Positions 1 to 28,487 of a stretch of DNA of 28,487 nucleotides are shown here, piece by piece. Positions within the stretch are counted from its first letter, which is position 1. Every line of letters starts with the position of its first letter. The position numbers and the translations under genes were made by a program. Where the stretch lies: the IMG/VR virus record IMGVR_UViG_3300027865_000035, positions 1-28,487 of that record; one strand, given 5' to 3'. The notes beneath the pieces are model-generated. The model searched no databases. It was not told where the DNA came from and worked only from the letters and a program-made list of their open reading frames with translations. Source of the stretch: a virus.

Positions 1-550
1 CACCAGTATAAAAATCCATTACATTTGGGGCTGATTCGGTTAGATATGTATCATCACCGCCATCAAGCATTAGTAATTTTGTTGCTTCAACATAAATGGC
101 TTGTGATGAATCAATGGTTAATCCTAAATTGCCACCTACAACAAATTGTAATGTATTAGCAATATTCTCTCTAATATTTGTATCACCACCTCCATCAAAA
201 TATAAAAATAAACCAGAAGGAATTGTTACTGACCATCCAAAATCGGCTGTTTTAGGAGATGATTCACCATCTAAGGTTAATCCAATATCTGCCGCTGCAA
301 CAAATTGTAAATTATTCAAACTTATTTCATGAATATAAGTATCCGCATCACTTCCAAAAAATAATTTTTTCGTTGCAGCAACCGTTGAATTATCATTTAT
401 TGTGATACCTGCACTAAATACAGGAATACCGCTAAATGTTTTTACACCAGCAACAGCAATATCACCAGTTAATAAATCTGTTCTTAAATTGTTATACTGC
501 GATGCAAGAATTGTATCTCCCGCCGAAACTGTACTACTTAATATTGCCAT
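1..550 (-). CDS. Repeat-containing tail fibre protein, N-terminal part (runs off left edge)
   Basis: This frame is open from an ATG at 550 to the window edge (183 codons) and so lacks its C-terminus. A good ribosome site, AGAAGGAGAT, sits just upstream. The protein begins MAILSSTVSAGDTILASQYN, a head common in phage fibre and baseplate-end proteins. It then carries at least three degenerate repeats of about 36-40 residues with the pattern hydrophobic-F/D-G-[GS]-x-DT-[YN]-[IL]-x-E followed by N-x-[LM]-x-F, for example FFGSDADTYIHE, YFDGGGDTNIRE and MLDGGDDTYLTE. Such repeats normally form a beta-rich fibre shaft upstream of a receptor-binding tip or chaperone domain, which would lie outside this window. 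The role in adsorption is inferred from the repeats and from its place at the end of the tail module. Confidence 0.75.
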   Translation of the reverse strand, partial: MAILSSTVSAGDTILASQYNNLRTDLLTGDIAVAGVKTFSGIPVFSAGITINDNSTVAATKKLFFGSDADTYIHEISLNNLQFVAAADIGLTLDGESSPKTADFGWSVTIPSGLFLYFDGGGDTNIRENIANTLQFVVGGNLGLTIDSSQAIYVEATKLLMLDGGDDTYLTESAPNVMDFYTG

Positions 551-701
551 TGTTGATCTCCTTCTCTAATATATATTCAGTTATTATGCTATCACCAACG
601 TGAATATTCCTGTTAATTAACCATTGTTTAAAATCATCTTCATTAAATGATTTTAGATTATTTATAATAATTTTTGCTTGATGGCTATATTTTATCATCA
701 T
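534..701 (-). CDS. Small hypothetical protein between tail-end genes
   Basis: A 55-aa frame starts MMIKYSHQAKIIINNLKSFN and ends ILEKEINNGNIK. Its ATG overlaps the stop of the gene before it (ATGA-type) and its end overlaps the start of the fibre gene by 17 bases, which suggests translational coupling. The second ATG, at 698, could also be used. The protein is charged and helical with no membrane segment. Very short genes at this place in siphovirus tail modules are often XkdX-like. The sequence has a loosely similar layout (acidic loop, hydrophobic W/I core), but I see no convincing XkdX signature, so no function is assigned. Confidence 0.55.
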   Translation of the reverse strand: MMIKYSHQAKIIINNLKSFNEDDFKQWLINRNIHVGDSIITEYILEKEINNGNIK

Positions 702-1171
702 GCTATTGATAACTCACTTTCGATAGTTAATGTTTCATTAGATGTTTTTGTAATCGGGCCTGCAAAATTAGCATATTGAAACATTGTGCCAGTATCAGCA
801 GAGCCGGAAGCATCCTCACCAAATAAAGCAAACTGTGAAAGTGTATCATTTCCTTCACCTGCTGCAAGAAATGTTTGAATTTGTGATACTGAATTTGTCG
901 TCGATGCTGATGCGATTAATTTTCTAAAAAATTCTGAAAACATTTGTGTATCACTTATCAGTGGTGTTGATGAACCAGTACCAACAGCACCATAAGTCAC
1001 TATTCCTTCGTTTGCTTTCGCACCAATATCTCCTAACCGGTTTGCTATAGCAACAAGTCCTTCTGTCGGTACAATATTATGATTCCACGGTGTAATTAAT
1101 ATAATCTTACCAGTATGTACACTTCTTAAAATCCCTCTTACCCTGCCTGTTATTGAAATTATCTGTTTCAT
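698..1171 (-). CDS. Tail-fibre-associated structural protein
   Basis: A 157-aa protein beginning MKQIISITGRVRGILRSVHT. It contains the stretch VTYGAVGTGSSTPLISDTQM followed by FSEFFRKLIASAST. This matches a pattern I know from many phage tail-end proteins: a VGTG-(S/T)-x-P-x-x-x-DT strand followed by a conserved E/R pair, in a small beta-sandwich. It lies between the hub protein and the repeat fibre, as expected for a baseplate or fibre-attachment component. There is no signal peptide or membrane segment. The structural role follows from family resemblance and position. Confidence 0.6.
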   Translation of the reverse strand: MKQIISITGRVRGILRSVHTGKIILITPWNHNIVPTEGLVAIANRLGDIGAKANEGIVTYGAVGTGSSTPLISDTQMFSEFFRKLIASASTTNSVSQIQTFLAAGEGNDTLSQFALFGEDASGSADTGTMFQYANFAGPITKTSNETLTIESELSIA

Positions 1172-1182
1172 ATATTATCCCC

Positions 1183-2784
1183 TTAACCATACTGCGATGA
1201 ATTCCATTGACCTCGATCTGGTGTAGTTTCTGCATCATTACTCCATACCACTGGATTAGCTGATACATTCGTTAATAATGTACTCGCTATTATTTCACTT
1301 ACTGTAATTGTATTCTTAAATTGTTCAAAATCATGTAAATTTTCGTCTGTTCTCTCGAATATTCCAACACCTTGCGAATAAAGATATAATAAAAATTCAG
1401 TTAAACCTTTCAACTTTGTTGCAAATTCTATATTATAATTAAATATACCATGTCCAAGTGATGTTGATGTCACCGATCTAATTAAATATGTTGTATTTAT
1501 ATCTCTTGACGGGATATTTACTGTCAATAATTGACCTGATCTATACCCATTTTGTGTTGTTGTAAATGTTCCTGTAACTAACGGATTTGAGAATTGTAAT
1601 ATCTCTGCATTCGCTCGCTCTGCTGCTGCTTCTTTTGTATCAATCGTATCATCAATAATTAATGGTGCTTCATATATACCTTGACCACCCTCAATCGCTT
1701 GTACCGCTTCAATACTTTCCTGATCCCGTACCCTTGCCAGTATCGGTTTTTCATATTTATATGTTAATTTTAATACATCGCCTGCATTTAATGTAGCAAG
1801 ATCAAGATTCTTAATAACTTTTTCTGTTACATTTATAACAAAATCAAATCCTGATGTATCAATGTTATCTATACCAACAGTTTTTGATACGAAACCACCA
1901 CCAGCATCAACTTCTACTGTAATTGTACCTCTAGCTGCATAATCAACATCAAACGATGTTTGATTTCCATCCGCATCTTTTAATTGTGGATATGTTGATG
2001 ATAATTCAAATCCACCACGAATAGTTTGTTGATTCTTTAATTGTGTCCGATCAATCATTACAACAAGATCGTTATATTCTCCATCGGTAAGGCTATCAGT
2101 TAATTGAAATGGTGCTGTATTAGTTAATCTATCAAAAAAATGTAATTGTCGTTCATAATCAACATACCATGTATATCCAGTCATTTCCGCTAATCGTTGT
2201 ATCGCATCGGCAGGATATACCCAGTTAAAAGATATTGAATCAATTGTCAATCCATCTTCAACAAAAAATGTACCAATACTTTTAACATTTGTATCCATGA
2301 AATCTCTTATAATACCACCAGCAGATGTGCTTGTATAACTATTAACAACCATTGCTCTTGTTAAATCTTGTGTAAAATCAGTCGCTAATATTTCATACAT
2401 ATATATTTGAATACCAACTTTTGATTGCGGTGCTTCGGTTATTTTACCACCGAATATCAATATTGTATTTCTGAATACTTGTACTTCCTGACCAACTGAC
2501 GGTTTATTCGTACCATCTGAATCAACAAGCATAAATGCACACGTATCAGCTTCTTGATTAAGTATATCCGTTATTATAAGGCTGTTTTTTTGAATTAACG
2601 ATGATTTATCTATCCCATCAATAAGAATCGTTGTATCAGCAATTGTAATGGGTGTACCGCCACTTGTTACGGGTATCCAATCGCTTCCCATAAGCATATA
2701 CGCTTGTGGAATTGATGGTTTTATCCATAATCTACCCGTATAAGAATTTGATGGAGCTGTTTCCGATATTATAAACCAATTCAT
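1183..2784 (-). CDS. Tail hub / baseplate protein with N-terminal WIK module
   Basis: A 533-aa protein. Residues 1 to about 45 form a small module (SETAPSNSYTGRLWIKP, then QAYMLMGSDWIPV) that also occurs twice in the next gene upstream. Residues from about 55 onward read as a gp27/tail-hub-like protein: early strands with VGQEVQVFRNTILIFGGKIT, then an EILATDFTQDL segment and QRLAEMTGYTWYVDYERQLH. This last segment is typical of phage minor tail proteins that cap the tube and hold the central fibre. A fibre-like C-terminus follows. The position after the tape measure and before the fibres fits a distal tail or hub protein. The fusion of a WIK module to its N-terminus is noted as unusual. Confidence 0.7.
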   Translation of the reverse strand: MNWFIISETAPSNSYTGRLWIKPSIPQAYMLMGSDWIPVTSGGTPITIADTTILIDGIDKSSLIQKNSLIITDILNQEADTCAFMLVDSDGTNKPSVGQEVQVFRNTILIFGGKITEAPQSKVGIQIYMYEILATDFTQDLTRAMVVNSYTSTSAGGIIRDFMDTNVKSIGTFFVEDGLTIDSISFNWVYPADAIQRLAEMTGYTWYVDYERQLHFFDRLTNTAPFQLTDSLTDGEYNDLVVMIDRTQLKNQQTIRGGFELSSTYPQLKDADGNQTSFDVDYAARGTITVEVDAGGGFVSKTVGIDNIDTSGFDFVINVTEKVIKNLDLATLNAGDVLKLTYKYEKPILARVRDQESIEAVQAIEGGQGIYEAPLIIDDTIDTKEAAAERANAEILQFSNPLVTGTFTTTQNGYRSGQLLTVNIPSRDINTTYLIRSVTSTSLGHGIFNYNIEFATKLKGLTEFLLYLYSQGVGIFERTDENLHDFEQFKNTITVSEIIASTLLTNVSANPVVWSNDAETTPDRGQWNSSQYG

Positions 2785-3099
2785 TTATGCACCTGCGTAT
2801 GGAACATATGTACCAAACATAAATAGATATGCTTGATTCGTACTCTCTTTAATCCATAACCAGCCAGTTTTTATTATATCATCTGGTGTCGCTTCCTGAA
2901 CAACAACTGTTCTATAATGATCATCGGCGTTTGTTTCAGTGATAAATGTACCACCACCGACTGCTGGTATCCATTGAGCGTTAATATATATAAATTCCTG
3001 GTATGAAGCTTCACCGATAACCTTTATCCACCCTGACCCCAAATCAGGGCTTGTCGGCTCGGTAGCTGATACCTCAACTTTTACATATTTTATACCCAT
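2785..3099 (-). CDS. Small protein made of two WIK modules
   Basis: A 104-aa protein that consists almost entirely of two degenerate copies of one module of about 43 residues: VEVSATEPTSPDLGSGWIKV with INAQWIPAVGGG, then VVQEATPDDIIKTGWLWIKE with QAYLFMFGTYVPYAGA. Modules with the logic S-x-x-x-P-x-x-x-x-x-G-x-x-W-x-x, N-x-x-x-x-Y-x-x, x-x-W-x-P are found as beadlike units in phage fibre and tail-tip proteins. It overlaps the tape-measure stop by one base and is immediately followed by the hub protein, which begins with a third copy. A tail-tip or adaptor role is likely but unproven. Confidence 0.65.
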   Translation of the reverse strand: MGIKYVKVEVSATEPTSPDLGSGWIKVIGEASYQEFIYINAQWIPAVGGGTFITETNADDHYRTVVVQEATPDDIIKTGWLWIKESTNQAYLFMFGTYVPYAGA

Positions 3100-4880
3100 T
3101 ATACCCTTCGTGTACGATTAACTTTACTGAATATTGTATCAGCAATAATATTGCCGACCTCTCTTGCTGAACTTCTTGTTATTAACGGATTGTGTATATT
3201 AACCGTAATACCACCAGCACCATCACCAATACTTTGCCGACCTAAGAATTTTTCACCGCCTAATGCTTGTACCAATACGGGTTTACCAGCCGGAGCGTCA
3301 ACAACACCACCCCTGTCAAGGCTCTGTAACCCTGCCATAGCCGCTGTACCGGCTGCGAATTGTGCAAGAACAATACCAACTTGGGCAGCAGCAACACCGA
3401 AGGTTATCGTTGCATTTGATAAAGCAATCGCAACAGCTTTAAGCCTGGCAGCAGCCATTTCTTGCAATTGTAATGCAATAAAATCTTTTAACCGACGCTT
3501 TAAAGATTCTTTTATTGAATCAGCAACCGATCTGGCAGTAAATACTTCCAAATCAGCGACATCTTTTGCCGCATCAACAGCAATGTCTACACCTTTATCA
3601 ATTCGTGCCATCTTTTGATCAAATAATCGTTCTTCCTCATCGGCTACAAATTGACCAACCTCTTTTCTTATATCTGCAACTCTTTCAAGTCTATCGATTA
3701 ATATTTTTTCTTCATTTTGTAATCTAATTTCTTCTTGTTCGGAAATTTCATCCTTTTTCTCTTGTATTGCATCTTCTTTTTCTATAAATGATTCAATTTC
3801 AAATTCATTTACTTTGCCAATTATATCTCCTGTATTTACAATCGCTTGTGATAAAGCATCGGCAGATTCTGTTGCCTTATCGTTTGCTTCTTTTGCAATC
3901 TGTCCAAACTGTCTCGCCGCAGCAAAATTACCTGTTAGAGCTGCACCAACTTTTGATATATGTGCCATCCAAACAACCATCTTATCTGTTATAGCTGTTA
4001 TTGATAATCGTACTATATTTAAAGTTCCAACAAGTCCGATTATTGTATTTATAAAGAATTTTACACCTGTTGCACTTGCTCTAATAACACCCTCAAGATT
4101 TTTTCCATCCTTTATCCACTCTTGGGTCTTTGGTAATATCTCATTTGCAATTAAATTAGTAGCTTTTTTTGCTGTAGGAATAAATGAAGTGCCTATGTCT
4201 GCAACAAGGGTATCAAATCTAGCTTTCATTATTTTTAATGAATTTGCTAAACCATCAGATGTTCGTTGAAAATCACCTTGAGCATCAGCACTGTCTTTTT
4301 GAATTAAAGCAAATACTGCCATCGCTTTTGTCTGAACAGATAATTCTTTTCCTGTTTCAGATAATCCAAGATTAAGTGCTTCCTGTTTTATTCTAGCTTG
4401 CGTAACATTTACACCATATTTACGCATGGGTAATGGCATCCCATTTAATGCACTTGTTATATCACGCATTACTTGTTCTGTCGGCATATTATTAAATGAA
4501 CCAATATCAACTGATAGTTGTACCATTTCATTTGATAAATCTGCTGCTTTATCTCTTGCAAATCCCATCGGAACAAGTAAATCCTGCATTGACGACAAAA
4601 ATCTTTTTGATTCTTCTCTTGATACACCATAACTATCAACAAGCACTTTTGACATCGCATTTGCTTCTTTTTGTACCCCTCGAAAAACAACATTAAATTT
4701 ACTTGTTGTTTCTTCAAGATCAGAAGCTTTTTTAACAGCAAATGCCATCGCTCCACCAAATGCAAGAGCAAAGGCACCGACTGCTTTACCAACAGCATTA
4801 ATTGATGATCTTGCTTTAGTCATACCTTTAGCATCAAATTTACTGCCTATAGTAACGAAAAAATTACCTAAACTTGCCAT
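3099..4880 (-). CDS. Tail tape measure protein
   Basis: A 593-aa protein, largely alpha-helical, that sets tail length and is ejected with the DNA. The N-terminal 200 residues show the TP901/PBSX-type tape-measure layout: an early hydrophobic helix (VGAFALAFGGAMAFA, about residues 33-47), then the conserved EETTSKFNVVFRG and DIGSFNNMPTEQVMRDITSA. A long charged coiled coil lies around residues 360-430. Near the C-terminus, QSLDRGGVVDAPAGKPVLVQ followed by GGEKFLGR is a common tape-measure ending. At about 1.5 angstrom per residue the tail would be near 90 nm, which is short for a siphovirus. It follows the G/GT chaperone pair, as expected. Confidence 0.92.
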   Translation of the reverse strand: MASLGNFFVTIGSKFDAKGMTKARSSINAVGKAVGAFALAFGGAMAFAVKKASDLEETTSKFNVVFRGVQKEANAMSKVLVDSYGVSREESKRFLSSMQDLLVPMGFARDKAADLSNEMVQLSVDIGSFNNMPTEQVMRDITSALNGMPLPMRKYGVNVTQARIKQEALNLGLSETGKELSVQTKAMAVFALIQKDSADAQGDFQRTSDGLANSLKIMKARFDTLVADIGTSFIPTAKKATNLIANEILPKTQEWIKDGKNLEGVIRASATGVKFFINTIIGLVGTLNIVRLSITAITDKMVVWMAHISKVGAALTGNFAAARQFGQIAKEANDKATESADALSQAIVNTGDIIGKVNEFEIESFIEKEDAIQEKKDEISEQEEIRLQNEEKILIDRLERVADIRKEVGQFVADEEERLFDQKMARIDKGVDIAVDAAKDVADLEVFTARSVADSIKESLKRRLKDFIALQLQEMAAARLKAVAIALSNATITFGVAAAQVGIVLAQFAAGTAAMAGLQSLDRGGVVDAPAGKPVLVQALGGEKFLGRQSIGDGAGGITVNIHNPLITRSSAREVGNIIADTIFSKVNRTRRV

Positions 4881-5607
4881 TAGCGTTTAAACCTCGTTTT
4901 CGACGGTCTACCTGCACTCAATCCCAATGATCGTAATTGAGTTAATGAAGGCATATCAACTTGTTTCTTCTTTTCTTCATCTAAATTAGATTCAAATGTA
5001 TTTCTATATGAAGCTATATCTTTCGGGTTTATTCCATGTAATTGTAAATCAAACATATTTCTTTCAAACTCAACTTTCGATATTGCATTTATCATCGCAT
5101 TAATCCAGTCAATATCGTGATCTAAAACTTCCTCAATGGTGTAACCAAGATGCTTTGATATATTAACGCATGAATCTATTATACCACCTTCTGTTTTTCT
5201 GGTTTCATTAGCCCTTTTATCTTTGTTGCTATCTGTAAAAAATTTTTTTTTAACTTTTCAATATCATGACATTCTAACAATGCGGATAATATCTCTAATA
5301 TATCTTCTACACCGAAAACATCTTCTATTGACTTCATATCCTTTTCTTTTAAGATTATTCCAAAGAATTCAAGCACTCTATCTTCTGGTAAAAGATTAAT
5401 GATAATCATTAAATCATTCAACTCATCTTTAGAATCTTTTGTTTTACTGCCGATTTCTTTTATTTTATCTTTATCAGATAAAATATGCTCATTAACCATT
5501 CGTAAAAGATTATACATCTGTTTTAAACTTAATTTCTTGATATAATAATCTTTTTTACCGATTGTTACTTTGACTTCTCTTGGAATTAGTGTTTCAATTT
5601 CGTTCAT
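4880..5607 (-). CDS. Tail assembly chaperone GT fusion made by -1 frameshift
   Basis: The product is predicted to arise when ribosomes translating the G gene slip back one base on the A9-T6-A tract at 5251-5236 and continue in the -1 frame to a stop at 4880. I translated the junction: after Leu124 the -1 frame reads TDSNKDKRANET, then GGIIDSCVNISKHLGYTIEE VLDH in unbroken sequence, into the frame ending SLGLSAGRPSKTRFKR. The result is about 242 aa. LGYTIEEVLDHDIDWIN is the typical T-domain signature. In lambda-like phages the GT protein coats the tape measure and recruits tail tube subunits. Without a frameshift the T part has no good ribosome site of its own; an internal ATG at 5095 would give only 71 aa. 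Confidence 0.85.
5179..5607 (-). CDS. Tail assembly chaperone G
   Basis: A 142-aa, mostly helical, acidic protein beginning MNEIETLIPREVKVTIGKKD. It lies directly between the tail tube gene and the tape-measure gene, where siphoviruses keep the G-type chaperone. A beta-hairpin start (VKVTIGKKDYYIKKLSLKQM) followed by a helical bundle matches the G-family pattern. An AAGGGG ribosome site precedes the ATG. The last 19 codons overlap the alternative -1 reading described for GT. The G form is the major product; the ratio of G to GT is normally important for tail assembly. Confidence 0.85.
   Translation of the reverse strand: MNEIETLIPREVKVTIGKKDYYIKKLSLKQMYNLLRMVNEHILSDKDKIKEIGSKTKDSKDELNDLMIIINLLPEDRVLEFFGIILKEKDMKSIEDVFGVEDILEILSALLECHDIEKLKKNFLQIATKIKGLMKPEKQKVV
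5236..5251 (-). promoter_or_regulatory. Programmed -1 frameshift slippery tract
   Basis: On the minus strand the tract is nine A, six T, then A, read in the zero frame as TTA AAA AAA AAT TTT TTA. It contains four overlapping X-XXY-YYZ heptamers in register: A-AAA-AAA, A-AAA-AAT, A-AAT-TTT and T-TTT-TTA. The -1 frame is open from here to 4880, and the zero frame stops at 5179. Its position near the end of the G gene is the normal place for the lambda-type G/GT frameshift. Confidence 0.82.
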
Positions 5608-5629
5608 AACATGACCCCTTTTTTTATTA

Positions 5630-5661
5630 GCGAGTGGGGTATCCTCAAACCGCCCACTCGC
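5630..5661 (-). other. Hairpin between tail tube and G chaperone genes
   Basis: GCGAGTGGG (5630-5638) pairs with CCCACTCGC (5653-5661), giving a 9-bp GC-rich stem with a 14-base loop. It sits in the gap after the tail tube stop and about 20 bases before the G start codon. Neither strand carries a U-run after the stem. It is therefore a poor intrinsic terminator and more likely stabilises the message end or partly attenuates read-through from the highly expressed tube gene. Confidence 0.6.
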
Positions 5662-5675
5662 CCGCCCTGAATCAG

Positions 5676-6560
5676 TTAAGCAGTAACGCTGAACTGTTCG
5701 ATTTTTGGTGTTGCCAATCTATTACCATTAGCATCTGAAAGTCCCGTAGTAACAATTGCTTGCAATGTATCTGAACCTGTCCAGTTACTTGTTGGTGTAA
5801 ATAGAACGGTTTTTGCTGTACTATCATATACAATTGAACCTGCGACCAAAACAGTTGATGCCGGTGTTGTCGTATTAATGATCATAAATGTTGCATCATC
5901 ATCATCACCATACTTAATTGTACCTTCATTCATTGCATTGGTTTCAGTTATTGTCCACAATACAGTAGTTTGTGCATCTTTTGCAACTGTTCCGCCATCT
6001 GCCGGAGTTGTAAGCACAACTGTTGGTGCAGTCGTATCACTTGCCGAATCAACAACAGAAAATAATTGCTGATTGCTTGATTGTGCTGTATCCTGTAATA
6101 CTCTGAACTCACAATCAATCATCGTTTTATCATCTTTTTTGTATGCGTGTTCTGCTGCCGAAAGAGCGACACATCGATGAAAAGTATATTTCCTTGTTCC
6201 GTCGGTTACTCCGACAACATTCAAATAAATTGTTAATGGTGTAACCGTTGCATTGCCACCAACATTCAATGTAGTACCTGCCAAAGCACCAGCAGGATAA
6301 TCCATAGCAATACGCAGATTATCAAGTGTTGATTCTGCTAAAACAACTTTAAGTGTTGCGGTTTCAACAGTTTTAATAAGCTCAAGATCACCTAAACTCT
6401 GATCTGATCGCTTTTCAAAATACTCCCGATCAACCGATATTGTTGCACCCCCTTCTGTTGCTCCTAAATCCGCTGCTGCACCTTCTGCTTGGTCATAAGT
6501 GCCGACTGTTAGGAAGCCAGAACCTAATCCAACTACAATGTTACCTTTTGTTAAAGACAT
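5676..6560 (-). CDS. Major tail tube protein with C-terminal Ig-like domain
   Basis: A 294-aa protein beginning MSLTKGNIVVGLGSGFLTVG. The first ~170 residues fit a siphovirus tail tube protein: ATEGGATISVDREYFEKRSD, then GDLELIKTVETATLKVVLAE and LSAAEHAYKKDDKTMIDCEF, which resemble tube proteins of the phage tail-tube superfamily. Residues ~170-294 form an extra Big_5/SbsA-type Ig-like domain: APTVVLTTPADGGTVAKDAQ to TVLFTPTSNWTGSDTLQAIV, ending in GLSDANGNRLAT. Such added Ig domains sit on the outside of the tube and may bind host surface sugars. GGAGG precedes the ATG, which overlaps the previous stop (TAATG). It lies directly before the G/GT chaperone genes. Confidence 0.85.
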   Translation of the reverse strand: MSLTKGNIVVGLGSGFLTVGTYDQAEGAAADLGATEGGATISVDREYFEKRSDQSLGDLELIKTVETATLKVVLAESTLDNLRIAMDYPAGALAGTTLNVGGNATVTPLTIYLNVVGVTDGTRKYTFHRCVALSAAEHAYKKDDKTMIDCEFRVLQDTAQSSNQQLFSVVDSASDTTAPTVVLTTPADGGTVAKDAQTTVLWTITETNAMNEGTIKYGDDDDATFMIINTTTPASTVLVAGSIVYDSTAKTVLFTPTSNWTGSDTLQAIVTTGLSDANGNRLATPKIEQFSVTA

Positions 6561-7108
6561 TATCCTTCCTCCTTTTCTATTTTAAACCTGTAGCCCAAAA
6601 GTACTTTGGCTTGCCAGTAGGTTTTTTTTTCATCGTTTACTATTTCATAATGATACAATGCCAGCGGCTCAAGATAAAACCCATGTTTTAACGGTATTTT
6701 TTCAGATACTTTTGAATCAATTATCTGTCTTGAATTTGCTAATTGATATGTAATATTTATTATTTTATTAGCATATCCCAACATTAACATCGGCTCACCA
6801 TGATTCCATTTTTGTGAGTTTATTCCACCTCCTAAGCTCCATTGATTAACCGGCATTTTATATGCAAAACTTTGTGAATCTATGTTTTGTGCTTCTTTAT
6901 ATATAATATCAGAATAAAAATGTTTACTAATCCGATTATAAGTAAAACCATCATATATAACTCCATTCTCTCGTTCACGGTATCCAGATATATGAGTAAA
7001 TTCGGTCTCAATACCGCCTTTATACTCATAATCAGTCGGTGCATCAGGAACATTAGCTGTTCTTAATGATATACTTATAAATGCTGATAATAATAATTTA
7101 CTTAACAC
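6560..7108 (-). CDS. Secreted beta-barrel-like protein
   Basis: A 182-aa protein with a GTG start preceded at about ten bases by AAGGA. The N-terminus MLSKLLLSAFISISLRTA looks like a signal peptide. The mature part alternates polar and hydrophobic residues in strands rich in Tyr, Phe and Trp: YEYKGGIETEFTHISGY, QSFAYKMPVNQWSLGGGINS, PMLMLGYANKIINITYQLAN, YLEPLALYHYEIVNDEKKTY, and a last strand WQAKVLLGYRFKIE. This is the pattern of a small outer-membrane barrel with about eight strands. The last residue of the body is not aromatic and a short charged tail follows. I do not recognise a family. An envelope role, such as blocking superinfection or aiding release, is inference only. Confidence 0.55.
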   Translation of the reverse strand: MLSKLLLSAFISISLRTANVPDAPTDYEYKGGIETEFTHISGYRERENGVIYDGFTYNRISKHFYSDIIYKEAQNIDSQSFAYKMPVNQWSLGGGINSQKWNHGEPMLMLGYANKIINITYQLANSRQIIDSKVSEKIPLKHGFYLEPLALYHYEIVNDEKKTYWQAKVLLGYRFKIEKEEG

Positions 7109-7355
7109 TTAATTTTATTCCTTGTTTTGCTAAATCATCCACCATCTGATTAATTGCTTTATGAAATCCCTGTTCAATATAAAAATCTTTTGATGCAATA
7201 CGACCATCCCTGTGACCGAATTTATATCCTGAATATATACAAACTAAAGATATACCAATAACCAGTAAACAGTATTTAATTCTTGTCTTTTCTGTAACCA
7301 TTAATTCTACCAACCGTTTGAACAATCCCGTCAAGCACAATAATAATTTTTTCAT
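7098..7355 (-). CDS. Small single-pass membrane protein overlapping holin-like gene
   Basis: The C-terminal part is certain in frame: one membrane helix (YCLLVIGISLVCIYSGY) followed by a charged tail (KFGHRDGRIASKDFYIEQ, ending QGIKLSVK). The start is ambiguous. The ATG at 7355 (85 aa, MKKLLLCLTGLFKRLVELMV) has a good GAGGTG ribosome site at close spacing and would overlap the previous gene by 80 bases. The ATG at 7301 (67 aa) gives a 26-base overlap but a weak site. A single-pass protein out of frame with a holin-like gene recalls lysis cassettes (holin, spanin, antiholin). There is no lipobox, so a classical Rz1-type spanin is not supported. Confidence 0.55.
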   Translation of the reverse strand: MKKLLLCLTGLFKRLVELMVTEKTRIKYCLLVIGISLVCIYSGYKFGHRDGRIASKDFYIEQGFHKAINQMVDDLAKQGIKLSVK

Positions 7356-7605
7356 GCTCACCTCTTTGATATTCATTTGCTCTGCGTTGTTCATTTTGTG
7401 TTTCTTCTGATTTTTGTGTATGTTCACCAAGTCTTGTATTGTATGTATCCATTATCCCGCTCAACCGTTCTTCTCTTTTAACCGCAATATCAGTTTGTTT
7501 TTCCTGTTGTTTCATTACCCATTTTAAAACTAAAATTAATAATACAACAGCAAGTCCCGTTACCCCATATTTATCTACTAACTCCATCACAAATCTCTCA
7601 ATCAT
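7276..7605 (-). CDS. Holin-like membrane protein with coiled-coil tail
   Basis: I place the start at the ATG at 7605 (109 aa) because GGAGA lies five bases upstream; a TTG at 7617 would add four residues. The N-terminus carries one membrane helix, YGVTGLAVVLLILVLKWVM. A charged helical region follows (KQQEKQTDIAVKREERLS), rich in Glu, Arg and Gln, and the end is IVQTVGRINGYRKDKN. One helix plus a cytoplasmic coiled coil is the layout of BhlA/UviB-type small phage holins and related proteins. It sits between small secreted proteins downstream of the fibres. Function is inferred from topology; no endolysin is visible next to it. Confidence 0.55.
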   Translation of the reverse strand: MIERFVMELVDKYGVTGLAVVLLILVLKWVMKQQEKQTDIAVKREERLSGIMDTYNTRLGEHTQKSEETQNEQRRANEYQRGEHEKIIIVLDGIVQTVGRINGYRKDKN

Positions 7606-7617
7606 TGTTGTCTCCAA

Positions 7618-7887
7618 TTATTGTAATAAATCATCTAAATCAGACGCTGCCTGTGCTGCTCTTGCTTTAGCTGCTGCAATCTGTGCTAATATCAATGTGT
7701 CATTATTAACGTGCGGATCAAGTCTAAGTAATGCTCGTACATCTTCTCGTGCATCAAGAATAATACCGACCTTTTGATTTATCACGGTAAGCGTTGCGTT
7801 GATAGTTGCAATCTGCACTTCCGATAATGCAGATACATTCCCTACCATTAAAAATAATACAAATACTATCGCTATAAGTTTTCTCAT
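7618..7887 (-). CDS. Small secreted helical protein
   Basis: An 89-aa protein with a clear Sec signal peptide, MRKLIAIVFVLFLMVGNVSA, with cleavage expected after VSA. The mature ~69 residues are helical and Ala/Leu-rich (LSEVQIATINATLTVINQKV, then LILAQIAAAKARAAQAASDL) and end DDLLQ. GAGGAGG precedes the ATG, and the gene overlaps the previous stop by four bases. A small periplasmic helical protein beside a holin-like gene could be a lysis accessory or a virion-linked envelope factor. I do not recognise its family. Confidence 0.65.
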   Translation of the reverse strand: MRKLIAIVFVLFLMVGNVSALSEVQIATINATLTVINQKVGIILDAREDVRALLRLDPHVNNDTLILAQIAAAKARAAQAASDLDDLLQ

Positions 7888-9302
7888 ACTACCTCCTCAT
7901 CTTCAAATTTTATACCACCAATAGAACCGAATAGGTAAGGTATATTCCTTGATACATTAACCTTTTTAATGAATATTACTGTACGATTTGACGGTATATG
8001 ACTTCCCGTACCTGAACCTATGCCTGACGCTGAAGGTGCTGGTGTTTCATTAGAAAATGTCCATGTATGTGTATGAGTATCTGTATCAACTCCAACATTC
8101 CATGCTAATGCAGTTACTGATCCCCCAAATGTAGGTACACCAGTTTCCTGATCTAAGGTTACCGGATTTGCATTATGGTCATGTGTCGCACTTGGATGCA
8201 AATGTGTCTGTGTCCCTGGATGATCGTGTTCTGTTGTCCCACCCGTAAGACCAATATCCCCATCATTAGCTGACATTGTGGGAAATACTTCTCGTAAATC
8301 AGGTGTTCCATTATTGCCATCACAATAAACCCATCCTTCAGGAATACTTGCTACCGTATCCGTATAAGGGATAATAATACCAGTTGATGTTCTAGCCGAT
8401 CCACTCGTATTGACAACACCTAACAATTCAAAAAATGGGAGGACTATTTCTTTGATAGTTGCACGACCTGTTCCATCAAATATTGTTCCGCCCGTTCCAG
8501 AAGCACCAGTTACCTCATGATGAGTGCTTGTCCTCGTTCTTCTAACTCCTCCTGCTGCTAAATCAGTTCCTGCATCAACACCACCAGCTCTTTTTACATT
8601 ATGAAGATGCGTATCTGTATTAGTATGGTCATGTATGAACGTATGGTTATGAGTTCGGCTAACTCCACTCCTAATTCCACCATCAGCCCCTGTTGTTGAA
8701 ATCTTTACATGGCTGCCTTCCCAAAATTGTCCAGTTATTTTTGTAAACCCTACTGGTAAACTTGTATTATTGGTAAAACAAAAAGAACTTGTAGGCATAT
8801 CCAAAGCCCCGTGATCGGGTTTAATTGCAATCATTGAAACAGCGATCCAATCGTTACTGTCCGTCTCAAATGTCCCTGATGTTGGGTCACTATCTGGACT
8901 TGCTGGTGATGCAAAGTCAGAGAACACATCTGAATGTGTATGCGTTTCGCTGGGTCGTCTTGTCCCACCGCCTAGCACAACTAACGTGGATGCTCCTGCT
9001 GCTGCACCTGCACCAAACTCATGCTCATGATCCGGTAAAGTATGAAAATGTGCTGTAGCTGAATGATCGTGTTCTGTAGCACCACCCGTAAGCGGTGTGG
9101 TAAATGTATCAGTCCCACCTTTAATAAAGTAATCATCAAAATCAGTATCCCGTGTCCATCCTGCAGGTATACTTGCATGAGTATCAGCATACAATACTCT
9201 AGCTGATAATGGAATATTATATGTAGGTGATGCTTGCACTAGAATACAATTAATTCCAATTAATTGCGTGCATATTAAAAAAGATATAAATAAATTTTTC
9301 AT
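7884..9302 (-). CDS. Secreted protein with three tail-collar-like His-rich domains
   Basis: I choose the ATG at 9302 (472 aa), with AGG five bases upstream. The N-terminus MKNLFISFLICTQLIGINCI then LVQA is a signal peptide with a V-x-A site before SPTY. The mature part holds three related units. Each has a phage tail-collar motif (IPAGW, LPVGF, IPEGW) followed by a His-rich loop (TEHDHSATAHFHTLPDHEHE; RTHNHTFIHDHTNTDTHLHN; TEHDHPGTQTHLHPSATHDH). The third also has YCDGNNGTPDLREVF, the classical collar signature. In T4 gp12 and lambda-like fibres such His pairs bind metal ions inside trimers. A signal peptide on a virion-type fibre protein is abnormal. It overlaps the 961-aa fibre gene by a few bases end to start. 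Confidence 0.75.
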   Translation of the reverse strand: MKNLFISFLICTQLIGINCILVQASPTYNIPLSARVLYADTHASIPAGWTRDTDFDDYFIKGGTDTFTTPLTGGATEHDHSATAHFHTLPDHEHEFGAGAAAGASTLVVLGGGTRRPSETHTHSDVFSDFASPASPDSDPTSGTFETDSNDWIAVSMIAIKPDHGALDMPTSSFCFTNNTSLPVGFTKITGQFWEGSHVKISTTGADGGIRSGVSRTHNHTFIHDHTNTDTHLHNVKRAGGVDAGTDLAAGGVRRTRTSTHHEVTGASGTGGTIFDGTGRATIKEIVLPFFELLGVVNTSGSARTSTGIIIPYTDTVASIPEGWVYCDGNNGTPDLREVFPTMSANDGDIGLTGGTTEHDHPGTQTHLHPSATHDHNANPVTLDQETGVPTFGGSVTALAWNVGVDTDTHTHTWTFSNETPAPSASGIGSGTGSHIPSNRTVIFIKKVNVSRNIPYLFGSIGGIKFEDEEVV

Positions 9303-9303
9303 A

Positions 9304-12189
9304 TTACCTATCAATTGTATAAGTAAATTGACCCCACATTTGTGTGGGTGCTCCTAATGTACCAGTTGATGTAATCACAAAAACACTATTTGCTGGGATA
9401 GTTGCATCAGCAAACCCCGACGCACCAAATTTAGAGCCAGTGCCCACATTTATAGTACCAGTTAATATATCAGTAGTTGCTCCAAATACGCCGCCGTCAG
9501 AAATCCAGCCACAATCAACACCTGTTACTGAACCGCCGTCAACTTCAAATGTAACAGATGAACATGTGATTGCATATTTAAAACCTTTTGTAACCATATG
9601 AATCGAACCCAGATATGCGGTTGTGGCAGTATCAATAAATACTTCAAAAGTTAAAGACAGTTGTTTAATCGTATTCGTTGACTGCTCCAAAGTATTGCTT
9701 GCTGTTCCAAATGGATAAACCTCATTTGCACCTTGCCCAGTATCTACCGTTGTAAACGTAGCAGAAGTAGGTGAATTTATATAACCATTCGAAGTTATTG
9801 ACAATCCATTCAAATCTATTATCGATGCGGTTATTTCAACCTCATCAACTGCATCAATATCCAATTTTCCAGCTATACTTGAATAAATTGCTTGTGCTGA
9901 ATTACGAAATTGAAATACCGTATCTTCAAACATTTCTTGTCTGCCTGACCATACATTTGAACCGTCAAGTGCTGGTATTACGTTACCCGATATACCCACA
10001 TGTAATCCATCAAGTAAATCAGCATTAAGATTAGTAACAACTGTAGATGAAGCTGCAATAAATGGAGGTGTACCAAAAGCAACATCACTTTCAAACTGTT
10101 CAGCTGTTATCTTAAAACTTCCTGCATCCCAATCAGAAGTAAGAGGAGTCGTTCCATCCTGTTTTATATAAGTTGTTGCAAGTGCTGATAATTCAGTATC
10201 TAATATTGCATGAGTATTGGTACCTGTTGACTTAATTGCAATATGTTCTATCGTGCCATCCGTTTCAGCAGTAAGTGCGATTACTCCAGAAGCATCAGGC
10301 GTTTGCAATGTTCGAGTATTAGCAGTAGTTACATTCGTACCTACATCAAATGCCATTATTTTTGTTACATCTGCTTCATCAAATACCGTAAATTGATTAT
10401 CTGCAAAATTTGCTCCGCCTGCTGATCCACCACCACCACCACCACCACCAGCTTCTCTTAAATCGGCTGTTGATATATGCGAAAGAGTAGCTAATCCACC
10501 AGTCCATCTTAATGTCATTCTGCATATCGGTACGCCCACGGAAGATTCAAGAGAAAATTCTCTCGGCATAACTTCGTTATTAAATTTATCAACATCATTT
10601 TCTGCTGATGTCTGCGATACATAACTCCCACTTGGTAACTGGCACATAATCGGCGCATATTCACCGCTTTTATTGCCTACTGCAAAAAAGAATACATTAA
10701 AATATTTATTACTTAATGATGCACCAGCAGAATCCGCTACTATATCAGCTAAATCATGTATATCGTGGTAAGCATCACCATTCCAATTAACCACATGAAC
10801 ATCGTCTGACCTTGTATCTTTAGCACTTATAGTATGACGATGCATTTGATAAATAATACCTGTTGTAGATTTAAAATATGATTCCGTTCCGCTAACATAA
10901 TCAAAATATGATGAATTTGTATCTTGATCTGTCCCATCAGGGTCAAGTCCTGAAAAGTAATATGCACCATCCCTTCGTGATCTTTCAGCAATATGCAACA
11001 TATGTCCCATGTTGTCTGTCCCAGCAAGATGGTCATTCCAATTTTGATTAATGTATGCACCATCAGAATCAATATATGATGTACTTGCTAAAAGTAAATA
11101 AGCAATTTTTATATGTTCTTCTGTTGTCGGAAATTCTGTTGTAGACACAACCATCTTCTTTGTATCGGATGTTATACAAACATAGTTTCCTTGCGGTGAA
11201 GAATCTAATCCATGAGTTAAAACAACGGTTGATGATGGAGTTGTATCAAAAGTAGTTAATCCATCACTAAATTGCATCGTTAAATCACCGCCACCAGATT
11301 GTTCTACGCTTAATATTGCTTGTTCTGCCGAAACAGTTACTAATGCATTAAAACTTTCAACAAATGAACCGTTAACAAATGAACGTGGAGTAAATGTCGA
11401 TGCGTGTACACCATCTAAAAGATCAGCATTAAGATTTGTGTTAAGTGTAATTGAATCTGTTGCATAAGGTTGTGTCCCCGTTGCTACATCCGATATAAAA
11501 TTCAATGCAGTTATAACAAATGACCCAGCATCCCAATTTCCTGTCAATTCAACCGTGCCATTTCTATTAAGATAATTTGCAGTCGCAGAAGATAATTGCA
11601 AATATGTCGCAGTTGCGGAAGATAATTGAAGATATGTTGCGGTTGCCGATGATTTGGTCAAAAATGTTCCTGTTGATACTATTAAAGCATCAACATCTGT
11701 ACGCAATGATGCTGTATCAACCCATAAATCAAATATATAGCCCTCAAGTGTTGAAGTTGATGCCCATAGATCAAATATATAACCTTCGAGTGTCGATGTG
11801 GATGTTTCTAAATTTGTTATACTAACTTGCAATGTTGTTGTACTTGTTGCTAATAACGATAATTGAGTGTCGATCTGTGCGTGTGTATTCGTTCCAGTAG
11901 ATAATATATTTATATGATCAATAACAGCATTAATGTTTAATAGATTATCTATAATCAACTTTTTTGTAGTCGGTGTACCGGCTACATCATCAACAACAAC
12001 AAGCAAATCCGATGTTGTTGGTGCAGTCAATTCGGATAATTCAGTTATTTTACTATCAGCAAATACTAAATTAGTACATAAAACAATAATAGTAATTGAC
12101 ATAACTATCATATTAAAAAATATGCATATCTTTCTAAATCCTAAATTAGTAGCAATTAGTATTTGATTAGTAATTAGGAATTTTTTCAT
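9304..12189 (-). CDS. Large fibre protein with N-terminal hydrophobic signal
   Basis: A 961-aa protein. The first ~45 residues include a hydrophobic stretch ending SITIIVLCTNLVFA before DSKITELSEL, which reads as a signal peptide. Internal ATGs at codons 27 and 30 could be the true start; none has a strong ribosome site. The head after it (ELTAPTTSDLLVVVDDVAGT) is typical of phage fibre N-termini. A shaft follows with tandem repeats: STSTLEGYIFDLW twice and SSATATYLQL two to three times. Two copies of a module (ELTGNWDAGSFVITALNF…LNADLLDGVH; PLTSDWDAGSFKITAEQF…LNADLLDGLH) flank a central baseplate-upper-protein-like domain. A run of nine glycines (AGGGGGGGGGSAGG region) acts as a hinge. The receptor-binding role is inferred. 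Confidence 0.75.
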   Translation of the reverse strand: MKKFLITNQILIATNLGFRKICIFFNMIVMSITIIVLCTNLVFADSKITELSELTAPTTSDLLVVVDDVAGTPTTKKLIIDNLLNINAVIDHINILSTGTNTHAQIDTQLSLLATSTTTLQVSITNLETSTSTLEGYIFDLWASTSTLEGYIFDLWVDTASLRTDVDALIVSTGTFLTKSSATATYLQLSSATATYLQLSSATANYLNRNGTVELTGNWDAGSFVITALNFISDVATGTQPYATDSITLNTNLNADLLDGVHASTFTPRSFVNGSFVESFNALVTVSAEQAILSVEQSGGGDLTMQFSDGLTTFDTTPSSTVVLTHGLDSSPQGNYVCITSDTKKMVVSTTEFPTTEEHIKIAYLLLASTSYIDSDGAYINQNWNDHLAGTDNMGHMLHIAERSRRDGAYYFSGLDPDGTDQDTNSSYFDYVSGTESYFKSTTGIIYQMHRHTISAKDTRSDDVHVVNWNGDAYHDIHDLADIVADSAGASLSNKYFNVFFFAVGNKSGEYAPIMCQLPSGSYVSQTSAENDVDKFNNEVMPREFSLESSVGVPICRMTLRWTGGLATLSHISTADLREAGGGGGGGGSAGGANFADNQFTVFDEADVTKIMAFDVGTNVTTANTRTLQTPDASGVIALTAETDGTIEHIAIKSTGTNTHAILDTELSALATTYIKQDGTTPLTSDWDAGSFKITAEQFESDVAFGTPPFIAASSTVVTNLNADLLDGLHVGISGNVIPALDGSNVWSGRQEMFEDTVFQFRNSAQAIYSSIAGKLDIDAVDEVEITASIIDLNGLSITSNGYINSPTSATFTTVDTGQGANEVYPFGTASNTLEQSTNTIKQLSLTFEVFIDTATTAYLGSIHMVTKGFKYAITCSSVTFEVDGGSVTGVDCGWISDGGVFGATTDILTGTINVGTGSKFGASGFADATIPANSVFVITSTGTLGAPTQMWGQFTYTIDR

Positions 12190-12668
12190 GGCTCTAAAAT
12201 GATTCTTCCACCATCTTCAGTTAAGATAAAACTGCCATCCTCTGCTAACAAGAAATTTCCGGCATCTACTGATAGATACTTGAATCCAAATAAAACAACA
12301 TCATGCAATAACTGTGTATCCGTATCAATAAAACTTGTACCGCCTATAAGTTTACACCAAAAATATCTAAAATCATCCGATGTAATGACTTTGCGTATTT
12401 TATCTTCAACATCAAATAATGTCGATATACGTTCTTTAATATCGTTTGAATCAACCCATTCACTATCGATACAATCAAAAAACATTACTTTTTCAAGCAA
12501 GTTTTCTTCAATTGTTCCATCATCCGGCGTGTTATAAACAATATACGGTGCAGTGGAACCTATTGGCGATTGTATAGGATATATCTTCGTATCTCCATTA
12601 GCACCTAATAGGGATGTTAAGGTTGAATCGGCATTTAATGTTGATATCACATCTGTTTCTAAACTCAT
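12186..12668 (-). CDS. Tail terminator-like protein (DUF3168-like), copy 2
   Basis: A 160-aa protein beginning MSLETDVISTLNADSTLTSL. The order of a short N-terminal helix, L-x-GANGDTKIYP, then APYIVYNTPDDGT and strands ending in DTDTQLLHDVVLFGFKYL matches the DUF3168/tail-completion family. In related phages this protein forms the ring that ends the tail tube at the neck. It is a diverged paralogue of the gene just upstream. The copy carries an extra C-terminal tail, FLLAEDGSFILTEDGGRIIL, with two tandem short repeats. Its stop overlaps the start of the large fibre gene. Confidence 0.7.
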   Translation of the reverse strand: MSLETDVISTLNADSTLTSLLGANGDTKIYPIQSPIGSTAPYIVYNTPDDGTIEENLLEKVMFFDCIDSEWVDSNDIKERISTLFDVEDKIRKVITSDDFRYFWCKLIGGTSFIDTDTQLLHDVVLFGFKYLSVDAGNFLLAEDGSFILTEDGGRIILEP

Positions 12669-12670
12669 AA

Positions 12671-13090
12671 TTATGTTAACGTGTTATATATAACTTGATA
12701 ACTCGATACAGTATGATATAATCGTGTATCTGTATCAATAGAATCACTGCCACCAAATAATTTCATATAATAAAATCTGTATGTCGCACTCGTAACAAAA
12801 GTCCTTATCTCATGTTCAACATCTAATAATACTTGTAATCTATCCTTAATATTTTTTGATTCCAGGTAAGAATCACTTACCGAATCAAACTCAATCGTGA
12901 ATATTAACCAATTTTCGTCTAACGTACCATTATTTGTTGTGCTATATACAATAAACGGATTGCTTGACCCTGTTTTTGTTATTGGCGAGAATACAGGAAA
13001 TATTTTTGTTGATCCATTTGCACCAATAAGCGAATCAAGTGTTGAATCACCGTTAAGTGCTGATATAATATCTGTTTCGGGTGTACTCAT
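12671..13090 (-). CDS. Tail terminator-like protein (DUF3168-like), copy 1
   Basis: A 139-aa protein beginning MSTPETDIISALNGDSTLDS. It aligns along its whole length with its downstream neighbour: IGANGSTKIFPVFSPI, FIVYSTTNNGTLDENW, DSYLESKNIKDRLQVLLDVE, YMKLFGGSDSIDTDTRLYHT. It sits after the gp10-like gene, as expected for a tail terminator. Its start overlaps the stop of that gene (ATGA-type), and it lacks the C-terminal tail of the second copy. This copy has the standard length and position, so I expect it to be the canonical neck protein. Confidence 0.72.
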   Translation of the reverse strand: MSTPETDIISALNGDSTLDSLIGANGSTKIFPVFSPITKTGSSNPFIVYSTTNNGTLDENWLIFTIEFDSVSDSYLESKNIKDRLQVLLDVEHEIRTFVTSATYRFYYMKLFGGSDSIDTDTRLYHTVSSYQVIYNTLT

Positions 13091-13440
13091 GGTCTTAAAC
13101 TTTTAATATCTCTATTCAATAATTTAACAAAAAACCTTGTTGCTTTACGCCATGCTGGTATAATATAAGGTTTATTCGTAAACTCAACTTTTTTTGCGTA
13201 TGGAACATTTGTACCGAATTGACCAGTCGTTTTATCACCACTTTTTATAATTTTATTTGTTATACTATTCTTTAATCTACCTGTATCAACAGGCACCTCT
13301 TTTTTTGCTTGCGATTCACCGAGTATAACCGCTTTAGTAACAATTTTTTTGAATTCTTTAGGAAATTTCCGTTCCATTTTCTTGATATTAGCTAAAACAA
13401 TCTTTTCACCAGTAATTTTTGCTTTAAACGATACACTCAT
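13087..13440 (-). CDS. HK97 gp10-like tail/neck protein
   Basis: A 117-aa basic protein. The layout NIKKMERKFPKEFKKIVTKA, then SQAKKEVPVDTGRLKNSITN and FGTNVPYAKKVEFTNKPYII is the HK97 gp10 family signature: VPVDTGRLRxS, then an expected YAxxxExG-type segment, here YAKKVEF. The family sits in the neck or tail-completion machinery. The start overlaps the stop of the head-closure gene by four bases. Confidence 0.88.
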   Translation of the reverse strand: MSVSFKAKITGEKIVLANIKKMERKFPKEFKKIVTKAVILGESQAKKEVPVDTGRLKNSITNKIIKSGDKTTGQFGTNVPYAKKVEFTNKPYIIPAWRKATRFFVKLLNRDIKSLRP

Positions 13441-13775
13441 GCCAATACCTCGGTCAATAATTGAAGATGATGTTCTCCACTAAAATCTATCATAGAAGAT
13501 ACAAGTAATATCCGATATTTTACACTGCTTATATCTATTCGATGATTTTGTGTGGTGATTGTTACGCCGGATGGATTCTCTAAGAAGATTCTATGCGTCG
13601 CCAAATCAAATATTGAATCAGAGGTATCAGTTACCCCGCCAGTTAATGCATCAACCCTACAAGGTACGCTTGAAGCAGCTGTAGCCCAACTCGCTATTTC
13701 TTGCCCTGAACCGTCTTGAGCAGGGGTATTAAGCTCTATTGTACACGTTGTGTTAAGTAATCCACTAAAAGACAT
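13437..13775 (-). CDS. Head closure / head-tail joining protein
   Basis: A 112-aa protein beginning MSFSGLLNTTCTIELNTPAQ. The pattern of an N-terminal strand, GSGQEIASWATAASSVPCRV, then ATHRIFLENPSGVTITTQNH and an ending RILLVSSMIDFSGEHHLQLL fits the SPP1 gp16 / phage head-tail adaptor family. That family forms a ring below the connector and closes the filled head. It lies between the gp6-like connector and the gp10-like protein, the standard order, abutting the connector gene without a gap. Confidence 0.85.
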   Translation of the reverse strand: MSFSGLLNTTCTIELNTPAQDGSGQEIASWATAASSVPCRVDALTGGVTDTSDSIFDLATHRIFLENPSGVTITTQNHRIDISSVKYRILLVSSMIDFSGEHHLQLLTEVLA

Positions 13776-14456
13776 TTATACCCCCAAAATATCTTTACGA
13801 TACAATTTGACTATATTATATACCTCAAGTGGTATTGGTATCCCGATTGAACTCGTATTACCGCTCGATGTGACATTCTTATACGCATAATTACCGATTT
13901 GCTCTGAATCTTTAAGCAATCCTGCCTTTTGTGTTCTAACTTGATTACCAAGAATCGCACACGCATACTTTAAATCAGGCGGAACATTAGCTATTGTATA
14001 TCCAGCGGTATACGTTACACGCCATCGTTTTCGACCAAATGCCCATCTGCCACCACCACGGATTGCATCACCATAAAATGAAGGAAATGTATCGTTAAAT
14101 TCAAAACTATTCGGGAAAAACCCTCGTTTACCGACCATTCCTTCTTCATGATAAATCATATAATCTTGATTATCTGTCAATGTTATTAATGCAACATTAT
14201 TGACTGTATCCCATTCTTTGACAATAAAATCTTCGCTACTATTAACGGGTAAGTTTTTTAAATACAAGAATTGTTGACCATTGCCATCATAAGCTTCTTC
14301 AGTATATGCTTGCTCAATAAAATTTCTATTAGCAATCGTCTCAATCTGCTGCGATGCAATATTAATCTGCATTTCAGCAGCAGGAGTATCAACTGATACA
14401 CCGATAATAAGCTCATAATCTGCTTCGGTCAATAAAGCGTTAGCATTTAAAGACAT
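13776..14456 (-). CDS. Head-tail connector protein (gp6-like)
   Basis: A 226-aa protein beginning MSLNANALLTEADYELIIGV. The N-terminal part is a helical segment with NIASQQIETIANRNF, the usual start of gp6/gp15-like connector proteins (xxIxxASxxIExxxxRxF). The C-terminal half has RVTYTAGYTIANVPPDLKYA followed by a helix and ends with LEVYNIVKLYRKDILGV, both typical. These proteins form a ring under the portal. It overlaps the upstream secreted gene by one base (TAATG). Confidence 0.85.
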   Translation of the reverse strand: MSLNANALLTEADYELIIGVSVDTPAAEMQINIASQQIETIANRNFIEQAYTEEAYDGNGQQFLYLKNLPVNSSEDFIVKEWDTVNNVALITLTDNQDYMIYHEEGMVGKRGFFPNSFEFNDTFPSFYGDAIRGGGRWAFGRKRWRVTYTAGYTIANVPPDLKYACAILGNQVRTQKAGLLKDSEQIGNYAYKNVTSSGNTSSIGIPIPLEVYNIVKLYRKDILGV

Positions 14457-15049
14457 TATTCCACCTCGTAAAATTCAAGATATATCCCAATATCTATTGC
14501 GTCCGCACTCTTATTTATAACTTCAACAAGGTACTCTGTTGCAGGTACCGCAATACGTTCTGACTGTCTTTTAATAAAGTTACCTTCATTAAAAACTGTT
14601 CCTGAAGATACAACATATTGTGGTGATATAGCTGTGCCACTTGAAGCAAAATTACCTGTATGGTAAAACAATGCTTGTACATCAGTTGCATCAGTTGAAT
14701 CATTGACGCTAAACGATGCTTTAACCGTACCACTTGATACACCAGTGATTGTTGGATCAGAAAATAAACTTACATATGATTTACCTTCAGAGAATACAGA
14801 TATATCATAATGTAATTTACTTCTTGTGAACGATTCAGTCGATATATCAATAAGAAAATTTATTGATGCCCCAGGAGTAACATCTTGAAACAAATGTCCT
14901 GTTTGATATAGTTGTCCTTGATGCGATCGTGCATAAGCATTGGTTATCTGCCCACCTGTTTGACCATTCGCATCACGGTTTGAAACACTATTCGCAAATA
15001 CAAGATTCGCACAAAATAGTATTGCTATTATGCTTAATATTTTTTTCAA
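14456..15049 (-). CDS. Secreted head-module protein, decoration-like
   Basis: I choose a TTG start at 15049 (197 aa) because a near-perfect GGAGGTGG lies five bases upstream. An ATG at 15109 would add 20 residues, placing the SD inside the gene. The N-terminus LKKILSIIAILFCANLVFA is a signal peptide with a V-x-A site. The mature protein has HQGQLYQTGHLFQDVTPGAS, INFLIDISTESF, SVFSEGKSYVSLFSDPTITG and SSGTVKASFSVNDST, then ATEYLVEVINKSADAIDIGI. This is the strand pattern of a family found next to capsid genes in many phages and thought to decorate the head. A decoration-type protein with a Sec signal is odd. Confidence 0.72.
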   Translation of the reverse strand: MKKILSIIAILFCANLVFANSVSNRDANGQTGGQITNAYARSHQGQLYQTGHLFQDVTPGASINFLIDISTESFTRSKLHYDISVFSEGKSYVSLFSDPTITGVSSGTVKASFSVNDSTDATDVQALFYHTGNFASSGTAISPQYVVSSGTVFNEGNFIKRQSERIAVPATEYLVEVINKSADAIDIGIYLEFYEVE

Positions 15050-15054
15050 TTTAA

Positions 15055-15062
15055 CCACCTCC
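15055..15062 (-). promoter_or_regulatory. Ribosome site fixing the TTG start of the secreted decoration-like gene
   Basis: The minus strand reads GGAGGTGG, then TTAAA, then TTG. The match to the 16S tail is nearly complete and the spacing is normal, so the site outweighs the non-ATG start codon. Confidence 0.8.
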
Positions 15063-15072
15063 GAATAAGGTA

Positions 15073-15110
15073 TGCGGGTTATCTGCCAGTTTCCCAACAG
15101 ATAACCCACA
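15073..15110 (-). other. Long hairpin between two secreted head-module genes
   Basis: TGCGGGTTATCTG (15073-15085) and CAGATAACCCACA (15098-15110) form a 13-bp stem with one G-U type position and a 12-base loop. It fills the gap between the stop at 15119 and the ribosome site at 15055. No U-run follows on either strand. It may act as an mRNA-stabilising or partial-termination hairpin at the end of the highly expressed capsid message. Confidence 0.65.
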
Positions 15111-15118
15111 CATTAGTT

Positions 15119-15532
15119 TTAACGATAGATTATCGTTAATAGTATTGTTGCTGTTGCAGCTGCCGTGTTTGATACAAATGCAGGATTCGTATAGATTAAT
15201 GGATTATGCGCAGGATAATCAATAACCAACGTATGCGTTGCACTTGACGTTTCAGGCATTACCCAATATCCATCGATAGTTGCTGCTTGCGTTGTTTTGG
15301 CTGTGTCGTAAGCAGTTATTAATATCGGCGACGTAATAGTATTCGTTGTCGTAAATATTAATTTATCGATTTTTGCACCTCCACTAATATTCGGAAATTC
15401 AGATAAAAAATCTTCAGCTGAACCCGATGCATTAGAAGGTACGAATGTCGTTAGTGATACCGTGAAGTTTTTTGCCTGTACTGCACCTACAAGGAACAAT
15501 AGTCCTACAATCATGAAAAAATATTTTTTCAT
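15119..15532 (-). CDS. Small secreted beta-rich protein next to capsid gene
   Basis: A 137-aa protein with a textbook signal peptide, MKKYFFMIVGLLFLVGAVQA, cleaved before KNFTVSLTTF. The mature ~117 residues are beta-rich and Thr/Ala-rich, with TTTNTITSPILITAYDTAKT, ATIDGYWVMPETSSATHTLV and a last segment TAAATATILLTIIYR. No Cys or catalytic motif is visible. It lies where decoration proteins usually sit, just after the capsid gene, and its start overlaps the previous stop (ATGA). A head-decoration or surface role is inferred from position. I do not recognise the family. Confidence 0.65.
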   Translation of the reverse strand: MKKYFFMIVGLLFLVGAVQAKNFTVSLTTFVPSNASGSAEDFLSEFPNISGGAKIDKLIFTTTNTITSPILITAYDTAKTTQAATIDGYWVMPETSSATHTLVIDYPAHNPLIYTNPAFVSNTAAATATILLTIIYR

Positions 15533-15711
15533 TTGTTTTTTCTCCTTCCTTTCTTATATTGTTTGTTTGGTTTACTATCTTGAGTATTTACTTCTTCTGA
15601 CAATTCAACAAGATGCTTTAAACGAGAATATTCTATATCAGTCATTTCAATAACATCACCCATGTTGATACTACGATGATAACTGAATGATACTTTCGCT
15701 ATAGCTCTCAT
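15529..15711 (-). CDS. Small capsid-adjacent protein
   Basis: A 60-aa protein beginning MRAIAKVSFSYHRSINMGDV. The start 'strand, basic turn, MGDVIEMTDIEYSRLKHLVE' follows the pattern of small SH3-like phage proteins next to major capsid genes (x-V-x-F-…-G-D-V-x-E-x-…-A-x-x-L). The C-terminus is very basic (NKQYKKGRRKNK). Its exact role is unknown. It sits directly after the capsid gene. Confidence 0.65.
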   Translation of the reverse strand: MRAIAKVSFSYHRSINMGDVIEMTDIEYSRLKHLVELSEEVNTQDSKPNKQYKKGRRKNK

Positions 15712-15713
15712 TT

Positions 15714-16964
15714 TTATGCAATTCCTATTCCAATACTAAATGCTTCAGGATTCGCAACGACAACACTTGCTCGTTTAACGAATCGGTATCCCGTTTCATC
15801 AGCCTGCCATAAGTTTTCAGTTACGGAAGTCGATGTACTGACTATTCCTTGCGTATTGATATTTAGTGAAATACCACGGTTGCCTCTGCGTTCACCCATG
15901 ATAACATTCCGTAAGTTACCAAAAATAATCGCCGATTCATTAGTACCACCATTGAGCGTATAGGTATTAAGAATCTGATTTGAAATATTAATCGGTGAAC
16001 CAAAAATCGTATTTACCATACGACCATTGATTGACTGAATATTCCAAAGAGGTCTACCTTGTATATCAACTAATCCCATAACCTTACCGAATACAGTACG
16101 ATTCATTGTCCATTCAGCACCATTACGGTTTTTCTCAAGCACGTTTGCATTGTTCCAAATACCTACCAAATCATCATAGGCAAGGCTTCCGCCAACCTGT
16201 GAAACAGTTTTCGTACCTGATGTGAATAGTATACCGTTAAATGGATCAGATAAACCAGATACATCACCAGTTAGAATCACTCTTTCAAATTCAACATTCA
16301 TGTTCTCGCCAACTAACCGAGTAACAAGTCCAGTTATATCAGAGATGTCGTCTTCGATATATTCATCTGAAAAGGTTACAATTGCAGCTAATTTTTTGAG
16401 AGTTGATTGTTTATTTTGAAGAGTTGGATTCGTTACGGTTTTATCCGTAACTTCAGCAGTCCAGGTCACTGATAAATCAGCTAACCATTTAGGTAAATTA
16501 CGTGTCAACGTACCTTGAACCAGTTTGGTTACTTTAGGAATAATCGTTGCAGGATCATTCAAGAATCCCAGGATACTTGATTCCCATTCTTCAGGAACAG
16601 TAAATCCACCACGAGCATCCGTACCTTCAATCATCGATGTTTTAAGTAGTTTGCGTGATTCAAAGTCTCCACCATGTGCTTTCTTTACGGTAAGAACATA
16701 ATCACCAAAACTATTAAATCCATCTTTACGGATTTTAGCTTTTTCAGCATCATCATCCTCTTTAGGCAGTTTACTTACTGCACGTAAAGATTTGATTTCT
16801 TCCTCAAACCCTTTTGTAATGTCGGCTTTCATTTTTTCCATCTCATCACGATGAATAAAATCACCGTTTGGAATACCATCTTTCTGCCCTCTCGTTGCTT
16901 CGATCGCAGATAATTTTTTCTGCAATTCGTCAACAGTCGAAAGTAGCTGATCAATTTTCTCCAT
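15714..16964 (-). CDS. Major capsid protein, HK97 fold, with N-terminal delta domain
   Basis: A 416-aa protein. Residues 1 to ~75 are a charged coiled coil (MEKIDQLLSTVDELQKKLSA), the scaffold-like delta domain normally removed by the prohead protease. The body has the HK97-type sequence: GFTVPEEWESSILGFLNDPA, WTAEVTDKTVTNPTLQNKQS, TLKKLAAIVTFSDEYIEDDI, GSPINISNQI and an end typical of the family (GYRFVKRASVVVANPEAFSI). The N-arm cut is expected near residue 110, before the stretch containing GGFTVPEEW. A GGAGGAAT ribosome site precedes the ATG. It directly follows the protease gene. Confidence 0.93.
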   Translation of the reverse strand: MEKIDQLLSTVDELQKKLSAIEATRGQKDGIPNGDFIHRDEMEKMKADITKGFEEEIKSLRAVSKLPKEDDDAEKAKIRKDGFNSFGDYVLTVKKAHGGDFESRKLLKTSMIEGTDARGGFTVPEEWESSILGFLNDPATIIPKVTKLVQGTLTRNLPKWLADLSVTWTAEVTDKTVTNPTLQNKQSTLKKLAAIVTFSDEYIEDDISDITGLVTRLVGENMNVEFERVILTGDVSGLSDPFNGILFTSGTKTVSQVGGSLAYDDLVGIWNNANVLEKNRNGAEWTMNRTVFGKVMGLVDIQGRPLWNIQSINGRMVNTIFGSPINISNQILNTYTLNGGTNESAIIFGNLRNVIMGERRGNRGISLNINTQGIVSTSTSVTENLWQADETGYRFVKRASVVVANPEAFSIGIGIA

Positions 16965-16966
16965 TT

Positions 16967-18169
16967 TTATTCCTCCTTTTTGTCATGACCAAGTGCGGTA
17001 ACTCCGCTCTTAATCTCATCCATCTTTTTTAACGCTTCTCCGAGTTTAATATCTTCATCTATTTCTTTTTCAAGTTTTTCTATTGCATTATCCAACTCTT
17101 TTTCTTGATCTTGCATTTCTTTACGCACTTTTAAATCATCAAGCCGATCTTTTTTCGCTTCAAGTCTTTGTGTTGTATCGTCAATTATTTCTTGCTCTGT
17201 ATTATCTTCCCAATCAGTCTTGAGTTTTATTTCTTCCTTCTTTTCTTCTCCTTGTTCAGGCTCTTCCTTTTTTTTATCTGATTCTTCAAATCGTATATCT
17301 TCAGCTTTATGTAATTGAATATCGCCATCTTTACCTCCATGAGTTTTGACAAAGCTTTTCTGTACAAAATCAAGATATGTAGCTGATTTCAATGCCTCTG
17401 GATTAGCCGGTATGTTTACCGCCGATATTTCAAGTAATTCCCATTGTTTAAATTCTCTACCAAGCCTTTCAAATGGATCAGGATTCTTTTCTTCTGACGG
17501 TAACACCTCAAATTTGATTGGATCAAACCGTATAGAGAATGCCCGCAAGAATCCACCTTTAAACATCTTGAATACCTGATCAGCAAACGGATTCATATCA
17601 GATGTGGCAAATTTTGGTTTAAAAAGAAGTTTATCACCATCAACACGGATATCGGTTGCCTTTGCAACAGGTAAAGACCTATCATCATGACCAAATAATA
17701 CAACAGGATTCTTCCTAAAATTCTTTAATTTCGCACCAGATACCCTCATTATATCGCCATCACGATCTTTTGTTTCAGTTGATGCAATTGCAGTGAATGT
17801 ACGCTCCTTTTCATTAAAATCTTTTAACTCACAATCATATAACTTTGTTACAGGCTTCATTTCGTACTCCTTCCCTTCAGATAAATTTATTGTCGTGTTT
17901 TTACCCATCAACCATCCAAGCGAATCAGTATCTTTTGCTTGAGAAAATATCCATTCATAATGTTTTGCGTTTTCTTTTACCCATTTTCTTATTTCATCTA
18001 ACTTCCATTTGGATTTATCAAATACAAATGATTCAATAACCGAATGGTTGTGTGGATCAGATTTTAGTTTACCAATAACAGCTTTTATACCCTTATCTTC
18101 AATCCCAATAGTTACATATTTTATTGAATCTTCAATAAATAAATCATTTTGTCTTATTCTTATCTTCAT
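16967..18169 (-). CDS. Prohead protease (S78-type) with scaffold-like C-terminal coil
   Basis: A 400-aa protein. Residues 1-105 form an N-terminal domain (IGIEDKGIKAVIGKLKSD, FDKSKWKLDEIRKWVKE) often found ahead of phage proteases. The protease domain runs from ~105 to 270. His161 lies in NPVVLFGHDD and Ser212 in LRAFSIRF, the two recognisable catalytic residues; ELLEISAVNIPANPEA is the conserved end of the fold. Residues ~285-400 are a long acidic-basic coiled coil (DDLKVRKEMQDQEKELDNAI), probably a built-in scaffold. The capsid protein also carries a coiled delta domain, so the two may co-assemble. The start overlaps the preceding Cys-rich gene by 26 bases. Confidence 0.9.
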   Translation of the reverse strand: MKIRIRQNDLFIEDSIKYVTIGIEDKGIKAVIGKLKSDPHNHSVIESFVFDKSKWKLDEIRKWVKENAKHYEWIFSQAKDTDSLGWLMGKNTTINLSEGKEYEMKPVTKLYDCELKDFNEKERTFTAIASTETKDRDGDIMRVSGAKLKNFRKNPVVLFGHDDRSLPVAKATDIRVDGDKLLFKPKFATSDMNPFADQVFKMFKGGFLRAFSIRFDPIKFEVLPSEEKNPDPFERLGREFKQWELLEISAVNIPANPEALKSATYLDFVQKSFVKTHGGKDGDIQLHKAEDIRFEESDKKKEEPEQGEEKKEEIKLKTDWEDNTEQEIIDDTTQRLEAKKDRLDDLKVRKEMQDQEKELDNAIEKLEKEIDEDIKLGEALKKMDEIKSGVTALGHDKKEE

Positions 18170-18320
18170 ATTTTATTTCAATACTTTCTGCGCATCTACT
18201 ATCTCTCGGTAACTGATAATCACAATATCTAGTGTAAGAACATATAAATCCTATTGTCGCCATTCCTCTATAACTACATTGATTTGATGCAGAACAAGTT
18301 TTTGTTAAAGTATCACTCAT
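18144..18320 (-). CDS. Cys-rich small protein, possible zinc-binding
   Basis: A 58-aa frame I read directly from the sequence: MSDTLTKTCSASNQCSYRGM, then GFICSYTRYCDYQLPRDSRC. Five cysteines fall at residues 9, 15, 27, 33 and 43, spaced like a small metal-binding knuckle. Similar C-x5-C…C-Y…R-x-C proteins occur in phages next to structural genes. It is placed between the portal-associated gene and the protease gene and overlaps the latter by 26 bases. Function unknown. Confidence 0.65.
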   Translation of the reverse strand: MSDTLTKTCSASNQCSYRGMATIGFICSYTRYCDYQLPRDSRCAESIEIKYEDKNKTK

Positions 18321-18326
18321 CTAAGC

Positions 18327-18494
18327 TCACTTATTATCCTTAAACATATCTATTTTAACTCCTGATTCAGCTACTGCTTTTAATAAATTATAATGTGATT
18401 CTAATTTGATTAAAGTATTTTTGTCGAATAATTCGTACATAAATATTTCAGGATAATTTTCAATAACTGCTAATATTTGTTTTTTACTTATCAT
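18327..18494 (-). CDS. Small hypothetical protein
   Basis: A 55-aa frame, MISKKQILAVIENYPEIFMY then ELFDKNTLIKLESHYNLL, ending KIDMFKDNK. It begins one base after the portal stop and ends seven bases before the Cys-rich gene, so it fits the tight operon. It is helical with no membrane segment and no recognised motif. Confidence 0.6.
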   Translation of the reverse strand: MISKKQILAVIENYPEIFMYELFDKNTLIKLESHYNLLKAVAESGVKIDMFKDNK

Positions 18495-20654
18495 TCACGC
18501 ATCCTCATCAACAATCGGTATCAATGTACACCGACAATTTATATCTTCCGCAGCAGTCCCAATATTCCCAGGAGCTAATCCACTACCACCAGCTAAACTA
18601 AAGTTTTGATCTAACGGTATCGCACCCTTCTCATCGTATGTTGTCCCTGCTTGTAAATGTGATTCCCTTAATCGATCATCAAACTCCGGCAACCATTGCT
18701 TTTTCTTGACTACACCTGACTGTTTATACGATTCTAAGGCACCAAAATTGCTTGTACCGATAACCTCTGTCCTGGCTATACGTTCAGCCTTAAAAGCATC
18801 GTTTTTGTAGCCCACAAAGACGTTCTGTACCCTCTTGGTAAGCTCTGGTATGCCCTCACCAGCTGATACACCGGCCTGTAAAGCCTTTATAACGTCTGAT
18901 CGGGCTTGACCGATAACCTCTTTAGATTTCGTTAATCCATAAGTCTTAAGATATTTGATAACTCTCGGATTGCTTACATCAAATGCCTGATCAATTCCTA
19001 AATTGCGTAATTCACGCTGACCATTTGACCTTACTGACGCTGTATGTACCCTTGTTGAGGTATTAAACCACCGCTTTTCAGTAGAATCTTCATCCCATAA
19101 GAATATACTTACCTTCGGCGGTGCTTTTACATAATCTTTTTTGTTATTTAACCGCATAATAACACCCAACTCAAGCTGAAAAAAGAATTTATCGATTATC
19201 CCCATATATGCATTCATTACTGCCTGTGTTAATCGATCAAATTGTTTCCATAAAAATAGTTTTTGTTCTTTTGTATGAATACGTGTTTTCTTTACTGATT
19301 TTTCATCATCATCTTCACCGGCATCCTCATCTTCATCTTCTTCTACCGGCAATCCTGGTGCTGGCTCTGGCTCTGGCGGATTAACAACTGTCTCAATTGG
19401 TGCTATACTAAATGGCACAAGCCCAACATCCCCACCTTCAACCGGCTCAAACGGTAGATGCATTTTATCGATTATATCGTTAATCGGGATACCCATACCC
19501 CAATACGTTTTAGCAATCTCAGATTTTTCTTTTTCATCATCTCGTAATGCGGTTATATCAGATAAATCAAACTCAAAGAATAGATTTTTATCAAATAATT
19601 GTACAACCTTAGTAATAACTTCTTCCATACGATGTGTCTTAGGCACAATATTAAAGTTATAGAATACCTTCGTTGCTTCCTCAAAATTGCTATACGATGC
19701 ATTATCAAGTATGCCCACAAGCATCGGCGGTACACCGAATGCAGCGCATATTTCTTCTCTCGTAAGCTTTAATCCGTTGATATATTCCAAATCTTTAAGC
19801 GTTGACATAATCGCTTTATATTTCAATCCTTTAGTCAATACAGCGGTTTGATGCGCTCTCGTAAATGTACCGTATTTACTATTAAATTGTGAATCTAACC
19901 GTCTCCATAAATCGTCACCTAACTCTTGATCAGTTTCAAGAACCGCATCAAGTTTCGCACCATTTTCAAATATCTTTAAATTAGTGTTTTGCGCATATTT
20001 GTGAGTGGTATTCGATGTCCTTGATGCGGTTACAGAGCCTTGACCATATAATCTAGTCATTGACGACATATACTTAAAATGTGTTATTTCTTCAGGTGTA
20101 AAATCAATTTTTGAACTATCATTACGAATATATTTATATCCTTCAACAACTCTATCCCTAACCGTTTTACCACCAACAACACGCATCCGCCATCCATCAA
20201 GCATTTGTATCGATTTCGGTCTACCACCGACCAATTCATCAAGTAACCAGTATGCATTCCCGATTAAATCAAGTGATGCCGATGTCCATTCAATAAGATT
20301 AAAGAATGTAGAATTTTCATCATTACTATTTGGTTTATGAAACAAATCTTCGACGATTTTATTGTTTACTTGTACTTTTTCACCATTAGCATTTTTCTTA
20401 AATAATCTCCACGGTAATTGTGCAATCGTTGTCGCATTGAGATATGTGCAAGCATATACCCATACAGAATTAGAATACTGTGCTAAATAATTACGGTAAT
20501 TCTCTGGAAGATTCTCACCTAATGGATCAAAGAATGGTGCAGAAAACTTATTCTCGAATGTTTCACCGATACGTCTTGCCTTTTCATTAGCTTCGTTCAA
20601 TTGCTGAACTGTTGCTATGCCAAACGTATTTAAAATTCTTTGTTTTAAGCTCAC
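18495..20654 (-). CDS. Portal protein fused to MuF-like head morphogenesis domain
   Basis: A 719-aa protein with a GTG start preceded by GGAGGTTAAAGG. Residues ~30-400 are an HK97-type portal: NSVWVYACTYLNATTIAQLP, WTSASLDLIGNAYWLLDE, TPEEITHFKYMS, LTREEICAAFGVPPMLVGIL. A Pro/Glu and acidic linker follows (PEPEPAPGLPVEEDEDEDAG). The last ~230 residues are a MuF/SPP1 gp7-like domain with the usual landmarks: RIARTEVIGTSNFGALE (ARTE near 627), KQWLPEFDDRLRESH with R…H, and EDINCRCTLIP near 706-709. MuF domains enter the head and sit at the portal. In most phages they are a separate gene; here one chain does both jobs. Confidence 0.9.
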   Translation of the reverse strand: MSLKQRILNTFGIATVQQLNEANEKARRIGETFENKFSAPFFDPLGENLPENYRNYLAQYSNSVWVYACTYLNATTIAQLPWRLFKKNANGEKVQVNNKIVEDLFHKPNSNDENSTFFNLIEWTSASLDLIGNAYWLLDELVGGRPKSIQMLDGWRMRVVGGKTVRDRVVEGYKYIRNDSSKIDFTPEEITHFKYMSSMTRLYGQGSVTASRTSNTTHKYAQNTNLKIFENGAKLDAVLETDQELGDDLWRRLDSQFNSKYGTFTRAHQTAVLTKGLKYKAIMSTLKDLEYINGLKLTREEICAAFGVPPMLVGILDNASYSNFEEATKVFYNFNIVPKTHRMEEVITKVVQLFDKNLFFEFDLSDITALRDDEKEKSEIAKTYWGMGIPINDIIDKMHLPFEPVEGGDVGLVPFSIAPIETVVNPPEPEPAPGLPVEEDEDEDAGEDDDEKSVKKTRIHTKEQKLFLWKQFDRLTQAVMNAYMGIIDKFFFQLELGVIMRLNNKKDYVKAPPKVSIFLWDEDSTEKRWFNTSTRVHTASVRSNGQRELRNLGIDQAFDVSNPRVIKYLKTYGLTKSKEVIGQARSDVIKALQAGVSAGEGIPELTKRVQNVFVGYKNDAFKAERIARTEVIGTSNFGALESYKQSGVVKKKQWLPEFDDRLRESHLQAGTTYDEKGAIPLDQNFSLAGGSGLAPGNIGTAAEDINCRCTLIPIVDEDA

Positions 20655-20830
20655 CCTTTAACCTCCGATTTATTCGGTATCATTTCACAATTAATTATAG
20701 CAACAATCGATACATCATATTCTTCAACATGAACCATCATTATTTTTTCTAATTCATGTTTAATCTGAAACTTCTTTTTCTTAAATTCTTCGTTTTTATC
20801 TTGTCCTGCTAACGCACCTGTTAAAACCAT
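20651..20830 (-). CDS. Small protein between terL and portal
   Basis: A 59-aa frame, MVLTGALAGQDKNEEFKKKK then HELEKIMMVHVEEYDVSI, ending MIPNKSEVKG. Its ATG overlaps the terL stop by ten bases and its stop overlaps the portal GTG (GTGA), which is strong operon evidence. GGAGG lies just before the start. The protein is charged and helical. Function unknown. Confidence 0.65.
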   Translation of the reverse strand: MVLTGALAGQDKNEEFKKKKFQIKHELEKIMMVHVEEYDVSIVAIINCEMIPNKSEVKG

Positions 20831-22038
20831 AATACCTCCGGCTTAGAATATTTATGATGTGTATAAATACCATATCGACCAGCATCACAAGCATGATCAT
20901 TTAATTTTACCGGCTCATCCATCGATTTACCCTCTTTATCTAATCGCCATTTATATCTTTTCCAATCTTTGTTAAAATTCTCGTTTGCAATAACGGTGTG
21001 GATATTATACCGTTTGCAAAAATCAATCCCGAATTTAACCGAATCTTTTGCTTTATCAGCAGGCTTACAATTGAATTTAACCTTTTCACCGTTAATCTCT
21101 GTTTCCCTTGCAAGCTCCTCAATTCGTGCCGGCTCTGCACTATCGGCATACATATCACATTGTCGCTTATCTTTAGGTATCAACTGCGCAAACTTAGCCT
21201 TTAACTCGCTGTTAGTTAATCCTGATTGATATAACAACTCACGGATATATATCTCGTTATCTTTAAAATTAATCTCTAAAAGAACGCTAGGGTTATTAAA
21301 CCCAAAATCAACACCATAGATACTATAATCAAAGCTTTCAGGATATTCAGTCTCCATAACCAAAGGTTTGTATATTAAACCTTTGAAACTAGCCCGCTGT
21401 CCAAGCGTATAAATCTTATAATACGTCTCATCGATATTTTTATAATCTTCAAGTGTCTGAATATAATCTTGATTGGCAAACGGATTATCTTTGTAGTTTG
21501 AATAAATAAAACTAACATTTGGTTGCCCTTCAAGATCAAATATCCAGCAATCTTCAGGATTAAATGACATCCAGATTCTAGGTTTAAATCCAGGGTCTTT
21601 AATCCCTCGGAATAACCTTGTTTTAAGAAACAAATAATCGTGTAAAGAAAATTCATTTGCTTCTTCAAGCCAAATATCGTGCCATTCAGTAGATTTAATT
21701 TTTTCATGATCATCCAGTCCAGAGAATCGTGCTTGATTAGAACCGATATTATAAATCAAATCACTTTTATTATAGGCCTCACGATTAAAGATATTATATT
21801 CTTTTGTAGCATTAATGAAGTCTTGATGAACAGATAAATTATTTGATTGCCTGGTAAATCTTAATACCAGCAACTTATAATTTTGTTTGATCAATAACCT
21901 CTTAAAAAGAAAGAACTGTATTAATGAAAAACTTTTACTTGACCCCGCACCGCCAGCATTGACAATAGTTTGTTCAGTCGCATTTTCAATTTTCTCGAAT
22001 AACGGGGTTACCTTCACTTTGTTTATTTGCATATTCAA
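20821..22038 (-). CDS. terL: Terminase large subunit
   Basis: A 405-aa protein, ATPase plus nuclease of the packaging motor, of the Terminase_3/PBSX type. Walker A is GGAGSSKS (29-36), Walker B with catalytic Glu is IWLEEANEF (122-130), and the coupling segment is SFNPED (158-163). The nuclease acids are Asp244 in YGVDFGF, Asp299 in YADSAEP and the pair Asp381/Asp385 in NDHACDAGRYG. Length is typical. It overlaps the small subunit gene by 53 bases in another frame, and the first Met could be residue 1 or 3. Confidence 0.95.
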   Translation of the reverse strand: MNMQINKVKVTPLFEKIENATEQTIVNAGGAGSSKSFSLIQFFLFKRLLIKQNYKLLVLRFTRQSNNLSVHQDFINATKEYNIFNREAYNKSDLIYNIGSNQARFSGLDDHEKIKSTEWHDIWLEEANEFSLHDYLFLKTRLFRGIKDPGFKPRIWMSFNPEDCWIFDLEGQPNVSFIYSNYKDNPFANQDYIQTLEDYKNIDETYYKIYTLGQRASFKGLIYKPLVMETEYPESFDYSIYGVDFGFNNPSVLLEINFKDNEIYIRELLYQSGLTNSELKAKFAQLIPKDKRQCDMYADSAEPARIEELARETEINGEKVKFNCKPADKAKDSVKFGIDFCKRYNIHTVIANENFNKDWKRYKWRLDKEGKSMDEPVKLNDHACDAGRYGIYTHHKYSKPEVLWF

Positions 22039-22546
22039 TTATATATTTAATTGGATCATTTTTATCACCCGAATGTTCTACTCTTTCAGTAAATAGTTTT
22101 AAATGTTTCCCAAGCAATTCAAGAGAACGAACTTTATCACTCAATTTTATTTTCTTGGTATATCCTATTTTCTCACGTTCCCCACCACTACCTTCGTATA
22201 ATTCATTAACTTCAATTCCTCCTATCGCATGCGCAACATCTTCAGGAATATCGGATAAATCTCTAAGCATACCTTGTTCAGTAAACGCACCTCTAATATC
22301 TAAAAAAGCAATTTTTTTTAATTCGTTTATAACTTCATCGGCTTTTACAAGAGTACGTTTCTCTTGAAGTTCGATTTGATGCGTAATCTCTTGCTGAATA
22401 TTAGCATAGGTTAGCAGCCTACAACCATTAATAGCAGCACAATTTTTAGAATATCCAGCACGAATCATAGCTTGAGTCGCATTTTTATCAATAAGATACT
22501 CTAAAACGAATGATTTTTGTTTTGCTGTTAATTTCTTTTTTTCCAT
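21986..22546 (-). CDS. terS: Terminase small subunit
   Basis: A 186-aa protein. The N-terminal ~50 residues have LTAKQKSFVLEYLIDKNATQ, AMIRAGYSKNCAAINGCRLL and ANIQQEI, the helix-turn-helix start of Terminase_2 small subunits, which bind the packaging site. The middle has KADEVINELKKIAFLDIRGA, also typical. The ATG has no clear ribosome site: the bases upstream are the U-tract of a terminator hairpin (see below). Expression may therefore depend on an unusual leader. The C-terminus overlaps terL. Confidence 0.92.
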   Translation of the reverse strand: MEKKKLTAKQKSFVLEYLIDKNATQAMIRAGYSKNCAAINGCRLLTYANIQQEITHQIELQEKRTLVKADEVINELKKIAFLDIRGAFTEQGMLRDLSDIPEDVAHAIGGIEVNELYEGSGGEREKIGYTKKIKLSDKVRSLELLGKHLKLFTERVEHSGDKNDPIKYIIEYANKQSEGNPVIREN

Positions 22547-22552
22547 ATAAAT

Positions 22553-22583
22553 AAAAAAAGGCTATCTTTCGTAAAAGATAGCC
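22553..22583 (-). terminator. Intrinsic terminator directly upstream of terS
   Basis: On the minus strand GGCTATCTTT (22583-22574) and AAAGATAGCC (22569-22560) form a perfect 10-bp stem with a TACG loop, followed by seven T (22559-22553). The T-run ends six bases before the terS ATG. Confidence 0.9.
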
Positions 22584-22637
22584 GTAACCCCGTGTAGTAA
22601 ATATGCCAATGATGAAAATATAATCACTTCACCGCAT

Positions 22638-22665
22638 ATTATACTTATTATTTATTATTTGTCAA
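22638..22665 (-). promoter_or_regulatory. Perfect-consensus sigma70 promoter
   Basis: TTGACA (22665-22660), a 16-base AT-rich spacer and TATAAT (22643-22638), both hexamers exact. Transcription should start near 22631 and meet the intrinsic terminator about 50 bases later, before terS. Confidence 0.85.
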
Positions 22666-22673
22666 ATTTTGAA

Positions 22674-23009
22674 TTACATTTCATCAAGCTTTTGTTTGGT
22701 TATTTGTTTATATTCGCCATTAGATAAATTGTAATGTAGTACACACTCATCAACCTTACTTTTTGCTAGGTCTATTATTTGTTTCACTCTTATGTTTATG
22801 TTTTCTTCAGCATTGATGGATGATGCATGAAATACTAAATCAACTAGTATAAGCCTTAACTCCGATTCTTTCTTTTCTTCTTCAAATGCAGATGGAAATA
22901 AACCTCTCAAAAGCGATGTCAGCATTGCTGATTCTGCCTTATTCCAACCTATCAAAGCATCATTATACGCCTTCAAAACATTAGACTTTTTTACTTTAAT
23001 ATCATCCAT
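22674..23009 (-). CDS. Hypothetical protein upstream of packaging genes
   Basis: A 111-aa, mostly helical, soluble protein: MDDIKVKKSNVLKAYNDALI, then LTSLLRGLFPSAFEEEKKES, NINIRVKQIIDLAKSKVDEC, ending KQITKQKLDEM. There is no membrane segment, DNA-binding motif or family I recognise. Its stop lies just ahead of the consensus promoter, so it is the last gene of the upstream group. GGGGGAAT precedes the ATG. Confidence 0.65.
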   Translation of the reverse strand: MDDIKVKKSNVLKAYNDALIGWNKAESAMLTSLLRGLFPSAFEEEKKESELRLILVDLVFHASSINAEENINIRVKQIIDLAKSKVDECVLHYNLSNGEYKQITKQKLDEM

Positions 23010-23058
23010 GATTCCCCCTTCTACAATTTCAAGTATTCCTGCTGTAGTCTACGTCTTG

Positions 23059-23202
23059 CTATTTCATTAACAATACTCCTATCGATAAAATAATCGCCCC
23101 CGCAAAGTACAAAGCTCTCGCCCAGTCTTTACAAAATAGATATACTATACTTATGACAGCATATTCTATTATAAATAAAAGCAACAATTTATTTCCCATC
23201 AT
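23059..23202 (-). CDS. Tiny two-helix membrane protein
   Basis: I place the start at the ATG at 23202 (47 aa), which overlaps the end of the previous gene; a start at 23283 would give 74 aa with a very basic head that is merely a shifted reading of the upstream lysine codons. The product, MMGNKLLLLFIIEYAVISIV then YLFCKDWARALYFAGAIILS, has two hydrophobic segments around a short charged loop (CKDWARA). Two-helix proteins of this size beside other membrane genes can be class II holins, but this is only suggestive. Confidence 0.55.
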   Translation of the reverse strand: MMGNKLLLLFIIEYAVISIVYLFCKDWARALYFAGAIILSIGVLLMK

Positions 23203-23452
23203 CAACCTGTAATTTTTTAGCTTTTTTATATTTCTTTTTTTTCTTCTTTTTCTTATCGACCTTTTTAGCTTCAAGTCCTTCAATATAATTAATAACTGCT
23301 GTTACTTCACGAATCAACACTTCATAACTTAAATTCATTTGTCTGCGTTCTTCAATTAATGCGTCACGTTTAGCGATATGTTCTTCCAAATCTCCTGCTT
23401 TAACTACTGTTACACATATTATGAGTAACATTGTTACGATAAACCTTTTCAT
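23189..23452 (-). CDS. Secreted coiled-coil protein with poly-lysine tail
   Basis: An 87-aa protein. MKRFIVTMLLIICVTVVKA is a signal peptide (cleavage before GDLEEH). A charged helix follows (IAKRDALIEERRQMNLSYEV, then AVINYIEGLEAKK) and a strongly cationic stretch with eight consecutive lysines (VDKKKKKKKKYKKAKK). It ends LQVDDGK. It could sit in the periplasm and bind envelope polymers or acidic lipid. Secreted coiled-coil proteins of phages include spanin subunits, but there is no lipobox and no matching partner clearly beside it. Confidence 0.65.
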   Translation of the reverse strand: MKRFIVTMLLIICVTVVKAGDLEEHIAKRDALIEERRQMNLSYEVLIREVTAVINYIEGLEAKKVDKKKKKKKKYKKAKKLQVDDGK

Positions 23453-23462
23453 GAATCCCCCT

Positions 23463-23633
23463 TTAGATTAAATCTTTTATTTTCCCACATTTAACACAAA
23501 CTTTATGAATTATCGGCATAGATACAATCTCACGATTCCCTTTTTGAAATATACCAGTACCTGTTGTTATGGTATAGATATGACAGCAAAACAATTCTTT
23601 CATAAACTTATCAATTTTATCTCGTTTACTCAT
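23463..23633 (-). CDS. Small Cys/His protein, possible zinc ribbon
   Basis: A 56-aa frame, MSKRDKIDKFMKELFCCHIY then TGTGIFQKGNREIVSMPIIH, ending KVCVKCGKIKDLI. C-C-H near residues 16-18 and C-V-K-C near 46-49 are spaced like a minimal zinc ribbon. It overlaps the upstream stop (ATGA). Function unknown. Confidence 0.6.
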   Translation of the reverse strand: MSKRDKIDKFMKELFCCHIYTITTGTGIFQKGNREIVSMPIIHKVCVKCGKIKDLI

Positions 23634-23911
23634 AAACTATCAAGTAACTCGTGAGCAAGCATAACAGATTCAAAAGTTATGATTCCAGGCTTTGATACTA
23701 GCACCCAATTGCCTGTTAATATATCTTGACTCGGCATCCAGATACTTAACTTTTGTTCACGACCATTCTTTGTTTGTTCTGGTGTTAGATTTATTTTTGT
23801 TTCAATAAACTCAAACTTATCTTCAATTAACTCAATCTCAATGGGGTTACTGCCTAATTCGTTTGTGCCAGGAGTAGTTATCATCAACCATGCAAGCATT
23901 AAATAAATCAT
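23630..23911 (-). CDS. Small protein with hydrophobic N-terminus
   Basis: A 93-aa protein beginning MIYLMLAWLMITTPGTNELG, a short hydrophobic leader that may be a signal or anchor. The rest is polar: ELIEDKFEFIETKINLTPEQ, SIWMPSQDILTGNWVLVSKP, ending VMLAHELLDSL. It overlaps both neighbours by four bases (ATGA), which supports translation. No recognised family. Confidence 0.6.
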   Translation of the reverse strand: MIYLMLAWLMITTPGTNELGSNPIEIELIEDKFEFIETKINLTPEQTKNGREQKLSIWMPSQDILTGNWVLVSKPGIITFESVMLAHELLDSL

Positions 23912-24063
23912 TTAACCTTTTTGTCTACTATAAGAAAATATATCAACAAAAAATACGCAGCATTAATAAATAATGGAATAGAACAAATGTTTCTATAAAC
24001 GATTAAAAGATAACCTCCTGCAAACCAAGAAACTATAAATCCTATCATCATAAATTTTTTCAT
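23908..24063 (-). CDS. Tiny membrane protein
   Basis: A 51-aa frame, MKKFMMIGFIVSWFAGGYLL then RNICSIPLFINAAYFLLIYF, ending LIVDKKVK. Two hydrophobic helices with a short loop. GAGGATGGGAA lies just upstream, and ATGA overlaps both ends of the gene. Confidence 0.6.
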   Translation of the reverse strand: MKKFMMIGFIVSWFAGGYLLIVYRNICSIPLFINAAYFLLIYFLIVDKKVK

Positions 24064-24194
24064 TTCCCATCCTCATCCCCAAAAGTTATTTTTCGTTTAC
24101 CTTCAATGTAATCTGCAATAGCCCAGATCAACAACACTGTGCATATAAAATTAGTAACTATCGAAACATATATATACCACATTGGGACAGTCAT
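24060..24194 (-). CDS. Tiny single-pass membrane protein
   Basis: A 44-aa frame, MTVPMWYIYVSIVTNFICTV then LLIWAIADYIEGKRKITF, ending GDEDGK. One membrane helix and a charged cytoplasmic-type tail. GGGGGAGG precedes the ATG. It overlaps the previous stop (TAATG) and the next start (ATGA). Confidence 0.6.
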   Translation of the reverse strand: MTVPMWYIYVSIVTNFICTVLLIWAIADYIEGKRKITFGDEDGK

Positions 24195-24409
24195 TATAAT
24201 CCTCCCCCAAAAAATAAATTATCAATCCACTTATACACTTTATACGGAGTTCTCACCAAGCCAACGACAAGCAAAAGTGGTAATGAAATAATTACAATAA
24301 GTATAAACATTGCAAAATGAAACCATGAATTAATCTTTTCTATTATCTTCAAAACATTCTCGAATCTGTCCTTCAAGCATTTTAATACTCTCAGACGTAA
24401 AATATTCAT
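24194..24409 (-). CDS. Small membrane protein, start uncertain
   Basis: A 71-aa frame if the first ATG is used: a basic helix (MNILRLRVLKCLKDRFENVL) followed by one strong membrane helix (FAMFILIVIISLPLLLVVGL) and VRTPYKVYKWIDNLFFGGGL. The first 27 codons overlap a gene in another frame that has a much better ribosome site, so a later start is possible. The ATG at 24307 would leave only the membrane part (37 aa). The C-terminal part is secure because its end couples to the next gene. Confidence 0.5.
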   Translation of the reverse strand: MNILRLRVLKCLKDRFENVLKIIEKINSWFHFAMFILIVIISLPLLLVVGLVRTPYKVYKWIDNLFFGGGL

Positions 24410-24452
24410 CTAACCAGTTTGTTAATATCGTATTCAAACCTTCTTTATCCAT
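24330..24452 (-). CDS. Small acidic protein
   Basis: A 40-aa frame, MDKEGLNTILTNWLDEYFTS then SIKMLEGQIRECFEDNRKD, with a strong GGAGG five bases before the ATG. Acidic and amphipathic. It is the first gene after the array-bearing gene and may begin the small-gene group. Confidence 0.55.
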   Translation of the reverse strand: MDKEGLNTILTNWLDEYFTSESIKMLEGQIRECFEDNRKD

Positions 24453-24490
24453 CTAACCTCCGAATTTCCATGTCTATACAATCCTATTTT

Positions 24491-24517
24491 ATCGACACGT
24501 TTTATTCATGTGTCGAT
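24491..24517. repeat. Inverted repeat in the gap before the small-gene group
   Basis: ATCGACAC (24491-24498) and GTGTCGAT (24510-24517) with an 11-base spacer. It lies in the 85-base gap between the array gene and the 40-aa gene. On the minus strand TCGACA resembles a -35 box and TAAAAT after the right arm a -10 box, though 19 bases apart. The site could be an operator; no U-run follows, so it is not a good terminator. Confidence 0.5.
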
Positions 24518-24537
24518 TCAATCCTTTTCTTCTGTGC

Positions 24538-24903
24538 TTAAAACCCGTTCCCGTACCCGTTCCCGTTCCCGTTCCCGTACCCGTCCCCGTACCCGTTCCC
24601 GTACCCGTCCCCGTACCCGTACCCGTTCCCGTACCCGTACCCGTCCCCGTTCCCGTTCCCGTTCCCGTTCCCGTACCCGTCCCCGTTCCCGTTCCCGTTT
24701 CCGTTCCCGTCCCCTTCCCCGTTCCCGTTCCCGTCCCCGTCCCCGTTCCCGTTCCCGTTCCCGTCCCCGTCCCCGTTCCCGTTCCCGTACCCGTTCCCGT
24801 CCCCGTCCCCGTTCCCGTTCCCGTTCCCGTACCCGTCCCCGTCCCCGTACCCGTTCCCGTAACTATTCTGATTTTCGTCGTAATTTATAGAATTTTTTGC
24901 CAT
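24538..24903 (-). CDS. Asn/Tyr/Asp-Gly dipeptide-repeat protein
   Basis: A 121-aa protein. [16 protein letters not shown] is followed by about 53 X-Gly dipeptides, X being Asn, Tyr or Asp (one Glu), to GNGF. The codons are AAC, TAC or GAC followed by GGG, so variation is confined to the first codon base. AAGGAG stands five bases ahead of the ATG and the start lies inside the end of the upstream gene, both good signs of translation. GYGDGNG-type low-complexity proteins occur in other phages and mobile elements, sometimes fused to or next to the WGTT-type protein that precedes it here. It has no predicted fold, would be acidic and flexible, and its role is unknown. The mRNA is very G-rich in regular triplets. 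Confidence 0.75.
24544..24861. repeat. 53-unit degenerate hexamer array CCCGTN
   Basis: Fifty-three head-to-tail hexamers CCCGTN on the plus strand. I counted the last base: T 26, A 13, C 14, G 0. Only two units deviate elsewhere (TCCGTT and CCCTTC). The minus strand is (GGGNAC)n. The array makes up most of the dipeptide-repeat gene. Confidence 0.97.
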
Positions 24904-25223
24904 ACTTTCTCCTTACAGTCAATTGTAGAGATAACGGTTAAATAATCAAATTGAACCACTCCGTACATTTTATCCAAAACAGTATCTGATAATTTACCGT
25001 TTTCTGCTAATTCTCCTAATCCTTGAGTAGTTCCCCATTTTCGCACATTATATGCATTACGCAATATACAATCATTTCCGTCTCTCGTAAATATACCTAC
25101 CATTATCCAACCTCTTTGAAGAATAACAATCTTAATGTCACTTACATTTTCTTTTGTCGATTCCTCCAATTGATCCTTAATCTTTTCATACGTCTCATTA
25201 CTTACTTCCAATGTCTTTGTCAT
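24885..25223 (-). CDS. Conserved phage protein with WGTTQGLGEL core
   Basis: A 112-aa protein. Residues 1-25 form a helix (MTKTLEVSNETYEKIKDQLE). The rest, IVILQRGWIMVGIFTRDG, RNAYNVRKWGTTQGLGELAE, LDKMYGVVQFDYLTVISTID then [10 protein letters not shown], matches a small beta-rich family that I recall from many phages (ILQRGWVxVG…RxWGTTxGLGExA…TxLD…V…TIDC…W; possibly listed as DUF6948). Its function is unknown. Its last codons hold the ribosome site and start of the dipeptide-repeat gene, so the two are coupled. Beyond its own stop, its frame would read Thr-Gly repeats. Confidence 0.75.
   Translation of the reverse strand: MTKTLEVSNETYEKIKDQLEESTKENVSDIKIVILQRGWIMVGIFTRDGNDCILRNAYNVRKWGTTQGLGELAENGKLSDTVLDKMYGVVQFDYLTVISTIDCKEKVWQKIL
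24909..24914 (-). promoter_or_regulatory. Ribosome site of the dipeptide-repeat gene
   Basis: AAGGAG followed by AAAGT and ATG. It lies inside the end of the upstream reading frame and is the main reason for treating the repeat frame on this strand as translated. Confidence 0.85.
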
Positions 25224-25226
25224 ACA

Positions 25227-25643
25227 TTACTCCTTTCCGTTTATTTTATTCTTCTGTGTTCTATAGATTGCCCTTGCTATTTTAGGGCACGCTATACAAT
25301 CAGGCTCCTCACATAATATCTCCAATATCTCTTTAGCACTTAACACCCTATCCTTTGCCTCATTGTATCCATGCTGTGCAATAGCCCTACCTTTGTGTAG
25401 GTCTACTCCGAGATCAGAACATAATCTTTGTAGGGTTTTAGTGTTTCTTTGTTCTAAAAAGTGCTTTGTTATTTGTTGTTCAAACAAAGCAGGTTTCATC
25501 CTTCTTTCTGAATCATCCTTATCTCCGTTTGTTTTTTGATCGTCAATCGCTAATTCATAATAATATTTAGCAATATTTGATATTAAGTTATTTAATTCAG
25601 ACACTACTTTTGGTTTATTCATTCGTTCATTCGATTGTTTCAT
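25227..25643 (-). CDS. Hypothetical phage protein
   Basis: A 138-aa helical, charged protein: MKQSNERMNKPKVVSELNNL, NIAKYYYELAIDDQKTNGDK, then KALF-like and CSDLGVDLHKGRAIAQHGYN, ending with a Cys group (CEEPDCIACPKIARAIYR) and KNKINGKE. C-x5-C-x2-C could bind metal or iron-sulfur. GAGGATAAA precedes the start. No family recognised; it lies in a row of small phage genes that leads to the WGTT-type protein. Confidence 0.6.
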   Translation of the reverse strand: MKQSNERMNKPKVVSELNNLISNIAKYYYELAIDDQKTNGDKDDSERRMKPALFEQQITKHFLEQRNTKTLQRLCSDLGVDLHKGRAIAQHGYNEAKDRVLSAKEILEILCEEPDCIACPKIARAIYRTQKNKINGKE

Positions 25644-25644
25644 T

Positions 25645-25824
25645 TTATCCTCTACCCAGAATGAATAACCTGCCTGCCTTGAGCTTTTTTACCGCAAACT
25701 CACCGTAGCAAGTTTGATTAGGCTCACGAGGTATCCCACCCCACATCAATTCGCAGGACTTACAGTTATTCAACTTTGTGGATAGGCAGTTGGACTGCAA
25801 CAGTCTTAGATAGTTATTCCACAT
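25645..25824 (-). CDS. Small Cys-containing protein
   Basis: A 59-aa frame that fills an otherwise empty 220-base gap: MWNNYLRLLQSNCLSTKLNN then CKSCELMWGGIPREPNQTCY, ending GEFAVKKLKAGRLFILGRG. C-x2-C (21, 24) and Cys39 suggest a small metal site. Only a weak GAGAT precedes the ATG. The stop is two bases from the next start, as in the rest of the operon. The region 25825-25863 upstream holds no other gene. Confidence 0.55.
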   Translation of the reverse strand: MWNNYLRLLQSNCLSTKLNNCKSCELMWGGIPREPNQTCYGEFAVKKLKAGRLFILGRG

Positions 25825-25862
25825 ATCTCGTGTCAGACTTCCACGTCACTACCCACAAAGTT
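25772..25862. repeat. Long-range inverted repeat around a small gene start
   Basis: AACTTTGTGG (25772-25781) and CCACAAAGTT (25853-25862) are exact inverted copies; allowing one mismatch the match extends to AACTTTGTGG[A/G]TAG. They enclose 71 bases that include small local hairpins such as GACTG-CAA-CAGTC. It is not a tRNA (no T-arm). It may be a structured leader or a protein-binding site. Confidence 0.5.
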
Positions 25863-25863
25863 A

Positions 25864-26361
25864 TTAAACTTTAATCCCTTTTCTACCTTCACCCGTATGT
25901 AATGCCTGCGGGCTTGATTCAGGTAAATCCAATGGTGTCGTTGTTTTGATATAATCGTTTAAGAATTTTCTTACTTTGTCAGTAAGAGCCCTTAACCGAG
26001 AACTATCAAATTTATTCAACTGCGCTGCATTTCTGGCTGATTGACCGTGGATTAATTCATCCCGTGCAATCGCCAGCATCCTGTTACAGTCATTAACATT
26101 CTCGTTTTCTGTATCAGGAATGACCGGATTTTCTTCCAGCTCAATTTGACGTGGATGGGTTTCAGGTAAATCAAGATGTGGTTGAGCTAATACCCAATCG
26201 TGATACGTGTCAATCGCATCAAGATATGTCTTAAGTCTAGCCTGGTCAAAATCATTCATTTGAGATGTACCACTTGAAACAGATTTAATCAGCTCCTCAA
26301 TAAACCGATTAATTCTTGCGTGCAGTCCAGCAATGTCGTGATTCAATACAAGGTCTGCCAT
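25864..26361 (-). CDS. Internally duplicated phage protein with LDLPE motifs
   Basis: A 165-aa protein built from two similar halves. Half one: LHARINRFIEELIKS, FDQARLKTYLDAIDTYHDWV, HLDLPETHPRQIEL. Half two: CNRMLAIARDELIHGQSARN, FDSSRLRALTDKVRKFLNDY, PLDLPESSPQAL. Each half is a helix pair with an FDxxRL link and a proline-rich DLPExxP end. I have seen DLPE(S/T)HP-type proteins in phages, but no function is known to me. It is soluble. The start is preceded by GGAGG (AAAAAAGGAGGAAACGACA). Confidence 0.65.
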   Translation of the reverse strand: MADLVLNHDIAGLHARINRFIEELIKSVSSGTSQMNDFDQARLKTYLDAIDTYHDWVLAQPHLDLPETHPRQIELEENPVIPDTENENVNDCNRMLAIARDELIHGQSARNAAQLNKFDSSRLRALTDKVRKFLNDYIKTTTPLDLPESSPQALHTGEGRKGIKV

Positions 26362-26388
26362 TGTCGTTTCCTCCTTTTTTATTTTTTA

Positions 26389-26583
26389 CTACTTATCTTT
26401 ACAGCCCTCCTTTCCCAATATTTTACGAATATCTATTACTTTAACCATATAAAATCCAGAATAAGCATCATCAATAAATTTCTTTTTCTCAATCTCCTCA
26501 AGTATTACTTGCTTAATCTTTTGTTGCATTGTTGGGAATGACCAAGTTAATACTATTTTCTTTATCTTTTCATCAAGTGTCAT
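26389..26583 (-). CDS. Small hypothetical protein
   Basis: A 64-aa protein, MTLDEKIKKIVLTWSFPTMQ then KIKQVILEEIEKKKFIDDAY, SGFYMVKVIDIRKILGKE, ending GCKDK. Helical and basic. GGAGAAGATAA precedes its start, inside the end of the beta-helix gene. No recognised family. Confidence 0.55.
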   Translation of the reverse strand: MTLDEKIKKIVLTWSFPTMQQKIKQVILEEIEKKKFIDDAYSGFYMVKVIDIRKILGKEGCKDK

Positions 26584-28293
26584 TTATCTTCTCCTTGACA
26601 ATCCCCTCGTCTCAAATGCTCCAATATCAATCTGTCTGTTCTGCGGTCTTGTGATATTCATGTAATCTCGTCCTATCATCGATATTACAGAATTGTCTCC
26701 GACATCTTTGCATGGGCTATCTCTGCCAATAACAAATGAGTTTTCAATAAACTGTGGATCAGCATTTATACTTTCATCATCCCAGTAAGGCATAATACCA
26801 CCCCCAAAGTAACAGTTATTATTTCCGCTTAAAAAATCTCCTGATAAACCTTCGTAATAACCTTCACCTGGGTTTGATATGATAATGTTATTTTTAACCA
26901 CAACTGAATCCGGTGAACCCCCAACATTAATCTCACCATTATTATTATGATAAAATATGTTGTTGTAAATATGCCAGTTACCCCCATTGTCTCCGCCACC
27001 AACGCCTCCCACAATCATTCCGGCATAACCTCTATGTCCGTTAAAAGCTACGATGTTATTGTAAAAGTAACAGTTTCGTATGAACTCATAGTTACCACTT
27101 GTCGGGTCACCGCCACCCAGTACCGCTCCATACATCCCGTTGTGATGAAAATAGTTATCATGAATGTAGATATTATCAATCCAATCCCCGACATTGTGAC
27201 CGTAAAGCTGTATCCCTTGACCCCACTCATTGTACGCAAACTCATTCCAGCCAATATAAATATAATTATGCCAGCCATAGCCTCCCAGGTACAGCGGGTA
27301 AGCCTTTGTTGGGGCTGTTTGACCTCTTGAGTCCACGCTTGCATCACACGCATAGTTACCGTAAAAGTATAGATACTGTTGCCCGCCGTCTGCACCGCTG
27401 AAGCTGGCTGCTGACTTACCGCCATACGTCGTTGATATATCATTGCCGATGAACTTGATATGGTCACTTGAGCCTCTATTAGCCCAAGCGGTCACACTAC
27501 CATTGCCCCGTAGTATAAACTTAGAGAATGTCCAATAGCTCAAATGATCTGGCTCTGACGTTCCATGCCTACGGATAGCACATTGTGTCGTATTATCCCC
27601 AATCTGTGCTACTTCGCCAGGATATGATGCTACCCCAATGTAATTATTCTCTGATCCGTTGTTGTGGTTGTTGCTCCAGAAGTCGATTACAGCGTCCCAG
27701 CTGTCGATATTAGCGTATATTCCTGCTTTTAGGTATATTATGTCTCCCGCTTCAATTTCCCTAGCCTTTTTGGCTGTACGCCATGCAGTCGCTACACTTA
27801 ACCCGTCATTGCTATCATTGCCAGTCGGGGATATGAAATAGATATGATTTAACCCTATTGACCTGCAATAAAACGGTAACGAATTGCTTGTGAATCCATT
27901 GGATGTAGTCACCCTTAACGCTGTCCGTCCAGGTGCTATACTTGAGTTAAGCCAGAATGTTACACGTTCTAATCCCCTGGCAGTTGTTGGATTGTCTGTT
28001 GCTCCCCATTCAGCAAAATCAGATTGCTGATTTAATGTTGTTCTGCCAATCATGACTGAACCTGGTCTATTGCCTAAATTAACCCCCCATACCGTAACTG
28101 CTGCGCCTTTAGTCTCGCTACCTTCCCATCCAGTTTTCATTGCATCAGTAAAATCTACAAACATTATTCTTGTTTCAGTACCAAACTTCCTGGTTTTTGG
28201 TACAGGCTCTATTTTTGTTAGAGGTTTTATGCCATAGATAACCCCGATAACAATTACAGCTAACGCAAGAATCGAACCAATAAGTTTAATCAT
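26584..28293 (-). CDS. Membrane-anchored beta-helix surface protein with IPT-like domain
   Basis: I place the start at the ATG at 28293 (569 aa), after GGAGGAG. Residues 1-25 (MIKLIGSILALAVIVIGVIY) are one membrane helix, a type II anchor or uncleaved signal. Residues ~55-145 look like an IPT/TIG-type domain (GAAVTVWGVNLGNRPGSVMI, GRTALRVTTSNGFTSNSLPF). From IYFISPTGNDSNDGLSVATA onward it is a DUF1565/right-handed beta-helix: repeated rungs such as NIYIHDNYFHHNGMYGAVLG, NWHIYNNIFYHNNNGEINVG. The end, DPQFIENSFVIGRDSPCKDV then QIDIGAFET, is the usual C-cap. Such proteins are often polysaccharide lyases or binders; no catalytic residues can be assigned. By eye it is less AT-rich than its neighbours, which hints at transfer. 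Confidence 0.75.
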   Translation of the reverse strand: MIKLIGSILALAVIVIGVIYGIKPLTKIEPVPKTRKFGTETRIMFVDFTDAMKTGWEGSETKGAAVTVWGVNLGNRPGSVMIGRTTLNQQSDFAEWGATDNPTTARGLERVTFWLNSSIAPGRTALRVTTSNGFTSNSLPFYCRSIGLNHIYFISPTGNDSNDGLSVATAWRTAKKAREIEAGDIIYLKAGIYANIDSWDAVIDFWSNNHNNGSENNYIGVASYPGEVAQIGDNTTQCAIRRHGTSEPDHLSYWTFSKFILRGNGSVTAWANRGSSDHIKFIGNDISTTYGGKSAASFSGADGGQQYLYFYGNYACDASVDSRGQTAPTKAYPLYLGGYGWHNYIYIGWNEFAYNEWGQGIQLYGHNVGDWIDNIYIHDNYFHHNGMYGAVLGGGDPTSGNYEFIRNCYFYNNIVAFNGHRGYAGMIVGGVGGGDNGGNWHIYNNIFYHNNNGEINVGGSPDSVVVKNNIIISNPGEGYYEGLSGDFLSGNNNCYFGGGIMPYWDDESINADPQFIENSFVIGRDSPCKDVGDNSVISMIGRDYMNITRPQNRQIDIGAFETRGLSRRR

Positions 28294-28487
28294 ATCTCCT
28301 CCATTATCCCGACCTCGACCTCGACCTCGACCACGACCTCGACCTCGACCTCGACCTCGACCACGACCTCGACCCCGACCCCGACCACGACCTCGACCCC
28401 GACCCCGACCTCGACCCCAACACCGACCCCGACCCCGACCCCGACACCGACATCGACCTCGACAAAGAAACCTACAAAGCAATCGAA
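28290..28487 (-). CDS. Possible C-terminal part of an upstream gene encoded by the hexamer array
   Basis: A frame open from the window edge to a TGA that overlaps the beta-helix ATG (ATGA). It would read FDCFVGFF then Val-X repeats (X Glu, Gly or Val) and end VGIMEEI. The stop-start overlap matches the rest of the operon. The start lies outside the window and no ribosome site can be checked. The other minus frames read Ser-X (stops early) or Arg-Gly (runs into the beta-helix gene). Confidence 0.3.
   Translation of the reverse strand, partial: FDCFVGFFVEVDVGVGVGVGVGVGVEVGVGVEVVVGVGVEVVVEVEVEVEVVVEVEVEVGIMEEI
28296..28302 (-). promoter_or_regulatory. Ribosome site of the beta-helix gene
   Basis: GGAGGAG lies two to three bases ahead of the ATG at 28293. 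It supports this start over an upstream in-frame extension through the hexamer array. Confidence 0.75.
28310..28459. repeat. 25-unit degenerate hexamer array CGACCN
   Basis: Twenty-five head-to-tail hexamers of the form CGACCN on the plus strand, with decaying units to about 28465. I counted the last base: T 12, A 3, C 10, G 0. Three units deviate elsewhere (CAACAC, CGACAC and CGACAT). It lies upstream of the beta-helix gene and runs toward the window edge. Confidence 0.95.

What the first reader, a model, noticed from the sequence alone, without database searches (positions are those of the whole stretch)
22553..22665. Consensus promoter feeding straight into a terminator in front of terS
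An exact TTGACA-16-TATAAT promoter would start RNA near 22631. A perfect 10-bp hairpin with seven U ends it near 22553, giving an RNA of about 79 bases. Either it is a small phage RNA, or a leader in which termination is relieved (antitermination or attenuation) to switch on the packaging and structural genes. The terminator could also insulate terS from upstream transcripts.
Basis: partly seen in the sequence, partly recalled or inferred. Interest (0 to 1): 0.75.

Follow-up and report, generated by a model that had tools for sequence, protein, structure and literature searches.

The report
Late phage promoter blocked by terminator
A perfect promoter in this uncultivated phage runs into a strong transcription stop just before the first DNA-packaging gene, and most of its relatives keep the same layout with different sequences, so it looks like an on/off switch for the late genes of the kind known from phage lambda.

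Summary
On the minus strand, TTGACA-16-TATAAT (22665-22638) is the only 12/12 promoter in the window (about 0.05-0.07 expected), and the 10-bp hairpin plus U7 (22583-22553) is its only strong terminator. They lie 54 bp apart; the U-run ends 6 bp before the terS start codon.

The layout is not an accident of one contig. In the clade sharing this portal protein (about 45% identity or more), 6 of 7 independent phages have promoter, terminator, first packaging gene, against 1 of 113 other upstream regions. Leaders cannot be aligned with one another except for one close pair. Other relatives put the same kind of promoter directly on terS, without a terminator. Two relatives keep a second, covarying terminator further down the late operon.

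Best reading: a conditional late promoter, working like lambda pR'-tR', whose transcript stops as a roughly 79-nt RNA until an antitermination event lets polymerase into the packaging and structural genes. No Q-family protein was found, and neither a Q-binding nor a pause element could be established, so it is not filed as a lambdoid Q system. An RNA-borne antiterminator, an autonomous small RNA and simple insulation remain open. No transcript data exist. Interest is moderate.

The parts
22660..22665 (-). -35 box TTGACA of the promoter
22644..22659 (-). 16-nt spacer AATAATAAATAATAAG
22638..22643 (-). -10 box TATAAT
22584..22631 (-). Predicted transcribed leader from the inferred start (about 22631) to the hairpin; no alignable homologue in relatives
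   Evidence: start inferred from the -10 box
22560..22583 (-). Terminator hairpin, 10 perfect pairs, 4-nt loop
22553..22559 (-). U7 tract of the terminator; predicted 3' end of a roughly 79-nt RNA
21986..22546 (-). terS, terminase small subunit, first gene behind the terminator, no Shine-Dalgarno sequence
   Evidence: PF03592 E 5.7e-38
20821..22038 (-). terL, terminase large subunit, second gene of the presumed late operon
   Evidence: PF04466 E 2.3e-31
18495..20654 (-). Portal protein, used to define the clade
   Evidence: PF04860
22674..23009 (-). 111-aa ORF ending 8 bp before the -35 box; a homologue lies upstream of terS in L001; untested candidate regulator
   Evidence: no family match

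Best explanation
This is the conditional late promoter of a phage. Host RNA polymerase starts at the consensus promoter (about 22631) but by default stops at the hairpin-U7 terminator about 79 nt later, releasing a short by-product RNA and leaving terS and the genes behind it off. Late in infection, polymerase started here becomes terminator-resistant, through a phage protein loaded at the promoter or through the leader RNA itself. It then reads through into terS, terL, portal and the rest of the co-directional late operon. It works like lambda pR'-tR' under Q. Shown: the sequence elements, their significance, the conserved layout with drifting sequence, the promoter's link to terS in terminator-less relatives, and a second covarying terminator in two relatives' late operons. 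Inferred: promoter activity, termination, the existence and identity of the antitermination factor, and the timing.
For: Only 12/12 promoter and only strong terminator of the window, 54 bp apart, directly before terS; 0/2000 shuffles reproduce the pair. Same layout in the portal clade: L001 (TTGACA-17-TATACA), L017 (TTGACA-17-TATAAT, 19-bp stem), L018/L019 (TTGACT-16-TATAAT, 13-bp stem), L021 (TTGACG-17-TAAAAT), each with the first packaging gene starting 13-21 bp after the hairpin, and L042 (TTGACA with a weak -10 box; hairpin 75 bp before terS). Absent only in L043; 6/7 versus 1/113 other upstream regions, Fisher 1e-8 without correction for relatedness. Leader sequences are unrelated except L001/L017, so selection is on the layout. 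L002/L003, L044 and L045 have a TTGACA promoter with the -10 box 6-11 bp before terS and no terminator, so the promoter serves terS. A second strong terminator with compensating arm changes lies before the capsid protease gene in L001 and L019/L020; the late operon there must cross at least two terminators, as expected for processive antitermination. The L001 phage carries repressor-like and integrase-like genes (read from the translations without a profile search), so silencing of a strong late promoter would be needed in a lysogen.
Against: No Q-like or other antiterminator was found upstream in the window or in L001, L017, L018 or L021. No conserved pause element or Q-binding site was demonstrated; the spacers of L001 and L017 match at 3 of 17 positions although their leaders are 81% identical. 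Terminator efficiency and promoter activity are unmeasured. The second terminator is absent from the window itself. Terminator-less relatives show that the terminator is not indispensable.
Confidence: 0.57

Rival explanations
1. Autonomous small RNA gene: promoter and terminator make a stand-alone 79-nt phage RNA with its own target, and terS is transcribed mainly from elsewhere.
For: A complete promoter-leader-terminator unit of sRNA size; the leader and hairpin base are conserved between L001 and L017 although the downstream first genes differ.
Against: No sequence conservation across the clade beyond that pair; no Rfam match; complementarity of the leader to the phage's own transcripts is at chance level; in L002, L044 and L045 the promoter drives terS directly.
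Confidence: 0.12
2. Leader-RNA switch: the terminator is relieved by an alternative RNA structure, a bound ligand or protein, or ribosome movement in the leader (attenuation), acting only on this terminator.
For: The conserved part of L001/L017 is the transcribed leader rather than the promoter spacer.
Against: The window leader has almost no structure besides the terminator and no evident anti-terminator pairing; leader ORFs are unrelated between members and lack real ribosome sites; a local switch would not deal with the second terminator of L001 and L019.
Confidence: 0.13
3. Insulator or fixed attenuator: the terminator only shields terS from upstream transcription or sets a constant low read-through from the promoter, with no switch.
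For: Upstream genes are co-directional, so shielding occurs in any case; U7 with a 10-bp AT-rich stem (4 G-C pairs) may leak.
Against: An insulator would be expected upstream of the promoter, not downstream; a perfect-consensus promoter paired with constant termination is wasteful yet kept in 6 of 7 clade members.
Confidence: 0.14
4. Chance: promoter-like and terminator-like strings without function.
For: The DNA is AT-rich, and the general promoter scan finds no excess of weak matches.
Against: 12/12 promoter expected 0.05-0.07 times per window; pair in 0/2000 shuffles; recurrence in the clade.
Confidence: 0.04

Closest known systems
Lambdoid late control: pR'-tR' with antiterminator Q (lambda, 21, 82)
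   Same: Strong sigma-70-type promoter, short leader, intrinsic terminator, then a long late operon; the default product is a short RNA; late genes come on only after read-through.
   Different: No Q homologue found; the terminator abuts terS rather than the lysis genes; leader about 79 nt; no demonstrated Q-binding element or pause site; host unknown.
Pseudomonas phage phi297 late region (NC_016762)
   Same: Homologous terS (44%); an annotated intrinsic terminator between an upstream gene with a weak Q-like match (phrog_304, E 0.0019) and the holin-terS-terL operon.
   Different: Lysis genes lie between terminator and terS; the scan found no promoter of scored quality before the terminator.
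Pseudomonas phage YA3 late promoter PP4 and terminator tRf10 (PMC7326022)
   Same: Predicted late promoter followed by a Rho-independent terminator, interpreted by its authors as pR'-tR'-like.
   Different: A recognisable Q protein is present and the terminator is 224 nt from the promoter.
RNA-only processive antiterminators put (HK022), EAR and canT (Tn916)
   Same: Element in the nascent RNA between promoter and terminator that lets polymerase pass downstream terminators (PMC11658703).
   Different: No shared structure or Rfam match; the leader is short and almost unstructured apart from the terminator.
cabRNA of staphylococcal phages
   Same: Structured RNA from the terminase region of phages (PMC10686824).
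   Different: cabRNAs arise inside terS/terL and depend on TerS; this RNA lies upstream of terS with its own promoter and terminator.

Membership tests
Lambdoid Q-dependent late antitermination | Sigma-70-type late promoter followed by an intrinsic terminator ahead of the late operon | tested here: met
   same layout in the clade
Lambdoid Q-dependent late antitermination | Q antiterminator gene, normally just upstream of the promoter | tested here: not met
   No Pfam or PHROG antiterminator match for upstream ORFs of the window, L001, L017, L018, L021; lambda Q as control is found. Q families can share no sequence similarity (PMC6606751), so an unrelated Q remains possible. Two AlphaFold models were too poor to use.
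Lambdoid Q-dependent late antitermination | Q-binding element between -35 and -10 | tested here: inconclusive
   The window spacer is a low-complexity 7-bp direct repeat; spacers are not conserved between L001 and L017.
Lambdoid Q-dependent late antitermination | -10-like pause element in the initial transcribed region | tested here: inconclusive
   By inspection: -10-like strings near +7 in the window and +2 in L001 and L017, not consistently in L018 and L021; AT-rich sequence gives them by chance.
Lambdoid Q-dependent late antitermination | Factor-dependent read-through of the terminator | not testable with these tools
   Needs transcription assays.
RNA-only processive antitermination (put, EAR, canT) | Conserved structured RNA element between promoter and terminator | tested here: inconclusive
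   Conserved only within the close pair L001/L017; no Rfam match.
Autonomous small RNA gene | RNA sequence conserved in relatives that keep the locus | tested here: not met
   Leaders unalignable except L001/L017.
Riboswitch or known cis-regulatory leader | Match to a curated RNA family | tested here: not met
   No Rfam 15 family at gathering threshold in the window or nine relatives.
Peptide-coded attenuator | Conserved leader ORF with a ribosome-binding site | tested here: not met
   Leader ORFs differ in every member; the only strong SD value (L001) precedes a TTG and is formed by the terminator stem itself.
cabRNA | RNA derived from within terS or the terS-terL boundary | tested here: not met
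   The RNA lies upstream of terS (definition).

The most novel reading that the evidence does not exclude
The clade uses a processive antitermination system of an undescribed kind, either a new small phage protein family unrelated to Q, N and P7 or a leader RNA that itself modifies polymerase, to open a terminator placed directly on the terminase gene and, in some members, a second terminator before the capsid genes.
Probability: 0.25. Interest if true: 0.62.

Novelty: new member of a known kind. Interest (0 to 1): 0.42.

Why it matters
If right, the late switch of a whole uncultivated phage clade is located to about 110 bp, and its default-off logic can be tested with a simple promoter-leader-terminator reporter. 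Because no known antiterminator family is detectable next to it, the locus is a defined handle for finding one: any phage gene that raises read-through of this terminator is the factor. It would also show how widely the lambda-type promoter-plus-terminator solution recurs outside the model phages, here placed on the terminase gene itself.

Tried and rejected
Rfam at gathering and relaxed thresholds: nothing credible; the best relaxed match, RAGATH-22 at 22 bits against a gathering score of 120, is chance. A pattern search for the L001/L017 hairpin in viral contigs gave one further hit, L119, inside a long open reading frame of an unrelated phage: coincidence. Leader-peptide attenuation rejected: leader ORFs are unrelated and lack real ribosome sites. 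A search for a Q-like protein by Pfam and PHROGs and by structure prediction of two upstream ORFs (mean pLDDT 44 and 51) gave nothing; fold searches were not run on such poor models. Prophages in sequenced genomes: the two genome scans found no close relative. No close relative among isolated phages. Antisense targets of the RNA: at chance level. terS-family loci outside the clade: no promoter-terminator pair.

Full report
What is there. The window is an IMG/VR virus record of 28,487 bp whose structural genes lie on the minus strand. terS (21986-22546), terL, portal and capsid are confirmed by Pfam. Upstream of terS, on the same strand, the sequence reads TTGACA-16-TATAAT (22665-22638), 54 bp to a perfect 10-bp hairpin (22583-22560), T7 and, 6 bp later, the terS ATG. 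The promoter is the only exact 12/12 match in the window on either strand (expected 0.05-0.07), and the hairpin is the only strong terminator found. terS has no Shine-Dalgarno sequence (dG -0.6 kcal/mol), although many other genes of the phage have strong ones.

Relatives. terS searches of viral contigs brought in L001 (terS 72%), L002/L003 (63%), L008 and L009, then L017-L022 came by portal and L042-L049 by terL. In the clade sharing this portal at about 45% identity or more, six of seven independent phages have the same order: promoter, 14-54 bp, intrinsic terminator, first packaging gene. They are the window, L001, L017, L018 (same as L019), L021 and L042. In the first five the gene starts 13-21 bp after the hairpin. 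In L042 the contig begins at the promoter, the -10 box is weak, and terS starts 75 bp after the hairpin, behind a very short ORF. The terminators fold far better than shuffles. L043 lacks the pair. Outside the clade the pair occurs in 1 of 113 distinct upstream regions (L048), Fisher p about 1e-8, or 5e-7 against AT-rich loci only; clade members are related, so these p-values overstate independence. Shuffling each upstream region never gave the pair in 2000 trials.

Layout conserved, sequence not. Leaders between the -10 box and the hairpin are not alignable between members, except L001 with L017. L001 and L017 have different first genes (terS versus a 70-aa ORF preceding another terS) yet share the leader and hairpin base. 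Their promoter spacers match at only 3 of 17 positions. This can mean that the useful signal is in the RNA, or that a recombination joint lies at the -10 box, so that a DNA-binding factor and its site were exchanged together. The data do not decide between these.

What the promoter is for. In L002/L003, L044 and L045, relatives by terS or terL, a TTGACA promoter lies with its -10 box 6-11 bp before the terS start, and no terminator intervenes. The promoter's ordinary target is therefore terS, and the terminator is an addition between promoter and target. That is the main argument for conditional read-through over a free-standing small RNA or an insulator.

Second terminator. L001 (6833-6873) and L019/L020 (5772-5815 in L019) carry another strong terminator just before the capsid protease gene, with compensating changes in its arms and no good promoter next to it. 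Transcription of the capsid and tail genes from the terS promoter must pass both terminators in these phages, which fits processive antitermination. The window itself has no such second site.

Mechanism. The best-supported model is a lambda pR'-tR'-like late switch: constant initiation, default termination after about 79 nt, and read-through once polymerase has been made terminator-resistant. The L001 phage appears temperate: its translations include a helix-turn-helix repressor-like protein and an integrase-like protein (judged by eye, no profile search was run on these two), which makes a default-off late promoter plausible. The factor is unknown. No antiterminator family matched the ORFs upstream, although lambda Q is found by the same search. 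Q proteins of different phages can lack sequence similarity (PMC6606751). RNA-only antiterminators exist (PMC11658703).

Comparison. It works like lambda pR'-tR'. It is not filed as a Q system, because the Q gene was sought and not found and the Q-binding and pause elements are inconclusive. Phage phi297, with a homologous terS, has an annotated terminator between a weakly Q-like gene and the holin-terS operon, and YA3 has a predicted promoter-terminator pair with a recognisable Q (PMC7326022). The general kind is known; this is a new clade of it, with the terminator placed on the terminase gene.

Limits. There are no transcripts, the host is unknown, the number of relatives is small, and the contigs are fragments. 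Promoter activity and termination rest on consensus and folding.

Noticed in passing
L001:6833-6873, L019:5772-5815, L020:2912-2955: Second strong intrinsic terminator with covarying arms immediately before the capsid protease gene, inside the late operon, without a good promoter.
   Followed up: partly
window 22546; L001:2462; L017:539; L021:960: The first packaging gene starts shortly after the terminator's U-run with no Shine-Dalgarno sequence, although many other genes in the window have strong ones; how it is translated is unexplained.
   Followed up: partly
L044:100-200 and L045:3134-3215: Shared GC-rich hairpin CCCGGCTG...CAGCCGGG just upstream of a near-leaderless terS promoter in two related phages.
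   Followed up: no
window 24544-24860 and 28310-28463: Hexanucleotide tandem arrays (CCCGTT)n and (CGACCT)n inside open reading frames, giving Gly-Asn/Asp-rich and Arg-Gly-rich repeats.
   Followed up: no
window 18144-18320 (-) and L001:163-360: The same small Cys-rich protein (60% identity over 38 aa) sits downstream of the portal in the window but upstream of terS in L001.
   Followed up: no
L002:4682-7666: terL reading frame of 994 aa that appears, from its sequence, to carry two intein-like insertions.
   Followed up: no
L017:539-751, L018:1368-1583: A conserved 70-71-aa protein of unknown function is the first gene after the terminator, before a different terS type.
   Followed up: no

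Follow-up and report, generated by a model that had tools for sequence, protein, structure and literature searches.

The closest described systems, as judged by predicted fold, are the Sm, LSm, SmAP and Hfq proteins. Sm-family proteins usually carry disordered tails in cis. The disordered tail of E. coli Hfq has an acidic C-terminal tip, which competes with nucleic acid and binds to the basic Sm core (PMC5606850). Also relevant are DUF6948 (Pfam PF22253), a domain to which Pfam assigns no function, the low-complexity regions surveyed in PMC6821194, which include short-period repeats in small phage proteins and in phages are rich in Ala, Gly and Pro and depleted of aromatic residues and of Arg, and diversity-generating retroelements and other templated diversification, in which variation is concentrated at defined positions. 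The repeat arrays analyzed here neighbor genes for partner proteins that, in the S1 and G1 subfamilies, are predicted to adopt the Sm fold, but these proteins have no significant sequence match to the Sm-type families and the low-complexity tail is a separate gene. One partner subfamily (G2) matches DUF6948 strongly and the partner in the window weakly; a link between that domain and a repeat tail was absent from the sources searched. Unlike the phage low-complexity regions of the survey, the tails are built on W/R or Y/D/N, and unlike diversity-generating retroelements the arrays vary by unit duplication and loss, with no reverse transcriptase or template noted in the ORF list of the window (the family scans covered selected genes). 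Taking the evidence jointly, we are nearly certain that the arrays are coding repeats, that their restricted base usage is a by-product, that they are linked to a gene for a predicted Sm-type fold and that they gain and lose units.

The window, the whole stretch of DNA that was analyzed, is an entire IMG/VR virus contig that is recorded as linear, is 28,487 bases long and has genes for a phage terminase and portal. It contains two hexamer arrays, both detected by TRF, which have a design in common and lie on the same strand, as the first-pass annotation had stated. Array one (24544-24861) comprises 53 hexamers of the form CCCGTN, with a sixth base of T in 26, C in 14, A in 13 and G in none and with two deviating units, and reads on the minus strand as (GGG NAC)n, or Gly-[Asn/Asp/Tyr], with 51 GGG, 25 AAC, 13 GAC and 12 TAC codons. 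Array two (28310-28459) reads on the minus strand as (TCG NGG)n, or Ser-[Arg AGG/Gly GGG/Trp TGG]. Our recount agreed with the earlier description of array two as 25 CGACCN units with a sixth base of T in 12, C in 10, A in 3 and G in none, but the claim of five fixed bases was slightly overstated, being true of 22 of the 25 units; the three that deviate at a "fixed" base (CAACAC at 28418, CGACAC at 28442 and CGACAT at 28448) cluster near the distal end. The reported absence of G from all 78 variable sites of the pooled arrays was likewise reproduced. With independent sites the chance of this is ~2e-10 for equal bases and 6e-6 for the window's own G content, although the true odds are less extreme because units arise by duplication. 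Short tandem repeats with units of 30 and 42 bp also occur at 11579-11653 and 11721-11804, inside a 961-aa protein (9304-12189).

Array one is, and array two probably is, the C-terminal coding end of a tiny phage protein in which two amino acids alternate. Supporting this assignment was the position of stop codons: among the matches listed, 54 of the 69 closed CGACCN arrays had a stop in the TCG NGG frame at -6 to +12 nt from the array end, against 2-14 for any of the remaining five frames, and the GGG NAC/TCC frame (Gly-[Tyr/Asp/Asn/Ser]) had one in 20 of 40, compared with 2-9 in the other frames. Upstream of the array, most complete cases had a short anchor with a start codon, e.g., MNAAIMRVGYER, MRASKQKYR and MGRKIVSEEGQNSY. 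The tail protein consists of an anchor of ~8-18 residues followed by Ser-[Arg/Trp/Gly]n or Gly-[Tyr/Asp/Asn/Ser]n and then a stop. The tail gene of array one (24538-24903, minus strand; 121 aa) has this form, with a 15-residue anchor common to relatives such as L322, an alternating (G-N/D/Y)n array in one frame and an end at GNGF, where the stop follows directly. An AAGGAG resembling a ribosome-binding site (24909-24914, minus strand) precedes its ATG by 5 nt.

Immediately upstream is the partner gene (24885-25223, minus strand), which encodes a 112-aa, DUF6948-like protein with a predicted Sm/LSm fold and shares its last 19 nt with the tail gene, making array one a clear module of the G1 type. 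The window partner matched PF22253 with E=2.6e-4 and 21.5 bits, under the 27-bit curated cut-off, and all 17 of the 17 G2 partners matched strongly (best E=3e-33); neither the tail nor the partner of the window had a match in PHROGs, and the matches in NCBIfam all fell far below its cut-offs. Among the matches listed, the gene upstream of the array could be read in 75 cases, and 67 of the 75 encoded proteins grouped in a single BLAST cluster. The partners were divided into the subfamilies S1 (A2), S2 (A3), G1 (A4, that of the window) and G2 (A5, DUF6948 proper), of which S1 and S2 are related to each other, as are G1 and G2. A single homologous superfamily of S and G partners, as that first cluster had suggested, was rejected, as BLAST links between them were few and the hhalign probability was 1-3%; the few links are probably due to a shared N-terminal extension. 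As a separate observation, N-terminal extensions (such as TLEVSNETYEKIKDQL or NIDDLTIGxAKELAxLF) are shared and interchangeable between S and G partners, as if swapped between families (examples are window 24885-25223, L032:3002-3340, L024:1190-1561 and L237:3056-3457).

The tail gene is physically linked to this predicted Sm/LSm-type gene (DUF6948 or S1/S2), usually overlapping or touching its stop codon. Queries with the partner proteins alone retrieved 366 (S1), 416 (G1) and 338 (S2) loci, and 106 loci were retrieved with one G2 protein, the A5 alignment being too divergent to scan with. When adjacency was scored on the best 80 loci per subfamily, with contig-end cases removed, 283 of 309 loci had a same-strand tail next to the partner (S1 71/78, S2 65/77, G1 73/76 and G2 74/78), counts that are not independent since some loci are near-duplicates (e.g., L402-L406). 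About 11 of the 26 loci without an adjacent tail had an array elsewhere in the locus, and arrays more than 1.2 kb from a partner were found in only 9 loci over 683 kb. The tail preceded the partner gene in 14 loci, and a Ser-x tail just upstream of the partner was seen in L254, L260, L273, L274, L284, L302 and L311. Relative to the stop of the partner, the tail started at -4 in 21 of 60 S1 and 17 of 65 S2 cases and at -19 in 46 of 76 G1 cases, other G1 offsets being -16, -13 and -22; the G1 ATG is usually formed on the conserved terminal Trp codon of the partner. A programmed frameshift fusing partner and tail was rejected because inspection of the overlap by eye revealed no consistent slippery site. 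S and G modules as a complementary pair in one phage were also rejected, the combination being rare (1 of 50 contigs). That contig (G013, the source of L336) is the only one of the 50 G1 contigs that also has an S1 partner gene (213-524), and the match contains an in-frame TAG.

The first-pass annotation had read the absence of G as a three-base rule common to both arrays and as a pointer to a shared mechanism of growth or diversification. To examine base usage more widely, pattern scans of viral contigs were made with N free at the variable site and arrays of at least 12 units were kept, which gave at least 122 arrays (76 CGACCN and 46 CCCGTN among the matches listed). Among the CGACCN matches listed, 55 of 76 arrays used A, C and G (no T), 10 used A, C and T (no G) and 10 used all four bases; among the CCCGTN matches listed, 31 of 46 used only A and C and 10 used A, C and T. 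In many CCCGT arrays the units are of three kinds, CCCGTA, CCCGTC and CCCGGA, with differences at two positions. The common factor across related arrays is therefore three hexamer types, not three bases. Exactly three amino acids covered 90% of the variable sites in 105 of 139 arrays, and 92 of 139 had exactly three major hexamers. Since CGG and AGG both encode Arg, arrays of the A,C,G class and of the A,C,T class specify one set of amino acids, and the missing base is set by the Arg codon of the array (AGG or CGG) and by the absence of His.

Codon choice was assessed on loci retrieved without use of the array. Identity of Ser codons was 0.994 (S1) and 0.973 (S2) inside an array and 0.27-0.28 from one array to another; the corresponding values were 0.96-0.97 and 0.49-0.61 for Arg codons and 0.93-0.99 and 0.62-0.69 for Tyr, Asp and Asn codons. 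The missing base is thus a consequence of the codons chosen array by array, the outcome that the first-pass annotation had named as refuting its rule. Depending on the array the main Ser codon was TCG, TCT, AGC, TCA, AGT or TCC, with the Ser-[R/W/G] pattern kept throughout, and the main Gly codon was GGC, GGG, GGT or GGA. TCN and AGY codons are more than one substitution apart, and therefore the peptide pattern is what is retained. The base rule is a by-product of a three-letter amino-acid alphabet in which any one array spells each letter with a single codon. Two other candidate explanations for the base usage were rejected: on inspection, none of the array frames of these units (Ser-x, Gly-x or others) acquires a stop, whichever base occupies the variable site, which removes stop-codon avoidance, and GC content was only weakly related to the Arg codon (medians 0.505 for AGG-type and 0.575 for CGG-type, P=0.02).

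These data bear directly on two alternatives at the level of nucleic acid. The first is that a templated or mutagenic mechanism varies one position of the hexamer and is unable to insert one base, which would account for the many unrelated arrays with one variable position and three bases. However, the excluded base differs among arrays and some arrays use all four, S and G arrays follow different amino-acid alphabets in one reading frame, the set CCCGTA, CCCGTC and CCCGGA varies at two positions and still gives three codons (Tyr/Asp/Ser), and near-identical phages differ chiefly by blocks of units. We consider such a mechanism extremely unlikely, and the three-base rule is largely refuted by base usage in at least 122 arrays together with the homogeneity of codons in each. 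The second alternative is that the nucleic acid is itself the functional object, e.g., as a recombination site or as an RNA ligand of the Sm-like protein, with the open frame incidental. The predicted Sm-type fold of the neighboring protein and the regularity of the repeats at the DNA level would fit this, but the peptide pattern stays intact over disjoint Ser codons (TCN and AGY) and differing Gly codons, an in-frame stop directly follows the array and the start codons overlap the partner gene, and we judge this alternative very unlikely. Of the shared mechanism suggested by the first-pass annotation, growth by a common process stands, but there is no single forbidden base.

The coding repeats change mostly by gain and loss of unit copies. 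Unit k-mers with k=6 recurred 219 times, compared with 61.4 in shuffles (s.d. 9.8), and in pairs of loci with identical partner-gene DNA the tails differed by blocks of units (by 5 units in L347/L348 and by 20 in L245/L247). In Rheinheimera Barbavirus isolates the partner differed at 0-1 of 315 bases and the tails ranged from 69 to 83 aa, the variation comprising gains of one unit or of two as well as some altered units. The comparison of unit order in near-identical phages, which the earlier annotation had left to decide between duplication and change in place, thus points mainly to gain and loss of blocks, but change in place or conversion could account for some of the single-unit differences (Tyr/Asn), and L420 and L422 differ more than simple blocks account for. 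Change mainly by whole-unit gain and loss homogenizes codons within each array. The 115 Barbavirus records (L482 of Rheinheimera phage Barba9A, 3810-4019, and related loci) form a natural series of tail arrays beside a near-invariant partner. In L527, in which the tail gene follows the partner, Gly-x switches to Arg-Val midway and back, resembling two compensating frame shifts.

AlphaFold2 models of the S1 and G1 partners had pLDDT values of 92.5 and 80.6, respectively. Nearly all of the top 50 PDB matches of the S1 model were Sm/LSm proteins (best E 3.6e-4), among them 1i8f with a by-target TM-score of 0.73, and the Foldseek top 50 PDB matches of the G1 model were mostly Sm/LSm, including 3by7 and 1d3b (best E 9e-4). 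The best structural match of the model for the window's family was 3BY7 (E=9e-4), an Sm/LSm-like protein of metagenomic origin, at 14-18% identity. By sequence, the Pfam LSM model matched one of 17 G2 members (E=0.024), S1 and S2 matched neither the LSM nor the Hfq models, and sequence profiles matched none of the solved Sm chains. The models thus predict an Sm/LSm fold for the partners, and because sequence methods gave no confirmation we refer to an Sm-type predicted fold rather than to members of the Sm family.

We speculate that the Sm-type protein would form a nucleic-acid-binding ring on which the translationally coupled tail peptide would dock through its anchor, the repeat standing in, from a separate chain (in trans), for the disordered, charged low-complexity tail that in other Sm-family proteins is present in cis. 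The repeat would give charge, aromatic residues and flexibility, with tails acidic in the G class and basic/aromatic in the S class, and the tail would tune nucleic-acid binding or assembly during infection; copying of units would alter its length and order fast while selection would hold the alphabet. Consistent with this, the mean tail charge was approximately +10 in S and -9 in G, and the median charge of the partner domain was -2 in S and +2 in G, although S1 alone was near zero and the complementarity is driven by S2 and G1, families that are not independent points. This function, the most economical model, is drawn by analogy with Hfq and we put it forward tentatively. Combined with the coding repeats, by-product base rule, gene linkage and unit turnover, it forms the explanation toward which we lean overall. 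The pair may represent a widespread, undescribed two-component system of phages, a possibility we hold with less than even confidence, in which an Sm-fold protein and a separate, fast-evolving "ternary" low-complexity peptide, its tail sequence renewed by unit duplication, would come together during infection in an assembly or condensate that binds nucleic acid.

Two other functions were weighed against this proposal. Alternating Gly-x and Ser-x repeats could yield sheet-like or sticky assemblies, so the tail might work outside nucleic-acid biology, e.g., as a structural or adhesive polymer, with the Sm-like fold of the partner serving only protein-protein assembly; that no conserved Sm sequence motif was found in the partners fits such a role. 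We find it somewhat unlikely given that partner and tail tend to opposite charge and that, in the annotated isolates examined, the pair is often among early or replication-type genes (DNA polymerase, exonuclease, SSB and DnaD) and not structural ones, though in Pectobacterium phage Koroua it adjoins tail genes. It is unlikely that the pair is instead a two-gene regulator of host machinery, inhibiting transcription termination or RNA turnover, or a toxin-antitoxin-like system, since among the matches listed there was no credible sequence or fold match to Rof or to a toxin family. In favor of a regulator are the small, coupled gene pair, the weak resemblance of the N-terminal extension of the window partner to a short hypothetical family and the precedent of Rof, an Sm-like protein that acts as an inhibitor of Rho (PMC11018626).

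Among cultured or complete phages the pair occurs in Rheinheimera Barbavirus (115 records), Pectobacterium phage Koroua and Iodobacter phage PhiPLPE, and it is also present in Vibrio phage IKEMa6-1, Eggerthella phage PMBT5 and Manatee Spring genomes. Thirteen loci were found in bacterial genomes (Nitrospirae, Deltaproteobacteria, Actinobacteria, Saprospiraceae, Acidobacteria, Chloroflexota and others), 12 of them with a G-type tail or Gly-rich frame downstream. A literature search, with preprints and most subscription journals outside its scope, returned no paper on DUF6948 or the tail motifs, so that the earlier view of the arrays as a candidate for something undescribed is borne out by a widespread gene pair with no description in the literature searched. 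The more than 1,100 matching IMG/VR loci (S1, G1 and S2 queries) and the cultured phages make the proposal directly testable, and DUF6948, an otherwise unexplained domain, gains a near-constant genetic partner. With the tail a peptide in its own right that comes in two or more chemically opposite forms, spelled with many different codons, the module would be a natural experiment on the role of low-complexity tails. In annotated isolates the products of the pair are labelled "hypothetical protein" or misnamed. The tail gene is absent from the annotation of Iodobacter phage PhiPLPE (L485, around 1190-1440), was apparently called in another frame (MAMALAMA...) in Chlorobiaceae phage CV-1-33 and is annotated as "lamprin" in ctGfd272, these oddities being located at L485 ~1190-1440, L486 1786-2031 and L490 1734-2048.

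Array two was more difficult to place because it lies at the right edge of the contig, where assembly through a repeat is least certain. Its open frame (28304-28471, minus strand) reads VSLSR(SMSVSGSG...SRSRSG) and ends with a TAA at 28304-28306 directly after the array; upstream are an in-frame TAG (28472-28474) and the contig edge, with no good start. No anchor, convincing start or partner was visible, the upstream flank being beyond the contig end. It does have the S-class unit set and the S-class ending, SRSG followed by the stop, and is probably an S-class tail whose partner lies beyond the contig end, though truncation, decay or misassembly at the edge may have shaped it or, less likely, its frame may be Val-x. 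The neighboring gene downstream (26584-28290, minus strand), which encodes a 568-aa protein with a weak right-handed beta-helix match, is outside the module, and it had no relative in the collection searched that could lead to the missing flank. In the Val-x reading, array two would be Val-[Glu/Gly/Val] and the C-terminus of a gene entering from beyond the contig end; this frame is open to the contig end and its TGA stop overlaps the ATG of the beta-helix gene at 28290 (ATGA). We regard that reading as improbable, as the stop directly after the array was in the Ser frame in 54 and in the Val frame in 12 of 75 arrays among the matches listed, and the window has its own Ser-frame TAA in the same position.
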